Below, one piece after another: positions 1-64,000 of a stretch of DNA of 64,000 nt. Each line of letters opens with the position of its first letter. The stretch's first letter is position 1. This stretch comes from Microcoleus vaginatus WJT46-NPBG5 (GTDB taxonomy: Bacteria; Cyanobacteriota; Cyanobacteriia; Cyanobacteriales; Oscillatoriaceae), in assembly GCA_019359355.1 (NCBI GenBank), contig JAHHHM010000001.1, forward strand, positions 186,001 through 250,000. The letters are read 5' to 3'. The position numbers were made by a program, and so were the translations under genes. The notes under the pieces are model-generated. The model saw nothing but the letters and a program-made list of their open reading frames with translations, was not told the DNA's origin and searched no databases.

Positions 1-657
1 CGAGGCGCAAGTTTTAATCCGCAAATTGTGATGACTCAACCGATTTATTCTAACGAATTTTCTGCTAATAAAATTCACAATCTGAAGTTAGCAATTCAGC
101 AAATTGATAATTTAACGATCCAGCCGGGACAAATTTTGTCGTTTTGGCATTTGGTTGGCAATCCTAACCAATCTAGAGGTTATGTTGCCGGGCGCACTCT
201 GGTTCAAAATGAACTGAAAGCGAGTTATGGGGGAGGTTTGTGTCAGTTATCTGGACTGTTATATTTATTAGGGTTGAAAGCCGGCTTATCTGTTCTTGAA
301 AGAGCCGCTCACTCCCAAGATATTTATACAGATAAAACTCGCTTTGCACCTTTAGGATCTGATGCAACAGTTGTGTATGGTTATAAAGATTTACGATTGC
401 AAAATAATTTGCCGTTTTCTATTTGCTTTCGGTTTCAAGTGCAGAATCATGCGATTACAGCCATGTTATGTGCTGCCGAGCCTGTTTTAGAATACAAAAT
501 TGAGTTTATTCATCAACCTTTGCCAGATGGTTTGCGAGTTGATACCCTACGTTACGAGCTAAATAACTTGTTTTTTCAGGAAGTAACTACAACGATTTAC
601 AAAATACAATCTGTTCCTCAAAAACAGGAATTGCAACCGGCAGGCAGTCGAGATTAA
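1..657 (+). CDS. VanW family protein (5' end outside window)
   Basis: This is the C-terminal part of a VanW-like protein. The frame is open to base 1 without a stop, and the codons before the first GTG/ATG (bases 28-33) read as normal protein, so the true start lies left of the window. The recognisable core includes the motif YGGGLCQLSG and, just before it, GQILSFWHLVGNP and GYVAGRTL, which are typical of VanW proteins. VanW was named from a vancomycin-resistance cluster, but its biochemical role is not established, and in cyanobacteria it is not expected to confer resistance. The next gene starts 38 bp downstream on the same strand, so they may be co-transcribed. The family call is confident; the function is unknown. 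Confidence 0.8.
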   Translation, partial: RGASFNPQIVMTQPIYSNEFSANKIHNLKLAIQQIDNLTIQPGQILSFWHLVGNPNQSRGYVAGRTLVQNELKASYGGGLCQLSGLLYLLGLKAGLSVLERAAHSQDIYTDKTRFAPLGSDATVVYGYKDLRLQNNLPFSICFRFQVQNHAITAMLCAAEPVLEYKIEFIHQPLPDGLRVDTLRYELNNLFFQEVTTTIYKIQSVPQKQELQPAGSRD

Positions 658-694
658 CTTTTAACCTAACTTTTTTCTAACCTCATAAACATCT

Positions 695-1537
695 ATGTTA
701 CTTGAATTAGCAGTTGGAGATGCCTACGGTGCCGGCTTTGAATATGCGGAGCAAGACATCATTGATCAGTACAATGATTTGAGCCGATATGTCAAACATC
801 CCCGTCACTCGTTAATTCCAGGGTGCTACACAGATGACACCCAGATGAGCATTGCAATTGCCGAAACAATAGTTTCTCAACAACCTTGGACACCGGAAGT
901 TTTAGCACAGGCATTTGTCACAGCCTTTAAACGCGATCAAAGAGAAGGCTATGCCGGCAGGTTTTATCAATTTTTATTAGGCATTCAAGACGGCAATCAA
1001 TTTTTAGAACAAATCTCCTGGACAAGTGATAAAAGCGGTGCGTCAATGCGTGCCGGCCCAATTGGGGTATTTCCTAGCGTCGAAAAAGTTATTGAAGCCG
1101 CAACAATTCAGGCCGCAATTACCCATAATACCCCCGATGGAATTAATGCTGCTATTGCGGCAGCTTTGATGTCGCATTATTTCATTTATCAGTTAGGAGA
1201 AAAAAGTAACTTAGGAACGTTTCTTGAAACTCATGTTGCCGGTTATCAATGGGGAGAAACGTGGCAGGGAAAGGTCGGATCAAAAGGCTGGATGAGCGTT
1301 AGAGCCGCGATTACAGCCGTGATGCGAAATCACAGCATGAGCGAACTTTTAAAAGATTGTATTGCCTTTTCTGGTGATGTAGATACAGTTGCAACGATTG
1401 CATTAGCAGCCGGCTCCTGTAGTGGGGAAATCACACAGGATATTCCAGATCATCTGATTGCCGGTTTAGAAAATGGCCCTTATGGTAGAGATTATCTGAT
1501 CGATTTAGACAGACATTTGATGAGTTTGGTACAATAA
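695..1537 (+). CDS. ADP-ribosylglycohydrolase family protein
   Basis: Predicted cytoplasmic hydrolase of the DraG/ARH family, which removes ADP-ribose from proteins or small acceptors using two Mg ions. The metal-binding signatures are all visible: GDAYG at residues 8-12, YTDDTQM near residue 46, and GDVDTVA near residue 229. The 280-residue length fits a single-domain family member. The ATG at 695 is the first in frame and places the GDAYG motif at the usual distance from the N terminus; no clear Shine-Dalgarno sequence is seen. It follows the VanW gene closely. The true substrate cannot be told from sequence; DraG proper regulates nitrogenase, but no nitrogen-fixation gene is in this window. 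Confidence 0.88.
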   Translation: MLLELAVGDAYGAGFEYAEQDIIDQYNDLSRYVKHPRHSLIPGCYTDDTQMSIAIAETIVSQQPWTPEVLAQAFVTAFKRDQREGYAGRFYQFLLGIQDGNQFLEQISWTSDKSGASMRAGPIGVFPSVEKVIEAATIQAAITHNTPDGINAAIAAALMSHYFIYQLGEKSNLGTFLETHVAGYQWGETWQGKVGSKGWMSVRAAITAVMRNHSMSELLKDCIAFSGDVDTVATIALAAGSCSGEITQDIPDHLIAGLENGPYGRDYLIDLDRHLMSLVQ

Positions 1538-1570
1538 ACTTTCATTCAATGCCGGCCACATTCAAATCAT

Positions 1571-1984
1571 TTAAGATCGACACCGATTATCGGGATTAGG
1601 AATAACTTCAATCCGCTCAATGGTTGCCGGCTCAATACTTCTTGGATTGATTGATAAGGGAACACCATCAACTAACACAGAAGACTGTTTACCTCGCAAA
1701 GCACTCCTTGAAAAACGAGTATTTCGTGCAGAAAATGCAAAACCCGGAACCAGCCGGTAGAGAATTTGATTCATGTCCCGCGTCAAGGCAGTTTGTTGTT
1801 GAATTTGTGCGCGTGTAATAACGGTAACTGAGCGCGGCACTTTGTCATACCGTTCAGTTATACAAGAGGCGCTGCCAACTCCTTGAGCGACGCTGACAGA
1901 TGCGTCACCGGCAACACTCACATCAGGCGCTAAAACCGCAAAAACGCTAGCCACCCACACTGCAAATACAAAATTTCTGGACAT
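1571..1984 (-). pseudogene. TonB-dependent receptor remnant (plug domain only)
   Basis: The 137-residue product starts with a signal peptide (about residues 1-25) and continues into a TonB plug domain: VPRSVTVITRAQIQQQT, SVLVDGVPLS and IERIEVIPNP are classic plug motifs. A full receptor for siderophores or cobalamin continues for some 500 residues into a beta-barrel; here translation stops right after the plug, and only 33 bp separate the stop from the convergent gene ending at 1537, so there is no room for a barrel. It cannot work as an outer-membrane receptor. It may be a truncated relic, though the remaining frame is intact, so expression of a lone plug cannot be excluded. Confidence 0.65.
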
Positions 1985-2178
1985 ACAAATCAGTTTAATT
2001 TAAAGTAAAGCAAATCAAAAAAAAACATCCGAAAGACCGATCTCCACTAATATCCCCAGCCATTATGGTGGCAGAAGTGGAAAATTTTAAACGTAAAGGA
2101 CGCAAACTTTCGGCTACTTAAAATTATCCTCTGCGTCCCTAGAACGTTTAAAAACCAGTTGTAGTAATTTAAACATCC

Positions 2179-3612
2179 ATGTCTGACTTAATTTTATTTT
2201 GGCACCGGCGAGATTTACGCATTTCTGACAACATCGGACTCGCAGCAGCACGACGACAAACTCCAAAAGTTGTAGGCGTTTTTTGCCTCGATCCCAATAT
2301 TCTGAAACCAGGTGAGGTCGCGCCGGCACGCGTTACTTACATGATAGGCTGTTTGCAATCACTTCAGCAAACTTATATTGCAGCCAGCAGCCAATTATTA
2401 ATCCTGCAAGCTCAGCCAGAGCGAGCGATCCCAGCACTGGCAGCCGCGCTCAATGCTCAAGCGGTTTTCTGGAATTGGGATGTCGAACCCTACTCCCAAG
2501 AACGCGATCTCACGGTTAAAAATGCCCTCCAAGAAAAAGGCATTCAAGTACAGAATTTTTGGGATCAAATATTACACGCACCAGAGGAGATTCGCACAGG
2601 TTTAGGACAGCGTTACACGGTTTACACACCTTTCTGGAAAAATTGGGTAAGCAAACCGAAAGCCGAGCCGGCAGAATTACTGCAAACTGCTGAAAATTTA
2701 ACTGAAAGTGAACAGGAATCCGCGCAAATTGCCGGTGCCGGCACGCTTCCTAGCGCCAAAGATTTGGGCTTTATTTGGGATCACCCATTGTTACTAGAAC
2801 CGGGAGAAAAACCGGCGCAAGAAACACTAGATAAATTTTGCCGACAAGCGATTTATGAATATCAAGAACAGCGGAATTTCCCAGGCGTTGAGGGCACTTC
2901 TACCCTAAGTGCTGCCCTTAAATTTGGTGCAATTGGTATTCGTGCCGTTTGGGCGGCAACGGGTGCAGTAATGGAGCAATGCGGCAGTGATGAAGCCCGT
3001 GCCGGCGTGCAAACTTGGCAACAAGAACTCGCATGGCGAGAATTTTATCAACACGCGATATATAATTTTCCAGAATTAGCTGCCGGCCCTTATCGCCAGC
3101 CTTTTAAAGACTTTCCTTGGGATGAAGATAACAACGATCAGCGTTTCCAAGCCTGGTGTGAAGGCAGAACCGGCTACCCAATTATTGATGCAGCAATGCG
3201 TCAAATGAATCAAACTGCTTGGATGCACAACCGCTGCCGCATGATTGTTGCCAGTTTTCTGACAAAAGACTTAATTATTAACTGGCAAAAGGGAGAAAAA
3301 TATTTCATGCAAAAACTTTATGACGGCGATCTTTCTGCAAACAATGGCGGTTGGCAGTGGAGTGCATCGAGTGGCATGGACCCCAAACCTTTACGGATTT
3401 TCAACCCAGCCACGCAAGCGCAAAAATACGACCCCGATGCTGAATATATCCGGCAATGGGTTCCAGAATTAGCGGGTGTGGATACTGCCGCGCTGCTGAG
3501 TGGAAAAATTACGCCGGTGGAACGCCAAGCTGTGGGTTATCCCGCTCCTATTGTGGATCACAACCAACAGCAGCGCCGGTTTAAGGAATTGTTTGCACAG
3601 CAGAAAGCTTGA
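2179..3612 (+). CDS. phrA: Deoxyribodipyrimidine photolyase
   Basis: Light-driven enzyme that splits cyclobutane pyrimidine dimers in DNA. The N-terminal alpha/beta antenna domain begins [15 protein letters not shown] (residues 4-18), and the C-terminal FAD domain holds [32 protein letters not shown] and [13 protein letters not shown], the conserved FAD- and lesion-binding segments of class I photolyases. The 477-residue length is normal. Cyanobacterial enzymes of this class generally use a deazaflavin antenna, but the cofactor type here is inferred. The start ATG at 2179 gives the standard N terminus. A cryptochrome-like role is less likely because the repair-site residues around the NNGGWQW segment are kept. 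No obvious operon partner. Confidence 0.93.
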
Positions 3613-4122
3613 AATATTAATTATTTTGAAGAGTGCCGGCTGCTTGAGTGGAAATGAGGTAAAATCTCTCAGCGTTTTCGCCGGCATAAAACTAAAGCCA
3701 AATTGACTACGGCTTATCAATAATATACGCAGCCAATTAAATCAGACCTCTCTTTGGGGCAATTCTATGTATTTAAACTAACTCTTGCCCCGCTAGGAGT
3801 GCCCGTCTTTACAATTTCATTAAACAAGCTCGACAAATATAATGTTTTTGTAAAAACAGAGAACCAGCTATTGCCTATAGCTGAGTTTGGCTAGTAAATT
3901 TACACAAGACACCAAATTGCTGCTGAACGCCAGAAAGTAAAACTACTGATGAGCGCTGTCGCTCTTTCTATTTCAAAGTAGCAATTGGCCGAATCTGCCG
4001 GCATCCCACTGAGAAAATATCCTCGTGTGAGCGCCGCCAATGTGACACTGCACAGTCTTGAAAAGATTGGACAAGTGTTGCCAGTGTTTTCTTCTTTAAC
4101 CATCAACAGGAAAAATTTTAAT
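3613..4122. other. Intergenic, no gene seen
   Basis: About 510 bp between the photolyase and the PEP-CTERM gene. Short open frames exist on both strands but none has a credible start, ribosome site or recognisable product. It presumably holds the promoter of the PEP-CTERM gene. Confidence 0.5.
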
Positions 4123-4749
4123 ATGGCATCGCAATTATTGACTAAATTAACATTGGCTACAGCAGGAGCAGCGGTTCTAGCAATTGGCTCAGTATGTGCG
4201 CCGGCTGAAGCAGCATTCAAGTTTTCTTTTAAAACAAAGGGTGGTGGGAATGGCTCCTTTTTGTTAAACACTTCCACTCCAGCAACGTTGGGATCTGTCA
4301 CAAATTTCTCTTTCTCAGGCAGCAAGTTTATTAAGAGCGCCGTCAGTGGTTTGTCGGGCATTGGTGGGTTTATCAGCGGCGCTTCCGGTAAGCCAACTTT
4401 GGCAGGTTTTTTAGTTTCTCAATCCCCCACAACATTTTGGGGTGGTTTGCTCGCTCCTAAAGGAACACCGATTGTAGGAAGTGGTATTTTAGGGAAAGCT
4501 TCTTTTTCTATAAATCCTTTGTTTGCTGCTGCTGGAGCACTCTCAGCCGGCAGTGCTAGTGCCGGGACAAATCCTTTTTCTGGTTTGGGACTTGACCTGG
4601 GACTTGATAGTATCAATTGCTGGGAAACAGAAGTAGTTGGACAAACCGAAGAAGTTCCCGAACCGGCTACTATTTTTGGCAGTATTGTCGGTGTTGGCGG
4701 ATTGCTAGCGGCGCGACGCAAACGGCAAACGAAAGTCACAGCCGGTTAA
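4123..4749 (+). CDS. PEP-CTERM sorting domain protein
   Basis: Secreted 208-residue protein. The ATG at 4123 is preferred over an in-frame upstream start at 3985 because it is followed directly by a signal peptide (residues 1-26, ending near APAEAA) and preceded by a purine-rich AGGAAAA stretch. The mature part is rich in Gly, Ser and Phe without a recognised domain. The C terminus is a textbook PEP-CTERM signal: the VPEPAT motif, a hydrophobic stretch (IFGSIVGVGGLLAA) and a basic RRKR tail. Such proteins are handled by an exosortase and end up in the envelope or extracellular matrix; the exosortase is not in this window. The biological role is unknown. Confidence 0.88.
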   Translation: MASQLLTKLTLATAGAAVLAIGSVCAPAEAAFKFSFKTKGGGNGSFLLNTSTPATLGSVTNFSFSGSKFIKSAVSGLSGIGGFISGASGKPTLAGFLVSQSPTTFWGGLLAPKGTPIVGSGILGKASFSINPLFAAAGALSAGSASAGTNPFSGLGLDLGLDSINCWETEVVGQTEEVPEPATIFGSIVGVGGLLAARRKRQTKVTAG

Positions 4750-4862
4750 ACGTTTAAATTATCTTCAAATAAATTTGCCGGCATCCAAAGCTCAATATCT
4801 TCCTAGAGTTTATCTTCTGGGGAGATATTTAATTTTAGATGAGACAAGCAAACGGCAAGTTT

Positions 4863-5639
4863 TTATTCGCTTGGTGATAGACTTTTTTTAGAGTAGCCCT
4901 TATTCGCTCGCAGAAAACTGTCACGTTGCACAAAGATAAAATCCGATTGCCACAAAGCTTGATCAAGTGGACGCCGCCAAAAACTGCAAATATCATAGGT
5001 TACCCAGTTCCGTGCATCTAGCCACGCAATCAGTTCAGCCAATAAAGGAGCATCTTTATAGATATCTAATAAATTGATCTCTGCCAAGATTACTTGAATT
5101 TGATTTAAAGTATTTTCTGTACCTTTAAGAACTTCAAGTTCATAACCTTGCACATCAATTTTGAGCAAATCTGGGCCGTGTCCAGCAAAGTGGTTCTTGA
5201 CAATGTCATCTACTGTAGACATGGGATAATATTGAGGAGGTAACTTGAAGGCAGTTTGTGTATTGAGAACACTGGAAGCGGTTTCCGCATGGCGTTCTAG
5301 TTGATAAAATGGAAATTTATCATGACAATTTGCACCCAATAAGGTGGGAAATACTTGAATCGATGAGTTAGAAGATGCTAAATCTTTTAGCCCACTAACT
5401 TTGTGAGGAAGGACTTCAAAACAAGCTACCTTTGTTTCAGGCCATAGCTCGAGGCAAAATTTAGTAAAATCCCCTTGATAAGCCCCAATATCAAAAATAA
5501 GATTGGGTTTAAAACCCAAATTGGCCAGACGTGTTAAAGCCAAGTCGGTATTGCATACAAGATTCGTTAAATTCTGATTGACCTTAACTGGTGAAATAAG
5601 TTTTTTCAGAAAGGATTTTATTAAAGACTTGATTTGCAT
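4863..5639 (-). CDS. FkbM family methyltransferase
   Basis: S-adenosylmethionine-dependent methyltransferase of the FkbM family, which usually O-methylates sugars or natural products. The SAM-binding glycine-rich loop is visible as LIFDIGAYQGDFT (around residues 47-59), followed by ACFEVLPHK and later DLLKIDVQGYELEVL, the conserved KxDvxGxE motif of the family. The 258-residue length is normal. It stands alone, convergent with the PEP-CTERM gene. A glycan substrate is plausible given the envelope-sugar genes elsewhere in the window, but none lies next to it. The family is sure; the substrate is unknown. Confidence 0.88.
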   Translation of the reverse strand: MQIKSLIKSFLKKLISPVKVNQNLTNLVCNTDLALTRLANLGFKPNLIFDIGAYQGDFTKFCLELWPETKVACFEVLPHKVSGLKDLASSNSSIQVFPTLLGANCHDKFPFYQLERHAETASSVLNTQTAFKLPPQYYPMSTVDDIVKNHFAGHGPDLLKIDVQGYELEVLKGTENTLNQIQVILAEINLLDIYKDAPLLAELIAWLDARNWVTYDICSFWRRPLDQALWQSDFIFVQRDSFLRANKGYSKKSLSPSE

Positions 5640-5842
5640 TTTTCTATGGATTTTATCAGTCTAATCATTAAGCTATAATTGAGCGGCTGGAATCTCATCC
5701 AAAAATTACTCTTATATCAACCGATGAAATAAATAGAGTAATTGTGCGTATTTTGAACCGGCACCACGAAAACATAATACCGCCGCTCCCAGTTTAGCCG
5801 TTAAACTATTTAATATGAGTCTTTGCCACTCAACCGCTTACT

Positions 5843-7765
5843 ATGACCGCACACACGCCTGTAGAATTCCAAGATGCCTTTGATGTTGTGGTAGTTGGTG
5901 CCGGCCACTCAGGATGTGAAGCGGCACTCGCTAGCGCACGTCTCGGCTGTCGCACCCTGCTGCTGACCCTGAATTTAGATAAAATTGCTTGGCAACCCTG
6001 CAACCCCGCAGTGGGAGGGCCGGCAAAATCTCAACTCACCCACGAAGTAGACGCACTCGGTGGCGAAATCGGCAAAATGGCCGATCGCACTTACCTGCAA
6101 AAGCGCATCCTCAACGCCTCAAGAGGGCCGGCAGTTTGGGCATTACGCGCCCAAACCGATAAGCGCGAATACGCTGCCGTGATGAAAAATATTGTTGAGA
6201 ACCAAGAAAATTTGACCATCCGCGAAGGCATGGCAACCGACTTGGTACTCGGTGCGAATGATGAAATTATTGGGGTTGAAACGTACTTCGGCGTTGCCTT
6301 TGAATGTAAAGCTGTTGTCCTAACAACCGGCACTTTCCTGGGCGGTATTATCTGGGTGGGGAATAAATCCATGCCGGCAGGACGCGCCGGAGAATTTGCG
6401 GCAACAGGATTAACTGAAACCCTGAATCGGCTTGGCTTTGAAACAGGCCGGTTAAAGACAGGAACCCCCGCCCGCGTTGATAAGCGTTCCGTAGATTACA
6501 GCGTCATGGAAGCGCAACCCGGTGATGAAAAAGTCTCCTGGTTCAGCTTCGATCCGGAAGCTTGGGTAGAACGGGAACAGATGAATTGTTACCTCACCCG
6601 CACAACCGCAGAAACGCACCGGCTGATTCGGGAAAACCTGCATTTATCACCCGTTTATGGCGGTTGGGTGGATGCAAAAGGGCCACGTTATTGCCCAAGC
6701 ATAGAAGATAAAATTGTGCGCTTTGCCGACAAGGAAAGCCACCAAATCTTTATTGAACCCGAAGGTCGCGATATTCCAGAATTGTATATTCAGGGATTTT
6801 CCACCGGCTTGCCAGAACAACTGCAAGTGCAACTGCTGCGGTCGCTTCCCGGTATGGAAAAGTGCGTGATGCTACGTCCCGCCTATGCCGTTGAATACGA
6901 TTATCTGCCGGCAACGCAGTGTTACCCAACCCTGATGACGAAGAAAATCGAAGGGTTATTTTGTGCCGGTCAAGTTAACGGCACAACCGGCTATGAAGAA
7001 GCTGCGGCGCAGGGACTCGTAGCGGGGATCAATGCCGCGCGATTGGTGAAAAACCAAGAAATGATTATTTTCCCCCGTGAGCAAAGTTACATCGGCACCT
7101 TAGTTGACGATCTCTGTACCAAAGACTTGCGCGAACCTTACCGAATGCTCACGTCTCGATCTGAATACCGGCTGCTGTTGCGTTCAGATAATGCTGATCA
7201 GCGTCTAACACCGCTTGGACGAGAAATCGGTTTAATTGATGATCGCCGGTATGCCCTATTTACCCGCAAACAGCAAAATATTGCAGACGAAAAGCGCCGG
7301 CTGGAAACTACGCGGATTAAAGAGCAGGATGAAATAGGTAAAGCGATCGCATCGGATACACAGCAACTGATCAAAGGTTCCATTACCCTCGCTGACTTGC
7401 TGCGGCGTCCGAATATCCATTACGCCGATCTCAATCGTTACGGATTGGCAAACCCAGAGTTAGACACCGCTGAACAACAAGGCGCAGAAATTGATATCAA
7501 ATACTCTGGCTATATCCAACGTCAGCAACATCAAATTGACCAAATTGCGCGTCAAGAACACCGCAAATTGCCGGCAGATTTAGACTACGCCAACATTGAC
7601 ACCCTCTCCAAGGAATCGCGCGAGAAACTTGCCAAGGTAAAACCATTGACAATTGGGCAAGCTTGCCGTATAGGCGGTGTAAATCCTGCCGATGTCAATG
7701 CGCTGCTGGTGTATTTGGAGTTGCGTTCGCGTCAATTGGCCGCAGCCGGTGTGGGAAAAGTGTAG
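5843..7765 (+). CDS. mnmG: tRNA uridine 5-carboxymethylaminomethyl modification enzyme MnmG
   Basis: FAD-dependent enzyme that, with the GTPase MnmE, installs the carboxymethylaminomethyl group on the wobble uridine (U34) of several tRNAs. The N-terminal FAD loop reads [15 protein letters not shown] (residues 16-30); further hallmarks are the [14 protein letters not shown] segment, the GxxTGTPARV-type motif near residue 210, [16 protein letters not shown] near residue 377 and the C-terminal helical domain (YSGYIQRQ, about residue 554). The 640-residue length is typical. The start ATG at 5843 gives the usual N terminus. mnmE is not adjacent. A housekeeping gene with native composition. Confidence 0.97.
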
Positions 7766-8033
7766 AATCTTTGACGAATCTGCACAGCGAAAACTTACCA
7801 AAATCTGAGGCTAGGACTCATTTTCAGGCATTTCTAACTAGCACCGGCGCTCTGCAAACAGTCAGAACGGCAAGCTTAGCGCCCCTCCTATTAACCTATA
7901 ATTTTTTTATCAACTACCGAAAATCCACCTGTTGATGAAATTCTCCTGCTAAATTTTTAGGAGTGCCCTTTAAACTCGTGGATTCGTAGCGTGTGGGTCG
8001 GGGGCGTTGAGGAGCCGTAAACGCGAAAAACCT

Positions 8034-9371
8034 ATGTCTCAAAATGTCAGAACAAAAACGATAGCCTCAGAAGAGTTGCAAGAACCAACCGGCCCTGGAA
8101 CAGTGGCGGTTGAGTCTTATGCAGATCGCTTAATGGACGATTTATTCGAGGATGTTGACCGAATTCTGGTGGGTGGTAATCACTTGCCCACAGAGTCGGC
8201 CCGCTCGGAATATGTATCTTTAAAACCAATAACAGTGCCGGCAATCGTCATGCCGCCGATGACCTCACCCGCCGAACTCCAGAAGCGGGCTGAGGCTCAG
8301 GAAACCGTTGAGGCGAAAGTCGTTACAACGGGCAACAAACAGCAAGACTCTAACCAGTGGTTTGACAAATGGCTACTGGGGGCAGCGTGTGGCTCCCTGG
8401 TCATTATGTTGGGCTTGTGGCTGGCAAGTCGTGCACAGTGGCAGCGGATGTCTGCAAAAGCACCGGCACCGGCACCCTCGCCAATCGCTCCATCTCCAAC
8501 GATCTCTGCCTCAGATGCCAAGTTTGCCAACTATGTAATGGCTTCCCTCGATAAAATCGCTCAAAGCAGAGGAGAAGTGGGTAAAACCGCAGCCGGCAGA
8601 CCAACCATAACCGCACCGGCAGCCCAACAGCAACCGCAACAGCAACCCACCCAGCAATCTACAACCATTAACCTGCCGGCATTGCCACTGTCACTGAATC
8701 TGTCAGATGCGACCAGTTTAGCCCAAGCGCTCAACCGCCTCGCCACTGCCCTAGAAAAAGTGGCTATACCGACAGCCAACAACGCACGGAACAAACCACC
8801 AGCCCCTAAGCCGCCGGTAGCTAAAGCAACGCCATCGGCTCCTAAGCCGGCAGCAGCCAAGTCTCCAACGGCTAAACCATCCCCAACGGCGGCTGCAGCC
8901 TCCCCAACGGCTAAACCATCTCCAGCGGCTGCACCATCCCCGGCGGCAACGGCATCTCCAACAACTGCCCCATCCCCAACAGCCGCCCCATCCCCAACGG
9001 TTGTCCCATCCGCAGCCGTAACCGCATTTCCTGAAATTCAACCTCAACCGGCAGTCCCGACACTCCCACCAGAAATACCCGCGCCGACTGGCGAAATTCC
9101 ACCACCGCCGCTTGAGCCAAGTGCTGAACCCAGCGTTAACGCAACGACTCTGCCCAGTCTTGACCCGGCAGCGATTCATACCTTGGTTGGCATTCTCGAA
9201 CTCGGAGAACGCTCAGCCGCCCTGTTTGAAATCAACGGCGTTGCTCGCCGGGTGAACATCGGGGAGAGTATCGGCTCTAGCGGTTGGGCACTGGTAGAAG
9301 TGGCGAACCAGGAAGCCGTGATTCGTCGTAACGGTGAAGTCCGCTCGATTTATGTCGGGCAAAAGTTCTAA
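8034..9371 (+). CDS. Single-pass membrane protein with Pro/Ala-rich linker and GspC/PilP-like end
   Basis: 445 residues if started at the ATG at 8034; a TTG at 8007 would add nine residues. The order is: a cytoplasmic N-terminal part of about 110 residues, one membrane helix (WLLGAACGSLVIMLGLWLAS, about residues 106-125), a very long Pro/Ala/Thr/Lys-rich linker (about 190-370), and a compact C-terminal domain (LVGILELGERSAALFEING ... INIGESIGSSGWALVEV ... RRNGEVRSIYVGQKF). That ending has the pattern of the homology region of GspC and PilP, proteins that bridge the inner-membrane platform and the outer-membrane secretin of type II secretion or type IV pili. The similarity is by pattern only. 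A periplasm-spanning bridge is the best guess. Confidence 0.6.
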   Translation: MSQNVRTKTIASEELQEPTGPGTVAVESYADRLMDDLFEDVDRILVGGNHLPTESARSEYVSLKPITVPAIVMPPMTSPAELQKRAEAQETVEAKVVTTGNKQQDSNQWFDKWLLGAACGSLVIMLGLWLASRAQWQRMSAKAPAPAPSPIAPSPTISASDAKFANYVMASLDKIAQSRGEVGKTAAGRPTITAPAAQQQPQQQPTQQSTTINLPALPLSLNLSDATSLAQALNRLATALEKVAIPTANNARNKPPAPKPPVAKATPSAPKPAAAKSPTAKPSPTAAAASPTAKPSPAAAPSPAATASPTTAPSPTAAPSPTVVPSAAVTAFPEIQPQPAVPTLPPEIPAPTGEIPPPPLEPSAEPSVNATTLPSLDPAAIHTLVGILELGERSAALFEINGVARRVNIGESIGSSGWALVEVANQEAVIRRNGEVRSIYVGQKF

Positions 9372-9382
9372 ATCGTTTGGAT

Positions 9383-9430
9383 TTTGGGTTTTGGGTTTTA
9401 GATATCCTCTAAAATCTAAAATCTAAAATC
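9383..9430. repeat. Short heptamer tandem repeats (STRR-like)
   Basis: Just after the stop at 9371 there is a period-7 run of TTTTGGG units (9383-9396), then, across a short spacer, three copies of CTAAAAT (9409-9429). The two halves are partly inverted (TTTTAGA against TCTAAAA). Degenerate heptamer arrays of this kind are common between cyanobacterial genes; the function is unknown. Confidence 0.6.
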
Positions 9431-9488
9431 GCCCCGCCGGCTAATTAGATAGCATGAAAAGGCATACCTGATCTTGGGAGTTCCGACG

Positions 9489-10076
9489 ATGGGCCTATTT
9501 GAAGACCTCAGCCGGTTTTTAGAAACCAGACTGGAAGAGTTTTTACGCAATAATCCCCATCTGGAGTTGCAGGCGCTGGAAGAACAGTTGCGGGAGCAAG
9601 AAGAAGATACCCTGCGGCTGATCGTGGATTTGCAGCGCAAAGAAAAGGCGCTGCAAGATCAAATTCTCTCCACCGCTCAAGATATCCAGCGTTGGCACAG
9701 CCGCATCGAAAAAGCGAAAGCATCGAACCGGCTCGATTTGGCCCAGGCAGCGCAAGAAAGAGAGGCGACGCTGTTGCGCCAAGGAAATCAATTCTGGGGT
9801 CAAATGCAGGGCGTTAAGGAACGCATTCAGAAATCTAAGGAATTGTACAAGCAGATTCAACAGCGCCGGCAGGAAGTGCGGGCGAAAGCAACCGAGGCAG
9901 CAGCAGCAGCAACGCGTACCAACACGCAAAAAGCCGAGCAAAGTTGGCAAACTGCCGGTTGGAATCAAAGTCAAACCCGCACAATGTCCGGCGGCGCTGA
10001 TTCCTTAGAGGAAGCCTTTAGACGCTGGGAAACAGATGATGAGATTGATCGGATGAAGCGAAATATGGGCCGGTAG
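9489..10076 (+). CDS. Conserved cyanobacterial coiled-coil protein (TIGR04376-like)
   Basis: 195-residue soluble protein, strongly charged and almost entirely helical. The N terminus MGLFEDLSRFLETRLEEFL with the following NNPHLELQALEEQL is the signature of a cyanobacteria-only family that I recognise as TIGR04376; its role is unknown. Residues 30-140 form a long coiled coil rich in Glu, Gln and Lys; an Ala/Thr-rich hinge and a short charged tail (SLEEAFRRWETDDEIDRM) follow. The ATG at 9489 is preferred over an upstream TTG because GGGAG sits eight bases before it. The preceding gene encodes the GspC-like membrane protein in the same direction about 120 bp upstream. No enzymatic motif is seen. 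Confidence 0.72.
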   Translation: MGLFEDLSRFLETRLEEFLRNNPHLELQALEEQLREQEEDTLRLIVDLQRKEKALQDQILSTAQDIQRWHSRIEKAKASNRLDLAQAAQEREATLLRQGNQFWGQMQGVKERIQKSKELYKQIQQRRQEVRAKATEAAAAATRTNTQKAEQSWQTAGWNQSQTRTMSGGADSLEEAFRRWETDDEIDRMKRNMGR

Positions 10077-10443
10077 TCTCACTTCAATTTAGATTCGCAG
10101 AGCATCTTTGGGGTTGCCGGTATTTACTTTCAAGTCGCTTATAGTAGAGAGCGCCACAGTTGTGCCGGTTGGTGAAAGTTTCATCCTTCCCCATTAAATT
10201 GCTAACATAATTTTTAGTAGCAAACTGTCTTTAAATTGCGCTCTTATCCCTTCAGTGAGCGACTTCAAAGGACTTAATTGCTACTATTTGCATCGAGCGA
10301 GCGCAGCATTTAGCATAAATTCCGGTTAATTCAACCGCGAATTTAAAATCTCTAAGCTATAATTGGAATTAGCACAAGATTAGTACAAGTATTTCAATAT
10401 TTTCAACACCTAATCACTACAGTGTTATTAGCTTGTAACAGCC
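10077..10443. other. Intergenic, no gene seen
   Basis: About 370 bp, AT-rich, upstream of the small ribbon-helix-helix gene. No open frame with a convincing start and no clear hairpin followed by a T-run was found. Confidence 0.45.
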
Positions 10444-10590
10444 ATGCCAAGAACAAAACCGCCCTCCGATAAAGTGCTGACCATTCGGCTTCCTTCTACC
10501 GAGCTGGAGCGTTTAGAATCTTACTGCACCAGCAAAGGCAGAACGAAAACCGATGTGATCAGAGAACTCATTCGCAAGTTACGGGGTTAA
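10444..10590 (+). CDS. Small ribbon-helix-helix (CopG/Arc-like) DNA-binding protein
   Basis: A 48-residue frame (ATG 10444 to TAA 10590). The product begins MPRTKPPSDKVLTIRLPSTE and ends with a helix pair, LERLESYCTSKGRTKTDVIR then ELIRKLRG. This is the ribbon-helix-helix pattern: one beta-strand (KVLTIRLP) that dimerises and contacts DNA, followed by two helices with the GRTKTDVIRELIR signature of CopG-type proteins. Such proteins act as dimeric repressors, often of plasmid copy genes or toxin-antitoxin operons. No toxin is adjacent: the next gene is glucan phosphorylase more than 400 bp away. A stand-alone regulator is the likeliest role. Confidence 0.78.
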   Translation: MPRTKPPSDKVLTIRLPSTELERLESYCTSKGRTKTDVIRELIRKLRG

Positions 10591-11002
10591 TATTTCAGTG
10601 CCCAGTGCTGAGTTTGCAGTAGTCGGGTGGGTTAGGCACCGGCGATCGCTGAGTAGGGAAAAGACTAATCTTGAAATTCCCATGCCGTAACCCACCTCAC
10701 GTAAATCTGTAACTTAGACAAACATTTTTTACCCAAAATCCGAAACAGCCGGCCTGAACGCTCGGCGCTTCCTATCTGACTGAGAACTAAGAAGTTAAGA
10801 AAAGTGGAAAGAGTGTAAAGAAGTACACCCTCTCTCAAAAATGCTGTCAAGCTAGAATACGGTTCCCTGACATCAAGGTTGAATGACAACGCACCGAGAA
10901 TGCCCCTAGCCGCACGGAATGCTGAAGAGTTATCCGGGGCATGAGTGCGCCTGTCTTCACCGGCATCAGAGAACTGCGAGAGTATTGAGAGTGACCTACT
11001 TT
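10591..11002. other. Intergenic with a HIP1 octamer
   Basis: About 410 bp before glucan phosphorylase. It contains a HIP1 octamer GCGATCGC at 10642-10649. A 74-codon minus-strand frame (10665-10889) is present but shows no recognisable domain and no good ribosome site, so it is not called. Confidence 0.45.
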
Positions 11003-13216
11003 ATGACAACTGACCGTTCTATGACTCCAGCCGAAAAGTTAGCCCAGAAGTTACCCCTTCCCCTCAAGCGATTAGCAGACCTGGCTTATAACTATTGGTG
11101 GAGTTGGACAACCGACCGAGTTTCCCTATTTCAACGCATCAGTGCTGATGAGTGGGAACGCTGTAACCACAACCCAGTCGCCATTCTTCAGACAGCTTCT
11201 AGTGAACGCCTAACCGAACTCACCGAAGATCCTTTCTACATCAAGCAAGTCAAAGCGCTTGTCGAGCAGTTTGACCGCTATATGTCAGAACGCAATACCT
11301 GGGCGAGTCGCGTTGCACCCCAAATTTCTCGCGAACACCCCGTTGCCTATCTCTGTGCCGAATTCGGCATTCATGAATCCCTGCCGATTTATTCGGGCGG
11401 CTTGGGAATATTAGCCGGCGATCACCTCAAATCTGCCTCGGATCTGGGCGTACCTCTGGTTGGGGTTGGCCTCCTCTATCGGCAAGGTTACTTCCACCAG
11501 CGACTCAACGACGGCGGTTGGCAAGAAGATTACTACCTCGACAACCGCTTTGAGGAAATGCCCTTAGAGTTGATGACAAACGACCAGGGCCAACCCATCA
11601 TCGTCGAACTTGATATTCGCCAGCGTTCGGTCAAAGTCCAAATCTGGCGGACTCAGGTGGGGCGTGTCTCCCTTTACCTACTCGATACAGACCGGCAAGA
11701 TAACGATCCCATCGACCGTTGGCTCACCGGCCACCTTTATGGCGGCAACCAAGAAACCCGGATCGCCCAAGAAGTGGTGCTGGGGATCGGCGGTGTCAAA
11801 GCATTGGAAGCATTGAATATAGAGCCGGCGGTTTACCATCTCAACGAAGGACACGCCGCTTTCTGCACCCTGGAAATTGCCCGGTTCACAATGGAGAAAA
11901 CCGGCAAATCCTTCTACGACATTGAAGCCTCAGTGCGGGATCGCTGCGTGTTTACCACCCACACCCCCGTTCCTGCCGGCCACGATGTCTTCTCATCCGA
12001 CTTGATGGACTCCTACTTCGCCCACTACTGGCCCACCTTAAAATTGTCCCGCGAACAGTTTTTGGCCTTGGGGGCACGTCGTCTCGGCGATCCTTGGGAA
12101 CCCTTCGGCATGACCGTCTTAGCCTTACGCCTATGCCGCACCGCCAACGGCGTCAGTGAACTGCACGGTGTGGTGTCCCGCAAGATGTGGAATATTCTTT
12201 ACCCAGAACGGCCTGAAAACAAAGTCCCCATCGGTTACATCACCAATGGCGTCCACGCCCCTACTTGGACTGCACCGCTGCTGTGTGACCTCTACGCTGA
12301 ATATATGGGCGCAGATTGGGCAGAGCATCTCCTTGACCCGCAAATGTGGGCAAAAGTAGACGCTATTCCTGATGCGGAACTGTGGGAACGTCACAAAATC
12401 CTCAAGGAACGTCTGGTTGCATATACACGTTCAAAAGTCAAGGCAGCGCGACAAAATCGCAACGAAGACTATCACCGTATCCAGGCAGCCGATGAGCTGT
12501 TAGATGCAAACGTGCTAACTATTGGGTTTGCGCGGCGCTTCAGTCCTTATAAGCGGGGTCACTTGCTGCTGCGGGATGCAGAACGGGCTTTACGGATTTT
12601 TGGGAATGCCAATCGTCCGGTACAAATCGTGTTTGCCGGCAAAGCACACCCCCGCGACGAAGAAGGCAAGCGGATCATTCAGCGGTTGATGGAGTGGTGC
12701 AAGCACCCATCCATTCTCACGCGGGTGGCATTTATTGAAGACTACAACATCTACACCGGCCAAAAATTGGTGCAAGGCGTTGATGTGTGGTTGAATAACC
12801 CCCGCCGTCCTCTGGAAGCTTCTGGCACCAGTGGCGAAAAAGTTTGCTTTAATGGTGGGATTAATTGCAGTGTCCTTGATGGCTGGTGGTGCGAAGGCTA
12901 CAAAGCTGATGCCAATGGCAAAGGACTCAATGGTTGGGCAATTGGTGAAGATGCGAATACCAGCGATCAGGAATTGCAAGATCGCATTGATGCAGAATCT
13001 TTGTATCGGTTATTAGAAGAGGAAATTGTTCCACTTTACTATGACCAAGATGCGAATGGAATTCCTCACGGTTGGGTTCGCATGATGAAGGAGTCAATTA
13101 AAACCAATGCTCCTTTGTTTAATACAGATCGGATGATTGCAGATTATGTCACTCAGGTTTATGCGCCCGGCTGTGCGGCGGATGTTAAACCAATTTTAGC
13201 GAGTCTGCCGGTGTAA
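11003..13216 (+). CDS. glgP: Alpha-glucan phosphorylase (GT35)
   Basis: Releases glucose-1-phosphate from glycogen or maltodextrin using pyridoxal phosphate. The 737-residue product starts with the DUF3417-type region (LADLAYNYWWSWTTDR), typical of the shorter bacterial/archaeal alpha-glucan phosphorylases, continues with AEFGIHESLPIYSGGLGIL and DHLKSASDLGVPLVGVGLLY, and carries the cofactor-binding segment EASGTSGEKVCFNGG, where Lys613 should form the Schiff base. The ATG at 11003 is chosen; the frame is open upstream to 10919, but those residues do not look like the family. A terminator follows at 13244. It belongs to glycogen turnover; no other glycogen gene is next to it. Confidence 0.9.
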   Translation: MTTDRSMTPAEKLAQKLPLPLKRLADLAYNYWWSWTTDRVSLFQRISADEWERCNHNPVAILQTASSERLTELTEDPFYIKQVKALVEQFDRYMSERNTWASRVAPQISREHPVAYLCAEFGIHESLPIYSGGLGILAGDHLKSASDLGVPLVGVGLLYRQGYFHQRLNDGGWQEDYYLDNRFEEMPLELMTNDQGQPIIVELDIRQRSVKVQIWRTQVGRVSLYLLDTDRQDNDPIDRWLTGHLYGGNQETRIAQEVVLGIGGVKALEALNIEPAVYHLNEGHAAFCTLEIARFTMEKTGKSFYDIEASVRDRCVFTTHTPVPAGHDVFSSDLMDSYFAHYWPTLKLSREQFLALGARRLGDPWEPFGMTVLALRLCRTANGVSELHGVVSRKMWNILYPERPENKVPIGYITNGVHAPTWTAPLLCDLYAEYMGADWAEHLLDPQMWAKVDAIPDAELWERHKILKERLVAYTRSKVKAARQNRNEDYHRIQAADELLDANVLTIGFARRFSPYKRGHLLLRDAERALRIFGNANRPVQIVFAGKAHPRDEEGKRIIQRLMEWCKHPSILTRVAFIEDYNIYTGQKLVQGVDVWLNNPRRPLEASGTSGEKVCFNGGINCSVLDGWWCEGYKADANGKGLNGWAIGEDANTSDQELQDRIDAESLYRLLEEEIVPLYYDQDANGIPHGWVRMMKESIKTNAPLFNTDRMIADYVTQVYAPGCAADVKPILASLPV

Positions 13217-13243
13217 TCAGTTTTAGATTTCCGGGTAAGGAAG

Positions 13244-13270
13244 GGCAGGTTTTATACCTGCCTTTTTTAT
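13244..13270 (+). terminator. Rho-independent terminator after glgP
   Basis: Seven-base perfect stem GGCAGGT / ACCTGCC (13244-13250 and 13256-13262) with a five-base loop, followed directly by a run of six T. It lies 28 bp after the phosphorylase stop codon. Confidence 0.8.
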
Positions 13271-13382
13271 TAGGGTGTAACGATTAAAATAGAGCCGATT
13301 TTATACGAAAGTCCGCTTGACTATCATCCCCGTCTGTTACTCGGTATTATTATAGGGTTTAAATAAGTTTAGGGATGACAAG

Positions 13383-14216
13383 ATGCGTATTTGGCAAGCT
13401 GATTTTTACAAGCGTCCTCTTAAAAATGATGCAGGACAAAAGTTGTGGGAGTTGCTGGTTTGTGAGGCAACCGGCAGCTTTAGGTACAGTGCGATGTGTC
13501 CCCAAGCTGAAGCCAATGCTAGCTGGTTAGCAGAGCATCTCAAGCAGGCTAACAGTGGCAATTTACCCGATCTCATTCAAGTATTTCGTCCTCAATCCTT
13601 AAGCTTGCTGGAAACAGCCGGCAAAATTTTAGGCGTGCCAGTAGAAGCAAATCGGCAGTGCAACCTTGTGAAAGATTGGCTGTTAGCTAAAACTAAAGAT
13701 TACCCACAAGAGAAAAATTACACCGGCGAAGCTGTGGATTTGCTCGCGATTGATCGTCCGCCGCCAGTGCCTTTACCCGAAAATCTGTTAGGTGAACAGT
13801 GGCGATTTGCCGCTTTAAATGCCGGCGATCTGGTTGATGCCTTTGCCGGCAGAGCGATCCCGATTCTGGAAATGCCAGAATTTCTATTGCCCATTAATCT
13901 GGGATTAGCCTCTACTGTGCCGGTGCCTGGGGTGATTATTGATGGAGGCCGGCAATCCATGAAATTGGCCAGATGGCTGCAAGATGCCCGTCCTGTAGCG
14001 CTGAATTACATTGCCGGTGATCCGGATGGGTTAATCTTAGAAGCTGGGCTAGCAGATCGATGGGTTTTGGCGACATTTGAAGATGAAGAAGTTGCCGCCG
14101 CAGCCAAGGCGTATGAACAGCGCAAGCAATTAACTCAGGGACTGCATTTTCTGTTAGTACAACCAGATGACTCTGGAATGACTTATAGTGGGTTTTGGTT
14201 ATTACAAAAGAGCTAA
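13383..14216 (+). CDS. Tab2/Atab2 family RNA-binding protein
   Basis: 277-residue member of the Tab2/Atab2 family, conserved in cyanobacteria, algae and plants. Chloroplast Tab2 binds the psaB mRNA leader and Atab2 is needed for synthesis of photosystem I and II proteins; the bacterial members are expected to act in photosystem biogenesis as well. The N terminus MRIWQADFYKRPL and the C-terminal WVLATFEDEEVAAAAKAYEQ and FWLLQKS are characteristic of the family, and the length is typical. The ATG at 13383 follows a GGGATGACAAG stretch that can serve as ribosome site. The family is clear; the target RNA here is inferred. Confidence 0.9.
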   Translation: MRIWQADFYKRPLKNDAGQKLWELLVCEATGSFRYSAMCPQAEANASWLAEHLKQANSGNLPDLIQVFRPQSLSLLETAGKILGVPVEANRQCNLVKDWLLAKTKDYPQEKNYTGEAVDLLAIDRPPPVPLPENLLGEQWRFAALNAGDLVDAFAGRAIPILEMPEFLLPINLGLASTVPVPGVIIDGGRQSMKLARWLQDARPVALNYIAGDPDGLILEAGLADRWVLATFEDEEVAAAAKAYEQRKQLTQGLHFLLVQPDDSGMTYSGFWLLQKS

Positions 14217-14372
14217 TTGCTAACTCTTATACCGAGTTGCATTCATACTTGTAAGCACAGGAACCCTTACAGAATTCTCTATCAGCCTCTAGCCGTATCT
14301 GCCGGAACTTTATACATCAATCGCGCAACTTGGTATTAATTCCTAATGTCCATGATCTAAGATTTACGAACC

Positions 14373-15758
14373 ATGAACCGCCAACGATTAGCCATGAGCA
14401 ACTTGAACAGATTGGCCTTCTGTTTAATGCTTTTACCCGGTTTATTCTTAGCTGAAGAGATCGCTTTTGGCAGGGACAAGCCGGCATTCTCTTTACAAAC
14501 ATTTCAAGACGAAGATGACCCACTCCTTCTCGCCCCAAAGACATATACGGCTGCTGCCCCCTCCTACCCGACCTTTAATAGCGAACTCCTTGACCGGCAA
14601 TTGGCGCTGTATCAGCAATCTGTGGCAAATTCAGGGCCGCCCGATATTTTAATTGTGGGCAGTTCCCGCGCCCTGCAAGGCGTTGATCCGGTGGCTTTGC
14701 AAACGGCTTTGGCCTCTCAAGGATCTGCGAAGCTAAAAGTGTTTAACTTTGGCATCAATGGGGCGACGGCTCAAGTTGTGGATGTCTTGCTACGACAAAT
14801 TTTAACTCCAGAGCAGTTGCCTCGAATGATCGTGTGGGCGGATGGGGTGCGCGCCTTTAACAGTGGTCGAGTGGATCGCACTTACAATGCGATCATTGCT
14901 TCTCCCGGCTACCAGCGCTTATCTGGGGGAAGTCGCCCTAGTGCCGGCCAGCCAACTCGCCCTGGCACCATACCGGCAACTCGCCCTAGCAGCACACCGG
15001 GGGGCGGCATTATTCGGCCAGATCCGATCAATTTTCGTCAACAGGTGCCGCAATCTCCTGGCTATACCATCCGGCGCAAAAGCAGCAGTCGCTTACAAAA
15101 ATTGTCTTTTAAATCTTTGAAAAGCAGCGCTGCCGGCAGCAAAATTCGCCCAATTTTAGGGGCTAGCTATCAAGCGGAACTCTGGGACGAAAACCAGGAA
15201 CAGCCGCTTGCAAACGTCTACTACCAGCAGCGAAGCATACCCAGCCGCGCACCGGATAAGCCACCGGCACAACAGTCACCCCGCACCGTGCCGGCAGCGC
15301 AACCGGCCAGATCCCCAGAAAGTGAACGGATCGGCAGTGGTTTTAATGCTGTTTCCACTCGATTTAATCCTGCAACCTACTATCAAAGCGTGCGGCGAGT
15401 TCCGGGTGAATACGATGGTGATTATGCTTCCTTCAACTTACAAGGGCAGCAAGCCGCCGCACTCCAATCCGTCGTGGCTTTTGTGAAGTCAAAACGGATA
15501 CCTCTTGTCATAGTTAATTTGCCCTTAACTCAGGATTATTTAGATTCAGTACGGCTGCGGCATGAGCGAGAATTCCAGCAATTTATGCAGCGCTTTGCCG
15601 GAGAAAAGGGATTTATTTTCCGTGATTTATCAAGTCGGTGGCCGGCTCAGAATGATTATTTTGCTGATCCCAGTCATCTTAATGTCTATGGCGCAGAAGC
15701 CGTCTCTAAACAACTCGCCCAAGACCGTACAATTCCTTGGCCAACTTCACGACCTTAA
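14373..15758 (+). CDS. SGNH-hydrolase-like exported protein (DUF1574-like)
   Basis: 461-residue protein with an N-terminal signal or membrane anchor (about residues 8-30). The catalytic-type blocks of the SGNH esterase fold are separated by a long insertion: block I PDILIVGSSRALQGVDP (about residues 91-107), the Asn block NFGINGATAQVV (about 125) and a C-terminal DPSHLNVYGAEAV with the Asp-x-x-His pair. A Pro/Arg/Ser-rich insertion of about 180 residues sits between them. Related proteins (DUF1574, AlgX/AlgJ-like) acetylate or deacetylate exported polysaccharides. Such a role is inferred; the gene stands alone, followed by a strong terminator. A start at 14394 is also possible. Confidence 0.65.
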   Translation: MNRQRLAMSNLNRLAFCLMLLPGLFLAEEIAFGRDKPAFSLQTFQDEDDPLLLAPKTYTAAAPSYPTFNSELLDRQLALYQQSVANSGPPDILIVGSSRALQGVDPVALQTALASQGSAKLKVFNFGINGATAQVVDVLLRQILTPEQLPRMIVWADGVRAFNSGRVDRTYNAIIASPGYQRLSGGSRPSAGQPTRPGTIPATRPSSTPGGGIIRPDPINFRQQVPQSPGYTIRRKSSSRLQKLSFKSLKSSAAGSKIRPILGASYQAELWDENQEQPLANVYYQQRSIPSRAPDKPPAQQSPRTVPAAQPARSPESERIGSGFNAVSTRFNPATYYQSVRRVPGEYDGDYASFNLQGQQAAALQSVVAFVKSKRIPLVIVNLPLTQDYLDSVRLRHEREFQQFMQRFAGEKGFIFRDLSSRWPAQNDYFADPSHLNVYGAEAVSKQLAQDRTIPWPTSRP

Positions 15759-15790
15759 TAATAGTCAGTAATTTTGCGGTATAAACACTG

Positions 15791-15831
15791 AAGCGCGAAC
15801 AGACAATATTGCTGTTCGCGCTTTATTTTTT
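15791..15831 (+). terminator. Rho-independent terminator
   Basis: Perfect 12-bp stem AAGCGCGAACAG / CTGTTCGCGCTT (15791-15802 and 15812-15823) with a nine-base loop, followed by a T-rich tail. It lies just after the SGNH-like gene. Confidence 0.9.
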
Positions 15832-15957
15832 GGCTAAGCAAGCGGGTGACATCGCAAATACTAAATAAAAAGCAGTCGGCAGGAATGTATCATCTATCAA
15901 AAACCGAATTCTTTGTAAAGATGACTCCGAAAAATTACGGAGTAAGGGCATTTAAAC

Positions 15958-16161
15958 TCAATCAACTACTTTAAGTAATCCCCGTTGCAAAGCATCAAAT
16001 ACCCGGTTGATACTGCTTTGCTCTTGTTCGCTTAATGAATCTTTTGACAGCAGTGACGACATGAGCAAACGTTGGTCAATGCGGGAGATTTGGCGAAATG
16101 CCATAATCCGCTCAACAATTTTGTCTAATGAGATTTTAGGTAATGTGGCTTGAGCTTGCAT
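15958..16161 (-). CDS. Small conserved cyanobacterial protein
   Basis: 67-residue helical protein without signal peptide or membrane segment. The segment RISRIDQRLLMSSLLSKDSL followed by a glutamate-rich stretch and INRVFDALQRGLLKVVD is a pattern I recognise from many cyanobacterial small proteins annotated only as hypothetical. The gene lies between a terminator from the left-hand gene and the divergent mtnP gene. Its function is unknown; the compact three-helix look suggests a protein-binding role but nothing in the neighbourhood supports a pathway. Confidence 0.7.
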   Translation of the reverse strand: MQAQATLPKISLDKIVERIMAFRQISRIDQRLLMSSLLSKDSLSEQEQSSINRVFDALQRGLLKVVD

Positions 16162-16374
16162 TGTGTTTTGGGAAGTAAAGGTTGAACATCACTCAACATT
16201 TATAAGTTTAAAGATTTCATAAAGATGTTAAGTGATTGCCGGCATATCAGGAATGTGACAATTTATAATTGGTTAAGTGATACTTATCATTGACAAAGCC
16301 GGTCATCTCGCTCCAGTCCTTCTCATTTCCCGGTAAAATAGCTTGGCGAAATAACAAGGCAGCAGGGAAAACTC

Positions 16375-17247
16375 ATGGCTCAAGCAAAGATTGGGATCAT
16401 TGGCGGCAGCGGACTCTACAAGATGGATGCGCTCAAAGATGTTCAAGAAGTTCGCGTTGACACGCCCTTTGGCGCACCGTCCGATGCCTTGATTGTGGGA
16501 ACCTTAGAAGGAACGCCAGTGGCTTTCCTCGCCCGTCACGGTCGGAATCACACGTTTTTACCCTCAGAGTTGCCATTCCGGGCAAATATCTACGCAATGA
16601 AGAGTCTGGGGGTTGAGTATGTAATCTCTGCATCCGCTGTTGGATCGCTGAAAGAAGAGGTAAAGCCGCTGGATATGGTTGTGCCAGATCAGTTTATTGA
16701 TCGCACCAAGAACCGGATTTCAACATTTTTCGGCGATGGCATTGTCGCACACATTGCTTTTGGTGATCCCGTCTGTGGCAAGCTAGCGACAGTGCTGGCA
16801 GATGCAGTGGCGAGTTTAGAGTTGCCAGATGTGACGCTGCACCGAGGGGGTACTTACGTTTGTATGGAAGGGCCGGCATTTTCCACAAAGGCAGAATCCC
16901 ATCTTTACCGCAGTTGGGGTGCCACAGTAATTGGCATGACGAATTTACCGGAAGCAAAGTTAGCGCGTGAAGCAGAAATGGCTTATGCAACTTTAGCTTT
17001 GGCAACAGATTACGACTGCTGGCACTCGGATCATGACAGTGTAACGGTAGATATGGTAGTTGCAAATCTACACCGCAATGCGCTAAACGCTCAGAAAGTA
17101 ATTCAAGAAACTGTGCGGCGTTTAACTGAAAACCCGCCTGTATCGGATGCTCATTCTGCGTTGAAATATGCCATTTTAACGCCTTTAGATAAGGTTTCAC
17201 CGGCAGCCAAGGAAAAGTTGGGATTGCTCTTGCAGAAGTATGTATAA
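16375..17247 (+). CDS. mtnP: S-methyl-5'-thioadenosine phosphorylase
   Basis: Cytoplasmic enzyme of the methionine salvage pathway: phosphorolysis of 5'-methylthioadenosine to adenine and methylthioribose-1-phosphate. The phosphate-binding N terminus [13 protein letters not shown], the [19 protein letters not shown] segment, the [16 protein letters not shown] substrate motif and [15 protein letters not shown] are those of MTAP rather than of purine nucleoside phosphorylase. The [10 protein letters not shown] segment near residue 222 carries the catalytic Asp. The 290-residue length is typical. Other salvage genes are not adjacent. Confidence 0.95.
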
Positions 17248-17456
17248 GTAGAGAGAAATAGGGACTGAGGTAAGGTGGAAGAAATGCCTCATCCCTCTAC
17301 TCACTTACTTTCCCAATCAGCATTTCTCCTCTTCAATAGTTTTGAGGAGTTAAACTCGAACTTGAATCAGCAGACAGAGCCTTTTTAGATTCGAGTTTAC
17401 AGGGGATTTTTCCTGTTTTATAGGTAATATTTATAGATTTTTAAGCAAAAAATAAA

Positions 17457-17498
17457 AGACACTCAGGTAAAACTTTTCTTTTAACCTCAGTGCCTTTT
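17457..17498. terminator. Possible terminator between convergent genes
   Basis: Imperfect inverted repeat (AGACACTCAGGT against AACCTCAGTGCC, two internal mismatches) followed by TTTT on the plus strand, between the ends of mtnP and the TPR gene. The stem is weak, so the call is tentative. Confidence 0.35.
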
Positions 17499-17538
17499 AA
17501 TAAAGTTGCCGGCATTGAAAATTTCTCAGCAATTTTTT

Positions 17539-18531
17539 CTATCTAGCAATCAAATCTTCAAACCACTCATTCTCCCGAACTCCGTCAAAAGAAGGGTCAG
17601 TTTTGGCGATTTGCCTTTTATCAGGATTGAGGTTAACCGACTGTCTCAAATTTTCAATGGCGGAATCTACATTGCCTTGCAGCGCATAGCAGCGAGCTTT
17701 TTCATACCAAGCATCAGCATACTCAGAATTGATACGGAGAGCTTGGTTAAATGATGCGATTGCGTCCTCGTAACGTTCCACCCTGGTTAATGCAACCCCT
17801 TTACCACACCAAGATTCATAATCCTCTGGATTTGTTTGAATTGCCTTCTCATAAACTTCAATCGCATCGTCATAGCGACCTTCCAGAAAAAGGCTATCGC
17901 CCTGCTTCACATAATGGCCGAAAACATCTTTAAGTAAATCCCCTGTTTTAGCTTGGGTGTTGAGTGACTCTTCAATGGAGTTGCGAGCATCTGAAATAAC
18001 ATTTTGAGTCGCCATTGCCATTGAAATCAACTCTTTTAATTGAGCCACATTTTCACCGCTCATGGCGGGCTGTGCCGGCGGCGGAGCAATTTCTCGTTTA
18101 TTTTCGATGCCGGCACCCATTAGCCGCACCATCTCTCCTTTGACTTCCTTCCCGAGTTCGTCTTTCACCTCAGATTTAATCTGATTTGCCAAACTTCGTT
18201 TCAACAGCCACAGGCTGAGAATGCCGACAAGTGGAAACAGAATTAGCAGAAACAGCAAAATATTCAGCATAGAAGTTGTTAACCCAAACGTGCGGTTAAC
18301 TTCTCGCTGGACATATCTTTGAATTCGCTCTTCTTCTCTTCGCTGTTGCAACTCCTGCCGCTCCCGCGTTGAAAGCGGCGCAGCAGGAGTTGTTGTGGGT
18401 TTTGCCGGCGCAGCAGGTTTAGCAGCAGGAGGCTTGGCGGGTGGCGCTGCCGGCTGTGCGATAGCCGCAGCACTTCCCATAGATAACAACAGGGTAGAGA
18501 GTACGAAAGCAACTTGATTGTTAATCTTCAT
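17539..18531 (-). CDS. TPR-repeat membrane protein
   Basis: 330 residues when started at the ATG ending at 18531; eight extra residues upstream look non-native. The order is: signal peptide (about 1-25), Ala/Pro/Lys-rich linker (25-55), charged helix, one membrane span (LNILLFLLILFPLVGILSLW, about 87-106), a helical region, and tetratricopeptide repeats from about residue 205 (YVKQGDSLFLEGRYDDAIEVYEKAIQ and two more units). The C terminus (IAKTDPSFDGVRENEWFEDL) is a recurring ending of cyanobacterial TPR proteins. TPRs bind proteins; the partner is unknown. A decayed relative with the same ending lies directly upstream. Confidence 0.82.
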   Translation of the reverse strand: MKINNQVAFVLSTLLLSMGSAAAIAQPAAPPAKPPAAKPAAPAKPTTTPAAPLSTRERQELQQRREEERIQRYVQREVNRTFGLTTSMLNILLFLLILFPLVGILSLWLLKRSLANQIKSEVKDELGKEVKGEMVRLMGAGIENKREIAPPPAQPAMSGENVAQLKELISMAMATQNVISDARNSIEESLNTQAKTGDLLKDVFGHYVKQGDSLFLEGRYDDAIEVYEKAIQTNPEDYESWCGKGVALTRVERYEDAIASFNQALRINSEYADAWYEKARCYALQGNVDSAIENLRQSVNLNPDKRQIAKTDPSFDGVRENEWFEDLIAR

Positions 18532-18551
18532 GGATACTTGTAACCTATGTA

Positions 18552-19120
18552 TCAATTAACTGCTTGAAAATCTCCTGAATCTCGAATCCCATCAAAATCC
18601 GAGTCAGTTTTGGCTAGCTTCTTAATATTCGCCCGGATTGAGGCTGAGCGGCTGTTGCAGGTTTTCAACAGCCAACTCAACATGACCCTGCGATGCATAA
18701 CAGCAAGCTTTGTTATACCAAATCTCAGGAGCGTCAGGCTTAAATTTAAGGGCGGCGTTATCAGGGGTGATGGCATCCTCATGCCGGCACGATTGGGCAA
18801 ACGTACTCCCCCGGTTACTCCAAGCTTGATAGTAATCTGATTTAAGTTGAATCGCTTTGTCATAGCAGGAGATCGCTTCTGGATGCCGGTGCAAAAACGT
18901 CATCGCATTGCCGCGATTATTCCAGATTTCCGGCTCATCTGGTTTGAATTGAACAGCTTTTTCATAACATTTCACTGCCTCTTCATAATCGGTGCAATTT
19001 TTCCAGGGTTTTGCCTTGTTAATTCCAAGCGCCCGCACAGTGTGGTTTTAGTGCTAGCGCCCGCTTATATGAGTGTATCGCCTCTTCATGCCGGCTCAGG
19101 TGCATTACAGCCAGCATGAA
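18552..19120 (-). pseudogene. Decayed TPR-repeat gene
   Basis: The minus strand encodes clear tetratricopeptide repeats in broken pieces. The longest open part (19038-18622) gives YEEAVKCYEKAVQFKP and HPEAISCYDKAIQLKS; upstream another piece reads RHEEAIHSYKRALALKP and then meets a stop codon after the next few residues. At the 3' end the repeat frame stops after ENLQQPLSLNPGEY, while the expected C terminus (KKLAKTDSDFDGIRDSGDF) continues in another frame to base 18552. The intact gene next to it ends in the equivalent IAKTDPSFDGVRENEWF, so the correct reading can be reconstructed. At least one nonsense and one frameshift mutation make this a pseudogene. Confidence 0.8.
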
Positions 19121-19138
19121 GAGGCGGCGTGAGAACTG

Positions 19139-19354
19139 TTGCTGGATCTGTTACAAATGCATGAACACACGTTTTGGCTGGATGAGCCGGATTTACGGGA
19201 ACGGATGCCAGGGGATTTGAAGGTGGTGATTTTGGGTTTGCCGGCGAAACTTGTGGAGCTTGAGTTTTTGCCGGTTTATCCGCCGGTTGAGAGGCTACAC
19301 GGGCATTTCCGTGGTTTTACGGTGAAGTTAAGGGTTAGGAAAGCGATACAGTGA
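19139..19354 (+). CDS. Doubtful small ORF, unrecognised
   Basis: A 71-codon frame with only a TTG (19139) or an internal ATG (19157) as start and no clear ribosome site. The product (WLDEPDLRERMPGDLKVV ... VERLHGHFRGFTVKLRVRKA) matches no family I recognise. It lies between the TPR relic and the reverse-transcriptase gene and may be the end of an otherwise lost gene. Kept only because the frame is fairly GC-rich and its end lies 32 bp before the RT start. Confidence 0.25.
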   Translation: MLDLLQMHEHTFWLDEPDLRERMPGDLKVVILGLPAKLVELEFLPVYPPVERLHGHFRGFTVKLRVRKAIQ

Positions 19355-19386
19355 CACAAGATTCAATATCAAAACAGCTATAGACA

Positions 19387-21762
19387 ATGACATCAAGCGA
19401 AACTCTTTGGAATCAGTTTATAACTTATGATAATTTCCTACTTGCATGGCAGCGAACCGTGAATTGTACAAGCCGCATGATTCACGATGAGTTAGGCATG
19501 AAAACATTTGCATATAACCTAGAAGCTAACCTCAAAGATTTAATCCGGCAAGTACAAGCAAAAGATTTCCCTTATACACCTTTAGCAGATCATAAAGTTT
19601 ATGTTCCCAAACCATCAGCAACATTAAGAACTATGTCGCTGATGGCTGTAGCAGATGTCATTGTTTACCAGGCACTCGTTAATGTTATTGCTGATCAAGC
19701 TCACTCTTATCTTGTCACCCATGAAAATCAACACATTTTCGGCAATCTCTATGCGGGATATGGAAAACGTTGGATGCTCCGTCCCTGGAAACAACAATAT
19801 AAAAACTTTGTCAAGTCAATTCAAAAATTATATTATAACGAAAACTCATGGATTGCCTCAACGGATATCGTGTCTTTCTATGACACTATAGACCATGAGC
19901 GTCTATTGTATCTTATATGCCAATACTGTGGCCCTGATAACCAGTTTGAAAGCTTATTTCGCAAATGCCTTTCACAATGGTCGGCACACAAGGCACAGGT
20001 TAAGATGAGCCGTGGAATTCCTCAAGGTAGCAATGCCTCTGATTTTCTAGCGAATTTATTTTTATATGATATCGACAAAATAATGATTTTACATGGCTAT
20101 CATTATGTCCGATATGTAGATGATGTCCGTATTCTTGGAATAGATAAGCGAACTGTTCAGCGGGGGCTTATCCTCTTTGATTTAGAACTCAAACATGCTG
20201 GACTCGTAGCCCAGGTAACAAAGACCAGTATTCATGAAATTGAAGATATTCAGCGTGAAATTACACGCTTGCGTTTCGTTATCACAGACCCCACAGGACA
20301 AGGAGAGTATGCGCTGATCGAGGTGCCGTCTCCTCCCAAAAGTGAACAGGCTGAATCAGCGGCTGGCTATGTAAATAAAACATCTAGTGAGAATACAAGT
20401 TCTCAAACCTGCTTATTAGCTACTAAAGAAGATTTGGAATTTAATATTAATGAGTTTGAGGAAAATGAAGAGACAGAATTGTATTCCTCAAATGGTAATT
20501 TTGAGATTGATAAAAATACCTCTGAAAACCTACAAAAGCAATTGCGTGAAAAATTTTTAGAAGCATTTTCTCTTCTAGATAATCGAGATAGAGGAAAAGA
20601 GGCTGAGTCCAACATTACATTTAGCCTGTACAGGCTAAAACCCCATGAATCGATACGCGAACCATTACTGACTTTACTTTCCAGGCTACCTTGGCGTTCT
20701 GAAGCTTTATGTTCATGTTTGGGGCGCTTCAGAAATGATTCAGTAGTAGTTTTAGGACTGAAAGATTTTATTAATAAACATGATGTATATTCTTGGCATC
20801 GTGCCAATTCACTAGAAGCACTGTATCAGGTAAGTGGAGCTAAAAATGTTGCGTTCATATGTCGAGATTGGCTAGCTGACATTCAACTTGACTGGCACGC
20901 AAGAATGATCGCTGCCAGAATATTGGCAAAGCTTCCAGGTCAACACGCTTATTTTATGGAGTGTTTGCAACGTGAACAGTATACTAGCAACAACGAGCCA
21001 GAAGCAACAGCACTTCTCCGACAGGAATTAGCTTACGGTGCTTTTCAAAAAATTAAATCATACGATAAGCAGTTGGCAATATTTCGCTTAATTTGTCAAG
21101 ATAAAAGTCCTGTTCTTCACAGACTAGCCGTTTATCTTGTTCAAGAATTAAAATGTAGAGTTACTTGGGATGATTTAAAGCCATACTACCAAGGTATGAG
21201 TAATTTGTCAGATTTAGTCAAGGATTTAGGTTTATCACAAGACGCACCGAAACACTGCTTTATCTTCCAAACAATTTCAAATATGTACGGAGTTTCCTTA
21301 TCACAAAGCGATCTTCGTTTATTTTATGGGATGCATTATGACAAAGCTGTGGATCAATTGCGTGAATCTGTGAGTAACTACCATCAATCTCCTAGTGCGT
21401 ATATTAGAACTTTCCATCAATTCGCACACCTCACTCTTATTGCTTTCTATGAATATATTTTTCCGTCAGAATCAGGATTACATGACGGTTATGCAGCTCT
21501 TACTGACCGAAAAGTTTTAACACATACTCTTCCTAATGGCTTGGATACTTGGAAAGAACTTGGATCTATGCGAAATCGTGTCGATCATCCAGTAGATAAA
21601 AAGACTAAATCGCACTCAAAAAAGATTACGGTCGAGGAGGCTGAATTTCTTCTCAAAAGACTCAAAGTTGCTCTTCAAGAAATCTTTAGTTTTTGGTTGA
21701 ATTCATCATCACTCACTCCGACTTCTAAGCTTACTACTTCTGCTATTGTGTCCACACCATAA
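19387..21762 (+). CDS. AbiA-like reverse transcriptase with C-terminal HEPN motif (phage defence)
   Basis: 791-residue protein with an N-terminal reverse transcriptase: palm motif A ASTDIVSFYDTIDHERLL (catalytic Asp160), motif B SRGIPQGSNASDFLANLF, and the catalytic YVDD box at residues 243-246. After about residue 330 comes a low-complexity acidic linker, then a long helical region (about 390-660) that looks like HEAT/alpha-repeats. Near the C terminus is RNRVDH at 729-734, a standard RX4H motif of HEPN RNases. RT plus alpha-repeat plus HEPN is the layout of the abortive-infection protein AbiA. It has no maturase or endonuclease domain, which argues against a group II intron. The gene contains no GCCGGC site, unlike its surroundings, suggesting recent acquisition. 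Confidence 0.82.
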   Translation: MTSSETLWNQFITYDNFLLAWQRTVNCTSRMIHDELGMKTFAYNLEANLKDLIRQVQAKDFPYTPLADHKVYVPKPSATLRTMSLMAVADVIVYQALVNVIADQAHSYLVTHENQHIFGNLYAGYGKRWMLRPWKQQYKNFVKSIQKLYYNENSWIASTDIVSFYDTIDHERLLYLICQYCGPDNQFESLFRKCLSQWSAHKAQVKMSRGIPQGSNASDFLANLFLYDIDKIMILHGYHYVRYVDDVRILGIDKRTVQRGLILFDLELKHAGLVAQVTKTSIHEIEDIQREITRLRFVITDPTGQGEYALIEVPSPPKSEQAESAAGYVNKTSSENTSSQTCLLATKEDLEFNINEFEENEETELYSSNGNFEIDKNTSENLQKQLREKFLEAFSLLDNRDRGKEAESNITFSLYRLKPHESIREPLLTLLSRLPWRSEALCSCLGRFRNDSVVVLGLKDFINKHDVYSWHRANSLEALYQVSGAKNVAFICRDWLADIQLDWHARMIAARILAKLPGQHAYFMECLQREQYTSNNEPEATALLRQELAYGAFQKIKSYDKQLAIFRLICQDKSPVLHRLAVYLVQELKCRVTWDDLKPYYQGMSNLSDLVKDLGLSQDAPKHCFIFQTISNMYGVSLSQSDLRLFYGMHYDKAVDQLRESVSNYHQSPSAYIRTFHQFAHLTLIAFYEYIFPSESGLHDGYAALTDRKVLTHTLPNGLDTWKELGSMRNRVDHPVDKKTKSHSKKITVEEAEFLLKRLKVALQEIFSFWLNSSSLTPTSKLTTSAIVSTP

Positions 21763-21853
21763 TAATGCATAAAAAAACAACTTAAATTATATGTCTTCGA
21801 TTTTAATATGAATTACTGTCTCAGTTAAAGAAGCTAACAAGAGTAAAAAATTG

Positions 21854-22198
21854 ATGTCGGATGAGCTACCTGTCGATCCATTTTTAGCCCAGCTATGTGA
21901 AGGATACACCGAGGCAGAAGTTGGCGAAATAAAGCAGTACATGGCTGAATGGGATGCATCTACCTATATCAGTGTAGCTCAAAGTATTTTAGACCATGCT
22001 TCAAGAAAAGAGTTAGAGCCATTGAGATATATGCGAAAAGCTCATAACTTCAACAAGAAAGGAGCAGTACGGGTTCCAAAAATTGGATATCGTCGGGATG
22101 CTTCCGCAGTCTATCGCAAAGGAAATGAATATTTGATTGTACGACCCGACCGATTTGGTGTTGAAAAAATAGTCACTTATGGAGTTAATGATGACTGA
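21854..22198 (+). CDS. Small protein, possible toxin-like module
   Basis: 114 residues from the ATG at 21854 (a TTG lies immediately before it). The N-terminal half is acidic and helical (LCEGYTEAEVGEIKQYMAEW); the C-terminal half is basic with a beta-rich look: AHNFNKKGAVRVPKIGYRRD, then SAVYRKGNEYLIVRPD and EKIVTYGVND. This ending reminds me of the C-terminal RNase modules of polymorphic toxins, but that is an impression, not a match to a named family. The start lies 91 bp after the RT stop, and the following gene overlaps it by 8 bp, so the two small genes form one unit. The role is unknown. Confidence 0.6.
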   Translation: MSDELPVDPFLAQLCEGYTEAEVGEIKQYMAEWDASTYISVAQSILDHASRKELEPLRYMRKAHNFNKKGAVRVPKIGYRRDASAVYRKGNEYLIVRPDRFGVEKIVTYGVNDD

Positions 22199-22607
22199 AG
22201 CGACGCACATAACTCAAAACACTGAAGTTACAAAAAAATACATTGATCATTTGTTAAAGCAGTTAACCGGGGATTATCAAAATACTAAACAAGAGCGAAA
22301 AGAAATTGCTTCTCTATCTCTAACTGCTGAGGACGAATTTACTATTTTAGAGGAAATCGAACTGCTAACGTCAGATATCCGAGGCTATGCTAGTCAAATT
22401 CAGGCAAGAGGTTGGATTGAAAATGAACAGGAGGCAATTGATCGATTGCAAACGATGCAAGTCTTTGATGTTCCTGCGCTCGCTCAATTCTACTTCACAA
22501 CCGATGGACACTACAGGCAAATGAAAGCGTATATCCGGATGCTGGATTACTTACGCTTGTTGATGCTTGAATATCTACGCTGCTACCAACATTCACAACA
22601 AGAATAA
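22191..22607 (+). CDS. Small helical protein, partner of the preceding gene
   Basis: 138 residues from the ATG at 22191, which has GGAG at 22181-22184 as ribosome site; ATGs at 22179 and 22188 are alternatives. It overlaps the preceding frame by 8 bp, indicating translational coupling. The product is helical and acidic, without membrane segments or cysteine pairs: TKKYIDHLLKQLTGDYQNTK near the start, LTAEDEFTILEEIELLTSDI in the middle, and a leucine-rich end (RMLDYLRLLMLEYLRCY). An acidic partner overlapping a basic small protein is the usual arrangement of toxin and antitoxin or immunity protein. This is inference from layout only; no family was recognised. Confidence 0.65.
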   Translation: MTEATHITQNTEVTKKYIDHLLKQLTGDYQNTKQERKEIASLSLTAEDEFTILEEIELLTSDIRGYASQIQARGWIENEQEAIDRLQTMQVFDVPALAQFYFTTDGHYRQMKAYIRMLDYLRLLMLEYLRCYQHSQQE

Positions 22608-22790
22608 GGACTCAATGCCAGGATTTATCGGCTAGACGTTGCTGTGCGCTTCCACATTGCTGAAGAACTCCATACCAAAGATATCTAACGACATCACCGG
22701 CAACGAAGAAGCCTTAACTTACGAGACATCTTAAGAAGTCATTGCCTTGCAACAGGTGATGTTCACCAACCTTGAGGGAGGGGTGAGATT

Positions 22791-22961
22791 ATGGCTAATT
22801 GTACAAATGCCGATGTCTGCCGCTTTCTAAAGCATTTCTTCGACACCGGCAATCAATTCAAGCTGGGAAAAATCAAGCGTTTTGAAGGAAGTTATGCCAA
22901 AATTTGTCCTTGGTGCAAACATTACCTTAATTCTGCAAAAGGTCTAGCGCTTAAGCGCTAA
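22791..22961 (+). CDS. Small CxxC-containing protein
   Basis: A 56-residue frame with an unusually strong ribosome site (GGGAGGGGTGAG ending three bases before the ATG). The product starts MANCTNADVCRFLKHFF and contains KICPWCKHYL, giving two cysteine pairs that could bind a metal or form a small zinc-ribbon-like fold. No family was recognised. Its stop codon lies in a perfect 16-bp palindrome and it is convergent with pyrE, leaving 13 bp between the ends. It may belong to the accessory island on its left or be an independent small gene. Confidence 0.5.
   Translation: MANCTNADVCRFLKHFFDTGNQFKLGKIKRFEGSYAKICPWCKHYLNSAKGLALKR
22945..22960. repeat. Perfect 16-bp palindrome at converging gene ends
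   Basis: TAGCGCTTAAGCGCTA is perfectly palindromic and includes part of the stop codon of the small CxxC gene. It has no T-run, so it is not a standard terminator. Confidence 0.6.
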
Positions 22962-22974
22962 ACTCAAGTCAAAT

Positions 22975-23568
22975 TTAAGTTTGCAGTTCCTTCCACCGGC
23001 TCTGAATTGCCTCAATGGTAAACACGGCTTCAAATTTTAATCCCGCTTGCTCATAGAGTTCGGCACCGCCTTGCTGCCGGTCTATTAACGAAATCACGGA
23101 ATCCACACGGTAACCGGCATCCCGCAGTCGCTCAACGGCTTTCATTGCCGATGCGCCGGTTGTCACGACATCTTCCAAAACGACAACCTTCGCCCCCTCT
23201 GGTAAAGCCGGCCCTTCAATATAGGCTTTTGTCCCATGTCCCTTCGCTTCTTTCCGGATAATTAAAGCTGGAATAGGTCGGTTTTCATAGGCAGAAACCA
23301 CGCTCACTGCCGATACAATCGGATCAGCCCCCAACGTCAAACCGCCAACGGCTTGCGTATCTGCCGGCAGCATGGACAGCAGCAAACGACCCGTCGCCAA
23401 GGCACCTTCGGCGTGCAGTGTCACGAGTTTACCATTGATGTAATAAGAACTAGGCTGCCCAGAAGACAGGACAAAGTCTCCTTCTTGATAAGCCAGCTCA
23501 CAGAATAAATCCAAAAGTTGCCGGCGCAGCGTTGTTAAATCGGCAGTAGCCACGCAAAGATCGCTCAT
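22975..23568 (-). CDS. pyrE: Orotate phosphoribosyltransferase
   Basis: Converts orotate and PRPP to orotidine-5'-phosphate, the fifth step of de novo pyrimidine synthesis. The PRPP-binding signature VVVLEDVVTTGASAM lies at about residues 129-143, the GLTLGADPIVSAV loop at about 75, and the flexible catalytic-loop lysines in IRKEAKGHGT near residue 103. The 197-residue length is standard. The ATG ending at 23568 begins MSDLCVATADL, a reasonable start. No other pyr gene is nearby, as usual in cyanobacteria. Confidence 0.95.
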   Translation of the reverse strand: MSDLCVATADLTTLRRQLLDLFCELAYQEGDFVLSSGQPSSYYINGKLVTLHAEGALATGRLLLSMLPADTQAVGGLTLGADPIVSAVSVVSAYENRPIPALIIRKEAKGHGTKAYIEGPALPEGAKVVVLEDVVTTGASAMKAVERLRDAGYRVDSVISLIDRQQGGAELYEQAGLKFEAVFTIEAIQSRWKELQT

Positions 23569-23655
23569 TAATCAACACACAACATTAAGTATTCAGCCAT
23601 TTTGCCACGAGATGAGTTTAATATTGAGGAGTGAGAAAAATTGAGGAGGAGCGTT

Positions 23656-24105
23656 ATGGGCGTGCGGCTGCAAAATTGGATAGGGCTGTTGGCGACAATC
23701 TCTTCGCTGAGTGTTGCGGGTGCGATCATTACTGAAGCAATGCCCTCAAATGCTCAAGAAAGCGGACAGACGACTGTTCAAGAAGCATTTATGCGGACTT
23801 TTTATGATAACGATAAACCTTTCTTTCAAAATCGCGGTATCGGGCGTCAAATAGACTTTCTATTTGGTCAAGGTACGCTGTATAGAAACTCTTTTGTGGA
23901 AAACGAAATGAACCGCGATGGCAGAGAAGTTCACAATCTTTATTTAGATGTGTTGAACCAGCAAGTGTCTAGCGATCCGATTATTCGCACCCCAGATCTG
24001 CCGAACCCCTACAATAGTTCGATTTTTTCTCAGCCACCGGCACCGGCTTTTAATAACCGCATACCGGGCAGTGAGTTAAATTTTGAGAGCATTCCCCTGC
24101 GCTAG
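23656..24105 (+). CDS. Exported cyanobacterial protein of unknown function
   Basis: 149 residues from the ATG at 23656, chosen because a perfect AGGAGG (23644-23649) sits six bases before it; an upstream TTG at 23641 is unlikely. The N terminus has a signal peptide (LQNWIGLLATISSLSVAG, cleaved near SNAQE). The mature part has no recognised domain; it contains QEAFMRTFYDNDKPFFQNRG and ends with a Pro/Asn-rich tail. No cysteine is present after the signal. It resembles small periplasmic proteins known only from cyanobacteria. A hairpin that may be a terminator follows at 24131. Confidence 0.75.
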   Translation: MGVRLQNWIGLLATISSLSVAGAIITEAMPSNAQESGQTTVQEAFMRTFYDNDKPFFQNRGIGRQIDFLFGQGTLYRNSFVENEMNRDGREVHNLYLDVLNQQVSSDPIIRTPDLPNPYNSSIFSQPPAPAFNNRIPGSELNFESIPLR

Positions 24106-24130
24106 AACTAAGTTTTAGCAAGACGCGATT

Positions 24131-24184
24131 TCTCACCGGCAGATGATTAACTTTTTATAACAAAAGCTGCCGGCGAGAGATTTT
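24131..24184 (+). terminator. Hairpin, likely terminator
   Basis: TCTCACCGGCAG / CTGCCGGCGAGA (24131-24142, 24167-24178), 12-bp arms with one mismatch, followed by GATTTTCC. It sits between two same-strand genes. The T-run is short, so attenuation or an RNA-stability role is also possible. Confidence 0.5.
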
Positions 24185-24228
24185 CCAAAGCTAGATTGAG
24201 GGAGTCAAAATAGTCCCCAATTAAAATT

Positions 24229-24552
24229 ATGAGTGAATCTGGCTTTGGAGGTGGAGAGTTTCACAGTGTTCCGGGTGATGGACATCAGAAACCGATCATT
24301 CCCCCAGAAGCATTTTATATTCCGCAAGAAGTTCAGCCGGTTTTAAACCGATCAGCTTGTGAACCCAATCAAATTGTTTATCTAAAACAGTATTGTTTTA
24401 CCCCAAATCAGGTATTTCCGCCTGGAGAATACCACGCTTATCAGTTGCCAGATGTGGCATTTGGTATGGGAATGGTGATTCCGCCCACCCAACCGATTCT
24501 CAAAATTGATAAACGAGAAAGAATTGAGAAAGTCATTGATAACGAGCCTTAA
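24229..24552 (+). CDS. Hypothetical protein upstream of bioF
   Basis: 107-residue protein with no signal peptide or membrane segment, rich in proline and glycine: IIPPEAFYIPQEVQPVL, PNQVFPPGEYHAYQLPD and GMVIPPTQPIL. Two cysteines (in RSACEPN and KQYCFTPN) are about 14 residues apart. No family was recognised. bioF begins nine bases after its stop, so the two are probably co-transcribed, but nothing in the sequence links it to biotin synthesis. Confidence 0.65.
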   Translation: MSESGFGGGEFHSVPGDGHQKPIIPPEAFYIPQEVQPVLNRSACEPNQIVYLKQYCFTPNQVFPPGEYHAYQLPDVAFGMGMVIPPTQPILKIDKRERIEKVIDNEP

Positions 24553-24561
24553 ATTGCAAGC

Positions 24562-25725
24562 GTGGCAACCGATCCTTATGCTTGGATAGAACAATCTCTG
24601 GTGACGATTCATCGCGCCGGCTGGTATCGTTCTGTGCAAACAATTGAAAACCGTCCCGGTGCAACTGTTTTGCTAGAAGGGCGTGAGGTAATCAACTTTG
24701 CCGGCAATGATTATCTCGGACTTGCCGGTGATCCGCGCTTAATTCAAGCCGCAATTGATGCTACACAAAAATACGGCACCGGCAGCACCGGCTCTCGATT
24801 AATAACCGGGCATCGGGAATTGCATCGGCAGCTAGAACTTGCAATTGCAGGGCTGAAGCAAACCGAAGACGCCCTTGTTTTCAGTTCCGGCTATCTGGCG
24901 AACTTGGGGGCGATCACCGCCTTAGTTGGCAAACGCGACTTAATTCTGGGCGATCAATACAATCACTCCAGCCTGAAAAATGGGGCGATTTTGAGTGGTG
25001 CAACGGTTTTGGAGTACCGGCACAATGATATTGAAGATTTAAAAAATCAACTCAATCAACACCGGCAACTTCACCGACGCTGCCTGATTCTGACTGACAG
25101 CGTCTTTAGCATGGAAGGGGATATTTGTCAATTACCGCAGCTATTAGAACTGGCTGAAACGTTTAGCTGTATGCTGCTCGTGGATGAAGCGCATGGCACC
25201 GGCGTTTTCGGAACAAGGGGTGCCGGTTGTGTCGAGCATTTTGGCTGCACAGGGCGATCGCTGATTCAAATGGGCACCCTCAGCAAAGCTTTGGGCAGTT
25301 TAGGCGGATATGTTGCCGGTTCTGCTGCTTTGATAGACTTTTTGCGAAATCGCGCACCTAGCTGGATTTATACAACCGGACTTTCGCCGGCAGACACAGC
25401 AGCCGCATTAGAAGCGATTGCTATTGTCCAACAAGAACCGGAACGCCGCAGCCGGTTGTGGCAAAATGTCGCTGATTTGCAACAGTCGCTCAAAGCAGTT
25501 GGGATTGTTCCGCTATTCCAACAGTCTCCGATTGTGTGCGTGCCGGTGAAAGATGCTAAAGAAGCGCTCTCTACTGGAAAATACTTGAAAGAAAGGGGAA
25601 TTTTTGCCGGCACTATTCGCCCTCCCACTGTTCCCACGAGCAGAATCCGGATAACATTAATGGCAACCCATGAGCCAGTACATATTCAACACTTAGTTGC
25701 AGCTCTAACCTGTTTAAAATTGTAG
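24562..25725 (+). CDS. bioF: 8-amino-7-oxononanoate synthase
   Basis: PLP enzyme of the alpha-oxoamine synthase family that condenses pimeloyl thioester with alanine, the first committed step of biotin ring formation. The visible hallmarks are [13 protein letters not shown] near the N terminus, [11 protein letters not shown], the cofactor aspartate in [13 protein letters not shown], and the Schiff-base lysine Lys242 in [12 protein letters not shown]. The 387-residue length is typical. The start is a GTG at 24562, which gives the usual N terminus. Closely related enzymes (KBL, HemA-type) differ in flanking motifs; BioF is the best fit. Confidence 0.9.
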
Positions 25726-25750
25726 ATTTTGAATTGAAGTTAAATAAAAA

Positions 25751-25784
25751 AAGCCTGTTACTAATTGAAGTAACAAGCTTTTGA
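25751..25784 (+). terminator. Rho-independent terminator after bioF
   Basis: AAGCCTGTTACT / AGTAACAAGCTT (25751-25762 and 25769-25780) pair with one mismatch around a six-base loop, followed by a T-run of four including the stem end. It lies 25 bp after the bioF stop. Confidence 0.7.
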
Positions 25785-25853
25785 CTCGTTTTGAGATTTT
25801 ACGGATTAAGATTGCCTGTTTTTACCAAACTGAAAAGCTAAAAAATTTTGCCT

Positions 25854-26441
25854 TTACTGGGGGCTTTTGGTTTCAGTGTTTTCAGTTTCCTTTTCAACTT
25901 CCTTGTCAGCTTCCGGGGTAGTTGTGTCGGTACTGCTGGCTCCAGGCGTTGTTGTCTCCGTGTCGCTGGCTGCCGGCTCAGATGTTGCTGAGGCAAGGGT
26001 TGCTTTATTGGTAACCGTGTTAACACCCTTGACTTCCTTCGCCAAAGTGTCGATCTGGCTCAACTGATCTTGAGTCTCAACCGTGCCGGTGATTGTGACA
26101 GCACCCTCATCACTAGCAGCAACGGTTAGCTGGCTGGAAGGGAGGTTAGTTTCGAGGGTATTGCGAACTTTACTTTCAATGTCGTCTTCGCTGATATCTT
26201 GCGGGTTTCCAACCGCTTCATTCCGCTGATCCCGGGCTCGTTCGTCTGAGGATATTTGAGCTTGACGGGTTTCGCTTGTCGCGTCTTTTCTCGTCTCACG
26301 AGCGCTTTCTGCATCCGGAGCTATAGTAGCGGTTTCATTCGTGGAATTGGGAGCGTCAGAGCTTGTCTTAGAAGTGTCTTGGCAAGCAGCAGCACCTAGG
26401 ACTAAAGCACCGCTCAGGAGAAATGGAATAAACTTTTTCAT
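25854..26441 (-). CDS. BON-domain lipoprotein (copy 1)
   Basis: 195-residue envelope lipoprotein. A signal peptide ends in the lipobox LGAAAC (lipidated Cys20). After a Ser/Thr/Glu-rich linker comes one BON domain (about residues 83-145: DDIESKVRNTLETNLP, AVTITGTVETQDQLSQID, EVKGVNTVTNKA), a fold that binds phospholipids or other envelope components and appears in OsmY-like stress proteins. The tail is a long Thr/Glu/Ser-rich low-complexity stretch. It is the last of four minus-strand genes in which YflT-like proteins and BON lipoproteins alternate; the copy at 28053-28586 is its paralogue. A role in osmotic or envelope stress is inferred. Confidence 0.85.
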   Translation of the reverse strand: MKKFIPFLLSGALVLGAAACQDTSKTSSDAPNSTNETATIAPDAESARETRKDATSETRQAQISSDERARDQRNEAVGNPQDISEDDIESKVRNTLETNLPSSQLTVAASDEGAVTITGTVETQDQLSQIDTLAKEVKGVNTVTNKATLASATSEPAASDTETTTPGASSTDTTTPEADKEVEKETENTETKSPQ

Positions 26442-26576
26442 TGTGTACTTTTCTTCTTGGAAGTGCCTAAGGCATCTGTGAGTTTAAGAAATTTTACACT
26501 CTATTTCTTTTTATGACAAGTAGTTAATCAAATGATGCAATTTTTGGAAATCAAGCCATCTTTGCTTCCATTAAAA

Positions 26577-26614
26577 TTTGGAGCTTTTAGAATATTAATT
26601 CTAGAAGCTCCAAA
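26577..26614 (-). terminator. Strong hairpin downstream of the double YflT gene
   Basis: TTTGGAGCTTTTAGAAT pairs with ATTCTAGAAGCTCCAAA over 17 bp with one G-T wobble and a four-base loop. It lies about 70 bp beyond the stop of the 26687-27892 gene. On the minus strand it is followed by AAATTTT, so it can serve as a terminator. Confidence 0.65.
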
Positions 26615-26686
26615 TACTCATTTAAAAATTGCCTACTCTATTAGCAACCGCCCGTCAGGCTTAAAATGATGCCGGATTCAAGGCGA

Positions 26687-27892
26687 TCAATGCCCGAGAT
26701 TTTTGGCATCGCGGTCATAAACCGTTTCCGGGAAAGGTACGCCAGGAGCGCCGGTTGTGGCGGAGGTTGCATCATCAGTGCGGGTAGGAGTGGGGGCGTC
26801 GTACACACCCCAGTCCTGAATGCCGCGATGGTTGAGAATTGTGTCAGCGTGGCGAACCTCTTCTTCAGATCCATTCACCATCACCAAATAATCACCGCGC
26901 GCCACCCGATCACCATAAACTTTAGCGCGCTCTTCAGGAATGCCCAAACCAACTAAAGCACCAATCAAACTGCCGGCTGTTGCACCAAGGGCAGTACCGG
27001 CCAAGGTGGTGGCAATCGCAGTGGCTTCAGCACCGGCTAGCATGATCGGCCCAATACCGGGAATTGCTAGGGCACCCAAACCGACTAGCAAGCCAGTAAG
27101 TCCGCCCAGTGCACCGCCTGTCAGTGCGCCGGTTGTTGCGCCTTCGTCAGCCTTATTGCCCACGCGATCCTTCACATCAACGCCGGCGATATCTCCCTCG
27201 CGATCAGCATCTCGTGCGATCACAGAAACTTTATTCATCGCAAAACCAGCATCGCGCAAGTCGTGGAGCGCTCTTTCGGTTTCTGCGCGGCTAGAAAAAA
27301 CACCGACTGCCCGTTGATGCCGGCCAGCACCTCTGCCGGTGCTACCCACGGGTGCGTCATAGATGCCCCAATCTTGAATTCCACCACGGCTGAGGATCGT
27401 TTCTGCCGCATGGATTTGCTCGTCCGTACCTTCTACGAGCACTAAATAATCGCCCCTAGAGACGCGCTCATTGTAGCCTTTAGCACGATCTTCGGGAACT
27501 CCCAACCCGACCAGTGCGCCCACCAGACCGCCGGCAGCAGCACCAATCGCACCCCCTATCAGAGTGTCCCCTAAAATAGAGGCCAAAGCGCCTCCTGCCA
27601 TAATAGGGCCAATTCCCGGAATCGTCAGCGCAGTCAGGCTTCCGATTAAACCGATCAAACCTCCTGTGGCGGCACCGGCTACTGCACCGGCTTTCGCACC
27701 CTCGCCCGCTTCTTTACCCGGACGATCACTCATTCCAACGCCGCCTACGTCCTTGCGTCCGTCACTATCCTGAGCAACAACGGAGACTTTATGCATGGGG
27801 AAGCCCGAAGTTCTCAGTTCATTCAGTGCCGCCTCAGCGTCACGGTAGTGGGAAAACACACCCACAGCACGTTTGTGTTGACCTATTGCCAT
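26687..27892 (-). CDS. Tandem YflT-like / glycine-zipper stress protein
   Basis: 401 residues from the ATG ending at 27892, which follows a GGAGGAAGGAAAA ribosome site; an upstream frame extension lacks one. The protein has two similar halves. Each starts with a YflT/GS17M-type domain (KRAVGVFSHYRDAEAALNEL; HQRAVGVFSSRAETERALHD), then a glycine-zipper membrane-active stretch (GGLIGLIGSLTALTIPGIGP; GGLTGLLVGLGALAIPGIGP), and ends with RGDYLV-VEGTDEQI...ILSRGGIQDWGIYDAP. The zipper segments could insert in membranes. The family is linked to general stress in bacilli; the role here is inferred. The C-terminal tail (ETVYDRDAKNLGH) is unique to this copy. Confidence 0.82.
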   Translation of the reverse strand: MAIGQHKRAVGVFSHYRDAEAALNELRTSGFPMHKVSVVAQDSDGRKDVGGVGMSDRPGKEAGEGAKAGAVAGAATGGLIGLIGSLTALTIPGIGPIMAGGALASILGDTLIGGAIGAAAGGLVGALVGLGVPEDRAKGYNERVSRGDYLVLVEGTDEQIHAAETILSRGGIQDWGIYDAPVGSTGRGAGRHQRAVGVFSSRAETERALHDLRDAGFAMNKVSVIARDADREGDIAGVDVKDRVGNKADEGATTGALTGGALGGLTGLLVGLGALAIPGIGPIMLAGAEATAIATTLAGTALGATAGSLIGALVGLGIPEERAKVYGDRVARGDYLVMVNGSEEEVRHADTILNHRGIQDWGVYDAPTPTRTDDATSATTGAPGVPFPETVYDRDAKNLGH

Positions 27893-28052
27893 TTTTCCTT
27901 CCTCCATTATCTGCAATCTTCGGGGGCAGGCATGACACGGTTTACCAGCCTGTCCCACTTATTTACACACTTTTTGTCTAGCGTATTCATCAGCCGCTAG
28001 GGATAACGTCACTCTCTATCAAGAGATAGATAAGTGATCAGTCAACACAAAA

Positions 28053-28586
28053 TTAGTTTTCTTTCTCTTTTTCTTTCTCTTCTCCTTTCTCTTCCTCTGT
28101 ATCCTGATCTTTTTCGTTGCTATCTCCAGGAACTGCGGATTTTACAGTGGCTTTAACATCTACAGTTTTGACCCCTTTAATTTCCTTGGCTAAAGGTTCA
28201 ATTCTAGCTAGCTGTTCAGCTGTCGGAACCACTCCGGATATCTCCACTGCCCCATCATCGGCTTTAACCGCCAGAGAACTTGCCGGTAAATTTACTTCCA
28301 ATTTGCTGCGAATTTCGCTTTCTAAATCGTCATCTGCTCTTTCTAATGGGTTGCCGGCAACATTGTTGCGTTGCTCTCTGGCGCGAATATCAGAGTCTGC
28401 TTGCGCTCTGCGAACTTCGCTGGTGCCATCCTTCTGATTTTCTTTAGCGGTTTCAGTATCTGGCGGTTTGGGGTTTGTTTCTGCAGTGGTATCGGGAGCA
28501 TTAGAACTCGTTTTAGCGACGTCACTGCAAGCGCCTACACTTAAAACTAATAGACCGCTGAGTAATAAAGTTGTTAGCTTTTTCAT
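28053..28586 (-). CDS. BON-domain lipoprotein (copy 2)
   Basis: 177-residue lipoprotein closely related to the one at 25854-26441. The lipobox is LSVGAC; then the same linker pattern (TAKENQKDGTSEVRRAQADS), the same RAREQRNNVAGNPLERADDD approach and one BON domain (DLESEIRSKLEVNLPASSLA, GAVEISGVVPTAEQLARI). The tail is a short Glu/Lys run. It has AAGGAG before the ATG. The similarity of the linkers, not only the domain, indicates that the two lipoproteins arose by duplication. Envelope location; the ligand is unknown. Confidence 0.85.
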   Translation of the reverse strand: MKKLTTLLLSGLLVLSVGACSDVAKTSSNAPDTTAETNPKPPDTETAKENQKDGTSEVRRAQADSDIRAREQRNNVAGNPLERADDDLESEIRSKLEVNLPASSLAVKADDGAVEISGVVPTAEQLARIEPLAKEIKGVKTVDVKATVKSAVPGDSNEKDQDTEEEKGEEKEKEKEN

Positions 28587-28635
28587 TTTTCTTCTCCTTA
28601 ATGTATTGGCAAAACTTGTTGGTGACTAGGGTTAG

Positions 28636-29226
28636 CTACATCCCCATCCAAGCATCTGAAGGTAAATCACTTATTTGTTTTCTTTGAGCGTCGTAGATGA
28701 TCAAGTCTTCAATCTGCCGCTGAGTCAGAATTTTTTGAGCGATGGCAATCTCTTCTTCTGTGCCTTCTACCATTACCAAATAGGCTCCGCGTGAGACCCG
28801 GTCGTAATAACTTTTCGCTTGAGCTTCGGGAATGCCCAAACCGACAAAAGCCCCCATAAAACTCCCCGCCGCCGTACCAATTGCACTCCCCGCCAGGGTG
28901 GTTGCCAGGGCAGTTGCTTCCGCACCCGCTAACATAATCGGCCCAACTCCGGGAATTGCGAGTATGCCCAAGCCGACCAGTAACCCAGCTACTGTTCCCA
29001 AAGCCCCACCCGTCAACGCACCTGTCGCAGTGTTGTCTTCCGCTTGATTGCCACTTTCGGTGCCTTTAACCAGGTTGGCAATCTCCCTATCTTCCTCAGT
29101 ATTTCTGGAAATTACAGAAATCTTTTCTATAGGGAAGCCGGCTGCTTTTAGTTCCGTAAGTGACGCTACAGCATCTTCAATTTTGGCAAATATGCCGACA
29201 GCGCGTTTGGTTGGAGAGGAACCCAT
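28636..29226 (-). CDS. YflT-like / glycine-zipper stress protein (single unit)
   Basis: 196-residue protein equal to one half of the tandem gene at 26687-27892. It holds TKRAVGIFAKIEDAVASLTE at the start, a NQAEDNTATGALTGGALG stretch, a glycine zipper with GILAIPGVGPIMLAGAEATA, and the closing block VSRGAYLVMVEGTEEEI and ILTQRQIEDLIIYDAQ. The zipper matches the second half of the tandem protein best, so the tandem gene probably grew by internal duplication. It lies 49 bp upstream of the BON lipoprotein and is likely co-transcribed with it. Confidence 0.8.
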   Translation of the reverse strand: MGSSPTKRAVGIFAKIEDAVASLTELKAAGFPIEKISVISRNTEEDREIANLVKGTESGNQAEDNTATGALTGGALGTVAGLLVGLGILAIPGVGPIMLAGAEATALATTLAGSAIGTAAGSFMGAFVGLGIPEAQAKSYYDRVSRGAYLVMVEGTEEEIAIAQKILTQRQIEDLIIYDAQRKQISDLPSDAWMGM

Positions 29227-29737
29227 TTGCTTTTTCTAGGTAGTTGAAACAGCGAATAAAAAATTAGTTTTATACGTTTATATTAAGCTGAACCTGCTTA
29301 AGAGTTCATCACCCTTTAGGTGTAAGTTAAGGCTCTGCCGGTAGAGGGATAAAATAGCAAAAATGACATCTTCATCGCATTGTTACTAGCAGAATGTCAT
29401 GGGTAACAGGGGGTGACTCAGTTAACGTCTGGCTGTTTGAGCCACGCAAAGCAGCACGAGCGCCTCTCGTCGTGCCGGGAGCGCTTTAGCGGTGTTGGAG
29501 ACAACAGTTGAAGGGAATTGAGTGCCGCAGTTCATCCCCGCAGGGTGTTCAAGTCATTGCCTCGCCCTTGTTAAAGCCGGCGAAGGACAAGAAAATATCA
29601 CGTTGATTTAAATTCTTAATAATAAATTCCAGATGTTACGGCTAATTGCCGACTAAAATTTCGCGTGTTCATTTCCTTGGTTGAAACCCAGGGTTATCAT
29701 CTATCAGCTTTAATTTGGCAATTTTAGGATTTCCTTT
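29227..29737. other. Intergenic, no gene seen
   Basis: About 510 bp upstream of the stress-gene pair and before the end of the CHAT relic. No credible frame on either strand. It should contain the promoter of the 29226 gene. Confidence 0.4.
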
Positions 29738-30600
29738 TTACTGTGTATACAACTCCTCGACTAACTGAGCACTAGAATTTTCGTTTACTAGCGGTAAAGA
29801 AGCAATGGCAGTTGTGTGCGCCGGCAGCCGCAGCAACTCCCGCAACTCCCAAAGTCGCTCGTTTATCTCCCTTGGCAGTTTTACAGCCAGAAAGAATCGG
29901 CAATTCAAGCTTCTTAAAAGTTCTTTGTTCGCTAATTCCCAAGCTGTTATCTAAATCTTTAACTTTGAGATTTTAGCCCCAAACATCGATAGAGGTTTGA
30001 TTTGGAGCAGAAATAAATTTACCGTACGTTTCTATATAAACCACAGAGATAGAACCTAATTAAAGTCTGGTAGGGTAAGTGGTATCGGTAAAATCTTTAT
30101 TGAGAAGAATCCGAGTTTGATTAATAACTTGTTCTTGAATTTTCTTAAGTTCACGTTCTACATAGAGAAGGGGCAGCGAATTTTTACCCTCAAATCTTTG
30201 TTTTTTACTAATGCCGGCAGCTAAAATCTTTGACTTTTCCCGGATCAGAGCTTAAATCCTTAAAAGTTGCCACCCAGGTATTAAAGCAAATTGTAGTTTT
30301 TTTTGGATCGGATAGTTATTGCTATCCCGCTCATAAAGAGTAGATATCGGAATATTCGTAAAGCTCCATCCATCACAAAAACCAACGTCTTAGTTCCAGA
30401 ATTTTGTCAATTTGGCTTTGCTTTGCAGATCAACCAATCATAAACCATTCAAGACAAACCTGTGCCCGGTTTATCGAATGGAACGATTATAGTTTTGTGT
30501 GCCGTGCAGATTACGGAGGTCAGTCGTAGACATGATTATCGCTTCCTAGTTTTGGCAAGCTTTATATCGGCACCCTCAGAGGCTTACCAATGGTGGGTAA
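29738..30600 (-). pseudogene. Decayed CHAT-domain (caspase-like) protease gene
   Basis: No frame here exceeds 60 codons, but the minus strand spells out a CHAT domain in pieces. From 5' to 3': NIPISTLYERDSNNYPIQKK, then LQFALIPGWQLL; SLPLLYVERELKKIQEQVIN; RILLNKDFTD; then in another frame ELPILSGCKTAKGDKRATLG and VAGVAAAAGAH; and after one more frame change IASLPLVNENSSAQLVEELY to a stop at 29738. These match in order the core of CHAT proteases, including the catalytic Cys in GCKTAKGD. Several in-frame stops and at least two frameshifts show it is dead. The upstream (TPR-like or other) part of the gene is no longer recognisable. CHAT proteins are caspase-related and abundant in filamentous cyanobacteria. 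Confidence 0.8.
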
Positions 30601-31880
30601 TCCCTGATCTCTTGTGAGTAAGCCGACAAAACAGCCGGTGAGGGCAATACCGCTAGTGCGACCCTCAAGTAGTCATACAATGTATAGCACAGTTTCAGAC
30701 TTTATAGTATAGGATTTTGTCCACTGGATTTCCTCCTATCAAGATTGCTCAAAAATTTATGCCTTAAGGAGGATTCATAAATTTTTGATAAAGCCTTATG
30801 GTTGAGATCGGTTGTTGACGCGTTGGTTGCCAATCTCACCGCAGTTGCCTAAAGACTTGAAATGTTTGAGCTGCCGGCAGTTACTTCCGATTGTGAATGC
30901 CGGCCAAGCTGTAGCGCATTTCAGGATCTGTTGAGACTTTGCCTGGAAATAAGAAAAAAATAGAGGAAAGCGAGAGTTTAGCCGTTCGTCGTTCAGAGTA
31001 AAAATTAGCAGTTAATGTTTGGGGGTAAAATTTTGCTCGATCTTGCCTGTCCCTTTACATTTTCAAGTATTTGTGCGAACCTAATTTTAAAACCCTGTGG
31101 GAAAAATTCTCAAAAAAAGTTTAAGTCACACTGTTAATCATCTAAAATTAGATAAAAAACTTGTTAGTCATTAAGTTTGAATTAAAAATTTTTAAGAATT
31201 AAAGCATTTTTTGTTAGTGTTTATACATTACATTCAGGCTATTTTGAAGTTTGTTGTACTGACCAATTCGGTTAATCATCCGTGGTTTTTCGTTTCTAAT
31301 CGTTAGAGAAACAAAAGCCGAAGTAATGTTCTATACCAATATCGTTGATTGGTATATCTTCAGGAATACCTTAAAGCCCAAGCAATCTTGTTTTAGAAAA
31401 AAGTTTGGCTTGTAGACCCAAAAGAATTAGCACAAACGCAATACCTGAAGAGCTGAAACAGTTTTTCAGGTTTGGACAAGCCGCGTCCAAGCGAGGTTGT
31501 ATTGTCAATTACAAGCTAACTTTACAAAATCTTAATTCTTCAGGTATAAACTGATGCATTTTTTCAGAAAAGAATTACATAAAGTGGCGTTTATTTGTCT
31601 TCGATATTCTAGCAACCTCATCCTTTAGGCAGAAGAAGGTCATAAACTAAAATGATATTGTTTTGGTTAATGATAGCAATCAAAAACAAAAGCTTAAAGT
31701 GAAGTTTTCCAGTCTGCAAAAGACAGCAATTTGTACTTCATCATAAGCTAATCGCACGCTTCCTTCAAACTCATTTTTTTCTAACGTTCTGGTAAAAACG
31801 TTCCCAGTGATGTTTGATAGCTAACTGCTTTTGACCCTTCTAAAAAACAGCATCGAACGACTAAATATCTGAGGCTACTT
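30601..31880. other. Long region without genes, with inverted repeats
   Basis: About 1.28 kb with no convincing coding frame. Its left end may hold the eroded 5' part of the CHAT relic. It contains two perfect inverted repeats (30751-30786; 31332-31356, TATACCAAT / ATTGGTATA with a 7-base loop). The last few hundred bases are very AT-rich and should carry the promoter and leader of the sugar cluster starting at 31881. A non-coding RNA is possible but not shown. Confidence 0.45.
30751..30786. repeat. Perfect 11-bp inverted repeat
   Basis: AAAAATTTATG (30751-30761) and CATAAATTTTT (30776-30786) around a 14-base loop that contains AAGGAGGA. The 3' arm ends in TTTTT, so the hairpin could terminate plus-strand transcription. 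Confidence 0.55.
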
Positions 31881-33200
31881 ATGTCCCTGTACGAAGGTAA
31901 AATAACTAACGATCTCAGCAATGTTGTATCCCTAGCCGAATCTGCTCAAAAACTCGCTTCATCGCCGAGTTCCCAAGCTTCAGACAACGGCGTTCACAGC
32001 TCCGAAGACTCCCTTCCACAGGTGCCCGATCTCGTCTGCTTATGCCATTTACGCTGGGATTTTGTCTACCAGCGGCCTCAACATCTGTTGAGCCGGTGTG
32101 CAAAAGCGCGGCGGGTATTCTTGATCGAAGAGCCAATGTTCGTTTCTGAACCGGCAGGACGGTTGGATGTGAGCCGGCGCGAGAGTGGAGTGTGGGTGAT
32201 TGTTCCGCATTTGCCAGAAGGGATGGATGAAGAGGCGGCAAATACCCTTCAACAAAAACTCATTGACGAGCTGTTTGCAGAACACAGCATTGATCAGTAC
32301 ATTTTGTGGTACTACACGCCAATGGCGATGGCGTACACGCGCCATCTCAAGCCCTTGGCAGTTGTTTATGATTGCATGGATGAACTTTCGGCCTTCAAAG
32401 GAGCGCCACCGGCACTGAAAGAGCGCGAAGCTGAACTGTTCAAACGTGCAGACTTAGTCTTCACCGGCGGACATAGCCTTTACGAAGTGAAGCGCAACCA
32501 GCACCCCAACGCCCACCCATTTCCCAGCAGCATCGAAGCAGCGCACTTTGCACAGGCAAGAAACCTATCAGAAGATCCGGCAGATCAGGCAGATATCCCC
32601 CACCCACGCCTCGGTTTCTATGGGGTGATAGATGAACGGATGAATCTCGAACTGCTTAGCGGCATGGCCGAAGCGCGTCCTGACTGGCATCTGGTAATTA
32701 TTGGGCCGGTCGTCAAAATCGATCCTGCCGTTTTGCCGCGCCACCCAAACATTCATTATCTGGGCGGCAAATCTTATCAAGAATTGCCATTGTATCTGGC
32801 CGGCTGGGATGTCGCGTTGCTGCCATTTGCGCTCAACGAGTCAACGCGCTTTATTAGCCCCACCAAAACCCCAGAATACCTCGCTGCCGGTAAGCCGGTG
32901 GTGTCAACCTCCATCCGCGATGTGGTGCGTCCCTATGGGGAGCAAAACTTGGTGGCGATCGCAGATACCCCTGCCGAGTTCGTTACCGCAGCGGAGGCAG
33001 CGCTGAATCAGAAGGCGGATGAATCAGCGCAATGGCTGAGTGAAGTTGATGCCTTCCTCTCTCAAACCTCTTGGGATCGCACTTGGGGGCAGATGTTGCA
33101 ACTGATCGAGTCTGTGATTAGCGATCGCATGGCACCGGCAGACGGTTTAGTAGCTTTGAAGGAAAATCGCAACACTGCCGGCTCAGTTCATCACGGATAG
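31881..33200 (+). CDS. Glycosyltransferase (GT-B fold, TuaH-like)
   Basis: 439-residue cytoplasmic glycosyltransferase. After a Ser/Glu-rich leader of about 48 residues comes LVCLCHLRWDFVYQRPQHLL, the start signature of a group of GT1/GT4-like enzymes related to TuaH. The C-terminal nucleotide-sugar half holds PRLGFYGVIDERMN, WHLVIIGPVVKIDP and the donor-binding FISPTKTPEYLAAGKPVVST. The next gene, 199 bp on, is UDP-galactopyranose mutase, so this enzyme may transfer galactofuranose or another galactose-derived sugar; that is inference from context. It heads the sugar cluster. Confidence 0.85.
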   Translation: MSLYEGKITNDLSNVVSLAESAQKLASSPSSQASDNGVHSSEDSLPQVPDLVCLCHLRWDFVYQRPQHLLSRCAKARRVFLIEEPMFVSEPAGRLDVSRRESGVWVIVPHLPEGMDEEAANTLQQKLIDELFAEHSIDQYILWYYTPMAMAYTRHLKPLAVVYDCMDELSAFKGAPPALKEREAELFKRADLVFTGGHSLYEVKRNQHPNAHPFPSSIEAAHFAQARNLSEDPADQADIPHPRLGFYGVIDERMNLELLSGMAEARPDWHLVIIGPVVKIDPAVLPRHPNIHYLGGKSYQELPLYLAGWDVALLPFALNESTRFISPTKTPEYLAAGKPVVSTSIRDVVRPYGEQNLVAIADTPAEFVTAAEAALNQKADESAQWLSEVDAFLSQTSWDRTWGQMLQLIESVISDRMAPADGLVALKENRNTAGSVHHG

Positions 33201-33399
33201 CAGCCGGTGTGATCAACCGCCAATCAGCTGCCACTCAACTTTGAACCCTTCGATTTAACCTTTCACCGGCAGCGAGTATTCCCGCCTGCGGAGCAATTCG
33301 TTCAACAATTTTCTACTTTGAAGCGGCCTTTTCATCCTTTGATAGAAAGTGAGAAAAGTGAGTTGCCGCCAGATTAAATACAAAAAGTGAGGTACTCCA

Positions 33400-34635
33400 A
33401 TGTTCGATTATTTGATTGTGGGCGCAGGTTTTTCCGGAAGCGTGCTTGCCGACCGGCTGGCACGTGAATGTAACAAAAGAGTTCTGATCGTTGACACGCG
33501 CAACCATATTGGCGGCAATGCCTATGATTGCTATGACGAATCTGGCATCCTCATTCACAAATACGGCCCACACATCTTTCACACCAACTCCCGCGAAGTC
33601 TTTGAGTACCTCTCGCAATTTACCGAATGGCGACGTTACGAACACCGCGTTATTGCCAGCGTTGATGGGCAACTTGTGCCGATTCCAATCAACCTTGACA
33701 CCATCAATAAACTGTACGGATTGAAACTAACCTCCTTCGAGGTCGAAGCGTTTTTCAACTCGGTTGCTGAGCAAAAAGAATACATCCGCACCTCAGAAGA
33801 TGTTGTTGTCAGCAAAGTCGGACGGGAACTGTACGAGAAATTTTTCCGCAACTACACCCGCAAACAATGGGGACTCGACCCATCCGAACTCGATAAGTCA
33901 GTGACGGCCCGCGTTCCCACCCGCACCAACCGCGATGATCGCTATTTCACAGACACCTATCAAGCGATGCCGCTGCACGGATACACTCGGATGTTTGAGC
34001 GGATGCTGACGCACCCCAACATCAAGATTATGCTCAATACTGACTACCGCGAAATTCAGAATATTATTCCGTATCGGGAAATGATTTATTCCGGGCCGGT
34101 GGATGAATTCTTTAATTATCGCTTTGGGAAATTACCTTATCGCTCCCTAGAGTTCAAGCATGAAACCCACAATACGTCGGTGTATCAACCCCAGGCAGTG
34201 GTGAACTATCCCAACGAACACCTTTACACCCGCATTACCGAATTCAAATATCTCACCGGCCAAGAACATTCTAAAACAAGTATTGTTTACGAATTTCCCC
34301 GTGCAGAAGGCGACCCTTACTACCCCGTACCGCGCCCAGAAAATGCCGAAGTTTACAAGAAATACAAAGCCCTGGCTGACGCAACTCCAGGCGTGCATTT
34401 TGTAGGCCGGCTCGCCACTTACAAGTATTACAACATGGATCAGGTGGTAGCTCAGGCGCTGACTATTTACAAACAGATCCGCACCCTGTCGCAAGAAGCC
34501 GGTGTTACGGATCTTGCCCAGAAGAAAACAATGGCTTCCGACATCACCCTGCCGCCGGCGCTGGAAACCCCAGGACTTGCCCTGTCAAAATTAGAATCTC
34601 TAGGAGGAAACGGTAATGGTAAAGCCACTTCCTAA
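33400..34635 (+). CDS. glf: UDP-galactopyranose mutase
   Basis: Flavoenzyme that interconverts UDP-galactopyranose and UDP-galactofuranose, the donor for galactofuranose in surface polysaccharides. The FAD-binding N terminus is DYLIVGAGFSGSVLADRLA followed by RNHIGGNAYDCYD and KYGPHIFHTNSREVF; the FFRNYTRKQWGLDP and YEFPRAEGDPYYPVPRPEN segments carry substrate-binding residues of bacterial Glf. 411 residues is slightly longer than usual (about 370-390) because of a Ser/Leu-rich tail. The last 20 bp overlap the start of the next gene, indicating translational coupling. Confidence 0.95.
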   Translation: MFDYLIVGAGFSGSVLADRLARECNKRVLIVDTRNHIGGNAYDCYDESGILIHKYGPHIFHTNSREVFEYLSQFTEWRRYEHRVIASVDGQLVPIPINLDTINKLYGLKLTSFEVEAFFNSVAEQKEYIRTSEDVVVSKVGRELYEKFFRNYTRKQWGLDPSELDKSVTARVPTRTNRDDRYFTDTYQAMPLHGYTRMFERMLTHPNIKIMLNTDYREIQNIIPYREMIYSGPVDEFFNYRFGKLPYRSLEFKHETHNTSVYQPQAVVNYPNEHLYTRITEFKYLTGQEHSKTSIVYEFPRAEGDPYYPVPRPENAEVYKKYKALADATPGVHFVGRLATYKYYNMDQVVAQALTIYKQIRTLSQEAGVTDLAQKKTMASDITLPPALETPGLALSKLESLGGNGNGKATS

Positions 34636-36829
34636 CCCACGCCTCGAAATGTGGGGCGGAGTGGAATGCACTGTTAACCGTGTAGGCGATCAGTATTTCG
34701 ACCAGTTAGAGCGAAATGGCCACGCAACGCGCCTAGAAGACCTCGATTTGTTTGCAGAACTGGGAGTATCTGCCCTGCGTTACCCGGTGATATGGGAGCG
34801 CACAGCCCCTAATAATGTGGAGGATGCCGACTGGTCATGGGCGGATGAGCGACTGGGACGCTTGCGGGAACTGGGCATCCGCCCGATTGTGGGACTGGTT
34901 CACCACGGTAGCGGCCCTCCCCATACCAGCCTGATCGATCCGGCGTTTCCGGAGTTGCTGGGCCGGTTCGCCGGCGCAGTGGCGGAACGCTATCCGTGGG
35001 TAGAAAGTTACACGCCGATCAATGAACCCCTGACGACGGCACGTTTCAGCGGACTGTACGGCCATTGGTATCCGCATGGCTGTGATGATGCGACGTTCCT
35101 GCAGGCTTTGATCATAGAGTGCCGCGCCACGGTGCTGTCAATGCAGGCAATCCGTCAAGTAAACCCCACGGCACAGCTGGTTCAAACTGAGGACTTATGT
35201 AAGGTTTTCAGTACGCCCCTGTTGGCGTATCAGGCGGAGCTGGAAAATCATCGCCGGTGGCTGAGCTTCGATCTGCTGTGCGGTCGTGTCAACCGTGACC
35301 ATCCCCTTTGGAAATATATACTCAAGGCCGGCATCCCTGAGGCTGAACTTGATTTCTTCCTTGAGCAGCCTTGTCCGCCCGATATTTTGGGTATTAATCA
35401 TTACCTGACGAGCGATCGCTTTCTGGATGAGCGCCTCGAACGCTATCCAACGATCACTCACGGAGGCAATGGCCGGCATAAATATGCAGATGTCGAAGCC
35501 GTGCGCGTCTGTACTGAAGGGATAGCAGGGCCGCGCCGGCTCCTGGCAGAGGCGTGGGAGCGCTACCATCTGCCGATGGCTGTAACCGAAGTCCATCACG
35601 GATGCACGCGAGAGGAGCAACTGCGCTGGTTTTATGAAGTCTGGGGGGCGGCAGAAAGTCTGCGGCAGGAGGGAGTAGACGTACGGGCGATCACAGCTTG
35701 GTCGCTCCTCGGTTCCTACGACTGGAACACCCTGGTGACACGCCTCAGCGGTCACTATGAGCCAGGGGTATTCGATCTGCGTTCCCCCCATCCGCGCCCA
35801 ACTGCCCTAGCCCGAATGCTGCGCGAGTTCTCTACAGGGGGCAAATATGAGCACCCTCTGCTTGAGATACCAGGTTGGTGGCACCGTCCGCAGCGGCTAC
35901 TTTATCCGGCAGTGAGTTGTGATGTAGAAACGAAGCCCAATTGTGCCCAAGTTCAACAACACAGCAGAAATTCATCCCCGCTTCCCGCCACGCCGCGCCC
36001 CCTGGCGATCATTGGAGCGAGAGGAACCCTGGGAAATGCGTTTGCCCGCCTGTGCGAACTCCGAGGCATACCCTACCATCTCCTCACCCGTCAGGAAATG
36101 GATATTGCTGATCCGGTTTCTGTAGATGCGGCGTTGAGTGAGTTGCAGCCTTGGGCAGTTGTCAACGCTGCCGGTTACGTTCGCGTGGACGATGCGGAGC
36201 GCGAACCTCACAAATGCCTGCGCGAGAATGCCGAAGGGCCGGCAATTTTGGCGGCTGCAGCGCAAAAGCGGGGAGTTGCCTTGCTCACTTTCTCATCGGA
36301 TCTGGTATTCGATGGAGCCACAATTTCACCCTATGTCGAGAGTGATGCGGTTGGCCCACTCAATGTTTACGGGCGCAGCAAAGCGGAGGCTGAGGTTAGG
36401 GTTTTACAGGCTCATCCCTCATCGCTGGTGATTCGTACAAGTGCGTTTTTTGGGCCGTGGGACGATTATAACTTCGTGACTGTTGCCCTGCGAACTCTCT
36501 CTGCTGGGCATCCGTTCCTGGCTGCAGAGGATGCGGTGATTTCGCCGACTTACGTCCCAGACTTGGTGAATGCCAGCTTGGATCTGTTAATTGATGGCGA
36601 GTACGGGTTGTGGCATTTGGCTAATCCAGATGCGATCGCTTGGGCTGATTTCGCACGGATGGCTGCTAAACTTGCCGGTGTCAGTGCCGGCCACGTTGAT
36701 GCCCGTCCTGTCCGAGAACTCGGACTTGTCGCGCCCCGTCCCACTTACAGCGCTCTCAGCAGCGAACGCGGCGTGCTGCTTCCGTCTCTGGAAAATGCCT
36801 TTTTTCGCTATTTCCACGAGCGCCGGTGA
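34616..36829 (+). CDS. Fusion of GH1-like glycosidase and RmlD-like reductase
   Basis: 737 residues with two enzymes in one chain. Residues 1-420 form a GH1-like (beta/alpha)8 barrel: MWGGVECTVNRVGDQYFDQL at the start, acid/base Glu137 in the NEP motif (YTPINEPLT), and nucleophile candidate Glu325 in VTEVHHG. Residues 460-735 are an SDR of the dTDP-4-dehydrorhamnose reductase (RmlD) type: AIIGARGTLGNAFA, VNAAGYVRVDDAE, the catalytic YGRSKAE, and an RmlD-type end. A Pro/Ser/Gln linker joins them. The start overlaps glf by 20 bp and has GGAGGAAACGGT as ribosome site. The fusion suggests a dedicated step in a rhamnose/galactose glycan, though the exact reaction is unknown. Confidence 0.88.
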   Translation: MVKPLPNPRLEMWGGVECTVNRVGDQYFDQLERNGHATRLEDLDLFAELGVSALRYPVIWERTAPNNVEDADWSWADERLGRLRELGIRPIVGLVHHGSGPPHTSLIDPAFPELLGRFAGAVAERYPWVESYTPINEPLTTARFSGLYGHWYPHGCDDATFLQALIIECRATVLSMQAIRQVNPTAQLVQTEDLCKVFSTPLLAYQAELENHRRWLSFDLLCGRVNRDHPLWKYILKAGIPEAELDFFLEQPCPPDILGINHYLTSDRFLDERLERYPTITHGGNGRHKYADVEAVRVCTEGIAGPRRLLAEAWERYHLPMAVTEVHHGCTREEQLRWFYEVWGAAESLRQEGVDVRAITAWSLLGSYDWNTLVTRLSGHYEPGVFDLRSPHPRPTALARMLREFSTGGKYEHPLLEIPGWWHRPQRLLYPAVSCDVETKPNCAQVQQHSRNSSPLPATPRPLAIIGARGTLGNAFARLCELRGIPYHLLTRQEMDIADPVSVDAALSELQPWAVVNAAGYVRVDDAEREPHKCLRENAEGPAILAAAAQKRGVALLTFSSDLVFDGATISPYVESDAVGPLNVYGRSKAEAEVRVLQAHPSSLVIRTSAFFGPWDDYNFVTVALRTLSAGHPFLAAEDAVISPTYVPDLVNASLDLLIDGEYGLWHLANPDAIAWADFARMAAKLAGVSAGHVDARPVRELGLVAPRPTYSALSSERGVLLPSLENAFFRYFHERR

Positions 36830-36913
36830 TCCAAAAATCCAACTCAGCTCAAGAGAATTTCGCACAACCCATTGTGTAGCATTCTCTTAGAATAAAGTTC
36901 AAAAGATGAAAGT

Positions 36914-36975
36914 TTAACCAACTATTTTTATAAATCATAAGAATAGTTGGTTAACTCATCTTTAACTTTTTTATT
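36914..36975 (+). terminator. Rho-independent terminator of the glf operon
   Basis: TTAACCAACTATT and AATAGTTGGTTAA (36914-36926 and 36942-36954) form a perfect 13-bp stem with a 15-base loop, followed within a few bases by a TTTTTTATTT run. It lies 85 bp after the fusion gene. Confidence 0.8.
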
Positions 36976-37633
36976 TCTATTGAGAAATCAGGCCGGCACT
37001 CTGTTCAGTGTGTAGGCTCTTTTGCTGTAACCTAGTGCCAGAGCAGATTTGTATTTAGCTAGGCAGATTAATTAAAATTATAAAAACACCTTGTATTTCG
37101 ATTTATAAGCTTGGAGCTAGTCTTCCCCTCTATTGTGAACATTGAAACAGCAAAATCAGCAACATTTGATTTTTTGCTAATTGTTCGCTTTTTCTATAGG
37201 CGCGTCTTTCGTTCACTTTTTTTTAAATACCTAACCCCAAAAAAACTTTTTTTAATAACTCATATTTACAAATTATATCTACTTTTAATAGCAGCCTTTT
37301 TAGCCGGCAACCAAATCAAATTGTAAAAACCTTTCATGAAACAATGTATTCAAAATAACAAAAAACTGTAAAGCCACATCTTCTTCCTCAAGATAGAGGA
37401 GTAACCTTAACAAATCGCTTAAATTATTGGAATGGCAAACCAAGTGTATTTTCAGCAGAATCAAGCTTAACCATACTAGATCGGGCTGTAACCAAACAGA
37501 ACTAAAGCAACTTAGTTGGTTAGCCTTGCAAAGATAAAACTTAAAAAAAGAAGTTTTGACTGTTGGTAATTCTGAGGTTTGCCGGCAGCTATGGAGCTTC
37601 TCAATTTCACTTTAGTCATTCAAAGGAGTCTGT
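36976..37633. other. AT-rich intergenic region
   Basis: About 660 bp, very AT-rich, between the operon terminator and the STAS gene. One 71-codon frame (37111-37326, TTG start) encodes a Phe/Leu-rich product with no ribosome site and is not called. It should hold the STAS promoter. Confidence 0.45.
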
Positions 37634-38011
37634 ATGAGTCTGGTTATAAAAGCGATCCATTATCCCGAAAAGTTGGACAATAAGCGGATCGCCCAGTTTC
37701 ATCGAGAAATTGAAGCCGTGGTTAATGCTGGCGCGAATATTATTTTGATCGACTTCAAAAATGTCTCATTTATTAGCAGCCCAGGTTTAATTCCTTTAGT
37801 TTCAGCGTTCAGAAAAGTTAAAGTCGCTGGATGCAAATTTTTTGTCTGCTCTATGAACGCCCAAGTCAGAATGTTATTTGAGTTAACGGGTCTGAATCAA
37901 GTTTTTGAAACTTTGACTACCAATCGAGATGATTTACACAAGCCAGTTTTTTCAAAAAACCTCTCATTCAAACCTTCATCTCGAAAAGTGAGTCAGTTAG
38001 TCGAAAAATAA
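37634..38011 (+). CDS. STAS-domain protein (anti-sigma factor antagonist-like)
   Basis: 125-residue single STAS domain: beta-strand IILIDFKNVSFISSPGL with the conserved Ser next to the usual phosphorylation site (ISSPGL here instead of DSSGL), then a helix LIPLVSAFRKVKVAG and FFVCSMNAQVRMLFELTG. Such proteins bind anti-sigma kinases of the SpoIIAB/RsbW type and are switched by serine phosphorylation. An inserted Pro after the Ser pair is unusual. AAAGGAG lies seven bases before the ATG. A terminator follows. No kinase or phosphatase partner is next to it, so it probably acts with a partner encoded elsewhere. Confidence 0.85.
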   Translation: MSLVIKAIHYPEKLDNKRIAQFHREIEAVVNAGANIILIDFKNVSFISSPGLIPLVSAFRKVKVAGCKFFVCSMNAQVRMLFELTGLNQVFETLTTNRDDLHKPVFSKNLSFKPSSRKVSQLVEK

Positions 38012-38072
38012 TCATAAAACCCATTTCGTGAGTTGCTTTCTTTGCGCTCATTCAGATGAAGATTTTAAAAAT

Positions 38073-38110
38073 AAACCTAGAACTGCTTAGGCAAGCTAGG
38101 TTTTTGTTTG
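38073..38110 (+). terminator. Rho-independent terminator after the STAS gene
   Basis: AAACCTAG / CTAGGTTT (38073-38080, 38096-38103), 8-bp perfect stem with a 15-base loop, followed by TTGTTTG; the stem's own T-run adds to the tail. Confidence 0.7.
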
Positions 38111-38575
38111 TTAATTGAAATGCCTGAAGTTGTCAAGCAACTCGGCTCTGGATTGTCTGGCTATATTGGGCAGCGTCAAACTGACTACGGGCAGCCAATA
38201 TTTCACAAAGCTATAGATTTATTGAAAAAGTCGTGGGTTTTAATAAAAACCACAGATTCCCCAGGGGAAACTTGAATGTGCTTTGCTCGCCATTCGAGTT
38301 CCACCTGTAGGCACTGATAAACACAGATGATTTATTAGGATTTTGGACTTTTGCAATACATTGAGTAATGAACGAGGCGCTTTTTTTGTATTCAAGCTAA
38401 CAGGGTAATGTAACAGCCGCTCACTTCTTTAGATAGAAGGAAAAACAAAATAATGGTGATTAGCTTTTGAGAAGCACGACTAAACAAGACACAATAGCTG
38501 TGTCCGTTTATAAAGTGTGGAAGCGAAGAAAAAATAGAACGAGAGTTTTGATTAAATACTTATCTGAGCGTGATC
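38111..38575. other. Intergenic, no gene seen
   Basis: About 465 bp before ndhK. There is no open frame of interest. A small imperfect hairpin (GTGGGTTTTAATAAAAACCAC, near 38235-38255) is present. The ndhK promoter should lie here. Confidence 0.45.
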
Positions 38576-39313
38576 ATGAATCCTAACTCTATCAGTTCCG
38601 ATGGCTTATCTGACGGTGAACGCATCGCATTCCCTGTTGATCGATACCAGGTTACTCAAGAACTGTCTGAAAATATCATTTTGACGACAGCAGACGATCT
38701 CTATAATTGGGCTAGACTCTCGAGTTTATGGCCTTTAATGTACGGCACAGCTTGCTGTTTCATTGAGTTAGCTGCCATGATTGGCTCACGATTTGACTTT
38801 GACAGGTTTGGCTTAATTCCTCGTGCTAGCCCCCGCCAAGCTGACGTGATTATTCTAGCCGGCACCCTCAACATGAAAATGTCTGCAGCAACTCGTCGCC
38901 TTTACGATCAGATGCCAGAACCCAAGTATGTCATTGCAATGGGCGCGTGCATGATCACCGGCGGGATGTTTAGTGCTGATTCGCCTACAGCAATTCGAGG
39001 GGCTGATAAAATTCTTCCCGTTGATGTTTACATACCTGGTTGCCCTCCCCGCCCAGAAGCGATCATGGATGCTCTGATTAAGCTTCGCAAAAAAATATCA
39101 AATGAATCCTTTCAAGAGCGCGGCAGAATCCAGCAAACACATCGCTACTATACGGTTCGTCATAAGATGAAGCCAGTGCCACCTGTTCATACAGGTGAAT
39201 ACTTAAATTCCTCGTCTCGCAATAACCCGCCGAAGGAGTTAGTAGAGGGAATGGGAACGCTTGTCCCACCGGCGCTTAAGGCGACCGCAACCGAGGAAGC
39301 GGCTCAGAGTTAG
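38576..39313 (+). CDS. ndhK: NAD(P)H-quinone oxidoreductase subunit K
   Basis: Subunit of the photosynthetic complex I (NDH-1) that carries iron-sulfur cluster N2 next to the plastoquinone site; it is attached to the thylakoid or plasma membrane. The cluster ligands are kept: the Cys60-Cys61 pair in GTACCFIEL, Cys125 in MGACMITGG and Cys156 in PGCPPRPE. 245 residues from the ATG at 38576 fits the family. In most cyanobacteria ndhK lies in an ndhC-ndhK-ndhJ operon; here neither ndhC nor ndhJ is next to it, and the neighbours are a STAS gene and galE. It may be a second copy or a relocated gene. Confidence 0.93.
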
Positions 39314-39519
39314 AAAATTAAGCTAAGGTTATTTTTTTGGAAGAGATGTTGCCGGCAGCGTCTCTTCCTTTAGGCGGATATTTGTCAACAAGACTACTCA
39401 TAAAAATCTAAAATATGAGATTCTAGGAGCAGAACAAGCGTTGAAAAATTTAGGTGGCTCAACTGACATTCATCAGCAGCCATCCGTCTAAAAGAAAAGA
39501 AGATTACCGAGTATTAAAA

Positions 39520-40521
39520 ATGTCAGAAAGCAAATCAACTATTTTAGTCACCGGCGGTGCCGGCTACATTGGCAGCCATGCGGTACTCGCACTGCAACAA
39601 GCGGGTTACAATCCGATCGTTCTTGACAATCTGGTGTACGGACATCGAGAACTGGTTGAAGAGGTATTAAAGGTTAAGTTAATTGTCGGCGACACCAACG
39701 ATCGCGCCTTACTGGATAACCTCTTTGCCACTCACTCCATTGACGCTGTCATGCATTTTGCCGCCTATATTGCGGTGGGTGAATCCGTTACAGATCCAGG
39801 CAAATATTACCGCAACAACGTAAACGGAACCCTGACGCTTTTAGAAGCAATGGTGGCGGCAAATGTCAAGCAATTTGTCTTTTCCTCCACCTGTGCGGTA
39901 TACGGTATACCCAAAACGGTTCCGATGAAGGAAGATCACCCTCAAGATCCGATCAGTCCTTACGCGACTAGCAAGCAAATGGTGGAGCGAATTTTAGCTG
40001 ATTTTGATACAGCTTACGGCTTAAAGTCAGTCGCTTTCCGCTATTTTAACGCTGCCGGTGCTGAGGCAAACGGCTTGCTGGGAGAAGACCACAACCCGGA
40101 AACTCATTTAATTCCCTTAGTATTACTAACTGCCTTGGGTAAACGAGAATCTGTCTCCATTTTTGGCACCGACTATCCAACATCTGATGGCACTTGCATT
40201 CGAGATTATATCCATGTGAGTGATTTAGCGCAAGCTCATGTTTTAGGCTTGGAGTATTTGCAAAAAGGGGGAGATAGTAACGTATTTAACTTAGGAAATG
40301 GCAGCGGATTTACCGTCAGAGAAGTGATAGAATCGGCGCGTCTGATAACCGGCAAAGAAATTAAAATTGTAGAAAGTGAGCGCAGAGCCGGCGATCCTCC
40401 CGCCTTAGTCGGAAGTAGCGACAAAGCCCGAAATATTTTAGGTTGGAATCCCCAATATCCTGACATCAAAGAAATTCTCGCTCACGCATGGCAGTGGCAC
40501 CAAAAGCGACATATTAACTAG
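39520..40521 (+). CDS. galE: UDP-glucose 4-epimerase
   Basis: NAD-dependent SDR enzyme that interconverts UDP-glucose and UDP-galactose. The 333-residue product begins MSESKSTILVTGGAGYIGSH, with the cofactor loop TGGAGYIGSH; the active-site triad is visible as FSSTCAVYG and YATSKQ, and FRYFNAAGAEANGLLGE is diagnostic of GalE. The ATG at 39520 is preferred to an upstream extension (39454) that has no place in the family. It is followed 23 bp later by a cupin gene. It supplies UDP-galactose for glf and links to galT and galK further on. Confidence 0.95.
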   Translation: MSESKSTILVTGGAGYIGSHAVLALQQAGYNPIVLDNLVYGHRELVEEVLKVKLIVGDTNDRALLDNLFATHSIDAVMHFAAYIAVGESVTDPGKYYRNNVNGTLTLLEAMVAANVKQFVFSSTCAVYGIPKTVPMKEDHPQDPISPYATSKQMVERILADFDTAYGLKSVAFRYFNAAGAEANGLLGEDHNPETHLIPLVLLTALGKRESVSIFGTDYPTSDGTCIRDYIHVSDLAQAHVLGLEYLQKGGDSNVFNLGNGSGFTVREVIESARLITGKEIKIVESERRAGDPPALVGSSDKARNILGWNPQYPDIKEILAHAWQWHQKRHIN

Positions 40522-40544
40522 GGGACAATACTGGGAATTTGGCA

Positions 40545-40934
40545 ATGCAACCTCAAGTTATTTTTGGAAATGCCGGCACAGAAGGTGCCCCTCGTCGGGG
40601 TTGGTTTATGGGGCACTTTCTAGACCTTCCTGATGATCCTCGTTCTACTTCCGAACTTGAAGTGAAATGGGCCGTTCATGAAGCGGGAGAGGGAAGAAAC
40701 CAGTGGGCAACAAATGCTGAAGCGACCACGCTTTCCATCCTAATCCAAGGGCGATTTTCTATTCAATTTCCCGAACAAGAATTTATGCTTTCTCGGGAGG
40801 GCGATTATGTTCTCTGGTCCCCTGGAGTTCCGCATACTTGGTTAGCGGAAGAAACTTCGACCATTCTTACCATTAGATGGCCCTCAAAGCCGGGAGATAG
40901 TGTAGGAACGAGTCGCGCCGGCACAGACAAGTGA
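40545..40934 (+). CDS. Cupin-fold protein
   Basis: 129-residue small protein with a cupin-like double-stranded beta-helix: VKWAVHEAGEGRNQWATNAE, TLSILIQGRFSIQFP, and REGDYVLWSPGVPHTW (the second cupin motif GD-x5-PGxPH). The usual metal His pair of the first motif is missing or replaced, so a metal-independent binding role is possible. The ATG at 40545 follows a GGGA ribosome site; it starts 23 bp after galE. Cyanobacterial proteins of this type are sometimes annotated as signal-peptidase-like, but no protease motif is present. Sugar binding or isomerisation would fit the context, without proof. Confidence 0.68.
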   Translation: MQPQVIFGNAGTEGAPRRGWFMGHFLDLPDDPRSTSELEVKWAVHEAGEGRNQWATNAEATTLSILIQGRFSIQFPEQEFMLSREGDYVLWSPGVPHTWLAEETSTILTIRWPSKPGDSVGTSRAGTDK

Positions 40935-41136
40935 ATAATGATGAGCTTGGAAATGAAACAGAGGAACGAAATTATGTATGAGCTTGCTTACCTTTTAACC
41001 GGCAGTTAAGTTTTACAACAAATTCGCCGGAACCCTAGGCACAAACATCGAATAAAAATCTATTGTCAAGTTAGAGACCGTTCTACAAAAACCCAACGCG
41101 GGAACTCTGACATATATTAGCTAGGATTGATTATCC

Positions 41137-43056
41137 ATGAGTTCGTTTGGTAAATGGCTTGAGAATTGTTACATACAACAAGAGTCTGGTGAAGCCAGTA
41201 ACAAGAGTAATTTTGAATTAAGCAAAATGGCCTATCCACGCCCACAGTTACAACGTGCCAACTGGATGTCTCTTAACGGCCCGTGGAAGTTTACTTATGA
41301 CGACGCTGGGAAATTTGTTCAACCTAGTGATATTTCAGAGTGGACACACACGATTGAGGTGCCGTTTGCGCCGGAAACTGCCCGCAGTGGCATCGGCGAC
41401 ACCGGCTTCCACCCAAATTGTTGGTACGAACGGGAATTTGACCTGCCGGCAGGCCCAGGAAGAGTGCTGCTGCAATTTGCCGCAGTAGACTATCACGCCC
41501 GTGTCTGGGTTAACGGTCAGTTCATCACAGAACATGAAGGCGGCAACACCCCCTTTACCGCCGATATAACCCACGTTTTCAATGAAAATGGGCCGCAGCG
41601 GGTCACAGTCTGGGCGCAAGACGACCCTCAAGACTTAGCCAAACCCCGTGGCAAGCAAGATTGGCAACTAGATCCGCACAGTATTTGGTATCCGCGTACA
41701 ACCGGCATCTGGCAAACCGTTTGGGTGGAACGTGTTCCCCCCACCTATATCAAGAACATTCGCTGGACACCAGACTTTGATCGCTGGGAAATCGGCTTTG
41801 AAGCATTTGTTGCCGGCGAAGCGTGCAATGACATCCAGCTGAAGGTGAAACTCTCCATTGGCTGCCAGATGCTCGTCAACGATACTTATGAAGTGATCAA
41901 CCGGGAAGTTCATCGGCGCATCGCCCTTTCCGACCCAGGCATCGACGACTACCGCAACGAATTGCTTTGGAGTCCGGAAAAGCCTAGCTTGATCGACGCC
42001 GAGATTGAGCTTTGGTGCGATGGCAAACTCATGAATGTCGTTAAATCCTATACGGCAATGCGGTGTGTCGCGATCCAGCGTGACCGCTTCATGCTCAATG
42101 GGCGTCCCTACTATTTGCGCTTAGTTCTCGACCAAGGCTACTGGCCCGACACCTTCATGACCGCGCCTTCAGATGAAGCGTTGCGGCGGGATGTCGAGTT
42201 AGTCAAAGCGATGGGATTCAACGGGGTGCGGAAACACCAGAAAATTGAAGATCCCCGCTTTTTATACTGGGCAGATGTGCTCGGTTTGCTCGTTTGGGAA
42301 GAAATGCCCAGCGCCTACCGCTTCACCCCGAAAGCTGTGGAACGCATCACGCGGGAATGGGCTGAGGTGATTGAGCGGGATGTTAGCCACCCCTGTATCG
42401 TGGTGTGGGTGCCGTTTAATGAATCTTGGGGCGTTCCGAATTTAACAGAAAGTGCCGCCCACCGGAACTACGTGCAAGCGCTGTATCACTTGACCAAAAC
42501 CCTCGATCCGACGCGCCCGGTGATTGGGAACGATGGCTGGGAAAGTACGGATACAGACATTATTGCGATTCACGATTACGACAATAAACCCCAGCGGTTA
42601 GAAAAGCGCTACGGGCCGCAAGTTGACCTGACGAAACTGTTTGATCGGCAGCGTCCCGGCGGGCGTATCCTCACCCTCGACGGCCACCCCCACCAAGGGC
42701 AGCCGGTGATGCTCACCGAGTTCGGCGGCATTGCCTATGCCGGTCGCGAAGCCCCCGATACCGACAAAGTCTGGGGATATGTGCGGGCAGAGGAAATTTC
42801 TGAACTGCAATTGCGCTACACCGCGCTGTTGGAAGTGGTGAACAGAATTGAGATGTTCAGCGGATTCTGTTACACGCAGTTAACGGATACGTTTCAGGAA
42901 GCCAATGGCCTACTGTATGCCGACCGCACACCCAAGTTTCCCATTGAAGCAATCGCAACGGCAACTTTAGGAGGAGAGGAAGAGGACGATGTATTCTGTG
43001 GAACGATTAAAGCCGGATGGCCGCAAGCTGACCCTATACAGTCGGTTCCCCATTAA
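41137..43056 (+). CDS. Glycoside hydrolase family 2 (beta-galactosidase-like)
   Basis: 639-residue glycosidase without signal peptide, so intracellular. The order is: sugar-binding domain (about 33-200: WMSLNGPWKF, WYEREFDLPAG, ARVWVNGQFITEHEGGNTPF), immunoglobulin-like middle domain (about 200-310) and a TIM barrel (310-610). In the barrel the acid/base is Glu429 in VPFNESWG and the nucleophile Glu528 in MLTEFGG. No C-terminal LacZ-type domains, so it is a short GH2. Its end overlaps galT by 68 bp, so it probably feeds galactose to the Leloir pathway. Exact linkage (beta-galactoside, beta-glucuronide or other) cannot be told. Confidence 0.88.
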   Translation: MSSFGKWLENCYIQQESGEASNKSNFELSKMAYPRPQLQRANWMSLNGPWKFTYDDAGKFVQPSDISEWTHTIEVPFAPETARSGIGDTGFHPNCWYEREFDLPAGPGRVLLQFAAVDYHARVWVNGQFITEHEGGNTPFTADITHVFNENGPQRVTVWAQDDPQDLAKPRGKQDWQLDPHSIWYPRTTGIWQTVWVERVPPTYIKNIRWTPDFDRWEIGFEAFVAGEACNDIQLKVKLSIGCQMLVNDTYEVINREVHRRIALSDPGIDDYRNELLWSPEKPSLIDAEIELWCDGKLMNVVKSYTAMRCVAIQRDRFMLNGRPYYLRLVLDQGYWPDTFMTAPSDEALRRDVELVKAMGFNGVRKHQKIEDPRFLYWADVLGLLVWEEMPSAYRFTPKAVERITREWAEVIERDVSHPCIVVWVPFNESWGVPNLTESAAHRNYVQALYHLTKTLDPTRPVIGNDGWESTDTDIIAIHDYDNKPQRLEKRYGPQVDLTKLFDRQRPGGRILTLDGHPHQGQPVMLTEFGGIAYAGREAPDTDKVWGYVRAEEISELQLRYTALLEVVNRIEMFSGFCYTQLTDTFQEANGLLYADRTPKFPIEAIATATLGGEEEDDVFCGTIKAGWPQADPIQSVPH

Positions 43057-44089
43057 CCCCGACATCCAAGCCACCAGCCCTAGTAATGAGCCGGTGCAGG
43101 CGAATCCTCACCTGCGCTGGCACCCCTTGCGGGGAGAATGGATCGCCTATGCCAGCCACCGGCAAGGGCGCACATTTATGCCGCCGCCGGAATACAATCC
43201 CTTAGCACCAACCACCAATCCTGAGTTTCCTACGGAACTGCCTCAAGGGAAATATGATGTGGCGGTGTTTGACAACCGCTTCCCTTCACTAGCACTGGCG
43301 GCGCACAATCCGCCGGCCAGTATTGTAGAGACGCTGCCGGCAAATGGGGCGTGTGAGGTGGTAGTGTTCACCCAAGATCCAGAAGCCACTTTCGGTTCCC
43401 TGCCATTAGATCACCTGGAACTGCTGTTGCAAGTCTGGGCAGATCGGACACGGGCAATTGGGGAAAATCCTCACATTCAGTATGTGCTGCCCTTCGAGAA
43501 CCGAGGCGTAGAAATGGGGGTGACGTTACTGCATCCCCACGGCCAAATCTACGCCTATCCGTTGGTGCCGCCGGTGCCGGCAAGGATGCTGGAATGCCAG
43601 CAAGCCTATTACCGGCAGCATCAACGGGGTGTGCTGGAAGATTTGATTCAAAAGGAAATTGCCGACAAACAGCGGATTATTTATCTGGATGAACACGCCA
43701 TCGCCTTCGTGCCGGCGTGTGCGCGTTATCCCTATGAAGTCTGGGTTGCCCCGATCAAGCCGGTGGCGACATTCGGGGATCTGACGCCACAACAGCGTCA
43801 AGGACTCGCCAGAGCTTTAAAGACCGTCACCCTCAAATATGATGGGATGTGGCAGCGGCCTTTCCCTTACTTGATGGCGTGGTTTCAAGCGCCGACTGAT
43901 GGGCAGCCGCATCCGGAAGCACATCTGCACGCGGAGTTTTATCCACCCTACCGCACAAGTGAACGCCTGAAATATCTGGCGGGAACAGAACTGGCAGCGG
44001 GGCTGTTTGCCAATGACGCACTCCCAGAGGAAAAAGCCAAAGATTTACAGGCAGTTGTCGTGAATATCGAGATGCCGGTGCGCTTATGA
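42989..44089 (+). CDS. galT: Galactose-1-phosphate uridylyltransferase
   Basis: Second enzyme of the Leloir pathway: transfers UMP from UDP-glucose to galactose-1-phosphate through a uridylyl-histidine. The active-site HPHGQ spans residues 182-186, with His184 as the nucleophile; upstream motifs RWHPLRGEWIAYASHRQGR and VFDNRFPSL and the C-terminal HLHAEFYPPYR are those of GalT. 366 residues is normal. The ATG at 42989 overlaps the GH2 gene by 68 bp; GGAGGAGAGGAAGAGG lies just upstream. The stop overlaps the next start (ATGA). Translational coupling in this three-gene string is likely. Confidence 0.94.
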   Translation: MYSVERLKPDGRKLTLYSRFPINPDIQATSPSNEPVQANPHLRWHPLRGEWIAYASHRQGRTFMPPPEYNPLAPTTNPEFPTELPQGKYDVAVFDNRFPSLALAAHNPPASIVETLPANGACEVVVFTQDPEATFGSLPLDHLELLLQVWADRTRAIGENPHIQYVLPFENRGVEMGVTLLHPHGQIYAYPLVPPVPARMLECQQAYYRQHQRGVLEDLIQKEIADKQRIIYLDEHAIAFVPACARYPYEVWVAPIKPVATFGDLTPQQRQGLARALKTVTLKYDGMWQRPFPYLMAWFQAPTDGQPHPEAHLHAEFYPPYRTSERLKYLAGTELAAGLFANDALPEEKAKDLQAVVVNIEMPVRL

Positions 44090-45186
44090 AACCATTCAAC
44101 GACGAAGTCTCAGCCAAGCTAGCGTTAATCCGCAACGCCCTAAGTGAAACCGAGGCGCAAGGTGTGCGACTGCGCGGCACAGATTGGTTTGCTTGGGCAA
44201 CTGCCGGCGCATCTAACACGGTACTGCTCACTGCAGAAACCGGCGTGGCGGAAGTGCTGGTGACTGCCGGTGACGCCTGGGTTCTCACCGATGAAATTGA
44301 AGCGCAGCGCTTTAAGGATGAAGAACTGCCAGATAATTTCAAGGTTAATGTTAATCCTTGGGCGGATGCCGCTGCCCGTGAGTCTTTCGTGCGGGAAGCG
44401 ACGAATGACGGGAAAGTTTTGAGCGACCGGCCTATTGCTCATGTCGAGAAGCGATTGCCTGAGTCTTTACACCTGCACAAAAAAGTGCTGATGTCAAGTG
44501 AATTGGAGCGATATCGCGAAGTGGGGCGCAAGGCAAGCGAAGCGATGACAGAAGTGCTGTTAGCCGCTAAGCCAACTTGGACAGAATACCAACTAGCCGG
44601 TGCCGGTGCTGAAGCGTTGTGGGCGAGGGGATTGCATCCCGCGCTGACTTTGGTTGCCGGTGATCGGCGGTTGCCGCTTTACCGGCACGCAACAGCGACA
44701 GGCGAATCCTTAGGACGGCAAGCGATGCTGGTGTTTTGCGCCAGGGGATACGGAGTTTATGCCAATCTCACCCGATTTGTTTCATTTGGAAAACTTCCAG
44801 AGCAAGACGCTGAATTGCACCGGCACGTTCGAGAAATTGAATCGATAGCCTTGGCTGATTGTCAACCAGAAACACCTCTCAATCAGGTTTACAAAACTCT
44901 GGAACAAGCTTATCAGCGGCACGGTTATCCCCAAGCAATTTATCAGCATCACCAGGGAGGAACGACTGGATATTTGTCGCGAGAAGTTGTGGCAAATCCT
45001 AATACGGACGATCTCTTAAAAGCAAATATGGCGATGGCTTGGAATCCCAGCTTGCCTGGGTCAAAAATTGAGGATACTTTTGTAATTCTTGAAGGTGGGA
45101 AGTTAGAAAATTTAACTTTCGATCCCAATTGGCCGAGTGTTGAAGTTGAAGGAAGGCAGCGCCCGGTGCCGGTGGAGGTTACATAA
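44086..45186 (+). CDS. M24 peptidase-like protein with altered metal site
   Basis: 366-residue pita-bread-fold protein (Xaa-Pro aminopeptidase/creatinase class). N-terminal domain 1-140, catalytic-type domain 145-355. An intact M24 enzyme has five metal ligands (Asp, Asp, His, Glu, Glu). Here the two-Asp region reads VFCARGYGVYANLTRFVSFG with Ala and Asn in place of the aspartates; the His is kept (YQHHQGGTTGY), the first Glu is lost (WNPSLPGSKI for the usual EPG), and the second is kept (SKIEDTFV). Peptidase activity is therefore doubtful. The start overlaps the galT stop by 4 bp, so it is co-translated with a sugar enzyme. Confidence 0.82.
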   Translation: MKPFNDEVSAKLALIRNALSETEAQGVRLRGTDWFAWATAGASNTVLLTAETGVAEVLVTAGDAWVLTDEIEAQRFKDEELPDNFKVNVNPWADAAARESFVREATNDGKVLSDRPIAHVEKRLPESLHLHKKVLMSSELERYREVGRKASEAMTEVLLAAKPTWTEYQLAGAGAEALWARGLHPALTLVAGDRRLPLYRHATATGESLGRQAMLVFCARGYGVYANLTRFVSFGKLPEQDAELHRHVREIESIALADCQPETPLNQVYKTLEQAYQRHGYPQAIYQHHQGGTTGYLSREVVANPNTDDLLKANMAMAWNPSLPGSKIEDTFVILEGGKLENLTFDPNWPSVEVEGRQRPVPVEVT

Positions 45187-45207
45187 TTCTGATTATGTTG
45201 CATTCGA

Positions 45208-45253
45208 GTTTTTTAATAGCACCGTCCGGTTGTGCATGGTGCTATTAAAAAAC
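45208..45253. repeat. Perfect 16-bp inverted repeat after the galT operon
   Basis: GTTTTTTAATAGCACC (45208-45223) and GGTGCTATTAAAAAAC (45238-45253) with a 14-base loop. The arms are perfect. The poly-T lies in the 5' arm and there is no T-run after the 3' arm, so it is not a normal terminator; because it is symmetric it may still stop transcription from either side. Confidence 0.75.
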
Positions 45254-45281
45254 TTTACGTCACGTCCTATTTTGCTCGTAT

Positions 45282-45326
45282 CTCGGCTTTATCCCGTAAA
45301 AACAAGATAAGGGTAGAAAAGCCGAG
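45282..45326. repeat. Second inverted repeat in the leader of the 45352 gene
   Basis: CTCGGCTTT (45282-45290) and AAAGCCGAG (45318-45326), 9-bp perfect arms with a partly paired interior (ATCCC against GGG). It lies 25 bp before the next ATG. Confidence 0.6.
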
Positions 45327-45351
45327 AAAATCAACAGCGAAGGTTCGGAAA

Positions 45352-45987
45352 ATGGATGAAGTCGTCAAAAAAATAGCTGCCTTGGGTTTACCAGGTATCA
45401 TCCTGGTCGTAACGATGGCTGCGACAGGTTTGACAGGAGCGGCTGCGATAACAGCAGCTTTGGCATTTCTGGGTGGCCCGACGGGAATGCTAGGCGGCAT
45501 TGCTATGCTAGGTTTGACGGGATTGATTGCAGATGCTCTAACAAAAATGGGGCTGGAGGACTTGCTGACAGCGATTTATTGCCAAAGGCGTTTATCTGCG
45601 CCACACGGGCAACTGTTAGATGAGATTGAGACGTTATCCCTGTTTGATGGCGACATAAAACAAAGGCTCAAGCTGACTGTGACAGATGGGTGCGGCTGTT
45701 CGGTAGCGAGCGGGGAAGGCATTTCAGATATTACCAGGGAGGCTCTCGCCATTTTAGAAGCTGTCCCAGGAATAACGCCCGCACATCACAGGGATTTTAA
45801 TAGTTCCAATCCGATGATGAGGCTCAGGGATGGGACAGCGATTAGGGCTTGGAAAAACCCCCTCGGCGTTGACCACATTTTTTTAGCTGCACCCGATGGC
45901 AGAATGATTTATGGCGGCTACGTGGGCTGGATTCACAGTGAAGGATTGAATCAGGCGCTCTCGCAGATGAGACGAGAGTTGACCTAA
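45352..45987 (+). CDS. Protein with glycine-rich membrane hairpin, unknown function
   Basis: 211 residues from the ATG at 45352; a longer frame from 45232 runs through two inverted repeats and is rejected. Residues 8-65 are very hydrophobic and rich in Gly/Ala: LGLPGIILVVTMAATGLTGA, then GGPTGMLGGIAMLGLTGLI. This could form a two-helix membrane hairpin. After it comes a helical region (LLDEIETLSLFDGDIKQRLK) and a C-terminal domain with GVDHIFLAAPDGRMIYGGYV. I recognise the hydrophobic N-terminal pattern from other cyanobacterial proteins of unknown role, not a named family. Context (after galT, before galK) gives no clear clue. Confidence 0.65.
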   Translation: MDEVVKKIAALGLPGIILVVTMAATGLTGAAAITAALAFLGGPTGMLGGIAMLGLTGLIADALTKMGLEDLLTAIYCQRRLSAPHGQLLDEIETLSLFDGDIKQRLKLTVTDGCGCSVASGEGISDITREALAILEAVPGITPAHHRDFNSSNPMMRLRDGTAIRAWKNPLGVDHIFLAAPDGRMIYGGYVGWIHSEGLNQALSQMRRELT

Positions 45988-46167
45988 CAATCCCCTACAA
46001 TAAAGGATTATCCTTGCATTTAACTAGGTGTGCCGGCCTTGATCGCCTCATCAATTTCCTCTAAGTAACGCTGCCACAAACCGCATCGGCAAAGGCACGT
46101 TCGTATAGCCCCAAACTTCTGTTTAAAAGGTAAGAGTTGCAGTGCTTTTTATTAGCAAAACAGTATT

Positions 46168-47238
46168 ATGAATTTTCAAGAAATATTTGGTCAAGAACCG
46201 GCAATAGAAGCCAGTGCGCCCGGACGCGTCAATTTACTCGGAGAACATACCGACTACAATGATGGATTCGTCTTGCCAACGACGATTCCTCAACGCACGA
46301 CGGTACAGTTAGGTTTAAGTGGGGATGAACAGCACCACTTCTACTCACAAAATTTAGACGAACGGGTAACAATTTCACAAAGTGATCCCACCCCGTCTGG
46401 GTTCGCCAGTTATATATTTGGGTGCATCCGGCTATTAGAAACAGAAGGCTACACGATCCCGGCTGTGAACGTGTACGTCAATTCATTAGTGCCGATGGGT
46501 TGCGGTTTGTCTAGTAGTGCGGCTTTGGAAGTGGCGACGCTGCGAGCACTGCGCGAACTTTTAAATCTGCCTGTTGATGATGTGCGGCTAGCGCAAATCG
46601 GACAGCAAGTGGAAATTCAGTATGCCGGTTTAAACTGCGGCATTATGGATCAAATGGCATCCAGTTTAGCCAGCACCGATTCGATGCTATTTTTGGACAC
46701 ACGCACGCTAGAGCGGCGAGTGTTGCCTTTTCCTGCCGGCGCAGAAATCCTCGTCATCGATAGTGGGGTACATCACGAACTAGCTGCAGGAAGCGGTTAC
46801 AATCAGCGTCGGGCTGAATGTGAGGAGGCGGCGCAACTACTGGGCGTAAAAGCCCTTAGAGATATTACCGATCCGCAAGTTACAGAGTCCTTACCCGAAT
46901 TGCTAGCGCAGCGGGCGCGTCACGTCATTACTGAAGATAACCGCGTGCTAGAAGCTGTGGAAGGGGTATCCGCCCAGCGATTTGGAGAGTTAATGAATGC
47001 TTCCCACACCAGCCAGCGAGATGATTATGAAGTTTCAGTGCCGGCAGTCGATAGCCTAGCGGCAATTTTACAGGAAACCCCCGGCGTCTTTGGTGCACGC
47101 CTGACAGGGGGCGGTTTTGGTGGTGCCTGCGTCGCTTTAGTGGAGACGGGTAAAGGTGCAGAAATCGCTAAAAATGTGTTGGAAAATTATAATAGTGCCG
47201 GTCATACTGGACGCGTATTAGTTTGCCCAGAATTGTAA
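46168..47238 (+). CDS. galK: Galactokinase
   Basis: GHMP-family kinase that phosphorylates galactose at C1, the first step of the Leloir pathway. The three GHMP motifs are clear: APGRVNLLGEHTDYNDGFVL near the N terminus (motif 1, galactokinase signature), PMGCGLSSSAALEVAT (motif 2, ATP loop) and ARLTGGGFGGACVALV (motif 3). The catalytic Asp lies in NCGIMDQMASSLAS. 356 residues is normal. With galT and galE in the same region it completes the pathway, and the GH2 enzyme gives a galactose source. Confidence 0.95.
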   Translation: MNFQEIFGQEPAIEASAPGRVNLLGEHTDYNDGFVLPTTIPQRTTVQLGLSGDEQHHFYSQNLDERVTISQSDPTPSGFASYIFGCIRLLETEGYTIPAVNVYVNSLVPMGCGLSSSAALEVATLRALRELLNLPVDDVRLAQIGQQVEIQYAGLNCGIMDQMASSLASTDSMLFLDTRTLERRVLPFPAGAEILVIDSGVHHELAAGSGYNQRRAECEEAAQLLGVKALRDITDPQVTESLPELLAQRARHVITEDNRVLEAVEGVSAQRFGELMNASHTSQRDDYEVSVPAVDSLAAILQETPGVFGARLTGGGFGGACVALVETGKGAEIAKNVLENYNSAGHTGRVLVCPEL

Positions 47239-47362
47239 CCCTATCAAAGCAATAAACCACTCGTACAAGCCGAAAACCCAAACATCTTTGTCTACATAAC
47301 AGCAAGTAAGTGCAAACATCTGTGTGTATCTGTGGTTAAAAAACACAGATACCTTACCCCAA

Positions 47363-47397
47363 GAAAAAACATCAGGGACACCCACAATGAGTGTCCC
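47363..47397 (-). terminator. Terminator of the baeRF gene
   Basis: GGGACAC / GTGTCCC (47375-47381, 47391-47397) with a nine-base loop; on the minus strand the stem is followed by TGATG and a run of six T. It lies 29 bp beyond the stop of the minus-strand gene. A second inverted repeat (GTATCTGTG / CACAGATAC, 47326-47352) sits just left of it. Confidence 0.6.
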
Positions 47398-47426
47398 CGC
47401 ACAACTCAAAAAACCTGTCACACTAA

Positions 47427-48596
47427 TTAATAGCGAAACACTGCCGCTAACGGAGCTTCAGCCGGCACTTTTTCAGGTTCCACTGCATAAACAGTTCCAC
47501 CGTTCAAGATCGTTTGAATCGCTGCGGAATTCAACAAATCGTCATCGCCGACTTCTGCCTCTTGATGGATCTCAATGGTATTCGTATCGGGATTAAACGT
47601 TCCCCACTGCTGAACACCCACCGCGACAAATAATTCCTCAACTCGCCCGTAATAAGCAGCCGGCACCGCTTCTTTCACATCCGTAGAAGTTTTTTCAGTG
47701 ATTGCTGCCAGTTCCTGATAGCGTTCCATTGCCTCTTGCTGTGCTTGCAAGAACACGGGTTCTACTATCGGCAAAGCTTGCTCGTGCAACTCTTCTGGTT
47801 TCAAGTGTTCAGGATTGCCGGTGATGCCTTCAGCAACGAGATGGGGGTAAGTATTCGCCTCACGGTAAATCGGGAATAGATACTCAACGCCGGCAAGTAC
47901 CAAAGGTGCTTTCTTGTTTCTTAAAAATTCATGCAGCGCATGATCGACAATGTGAAAATATTGCAGGATATCCTGTTGGATCTTATCCTGATCGGGGCTG
48001 CCTTGGCCGTGAAAACTTCCCGCGTGTTGAAAGGAATTATTTGTCCCGCCTTTAGATGTGCTGAGCCGATACTGTCCGTCTTTGGCAGTTGGATCATATT
48101 GCAGCGCATCATCCATACTCTTCGGCAAGTTTTCGACTTCCACTTCTCTGGCACCGTAGCGCGTGCATTCCAGCAGTCTGACTTCCTGTTGACTTAGCGC
48201 TAAAAGATAAAACAGTCCATCGCTGGTGAGCAGTGGCATTAAGGGTTTGAGATGGAAATTATCTGCAACAACGACTAATTCGGCAAAACTCAGCGGTGAG
48301 CGATAGTAGTGGAAAAAATCAGGCCCAATAAAAATTGCCAATCCGTTGTTTTGGTTTTCCCAGAAAGTTGCTTCATCAATTTCTTGGAGAGCCGACTCTA
48401 AAACTTTTCTAATTTCTGTTTTTTCAAAGCCATACTCTTCTAATTTATTTTCAGCTTCCCGCACTAAATTTTTAAAACGCACAGGATTTTGTTGAATTTC
48501 TGGCCCAACTCGATAGATGGGCATATAAATTGAAACGCTTACTCCTGTCGGTTGTTCAACTAGATTTTTAAGTTCTTCTACAGACAGTAAAGTCAT
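47427..48596 (-). CDS. eRF1-like protein (baeRF family 7 type)
   Basis: 389-residue member of the bacterial archaeo-eukaryotic release-factor-like families. The N terminus (LLSVEELKNLVEQPTGVSVS then IYMPIYRVGPEIQQNPVRFK) and C-terminal LLNSAAIQTILNGGTVYAVE then AVFRY agree with baeRF type 7 as I know it. These proteins share the eRF1 middle and C domains and are thought to act on the ribosome, for example in hibernation or rescue, but their role is poorly known. A strong AAAGGAG lies before the ATG. The upstream region is AT-rich. It is convergent with galK and not functionally related to it. Confidence 0.72.
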   Translation of the reverse strand: MTLLSVEELKNLVEQPTGVSVSIYMPIYRVGPEIQQNPVRFKNLVREAENKLEEYGFEKTEIRKVLESALQEIDEATFWENQNNGLAIFIGPDFFHYYRSPLSFAELVVVADNFHLKPLMPLLTSDGLFYLLALSQQEVRLLECTRYGAREVEVENLPKSMDDALQYDPTAKDGQYRLSTSKGGTNNSFQHAGSFHGQGSPDQDKIQQDILQYFHIVDHALHEFLRNKKAPLVLAGVEYLFPIYREANTYPHLVAEGITGNPEHLKPEELHEQALPIVEPVFLQAQQEAMERYQELAAITEKTSTDVKEAVPAAYYGRVEELFVAVGVQQWGTFNPDTNTIEIHQEAEVGDDDLLNSAAIQTILNGGTVYAVEPEKVPAEAPLAAVFRY

Positions 48597-49038
48597 GGTT
48601 TTGACTCCTTTTTAAAGTGCTGCTATCTAATGAAGTGAAATAGATGCAAAAAAGGACTCCAGAGGCATTCAATACGTCTTTTAAACTTTATTACCGCAAA
48701 ACATTGATATTTTCTCTAGTAGCCACTTCTTCGCGTGCCGACCCTACCTGATACTATTTCGAAAGTTTATCTTTGCAATTAAAGCTGATGCGTCTACCTA
48801 AAGAATGACGTTTTATGATAATTCCAGTCTCTAAAAAATGTTAAATATTGTAAAGTTTTTAGACAAAACAGATTTTTACTTTCAATTTTTCTTGTATTGA
48901 TGAATACAAGCAAACTTTAATTAATATTATGCCGCTTGGGGGAAGTGTCAAGCAGTTAAAAGTATTAACTTTCCTTCAAGCGAGAATCTGCTTTTGCTAA
49001 CGCCCTGTTTATACATTGAAAGTCAGCTAGGATGCGTT
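48597..49038. other. Intergenic between divergent genes
   Basis: About 440 bp, AT-rich, separating the minus-strand baeRF gene and the plus-strand hydrolase. It should hold both promoters; no further gene is seen. Confidence 0.5.
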
Positions 49039-49893
49039 ATGAGTGAAATAAAAACGATTGTTCTACCCATTGGTCGGGAACAGCCGGATGTGGAAAATGG
49101 CTCGATCTTCTTTGTGGGAACGGCAACGGTTATCCTTCGTTATGCAGGATTCACAATTCTAACTGACCCGAACTTTCTCCATCAGGGCGATCACGTACAT
49201 TTGGGCTATGGAATTCGCGCGACGCGAACGACAAATCCCGCTATAGAAATTGAAGCCTTGCCACCCATTGACTTACTCGTGCTTTCGCATATGCATGAGG
49301 ATCATTTTGATCGCGTGGCAGAGGAAAAGCTGGATAAAAGGATTCCCATTGTTAGCACGCAGCACGCTATCGCCAAGCTCAATAAGAAAGGTTTTAATTC
49401 AACTTATGCCCTGGAAACGTGGGAAAAAATAACCTTTACAAAAGGTGAAGAAAAACTTTGCATCAGTGCGATGCCGGGTACACATGGCCCTGCTTTTCTT
49501 TCCGCTGCACTGCCGCCGGTGATGGGGAGTATGCTGGAATTTCAAACATCTGCCGGCCAGACTCGCTTTCGGCTTTACATTACGGGAGATACGCTGATTA
49601 CGGAACAGTTGAAGGAAATTCCTAAGCGTTACTCTGATATTGATTTAGCCATGCTGCACTTGGGCGGAACAATGGTTTTTGGGGTATTACTGACGATGGA
49701 TGGAAAACAAGGCGTAGAAGCGATTCAAATTATCGCACCTCACACGGCTATCCCCATTCACTATAACGATTACACGGTTTTTAAATCACCCCTTGAAGAC
49801 TTTATGAAGGCCGTGACTGCAGCCGGCCTGGAAGAACGAGTGAAATACTTAAATCACGGGGACACTTACACATTTAAAGTGCCGAGAGCTTAA
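49039..49893 (+). CDS. Metallo-beta-lactamase-fold hydrolase (UlaG-like)
   Basis: 284 residues from the ATG at 49039 (AGGATG just before it). The zinc-binding motif is LSHMHEDHFDR (HxHxDH); further ligands are in GTHGP (about residue 149) and the Asp of LYITGDTLI; the last His is in AIPIHYNDYT. The N-terminal FFVGTATVILRYAGFTILTD is typical of UlaG-like/L-ascorbate-6-phosphate-lactonase-related hydrolases. The true substrate is unknown; small-molecule esters or lactones are likely. It stands alone. Confidence 0.85.
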   Translation: MSEIKTIVLPIGREQPDVENGSIFFVGTATVILRYAGFTILTDPNFLHQGDHVHLGYGIRATRTTNPAIEIEALPPIDLLVLSHMHEDHFDRVAEEKLDKRIPIVSTQHAIAKLNKKGFNSTYALETWEKITFTKGEEKLCISAMPGTHGPAFLSAALPPVMGSMLEFQTSAGQTRFRLYITGDTLITEQLKEIPKRYSDIDLAMLHLGGTMVFGVLLTMDGKQGVEAIQIIAPHTAIPIHYNDYTVFKSPLEDFMKAVTAAGLEERVKYLNHGDTYTFKVPRA

Positions 49894-50089
49894 CCGCCAC
49901 AAAGAGAAAAAATACGCTCAAGAGAAAGTCTTGTTAACTATCTCCAAGCGCATTAGTTTTTTATGATACCTCTGGCAAATATCCAGTTATTTTGCCGGCA
50001 GAACTGAATTTAAGTATCAAATTCATTTGTGGGGCAAGCATCCTGCCGGCTTTATATCTGCTACTGCAAGAGGTATATATTGGCGAAAA

Positions 50090-50488
50090 TTATCGGCTTG
50101 AGTTTCCACTCACCGCATCACCGGCAGTCTCCAAAGCACGCTGTGGCGCTTCAAGAATGTCACCGGCTTTATCTTTCACCGAACCAAAAAACTCTTTGGT
50201 ACTCTCAGGAACCGGCTGATCAAGATTCAACCTTTCACGGAGGGTTTCACCCAAGTTTTTACCGTTAGTATTTGGAGGCAGAGGTTTCTGAGGAATGGAA
50301 CTTCCCGGACGAGAAGCCTTATCAATTTCGTAAGCATTCCCTTCTGGGGTCAGCGCGCCGGCAGCCAGGGCTTGACTTGCGTTGCCGGCGATAAATGGGG
50401 CACTAAAAAATAGGACGGTTGCTACTAGGAAAGCACTCAAGATTTGACGTAACCGAAGATTCTTTAACTGGGAAATAACTTGTTTCAT
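50090..50488 (-). CDS. Exported small protein, cyanobacterial
   Basis: 132 residues. A signal peptide (QILSAFLVATVLFFSAPFIA, cleavage near ALAAG) is followed by a charged, proline-rich mature part: NLGETLRERLNLDQPVPEST and KDKAGDILEAPQRALETAGD. It resembles the small secreted proteins of cyanobacteria that are often labelled low-temperature-induced, but this is an impression only. The ATG has AAAGGAG before it. It probably forms amphipathic helices in the periplasm. Function unknown. Confidence 0.72.
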   Translation of the reverse strand: MKQVISQLKNLRLRQILSAFLVATVLFFSAPFIAGNASQALAAGALTPEGNAYEIDKASRPGSSIPQKPLPPNTNGKNLGETLRERLNLDQPVPESTKEFFGSVKDKAGDILEAPQRALETAGDAVSGNSSR

Positions 50489-50837
50489 TGAATGACTCCT
50501 TTTCAGTTCTATGATGTTAATACAATTTTAACACAATTGCTTTTTTTGGTTTCAACTGTTTTATTTTTAGTAAGTATTAATCTAGAATTAACGGATACGG
50601 AATCAAATTAAAAACGATTGACTTCACTGTTCTGAATCGGGTGAAGCCTCATTGAGCTTCTGCTTTCTTAACTAACCGTTAATCTAATAAACTGCAAAAG
50701 ATGAAACCTGTGCCGGCAAACAGGTTTTATCATGTTACTTATTTGATTGCCGGCGAACTTCAATTGCCCTGCTTAAAAGCTTGCATCGCTAACATGGCTC
50801 CGGCTACAGCTTCCAAGCAGTGATTGAGAGGAGGTTT
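50489..50837. other. Intergenic with a small hairpin
   Basis: About 350 bp. AAACCTG / CAGGTTT (50704-50710, 50721-50727) encloses a TGCCGGCA octamer and may terminate the 50838-51851 gene. Otherwise only AT-rich promoter-like sequence is seen. Confidence 0.45.
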
Positions 50838-51851
50838 CTAAATTTGATTTTGGTTGGTGAACGCGGCTGCTGCCAGCAAGGCTGCCACTCCCAAAACGCT
50901 GCCGGCAATTGCCACTGCCGGATTCAGTATTATCCAGTCAGATAAGCTGGGGATTGTCAAGTGACCAAAATCTCCCTGCACTCGGTCATAACCGGCCATT
51001 GGCTCAAACAAATTATCCGGCGCATCCTCAGACTTTGGCTCAGGGGTTCGTTGTCCCGGAAAGGCGATGAGTAGCAGCAGCACATCCACCAGCTGAGGTG
51101 AAAGCCGTTGCAGCACATCCAGCACTCGACCGACATCTCCCACAATGTAGTCACGGGTTGGATGCTCAGCGACGTGCAGGATCGCATCAGCAACTAACTT
51201 GGGGTCGTAGTAGGGTGGAATTCCTGTAGGTTTTACGCCTAACTTGGTGCGAACGTGATTGTAGTAAGGCGTGTTGACCACCGAGGGTTTCACACTCGTG
51301 ACACTGATGGGGATTTTTTCGTGTTGGAGTTCCACGCGCAGGGATTCGAGGAAGCCTTCCATGCCGTGCTTTGCTGATGAATAAGGGCTTTGCAGCGGCA
51401 CGGATCGCCGGCCTTCCATCGAGGAAATGTGAATCAACGCGCCCCGACCTTCTCGCTTGAGATGGGGGAGCGCTGCCATGGCCCCGTATACTTGCCCCAT
51501 CAAGCTAACGTCAATGACGCGCTGAAATTCTTCTGGGGTGATTTGGTCAAAGGAGGCGAGGACGCCGGTGGCTGCGGCGTGAACCCAGGTATCGAGCCGG
51601 CCATAAACTTCTATCGCTTTGTCGGCGATCGCTTGCACCTGAGCAAAGTCTGCTACATCAGCTGTGATCGCCACAGCTACACCCCCGGCATTTTGGATCT
51701 CTCGCACTAAGGACTCTAACCCTGATTGGCTGCGAGCCGATACCACCACTTTTGCCCCTCGTGCGGCGAACTGTAAGGCAGTCTGACGCCCGATGCCGCT
51801 GGAGGCTCCAACGACTGCGACAACCTGCTGGTTTATCGGCTTCAGTTGCAT
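50838..51851 (-). CDS. Short-chain dehydrogenase with C-terminal membrane anchor
   Basis: 337-residue NAD(P)-dependent oxidoreductase. The cofactor loop is VVGASSGIGRQTALQFAARG (residues 13-32), the active-site Ser is in IHISSMEGRRSVPLQ and the Tyr-Lys pair in PYSSAKHGMEGFLES. The classical SDR part ends near residue 250; the extra C-terminal part closes with a hydrophobic helix (LNPAVAIAGSVLGVAALLAA) that should anchor it in a membrane. AAAGGAG precedes the ATG. The substrate is unknown; related enzymes of this shape act on lipids or are of unknown function. Confidence 0.88.
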   Translation of the reverse strand: MQLKPINQQVVAVVGASSGIGRQTALQFAARGAKVVVSARSQSGLESLVREIQNAGGVAVAITADVADFAQVQAIADKAIEVYGRLDTWVHAAATGVLASFDQITPEEFQRVIDVSLMGQVYGAMAALPHLKREGRGALIHISSMEGRRSVPLQSPYSSAKHGMEGFLESLRVELQHEKIPISVTSVKPSVVNTPYYNHVRTKLGVKPTGIPPYYDPKLVADAILHVAEHPTRDYIVGDVGRVLDVLQRLSPQLVDVLLLLIAFPGQRTPEPKSEDAPDNLFEPMAGYDRVQGDFGHLTIPSLSDWIILNPAVAIAGSVLGVAALLAAAAFTNQNQI

Positions 51852-51986
51852 TAAATAGCGCTCCTTTTCTGTTCTTGAACCTGTTTTTCTCGCTTGGGAT
51901 TTGGCAATGGCTGCCGGCCCGATTTTGATAATTTGAGCCGGCAGCCTGAAGAAAATGTGACGATTTGGGATTTTCCGAAGGTGTTT

Positions 51987-53204
51987 TTATCCCTCTGGAG
52001 TCATGCTCCGAGCCATTTGTAGATGCTCCTCTAGGAGTGGGAGCTTCTCGGCTGCCCAGGCTTTCAAATCTTGAGCCTGTCCTTGTTGAGTTTGGCTTTG
52101 GAACAAGGAGACATCCTCGGTGTGAGCGTTGACCATTTCTTGCATATAAGCTGAGTCAAACTCTCTCCCAGAAAGCTTAGACAATCGCTCCACCTTCGCT
52201 CGGTTTTTTTCGCCCATATCTGTTGGCAAAGTCAGACCTTTTTGACGGGCTAATTGCGTCAGTTCTTGCGTCGCTTGGGTGTGATGCTCAACCATCATTT
52301 GCCCAAACTCTTTGACTGCGTCAGATGTGGCTTTTTGTGCTGCCAGTTGACCCAGTTGGATTTCTGCTAGGTTATCCTGGGCGGCTTTCATAACGAAATC
52401 CCTGTCCGCAGTGCTCAGAGAACTTTGGGAATTTCCTCTAGCGGGATTGTTAGTCCCTCCTGCGGGCGCATTCCTCGTGCCTGGGGTGTTGCTGCCTTCA
52501 CCTTGGCGCTGCTGCATGGTGCCGGGAGTATTGCTGCCCTCACCTTGACGCTGCTGCATGGTGCCTGGGGTGTTGCTGCCTTCACCTTGGCGCTGCTGCA
52601 TGGTGCCTGGGGTGTTGCTGCCTTCACCTTGGCGCTGCTGCATGGTGCCTGGGGTGTTGCTGCCTTCACCTTGGCGCTGCTGCATGGTGCCGGGAGTGTT
52701 GCTGCCTCCACCTTGACGCTGCTGCATGGTGCCTGGGGTATTGCTGCCTTCACCTTGGCGCTGCTGCATGGTGCCTGGGGTGTTGCTGCCTTCACCTTGG
52801 CGCTGCTGCATGGTGCCTGGGGTGTTCATTTCCCCTGCCGGCCCATTGCTGTTAGTTGGGTTGCTCGTGCCCCCACCCTGACGCATCCTTTCTGGGGTGT
52901 TGGTGCCCCCACCCTGCTGTAGCCTGCCTGGGGCGTTAGTTTCCCCTGCCGGCGCGGTGATATTTTCTGGGATATTTGTGTCTGTTGCCGGCCCGCTGCT
53001 GTTGTCTGGAGTATTCATAGAATCCCCAGTTTCACCCGTGGTGCCTGGAGTATTCTGAGCAATATCTAAACCTTGAGAGACAGATGGGTTAACAGTGCGG
53101 GGTGTCACATTCATCTGTGCCAATACCGGCAGACTGATTAAGGAACTCACACTGGCGATTCCCAGAAACCCAGCTAGTTTCTTGAGGCTATTTTTGCGAC
53201 TCAT
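51987..53204 (-). CDS. Exported DUF4142 protein with 14-residue repeats
   Basis: 405 residues. A signal peptide (about 1-29, cleaved after VLAQ) is followed by an Asn/Thr/Gly/Pro-rich region; residues 127-238 are eight perfect-to-near-perfect copies of the 14-residue unit NTPGTMQQRQGEGS. The C-terminal 140 residues are a DUF4142 domain: a ferritin-like helical bundle (DRDFVMKAAQDNLAEIQLGQ, MVEHHTQATQELTQLARQKG, LEEHLQMARSM). DUF4142 proteins are periplasmic, and the His/Glu positions could bind metal. The repeat part probably forms a flexible stalk. The opposite-strand frames over the repeats are shadows. Confidence 0.88.
   Translation of the reverse strand: MSRKNSLKKLAGFLGIASVSSLISLPVLAQMNVTPRTVNPSVSQGLDIAQNTPGTTGETGDSMNTPDNSSGPATDTNIPENITAPAGETNAPGRLQQGGGTNTPERMRQGGGTSNPTNSNGPAGEMNTPGTMQQRQGEGSNTPGTMQQRQGEGSNTPGTMQQRQGGGSNTPGTMQQRQGEGSNTPGTMQQRQGEGSNTPGTMQQRQGEGSNTPGTMQQRQGEGSNTPGTMQQRQGEGSNTPGTRNAPAGGTNNPARGNSQSSLSTADRDFVMKAAQDNLAEIQLGQLAAQKATSDAVKEFGQMMVEHHTQATQELTQLARQKGLTLPTDMGEKNRAKVERLSKLSGREFDSAYMQEMVNAHTEDVSLFQSQTQQGQAQDLKAWAAEKLPLLEEHLQMARSMTPEG
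52491..52826 (-). repeat. Eight 42-bp coding tandem repeats
   Basis: Eight 42-bp units code for NTPGTMQQRQGEGS inside the DUF4142 gene; one unit has GGG for GEG, and a ninth partial unit follows (52476-52490). The units are nearly identical at the DNA level, so their number can change by slippage or recombination. Being coding and adjoining without spacers, they are not a CRISPR array. Confidence 0.92.
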
Positions 53205-53368
53205 CGTTTTATCTACCTTTGATTTTTTGAAGTGCTAAATGGCTATGCACCCTGCCTCGGAAGATCGGAATGTTCGGAGGTTTTGAATTGATCGGTGAGT
53301 GAAATTTTGTCGCTATTAACAACAGATCTAGAAGCCAGCAATACCGGCAGCCTATTCGCTAAATCGCT

Positions 53369-54412
53369 CTAACGGTGATGAACGACTTCTTCACGTTGAA
53401 CGACTGGTTTTGATTTGCGGAATAAATTGGCTAACCCGCTTAAGCCGAGTAAACCGAGTAAACCCCAATTAGATGCACGGCTTTTCCGGCGAGTTGTCGC
53501 GGCTTCAGTCGCACCATAAGGAGTTGTGGTGGGGCTGGGCGAGACGGTGGTGGTTGTTGTGGTTGTGCGGGTGGTACTCGGCGTTGTGGTTGTGCCTAAA
53601 CCGCTCGGTGTTGTAGTGGTGGTGCTTCTCGGCGTTGTGGTGGTGCTGCTGCCGCCCGGAGTTGTCGTGCTGCCGGTGCCGGTGCTTCCCGGAGAGGTGG
53701 TGGTGCCTAAGCCGCCCGGAGTTGTGGTGGTATCTGTCCCTAAACCGCTTGGCGTCGTGCTGTTGTCGGTGCCGGTGCCTAAACCGCTCGGTGTCGTCCT
53801 ATCTATGTCTGTATCACCAGGAGAGGTGGTGGTGCCTAAGCCGCCCGGAGTTGTGGTGGTATCTGTGCCTAAACCGCTTGGTGTCGTGCTGCCGGCTCCG
53901 GTATCATCGGGCGTGTCGGTGCCTAAACCGCTCGGTGTTGTCGTGCTGCCGGTGCCATCTGGACTGGTGGTGGTATCTGTGCCTAAACCGCTCGGTGTCG
54001 TCGTGCTGCCGGTGCCGGTGCCATCGAGAGTGCCGGTGCCGGCTCCTGAACCTGTGGGGCTAGTAGAATTTGTGCCTGTGCTATCGCCGTCAGTGGTGGT
54101 GCCGGCTCCTGAGCGTGTGGGGCTTGTGGTGGTACCTGTTCCTGAGCCACTGCCGGTTCCTAAACCACTGCCGGTTCCTGAACCACTGCCGGTTCCTAAA
54201 CCACTGCCGGTTCCTGAGCCACTGCCGGTTCCTAAACCACTGCCGGTTCCTGAACCACTGCCGGCTCCTGAACCACTGCCGGCTCCTGAACCACCGCCGG
54301 CTCCTGAACCACCACCTGACTGGGCGGAGGAGGGCAAATCTAAAGGCACACTAGCTACAGCTATAGTAAAAGCACCCGCACAAACAATTTTCAACAAGTT
54401 AGAAGGTTTCAT
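53369..54412 (-). CDS. WGxxGxxG-type surface protein, Gly/Ser/Thr-rich
   Basis: 347 residues. A signal peptide (about 1-30, AFTIAVASVPLD... SSAQS) is followed by Gly/Ser runs of the type GSGTGSGLGT (about 32-95), then a Thr/Pro/Gly-rich part with many TTTPSGLGT units. Near the C terminus is NWGLLGLLGLSGLANLFRK (315-333), a WGxxGxxG motif with a basic tail, as in a class of sorting signals that resemble PEP-CTERM and MYXO-CTERM. The tail ends in REEVVHHR. It is likely an exported, possibly surface-attached, glycosylated filler protein. The opposite strand is open over 315 codons because of the repeat composition; that frame is not real. Confidence 0.75.
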   Translation of the reverse strand: MKPSNLLKIVCAGAFTIAVASVPLDLPSSAQSGGGSGAGGGSGAGSGSGAGSGSGTGSGLGTGSGSGTGSGLGTGSGSGTGSGLGTGSGSGTGTTTSPTRSGAGTTTDGDSTGTNSTSPTGSGAGTGTLDGTGTGSTTTPSGLGTDTTTSPDGTGSTTTPSGLGTDTPDDTGAGSTTPSGLGTDTTTTPGGLGTTTSPGDTDIDRTTPSGLGTGTDNSTTPSGLGTDTTTTPGGLGTTTSPGSTGTGSTTTPGGSSTTTTPRSTTTTTPSGLGTTTTPSTTRTTTTTTTVSPSPTTTPYGATEAATTRRKSRASNWGLLGLLGLSGLANLFRKSKPVVQREEVVHHR

Positions 54413-55075
54413 AATCTACATTCCTCTGGGCTTTAACATTTTTGACCGTTCTGTCTTTCTCAATCAGCTTTGAGTATTGAATTAGCTGCTGCATTTAAGC
54501 CAGCTTTTCCAAACATTTTTGACAACGCTTCCTGGGTGCCACCGGCTGGTAACGGGCGAACTCATGACGAGCCAGGAGAACCGTTCAATCTACAGCCAAT
54601 TCACTGGCAGTCTGTACGGCCCTCTCTGCAAGTTTGATTATTCCCCCTTACGGTATGGCTAATGCCCTGCTTTCGCCTACAGCCCGTAGGAGGATTTCGC
54701 TGTTCTCATAATCCGCCCTCCGGTGTATGTATTCTGGTTTTTCCAAAGAATTCTGAGGCTCAGTTAAATCCTCTTCGGGCTTGAGTTTGATAGCTTTTTG
54801 TGAACCTGAATTTTTTGAGGCGCTGTTTGTCTTCAGATTTGCCTAACAAATTACTTTTGTCCTTCATCTTCAGCGTTCAATAACCACTGCTGCTCTCATC
54901 GCACTTCTACCAAAGGAAGGAATCTAAGGTTAAGTTAACCTGTAATCAAGATAACTTTTAGCCAGAAAGTCGGCACGCTTGATTTGATGCCGGCTGCACC
55001 TGACGGTTAATCGGCAGTGCTGCCCCACCGATTCGGAACTCTCTTGCAAAAAAATAAATATCTCAAACTGCCAGA
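54413..55075. other. Intergenic, no gene seen
   Basis: About 660 bp between the WGxxGxxG gene and the first GT-C-like gene. No credible open frame on either strand. A string resembling a B12 box (GAGCCAGGAGAACC, near 54569) was examined and rejected because the rest of the riboswitch is absent. Confidence 0.45.
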
Positions 55076-56806
55076 TTATTTCTCTGCTGCTTTCACAATA
55101 CACTCTGATCGCAAAATTATAAAACTTTCTTGATTAAAAACAGAACAACGCTCGGCGATGCGGGACAAAGCTGGCACTGCTCCTTGCTGCAACTTTTTGC
55201 TTGCATCCATTGCTACGGGATACTGCCGCCGCCAGCGATTTGCTGTGATATATTCTGGCGTAAATGCGGAGTTATCGAGGAGCCAAAAATCTACTTTGTA
55301 CTTTTGAATAAGCTGTTGTGCCGGCGCTAAATCCTGGCTGTACTGAGCGTCAATTAATTCCAATGCTCGTTCCCGAAATTGGCGGTAATAGCCGGCATGA
55401 TAGGGAATTGCATATTCCCGCCCGACTAAAATGGAGCGCCCAGCAAAAGAGGGGATGTTACTGGCTTCTTCCGCAATCGATGCGATCAGGGTGTCTTTGG
55501 GTTGTTGTTGAAAAAACTCATATAAAGCCTTAGTTTGTCCCACAGTATAATCACTTTTTGGGAAGGTTTTAACCAAGCTAGGATAAATTAAAATTATCAA
55601 ACTAATTACGCAAGAAACCAAGCCTAACAGTAAAGAAGTTCTTGATTTTTTCTTATTTAAAATAGAATCTCTGAGGGTTTGTAAAACTGCCTCTAAAAGG
55701 ATAATTAAGGTAATGCCGGCGGCAATTGCTAAGACAATTCGCAGGCTATGTTGGGTGTAACGGCTGGGCAGATGAAGTTTGAATAAAACAGCATGAGCAG
55801 CCAAAAACATGGCAAGGGAAGCCAGAAGAATTTGAGGTAAAACGGTGACGTCGGCACGCAATTCTTTGAGTAAAGGAAAGCGAGACGGATAGCGCAGCAA
55901 AATCGGCAGCAAAACCGCACTCCAGATAGGAATCGGCAAGCGGGATGGCAAGATGCCGCTACCTCGCCCATCCAGCCAAAAGTTTAAAGGATCGTTGTGA
56001 AAAAAAGGTGTGCGCCCTTTGGGTAGGAATTCGGGCAGCATTCTTGCTTCTGCTGGAGTAATTACGGGGCCATATTCACTAGCGCTTAAAGCGTAGGGCA
56101 ACATAATCAAAAAAGCAATCGCTAATCCGACTGCACAAAACCAATATTCTTTGCGATCTTGAGAAAGTTGAATACGTCTTCTTGAAAAGTGAATAAGTTG
56201 CAGAATTAAGATGCCGGCGCAGATGAATACATATTGGGGATAAAATAATCCTAAAAGGGAAATAGCGATGCCGCTGCCTATGAATGAACGGCGTAGTAAA
56301 TAATATAAGAAGGCTACAAATAGGGGATAAACAAAGGCTCTTGGGGTTGCGGAAATTAAGTCATCTTTCATCCATAAGCTTTGATTGAGCAGTAATGAGG
56401 AAAGAAAGCCGGCTGCCGGTATGGGCAAGATTTGCAGGGTACAGGCGAAACAGTAGCCGGTGGTGATTAATCCTAGTACCATTGGCAGGAGTTTATGCAG
56501 CAGCATGGGTTCGATGCCGGCTGCGTTTATCAGTTGATAAAGGGTGGTATATCCCCAAGGTGCAACTGATTGAAAGTAGTTGGCGATTAAATCATTGGGA
56601 AATAGTTCTGGATCGCTAAAGCGTTGCATCCAAAATACGTGTTGTCTGGCGTCGTCTTGCACGACGTAATCGCTGCTAAAGGCTTGTTGCAGTGCGAGAA
56701 GTGCGTAAATAAATGAAAAGGTTAGGCTTAAGCTGAACCAGAATATAAGTTGAGATCGGGAAGTTTTGGTTTGGGTTAGAAGTTTATGTAGTTGGGTGAT
56801 GAGCAT
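55076..56806 (-). CDS. GT-C-like multi-pass membrane protein (paralogue A)
   Basis: 576 residues with about ten membrane segments. After the first span the extracytoplasmic loop holds VVQDDARQHVFWMQRF; an acidic pair in this place is the mark of GT-C glycosyltransferases that use lipid-linked donors. Other conserved blocks shared with its two paralogues are SLWMKDDLISATPRAFVYPL, PSRYTQHSLRIVLAIAAGI and the C-terminal soluble part with FFQQQPKDTLIASIAEEASN and YAIPYHAGYYRQFRERALEL. Conserved function is unknown, but a role in envelope or exopolysaccharide sugar transfer fits the neighbours (GT39, GT2). Last gene of the minus-strand group. Confidence 0.8.
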   Translation of the reverse strand: MLITQLHKLLTQTKTSRSQLIFWFSLSLTFSFIYALLALQQAFSSDYVVQDDARQHVFWMQRFSDPELFPNDLIANYFQSVAPWGYTTLYQLINAAGIEPMLLHKLLPMVLGLITTGYCFACTLQILPIPAAGFLSSLLLNQSLWMKDDLISATPRAFVYPLFVAFLYYLLRRSFIGSGIAISLLGLFYPQYVFICAGILILQLIHFSRRRIQLSQDRKEYWFCAVGLAIAFLIMLPYALSASEYGPVITPAEARMLPEFLPKGRTPFFHNDPLNFWLDGRGSGILPSRLPIPIWSAVLLPILLRYPSRFPLLKELRADVTVLPQILLASLAMFLAAHAVLFKLHLPSRYTQHSLRIVLAIAAGITLIILLEAVLQTLRDSILNKKKSRTSLLLGLVSCVISLIILIYPSLVKTFPKSDYTVGQTKALYEFFQQQPKDTLIASIAEEASNIPSFAGRSILVGREYAIPYHAGYYRQFRERALELIDAQYSQDLAPAQQLIQKYKVDFWLLDNSAFTPEYITANRWRRQYPVAMDASKKLQQGAVPALSRIAERCSVFNQESFIILRSECIVKAAEK

Positions 56807-56916
56807 GGGGGGTTTGTATTTGATTTTTTAACCGCAGATAAATGCAGATGATAGCGCAGCGTGCCGATAGGCATAGAGGGATGTTTTTTTGGGGTGTAGC
56901 AAGGGTTAGATATAGG

Positions 56917-58536
56917 TTATTTTTTTAGTTTCCATAGCCAGAAATTTTGGTTGTTTAATAGTAATTCTGTTTGACGGTTTTGCTGAATTTCGATTCCTTT
57001 GATTAAGGTTTGGGAAGGACTGAATACAAATATATCGCTGAAGCCGGCTGGGATTTTAGGGACTTGAGGTTCAAGGACTAATTGAAGTTTGACTTTCGGA
57101 TCGAGGAGGTAGCTAAGAGATAGCATTCGGCAGGTAAAACAATCACCCAAGATAGGGGAGTTATCGCTAATCAGAAGTGGGTTAGGTGTTTGGTTAACTA
57201 TTTGAGCGATTTGAGGCAGATATTGGTTTTTGGAGGGGCTTTTGTTCCACCAGAATTGGGCTTGAGAACTGATGGTACAGGAGAGAATTCCGCTTAAGGC
57301 TAGGGCAATTAGAATTAAGTGCCAAAATTTTTGTTGCCGGGGGTGCCTAGAGACGGGGAGTTGAGTGGCGAGAAGGTAAGCGACAGCGAGTTGAATCCCT
57401 AAATAATAGGGAATTAGATATCGGGCGGTGGTAGATCGCAGTCCTCCTAAAATTAAATCGGGTAGAATTAAAGCCAGTGCCGGCACTCCCATCAATGTTA
57501 GGATAAATAACCAAACTTTTGGGGGGGTATGCCGGCATAAAAAATAAATTGAATAAGCAATTATAAATAATATAGCGATACTGGGAGGGTTTAAAGATTT
57601 ATAGCCGATATTCAAATCGAAAAAAACATTGCTTGTGTGAACCAGCAACCGCTGGAGTAAAAAACCAAAGGCTACTCTTTGATTTGTCCAAGCAGCGCTA
57701 GTTTGAAGCCGGTTTAAATTAGCAACTGTTACCCAAAGCCAGGGAGAAAAAGCGAGAATGCCGGCGGATAAAGCGATCAGATAAATTTTAACGGTTTTAT
57801 TCCAACGAAAATCTTCAATTCTTAAGAAATAAATGCCTTGGGCAATTGTTACGAACCAAGCAAAGAGAAAGGTATAAAGATTAAGTGCTATCGTGGCAGC
57901 ATAAATGCCCCAATATAGTTTAGTTTGAAGGCGTATGGCTCGCAATAGTGCGGCACTTGATAGTAAAGTGGTAACCGTCCATAAACTGTACTCTCGTGCT
58001 TCTTGTGCGTAGAGAACGTGAAAAGGAGAGACAGCCATGAGTGCAATGGCAATCCAGGCAACTAGGGGCGACTCAAATAATTCTAGGCACAGCCAATAAA
58101 GCGCCGGAAATACTAATAAGCTAATTAAGGCAGATAAAGTTCTTGGTGTTGCTACAGAATCGCCAAATTGCTGCACCCAATATCGCGCCATTATATAATA
58201 AAGTGGTGGGTGTTGGGGAGATTCTATTGCTAAAGAGTTTAAAGTGCCGGCTAAGCCTTTTTCTGAATTGGGTTGTTGATATTTCTGCAAGCTTGCAACG
58301 CTAATTACTTCACCGTTGTAGAGTTTTTTGATTGCTTCAGCTTCGGTATGTCCGGAAATCCGCAAGGATGTGTAAGTTTCATCTATCCAATATATTTTTT
58401 TATCAATATTGAGAAACCTGAAATAAACACCAAAAATCAACAAACTTGTAATTAAAAATATGAAGCAAGTTTGTTGCAAAGCTCGATTTTGCCCCATTTT
58501 TCTATTAATTTCTCGCACCCGATCAAGATAATTCAT
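56917..58536 (-). CDS. GT39/ArnT-like glycosyltransferase
   Basis: 539-residue membrane protein with about eleven spans, related to protein O-mannosyltransferase and ArnT. The first loop carries the catalytic-type DE pair in KIYWIDETYTSLRISGH; the typical PQHPPLYYIMARYWVQQFGD follows (about residues 108-127), then AISPFHVLYAQEAREYSLW-like text (VSPFHVLYAQEAREYSLWT). These features are diagnostic of the dolichyl/polyprenyl-phosphate-sugar-using family. It sits between paralogues A and B. It should use a polyprenyl-phosphate sugar, possibly made by the GT2 enzyme at 62403. Confidence 0.88.
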   Translation of the reverse strand: MNYLDRVREINRKMGQNRALQQTCFIFLITSLLIFGVYFRFLNIDKKIYWIDETYTSLRISGHTEAEAIKKLYNGEVISVASLQKYQQPNSEKGLAGTLNSLAIESPQHPPLYYIMARYWVQQFGDSVATPRTLSALISLLVFPALYWLCLELFESPLVAWIAIALMAVSPFHVLYAQEAREYSLWTVTTLLSSAALLRAIRLQTKLYWGIYAATIALNLYTFLFAWFVTIAQGIYFLRIEDFRWNKTVKIYLIALSAGILAFSPWLWVTVANLNRLQTSAAWTNQRVAFGFLLQRLLVHTSNVFFDLNIGYKSLNPPSIAILFIIAYSIYFLCRHTPPKVWLFILTLMGVPALALILPDLILGGLRSTTARYLIPYYLGIQLAVAYLLATQLPVSRHPRQQKFWHLILIALALSGILSCTISSQAQFWWNKSPSKNQYLPQIAQIVNQTPNPLLISDNSPILGDCFTCRMLSLSYLLDPKVKLQLVLEPQVPKIPAGFSDIFVFSPSQTLIKGIEIQQNRQTELLLNNQNFWLWKLKK

Positions 58537-58593
58537 TCAATTGTTTTTATTTAGGGCTTTCGGCTTCAATTTTTTTGCTTTAAATTTAAAGCT

Positions 58594-60366
58594 TTATTTT
58601 TCTTGAGCTTTTAAAATACAGTCTGAACTTAAGACAATCAAATTTTTCCTGTCAAATACAGAACATTGCTGGATAAGATTTTCTAAAATCGGCTTTCTTT
58701 TATCCTTCATTTTTTCAATTGCCTCACCGGCTGCGGGTTGGTATTGCATTACCCATTTATTTTTTGCCACATAATTTGGTTTAAAAGCATTTTTATCTAG
58801 CAACCAGAAATCTATACCCGATGTCTGAATAAAATTTTTAACCTCTGCTAAATCTAAGCTGTATTGAGCGCGAATCAAATCAAGGACTCGCTGGCGAAAT
58901 TGCCGATAGTAGCCTAAATGATAGGGAATGGCATATTGATTGCCAACCCAAATAGATCTCTGAGCAAATGTAGGTATCCTGTCAATTTCGTCGGCTAAAG
59001 ACGCAATGACAATGTCTTTGGGCTGTTGTTGAAAAAATTCATAGAGTGCCGGCATTTGACCTATCTTATATGCAGTTCTGGGAAAATAAGGAACAAAATT
59101 AGGATAAAATAGTAAAATTAAAACTATGAAAATAAACGGGAAAAGAAACCAAGCGTTTTTTTGAGAATTTGAAGGGTTACCTGTTACCTTTCTCAACAAC
59201 GCATCTAAGATCACAGTTATCGCGATGCCGGCTGACATTGCCATCACAATTCGCAGGCTATGCTGGCTATACCGGCTGGGAAGATGAAGTTTAAATAGTA
59301 CAGCATGAGCGGCAATAAACATCGCCAGGGAAGCTAAGCCAACTTGAGGCAGTAAAAAGATGCCGGTTTTTAGCTGTTTAATTAAAGGAAACTGCAAAGG
59401 AAATTTTGCCAACATCGGCAGTGATAATCCCACCGCAAACATTACGGGAAAATACTTAAATGGCAACCAACTCCACTCTAAAGGAAAGAAGCCGCTGCGC
59501 TGTGCATATAACCAAAATTTCCAAGAGTCGGGGAGAAAAAAATCACTTCTTCCTTTTGGCGAAAATTCTAACATTTTCCTCGCTTCTGCACCTGTAATAA
59601 TCGGGCCAAATTCCGAGGTCTTTAAGGCATAAGGTAACATCACGAGCAACGCCACAGCCAAACCAACCCCACAAAATAAATAATCGCCTCGATCTTGAGA
59701 AAAATAAGGATGCCAAATGCCAAACTTTGCGTCTTTTCTCCATTTCAGCCATTGCAAAATGAGGATGCCGATGCAGAGAAACACAGACTGCGGGTAAAAT
59801 AATCCTAATAAGACGATAGTTACACCTGCCGGCAGCAATGATCGCCGTAACAAATAGTATAAAAATGCTGTAAATAATGGGTAGAAAAAAGCCCTTGGCG
59901 TGGCAGATACTAAATCATCTTTCATCCAAAGATTTTGATTAAGGAGTAGCGAGGTAACGAATCCAGAAAACGGCACCGGCAGGATTTGAATCACACAGCC
60001 AAAGCAGTAGCCCGTGGTGATTAATCCTATTAAAATCGGTAACAATTTATTCAGCAGCAGGGGATTAATTCCTAACCCTGCAAATAGCTGATAAAAAGCC
60101 GTGTAGCCGGCAGGCGCAACGGATTGAAAATAATCGGTAATTAAATCGTTTGGAAATAATTGTGGATCGAGAAACCGCTGCATCCAAAATACGTGCTGCC
60201 GCGCATCATCCTGCACAACATATTCACTGCTAAACGCTTGCCGTAGCCCTAATAATCCATAAAGGGTTGCAAAAGTCAAGCTTAAAGAAAACCAAAAAAT
60301 CCACTGAGACTTGGTAGGCTTAGTGTTTGGGGCAGTGAAAAAATTGTGCAGATGCGCGATTAGCAT
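58594..60366 (-). CDS. GT-C-like multi-pass membrane protein (paralogue B)
   Basis: 590 residues, a clear paralogue of the genes at 55076-56806 and 60408-62210. The DD-containing loop reads VVQDDARQHVFWMQRFLDP; the shared blocks are LWMKDDLVSATPRAFFYPLF, LPSRYSQHSLRIVMAMSAGI and IPYHLGYYRQFRQRVLDLIR. Differences from A are mainly in the large middle loop. About 60 bp separate its stop from the next gene on the left, and 41 bp separate its start from paralogue C, so the group is likely one operon. Role as for paralogue A. Confidence 0.8.
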   Translation of the reverse strand: MLIAHLHNFFTAPNTKPTKSQWIFWFSLSLTFATLYGLLGLRQAFSSEYVVQDDARQHVFWMQRFLDPQLFPNDLITDYFQSVAPAGYTAFYQLFAGLGINPLLLNKLLPILIGLITTGYCFGCVIQILPVPFSGFVTSLLLNQNLWMKDDLVSATPRAFFYPLFTAFLYYLLRRSLLPAGVTIVLLGLFYPQSVFLCIGILILQWLKWRKDAKFGIWHPYFSQDRGDYLFCGVGLAVALLVMLPYALKTSEFGPIITGAEARKMLEFSPKGRSDFFLPDSWKFWLYAQRSGFFPLEWSWLPFKYFPVMFAVGLSLPMLAKFPLQFPLIKQLKTGIFLLPQVGLASLAMFIAAHAVLFKLHLPSRYSQHSLRIVMAMSAGIAITVILDALLRKVTGNPSNSQKNAWFLFPFIFIVLILLFYPNFVPYFPRTAYKIGQMPALYEFFQQQPKDIVIASLADEIDRIPTFAQRSIWVGNQYAIPYHLGYYRQFRQRVLDLIRAQYSLDLAEVKNFIQTSGIDFWLLDKNAFKPNYVAKNKWVMQYQPAAGEAIEKMKDKRKPILENLIQQCSVFDRKNLIVLSSDCILKAQEK

Positions 60367-60407
60367 GGCGGAAAAAAGTAGATCATTAAGAAGCCAAATG
60401 TCAAATT

Positions 60408-62210
60408 TTAGTTTTTAATTGAATTGACAATACATTCTGCCTGTAGAACAACCAATCCTTGAGTTTGCAAAACGCTACAGCGATCCGTCACGCCGGCTAA
60501 AGCTGGAACCGCACCTTGCTGCACTCTCGCTTTTGCTTCTAAATATGCCGGCTCATACTGTTTAATCCAAATACTGGTATGGGAATCATCATTGTCTAAA
60601 AAAGCAAAATACTCCGGTTTCAGGGCTTTCGCATCTATTAGCCAAAAATCTATCCCATACTTTTCTATAAAGCTTCGGACTTGTTTGAGATCGGGACTAT
60701 ATTGAGCGCGAATTAAATCGCTTGTGCGCTGCCGGATTTCAGCATAGTAACGAGTATGGTAAGGAATTGCATATTCCCGCGCTGTTAAAACTGAGCGTTT
60801 GGTAAATGTGGGAAGATTACTGGCTTCTCCGGTTAAAGACGCGATGGTAATATCTTTGGGTTGTTGTTGAAAAAACTGATAGAGTTCGGGCATTTTCCCC
60901 ACTTCATAACCGGCTCTAGGGAATTTTTTTAAGGAACTTGGGTAAAGAATGAAGGTAGTCCCTAATAGTACAGTTAAACTCAGTGCTAATAGAGGAGGGA
61001 GAAATGGGAAACGATGAAGGGAAAATTTACCCCGCTTTTCTCTCTTCCCTTGTGCCCAAGAAAAAAGAGCATCTAATAAAACTGTAAGGGCAAGGCCGGC
61101 AGAAATTGCCATGAACATTCGCAGATTATGTTGCGTATACCGGCTGGGAAGATAAAGCTTAAACAGTAAGGCATGAGAGGCAATAAACCAAAACGTAGAA
61201 ACCAGTAAGATTTGGGGTAAGATTGCAATGCCTATTGTAATTTGGGTGGCTAGGGGAAAGCGGGAAGGAAATTTTAATAGCGCCGGCAATAATAACCCTA
61301 CACCGCAGAAGATCAGAAAATAACTGTGGGGTAATTTTTGCCATTCTCTTGGGAAAAAGCCGCTGCGATCTCCCCATAACCAAAACTTCGAGAAATGATC
61401 ACGGAAAAAATCGCTCCGTCCGTTTTTGGAAAACTCTAACATTGTTCGGGCTTGAGCGCCGGTGACGACAGGGCCAAATTCTGACGCTTCTAAAGCGTAA
61501 GGTAACATCACCACCAGCGCCATCCCCAAGCCGGCGGCAACAAACCAAAAATCGCGCCGATCTTTACATAGACGGGGACGCCAGCCTTCCCAACGCACTA
61601 ACTGCAAGATGAGTACGCCGGCTGAAATCAGCACGCATTGCGGGTAAAACAACCCTTGCAGGGCGATGACTGCGAGACAGGGAAACAGCGATCGCCGCAT
61701 CAAATAGTATAAAAATGCCAGAAATAGGGGATATAAAAATGCTCTAGGAGTGGCTGAGGCGATGTCATCCTTCATCCAGAGATTTTGATTGAGCAGCAGC
61801 GTGGCAATAAACCCAGCCGCCGGCACCGGCAAGATTTCCATCACGCAAGCAAAACAGTAGCCGGTGGTGAGCAATACCAGGGCGAATGGCAAGATTTTAC
61901 TGAAAAACAGGGGATTGACACCGAGGGTAGCAAACAGCCGGTAGAAAGCAGTGTATCCAGCCGGCGCGGAGGATTGATAGTAATTGGCGATCCAATCATT
62001 CGGGAATAACTGGGGATCGATGAAGCGCTGCATCCAAAATACGTGCTGCACCGCATCGTCTTGCACGACGTACTCGCTGCCAAAGGCTTGCTGTAGCCCC
62101 AAAAAGCTGTAAATCACCGCAAACGTCAGGCTTAACGTCAACCAAAACACCAAGGGCGACGATGATTTGCCAAGTGGGCTGCTTAAAAATCTGTGTAAGT
62201 GCGATATCAT
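60408..62210 (-). CDS. GT-C-like multi-pass membrane protein (paralogue C)
   Basis: 600 residues, first gene of the minus-strand group. The acidic loop reads VVQDDAVQHVFWMQRFIDP (one change in the otherwise constant DDARQ string). The shared blocks are LWMKDDIASATPRAFLYPLF, LPSRYTQHNLRMFMAISAGL and IPYHTRYYAEIRQRTSDLIR. It is divergent from the GT2 gene (192 bp intergenic), so a shared promoter region is likely. Three such genes in a row suggest gene amplification followed by specialisation, for example for different donors or positions in one glycan. Confidence 0.8.
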   Translation of the reverse strand: MISHLHRFLSSPLGKSSSPLVFWLTLSLTFAVIYSFLGLQQAFGSEYVVQDDAVQHVFWMQRFIDPQLFPNDWIANYYQSSAPAGYTAFYRLFATLGVNPLFFSKILPFALVLLTTGYCFACVMEILPVPAAGFIATLLLNQNLWMKDDIASATPRAFLYPLFLAFLYYLMRRSLFPCLAVIALQGLFYPQCVLISAGVLILQLVRWEGWRPRLCKDRRDFWFVAAGLGMALVVMLPYALEASEFGPVVTGAQARTMLEFSKNGRSDFFRDHFSKFWLWGDRSGFFPREWQKLPHSYFLIFCGVGLLLPALLKFPSRFPLATQITIGIAILPQILLVSTFWFIASHALLFKLYLPSRYTQHNLRMFMAISAGLALTVLLDALFSWAQGKREKRGKFSLHRFPFLPPLLALSLTVLLGTTFILYPSSLKKFPRAGYEVGKMPELYQFFQQQPKDITIASLTGEASNLPTFTKRSVLTAREYAIPYHTRYYAEIRQRTSDLIRAQYSPDLKQVRSFIEKYGIDFWLIDAKALKPEYFAFLDNDDSHTSIWIKQYEPAYLEAKARVQQGAVPALAGVTDRCSVLQTQGLVVLQAECIVNSIKN

Positions 62211-62402
62211 ATCAATTTTGAATTTTGAGTGCGTGGATTAGGGATTGATTAAGCAAGCTTAGCGCGGTATTTTAAGTTATTTAATTCATGCAAACTTATA
62301 ACAAATTTAGATGAAAGCGGTCAGACAGAGGGATGAAAGGCTCAAATCAGAATAGTATATGGGGGTGATGGAATAAATGTAAGCAGGAGTGGAAGATAAG
62401 TC

Positions 62403-63329
62403 ATGGCCGAAGGCAAGATATTGGGTGAAGAAGGAAACCCAACCGCTCAAAATTTAGGAGCGATTTGTCCGGCTTTTTCGCTCGTGCTGCCGGTTTATAA
62501 CGAAGAATTGGGCATTACGACAACGCTGGATCACCTTCAGGAAACGCTTCAGGGTGTCGGGAGTAAATATGAACTCGTTGTCGTAAACGATGGTTCTACA
62601 GACAGAAGCGGTGAAATTTTACGCGCTCGTTCTGATATCCGACTCGTCGAGCACCCGCGAAATCGGGGATATGGTGCCGCGCTGAAAACGGGAATTCAAC
62701 ACGCTCAGTATCCCTTAATTGTTATTACAGATGCCGATGGCACTTATCCGAATGAGCGAATTCCGGAATTGGTTGCACTGGCAATGCACGCAGATATGGT
62801 TGTCGGCGCGAGAATTGGGGCAAACGTTCAGTATTCCAATATCCGGAAAATTCCTAAGTGGTTCCTCGTTCATTTTGCCCAATGGGTGGTAAGACGGCGT
62901 ATTCCCGATTTGAATAGTGGGTTGCGAGTTTTTCACAAAAGCGTTGTCGAGCGATTTCTGAATATTTTGCCCGACACATTTAGTTTTACAACCACAATCA
63001 CCCTGGCAATGCTGACAAACCATTATTTGGTTCATTATGAGCCAATTGACTATCGATTCCGGGTAGGTAAAAGTAAGATTAAACCGATTCGCGATACGTT
63101 AGGGTTTATTCAGTTAATTCTCAGAACCGGCGTTTATTTTGCCCCGTTGAGAGTGTTTTTGCCTGTGGCAGGTATATTCTTTGCCGGCTTCTTATTCACA
63201 CTTTTTCAAGATATCTTTGTTCGAGAAGATTTAACCGAGAGAACCCTCATTCTTTTTGTCGCCGCTACTCAGATCGCTATGTTTTCGCTTCTAGCAGACA
63301 TGATCGATAAACGTAATATGCGGTTGTAG
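62403..63329 (+). CDS. DPM1/GtrB-like family 2 glycosyltransferase
   Basis: 308 residues. Residues 25-240 are a GT-A domain: FSLVLPVYNEELGITTTLDH, ELVVVNDGSTDRSGEIL, the DADGTYP acidic motif (catalytic DxD-like) and RKIPKWFLVHFAQWVV. This pattern belongs to polyprenyl-phosphate sugar transferases such as DPM1 and GtrB; two C-terminal membrane helices (VFLPVAGIFFAGFLFTLF and LILFVAATQIAMFSLLADMI) fit the GtrB type. It likely makes a polyprenyl-phosphate-linked sugar that GT-C enzymes (56917-62210) then use outside the membrane. Confidence 0.9.
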   Translation: MAEGKILGEEGNPTAQNLGAICPAFSLVLPVYNEELGITTTLDHLQETLQGVGSKYELVVVNDGSTDRSGEILRARSDIRLVEHPRNRGYGAALKTGIQHAQYPLIVITDADGTYPNERIPELVALAMHADMVVGARIGANVQYSNIRKIPKWFLVHFAQWVVRRRIPDLNSGLRVFHKSVVERFLNILPDTFSFTTTITLAMLTNHYLVHYEPIDYRFRVGKSKIKPIRDTLGFIQLILRTGVYFAPLRVFLPVAGIFFAGFLFTLFQDIFVREDLTERTLILFVAATQIAMFSLLADMIDKRNMRL

Positions 63330-63357
63330 ATTAGCTATCTTGCCTTGCCGGCTCAAA

Positions 63358-64000
63358 TTAAACTTTACCGCGCAACGCTGTTAAATATTGCCCTAAAAAA
63401 GGCAAGCCGGCAAGGGCAGGAACAACATAACGCGACGTACAAAGTAATCCCAGCGCTGCAGCAGTTGGCGCATTAAAATAAGGTTGGTAAAACAAAATTA
63501 GCGCCGCATCACGAGTCCCCACGCCGGCAAATGTCAGCGGCAGCAACCCAGCCAAAATTGCTAGAGGAGAAAGGGCGAGATTTGCTAAAAAAGGCGTCCA
63601 TGCATTGAGGGCGAGGATAAAAAACCAAATTTGTAACAGATGGCAGAACCAGATAAAAATAGAAGTGCCGGTTATTATAGCCAGTTGACGTTTATCGCTC
63701 CAAAAATAATCGTGCATCTCTGACCAGGAAAAGCGCATTTTGTCAAGCTTTACTTTAAGTTTTTTAGGAGCAAACCGGCTCAAAATCGTAAAAAATAATT
63801 GGGCAAGCCGGCGAGAACTTAATAACAGCACTCCTATAAGCAAGCCGATGGAAACCCCAGCCGTCATCAGCCAAAACAAGACATCTTTGTGCCGGTAAAA
63901 GATTAACCCAAACACACACCACAGAAGCAGCGAGAGCATATCGCAAGACTTCTCAAATACTACTAGCGACAGCGAAAGGGAACCACTCAAATGTCCCTTA
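63358..64000 (-). CDS. YbhN/UPF0104-type membrane protein (5' end outside window)
   Basis: C-terminal 210-plus residues of an integral membrane protein of the lysylphosphatidylglycerol-synthase-transmembrane/UPF0104 family. The frame is open to base 64000 without a start, so the N terminus lies to the right. The family mark AGLLPLTFAGVGTRDAALIL is present near the end, together with several hydrophobic spans (LLSLLLWCVFGLIF, FWLMTAGVSIGLLIGVLLL, TSIFIWFCHLLQIWFFILAL). Family members (AglD-like, YbhN) often neighbour glycosyltransferases and are thought to move or flip lipid-linked sugars. It is convergent with the GT2 gene, 28 bp apart. Confidence 0.82.
   Translation of the reverse strand, partial: KGHLSGSLSLSLVVFEKSCDMLSLLLWCVFGLIFYRHKDVLFWLMTAGVSIGLLIGVLLLSSRRLAQLFFTILSRFAPKKLKVKLDKMRFSWSEMHDYFWSDKRQLAIITGTSIFIWFCHLLQIWFFILALNAWTPFLANLALSPLAILAGLLPLTFAGVGTRDAALILFYQPYFNAPTAAALGLLCTSRYVVPALAGLPFLGQYLTALRGKV

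Follow-up and report, generated by a model that had tools for sequence, protein, structure and literature searches.

The window, by which we mean the whole 64-kb stretch of DNA analysed (its genome is designated G000), almost certainly contains the nonfunctional scar of an ancestral four-gene cluster, most of which was removed by one deletion of about 11.2 kb, with unselected decay of the leftovers; the simplest view is that G002, one of the two congeners found (G001 and G002), shares this event. Judged by gene content, the organism would be a cyanobacterium. We see directly the gene pieces, the shared synteny, the absence of 11 kb, the stops and the loss of codon-position bias; a single deletion before the G000/G002 split is the simplest account of them. 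An earlier note had interpreted the region as a dead, minus-strand CHAT protease gene, which is right but incomplete, as the evidence supports the deletion of most of the four-gene cluster as the main lesion.

CHAT peptidases (PF12770) have a caspase-hemoglobinase fold. The gap between the YflT-domain gene and the glycosyltransferase gene (Table 1) contains no frame longer than 56 aa lying wholly inside it in the ORF list, but a profile search of G000 identifies a PF12770 match at C17:215814-216359 (window 29814-30359; profile positions 36-224 of 289; E 3.8e-9). This match reaches 37.6 bits against a curated cut-off of 24 bits and is therefore no chance resemblance; three TAA codons lie inside it. 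When the intact CHAT protein of G001 (830 aa) is aligned with the window by tblastn, three ordered pieces are obtained (codons 556-608, 583-765 with E 1.3e-64, and 765-828), which contain stops and lie in two frames, the kind of frameshift-tolerant alignment by which the dead gene was to be checked. The relic is thus the counterpart of codons 556-830; its aligned pieces contain six in-frame stops, the frame changes twice, and there is one 8-codon gap. Both peptides quoted in support of the CHAT gene, the Cys motif and SAQLVEELYTQ, are present on the minus strand (ORFs 29772-29942 and 29738-29908), while SAQLVEELYTQ, taken as the end of the protein, is followed by a premature stop, and the relic continues beyond it to about 29636. 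Likewise, the proposed span 29738-30600 is CHAT up to 30445, while 30446-30600 is not CHAT and holds the start of a subtilase gene.

The histidine and cysteine of ATHG ... SAC, which we take to be the catalytic dyad of CHAT proteases, are both present in 13 out of 13 intact relatives linked to two-partner secretion (TPS) genes. In the relic, the His block of the intact protein (HIATHGKF) has become YIETYGKF, where tyrosine replaces the catalytic histidine, while the Cys block (LSACETA in the intact protein) reads LSGCKTA and retains the catalytic cysteine, so that the cysteine of the dyad is present and the histidine is absent. As its histidine is replaced, the relic is filed as a pseudogene of the PF12770 family, not as a working member. 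It shows the features of a pseudogene by deletion, namely an intact orthologue at the same locus (in G001), disabling lesions and lost codon-position bias. The inferred loss of a caspase-like protein holds at this one CHAT locus and does not extend to the whole family, because G000 keeps 30 further PF12770 matches (31 in total), none of the 30 with an internal stop.

An intact copy, expected by the earlier note in a close relative, is found at the same place in the congener G001. A 20-kb stretch of this genome read across the corresponding locus (L071) has the same flanks and contains four minus-strand genes in the order subtilase, PEP-CTERM protein, TPS-domain exoprotein and CHAT-TPR protein. 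The subtilase (2023 aa) comprises Peptidase_S8, three P_proprotein stretches, SBBP repeats, Calx-beta, PPC and DUF4114; the PEP-CTERM-motif protein has 212 aa; the exoprotein (891 aa) contains a TPS secretion domain (234.6 bits), and the CHAT protein contains TPR_12 and a CHAT domain scoring 180.7 bits to PF12770. The identities of these four and of three window flank proteins were assigned by Pfam scan and those of the other L071 ORFs by eye. As aligned at the DNA level, window 25769-30445 corresponds to L071 1-4713 and window 30477-34562 to L071 15910-20000, and the two halves of the relic region match G001:C8:1289850-1290712 and 1301909-1302210, which are separated by about 11.2 kb. Codons 1-15 of the subtilase are recognised by tblastn at window 30533-30489 (MSTTDLRNLHGTQNY vs MSTTDLGNLSGTHNY, 80% over 15 aa), whereby the first ~45 bases of this gene are joined to CHAT codons 556-830, while tblastn with the PEP-CTERM and TPS proteins of the G001 cluster gives no credible match in the window. 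The CHAT end and the subtilase start remain and the middle genes are absent; the scar therefore represents the two ends of the cluster. The flank genes are in the same order in G000, G001 and G002.

Table 1. Features of the scar and its flanks (window coordinates).
Feature	Position	Strand	Evidence
CHAT-TPR gene relic, 3' third	29636..30445	-	PF12770 profile, tblastn
Catalytic Cys codon, still Cys, context SGCKTA; SAC or TAC in 13/13 intact relatives	29883..29885	-	
Catalytic His place: Tyr; Gln in G002; His (ATHG) in 13/13 intact relatives	30024..30026	-	
Deletion junction; short, without clear counterpart or long direct repeat	30446..30488	-	
Subtilase (Peptidase_S8/SBBP) gene, first 15 codons; heads the G001 cluster	30489..30533	-	
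Intergenic, from the lost cluster to the divergent glycosyltransferase gene; not a dead gene	30534..31880	.	
YflT-domain gene, intact downstream flank; same neighbour in G001 and G002	28636..29226	-	
Group 1 glycosyltransferase gene, intact upstream flank; same neighbour in G001 and G002	31881..33200	+	

The ancestor would have carried subtilase, PEP-CTERM protein, TPS exoprotein and CHAT-TPR protease genes on the minus strand, as G001 still does, and a single deletion of about 11.2 kb would have removed everything from subtilase codon ~16 through CHAT codon ~555. The leftover pieces would then have accumulated stops and frameshifts without selection, and G002 may later have lost about 300 bases more across the junction. 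Transfer of the subtilase gene to another place in the genome is rejected, as the best match in G000 and G002 has 58% identity over 212 aa, and so is a repeat-mediated deletion, as the junction has no long direct repeat. An assembly error is rejected as the cause, as G002 has its own broken copy at the same place.

The relic region matches G002 directly at the DNA level. The G002 copy contains four stops (one TGA, one TAG and two TAA) with no frame change over 206 codons, has the catalytic histidine replaced by glutamine, and is without a counterpart of window 30238-30541. Most stops differ between G000 and G002, which together with the unchanged frame in G002 indicates that the decay was mostly independent. 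Over the 597 columns common to the three congeners, the changes in the relic at codon positions 1, 2 and 3 number 12, 23 and 10 for those confined to G000, 13, 12 and 12 for those confined to G002, and 16, 15 and 35 for those common to G000 and G002 against G001. The glycosyltransferase gene gives 3, 2 and 20, then 4, 8 and 17, and 16, 15 and 44 in the same classes; the contrast between relic and glycosyltransferase gene in the G002-only class is weak (Fisher p 0.046). The private changes in the relic are without position-3 bias and the shared ones have it, thus placing selection before the G000/G002 split and not after it, while the selection assigned to the time before the split may instead lie on the G001 branch, as the two alternatives look alike in these counts.

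Two independent deletions, one each in the G000 and G002 lineages, are unlikely but form the strongest alternative. They would agree with the different position of the junction in G002, which follows from the missing counterpart of 30238-30541, and with nearly all stops being private; however, the same ~11 kb is missing in both genomes, the breakpoints lie within ~60 and ~210 bases of each other, and the changes private to either branch have no position-3 bias, so that selection was over by about the time of the split. As the original junction is gone in G002, one shared deletion is unprovable from G000 and G002, and the single event before the split is preferred as the simpler account. Later insertion of the cluster in G001, with the window in the older state, is highly improbable: the window form is shorter and common to two of the three congeners, but the window has both cluster ends (subtilase start and CHAT end), neither of which an empty site would have, and the order S8, TPS, CHAT also occurs in G003 and, interrupted by small genes, in G038. 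There is scarcely any chance that the 3' piece still yields a functional truncated or recoded product: the CHAT core is alignable over most of its length and keeps its cysteine, but has six stops, two frame changes, no catalytic histidine and no position-3 bias since the split.

The rest of the gap is of a different nature. The earlier note correctly described 2.6 kb without long frames, of which only about 0.9 kb is relic. A further 1.35 kb (30534-31880) is an old intergenic region which was never coding: its counterpart in G001 has no frame of 100 aa or more either, so it is not a dead gene. Compared from 30545, it differs from G002 at 131 of 1328 aligned bases (9.9%) and from G001 at 196 of 1334 (14.7%). 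This stretch is conserved in the two congeners, and an imperfect inverted repeat of 24 bases lies at 30738-30799. We reject a known RNA gene as the content of the gap, since no Rfam family reaches its gathering score in the window and no tRNA is found there.

Among known systems, the relic aligns to the CHAT peptidase domain including its His and Cys blocks, as does the intact G001 protein at the score given above, while differing from it in being broken, in its replaced histidine and in the deletion of its N-terminal two thirds. Csx29 (TPR-CHAT) of the type III-E CRISPR system Craspase is described as containing TPR repeats and a CHAT protease domain (PMC9729208, PMC9935389). The intact G001 form of the lost protein shares this combination, but has a hydrophobic, signal-like N-terminus, and no CRISPR gene or Cas7-11/gRAMP is recognised near it among the L071 ORFs of at least 100 aa (20 kb). 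It shows no sequence match to solved chains at E 0.01, and a scan of named genomes with it gives no confirmed relative; PADLOC returns only weak TPR and subtilase matches. The gene beside the intact CHAT gene resembles those of two-partner secretion exoproteins (TpsA; PF05860, TIGR01901) in its TPS domain, while the locus differs from a two-partner secretion locus in having TpsA with no TpsB (ShlB) nearby; each congener has two TpsB genes, and both of those in G001 lie elsewhere. No paper pairing a CHAT domain with filamentous hemagglutinin or haemagglutinin was found in open-access full text, and other wordings of the CHAT-TPS pairing gave nothing in the titles and abstract starts of the open-access literature. 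Both a filamentous hemagglutinin gene and, as a separate entry, the CHAT gene all2170 are listed among the genes mutated in phage-resistant Nostoc 7120, with no link drawn in the accessible part of that report (PMC10811720), and the accessible parts of PMC8195603 and PMC12691664 do not describe the pairing.

Among 19 genomes searched, the closest relatives of the 830-aa protein occur in G003 and G038 (56% identity). G003 has the order subtilase-like (2820 aa), TPS protein, CHAT protein, while G038 has subtilase (1286 aa), four small genes, TPS protein, CHAT protein; the core of the cluster is thus older than the genus. For 41 of 47 genes in the subgroup of the lost CHAT protein, from eight genomes, a TPS-domain gene is found no more than 12 kb away, and in 35 of these cases it lies upstream of the CHAT gene and on its strand; the expectation is 3.8 on a rough uniform spread that ignores the kinship of orthologues in the three congeners. 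The count covers 47 of the 48 relatives from the eight genomes searched for TPS genes (the broken G002 copy is left out) and excludes 43 relatives in 11 other genomes as well as nine TPS rows of G016, where CHAT relatives were not searched. Neighbourhoods with the pairing (L071 and L080-L091) come from G001, G003, G038, G000, G005, G006 and G039, and a DUF928 gene adjoins the CHAT gene in four of them (L080, L083, L086 and L087). In L080, the TPS-CHAT pair is accompanied by a second CHAT protein, encoded at 15557-17950, which is membrane-linked and combines CHASE2 with a CHAT domain at its N-terminus (69.3 bits). CHAT and TPS matches in G000 fall in same-length frames at C18:29060-39682 (3590 aa), C28:245274-251603 (2161 aa) and C31:145311-149321 (1393 aa), which suggests CHAT-TPS fusions, i.e. 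exoproteins with their own CHAT domain.

A strongly hydrophobic N-terminal segment is present in 13 out of 13 TPS-linked CHAT proteins versus 12 of 15 G000 CHAT proteins taken as unlinked, a set which consists of those with a CHAT frame found from 20 examined, includes one frame open at its 5' end, and is impure, as L095 and L099 each have a TPS match about 6 kb away. An exported N-terminus is therefore rejected as a mark of the module, since most other G000 CHAT proteins have one too; export seems to be a general trait of CHAT proteins here and not specific to the module.

The neighbour signal is strong, far above the chance level, and suggests that CHAT and TPS proteins form a functional module. 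Gene order and domains raise the possibility that the intact gene encoded an exported cysteine protease, with a CHAT domain and TPR repeats, which would act on the adjacent TPS exoprotein or work beside it, although the chances are rather against it. We tentatively propose, as a possibility short of even chances, that TPS exoproteins and an exported TPR-CHAT protease whose gene lies directly downstream of theirs recur as a module, within which the protease would cut, mature or police the exoproteins in the periplasm or on the cell surface. Such a secretion-coupled role would be distinct from the defence and CRISPR roles of CHAT proteins; the proposed variants of the module sometimes have a subtilase upstream, an adjacent DUF928 protein or a fusion to the TPS domain. 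In itself the scar is ordinary: a deletion removed most of a gene cluster and the rest is decaying. With the cluster intact in a sister and another copy decaying in G002, it is a clear natural case of gene loss. The finding that deserves further work is the CHAT-TPS neighbour signal. If the link is functional, it would offer a testable role (surface exoprotein processing or control) for many caspase-like proteases.

On the downstream side of the scar, window 25854-29226 (minus strand) contains two BON-domain lipoprotein-like genes alternating with two YflT-domain genes, the first of which has two domain copies, and this BON/YflT set looks like a duplicated gene pair.
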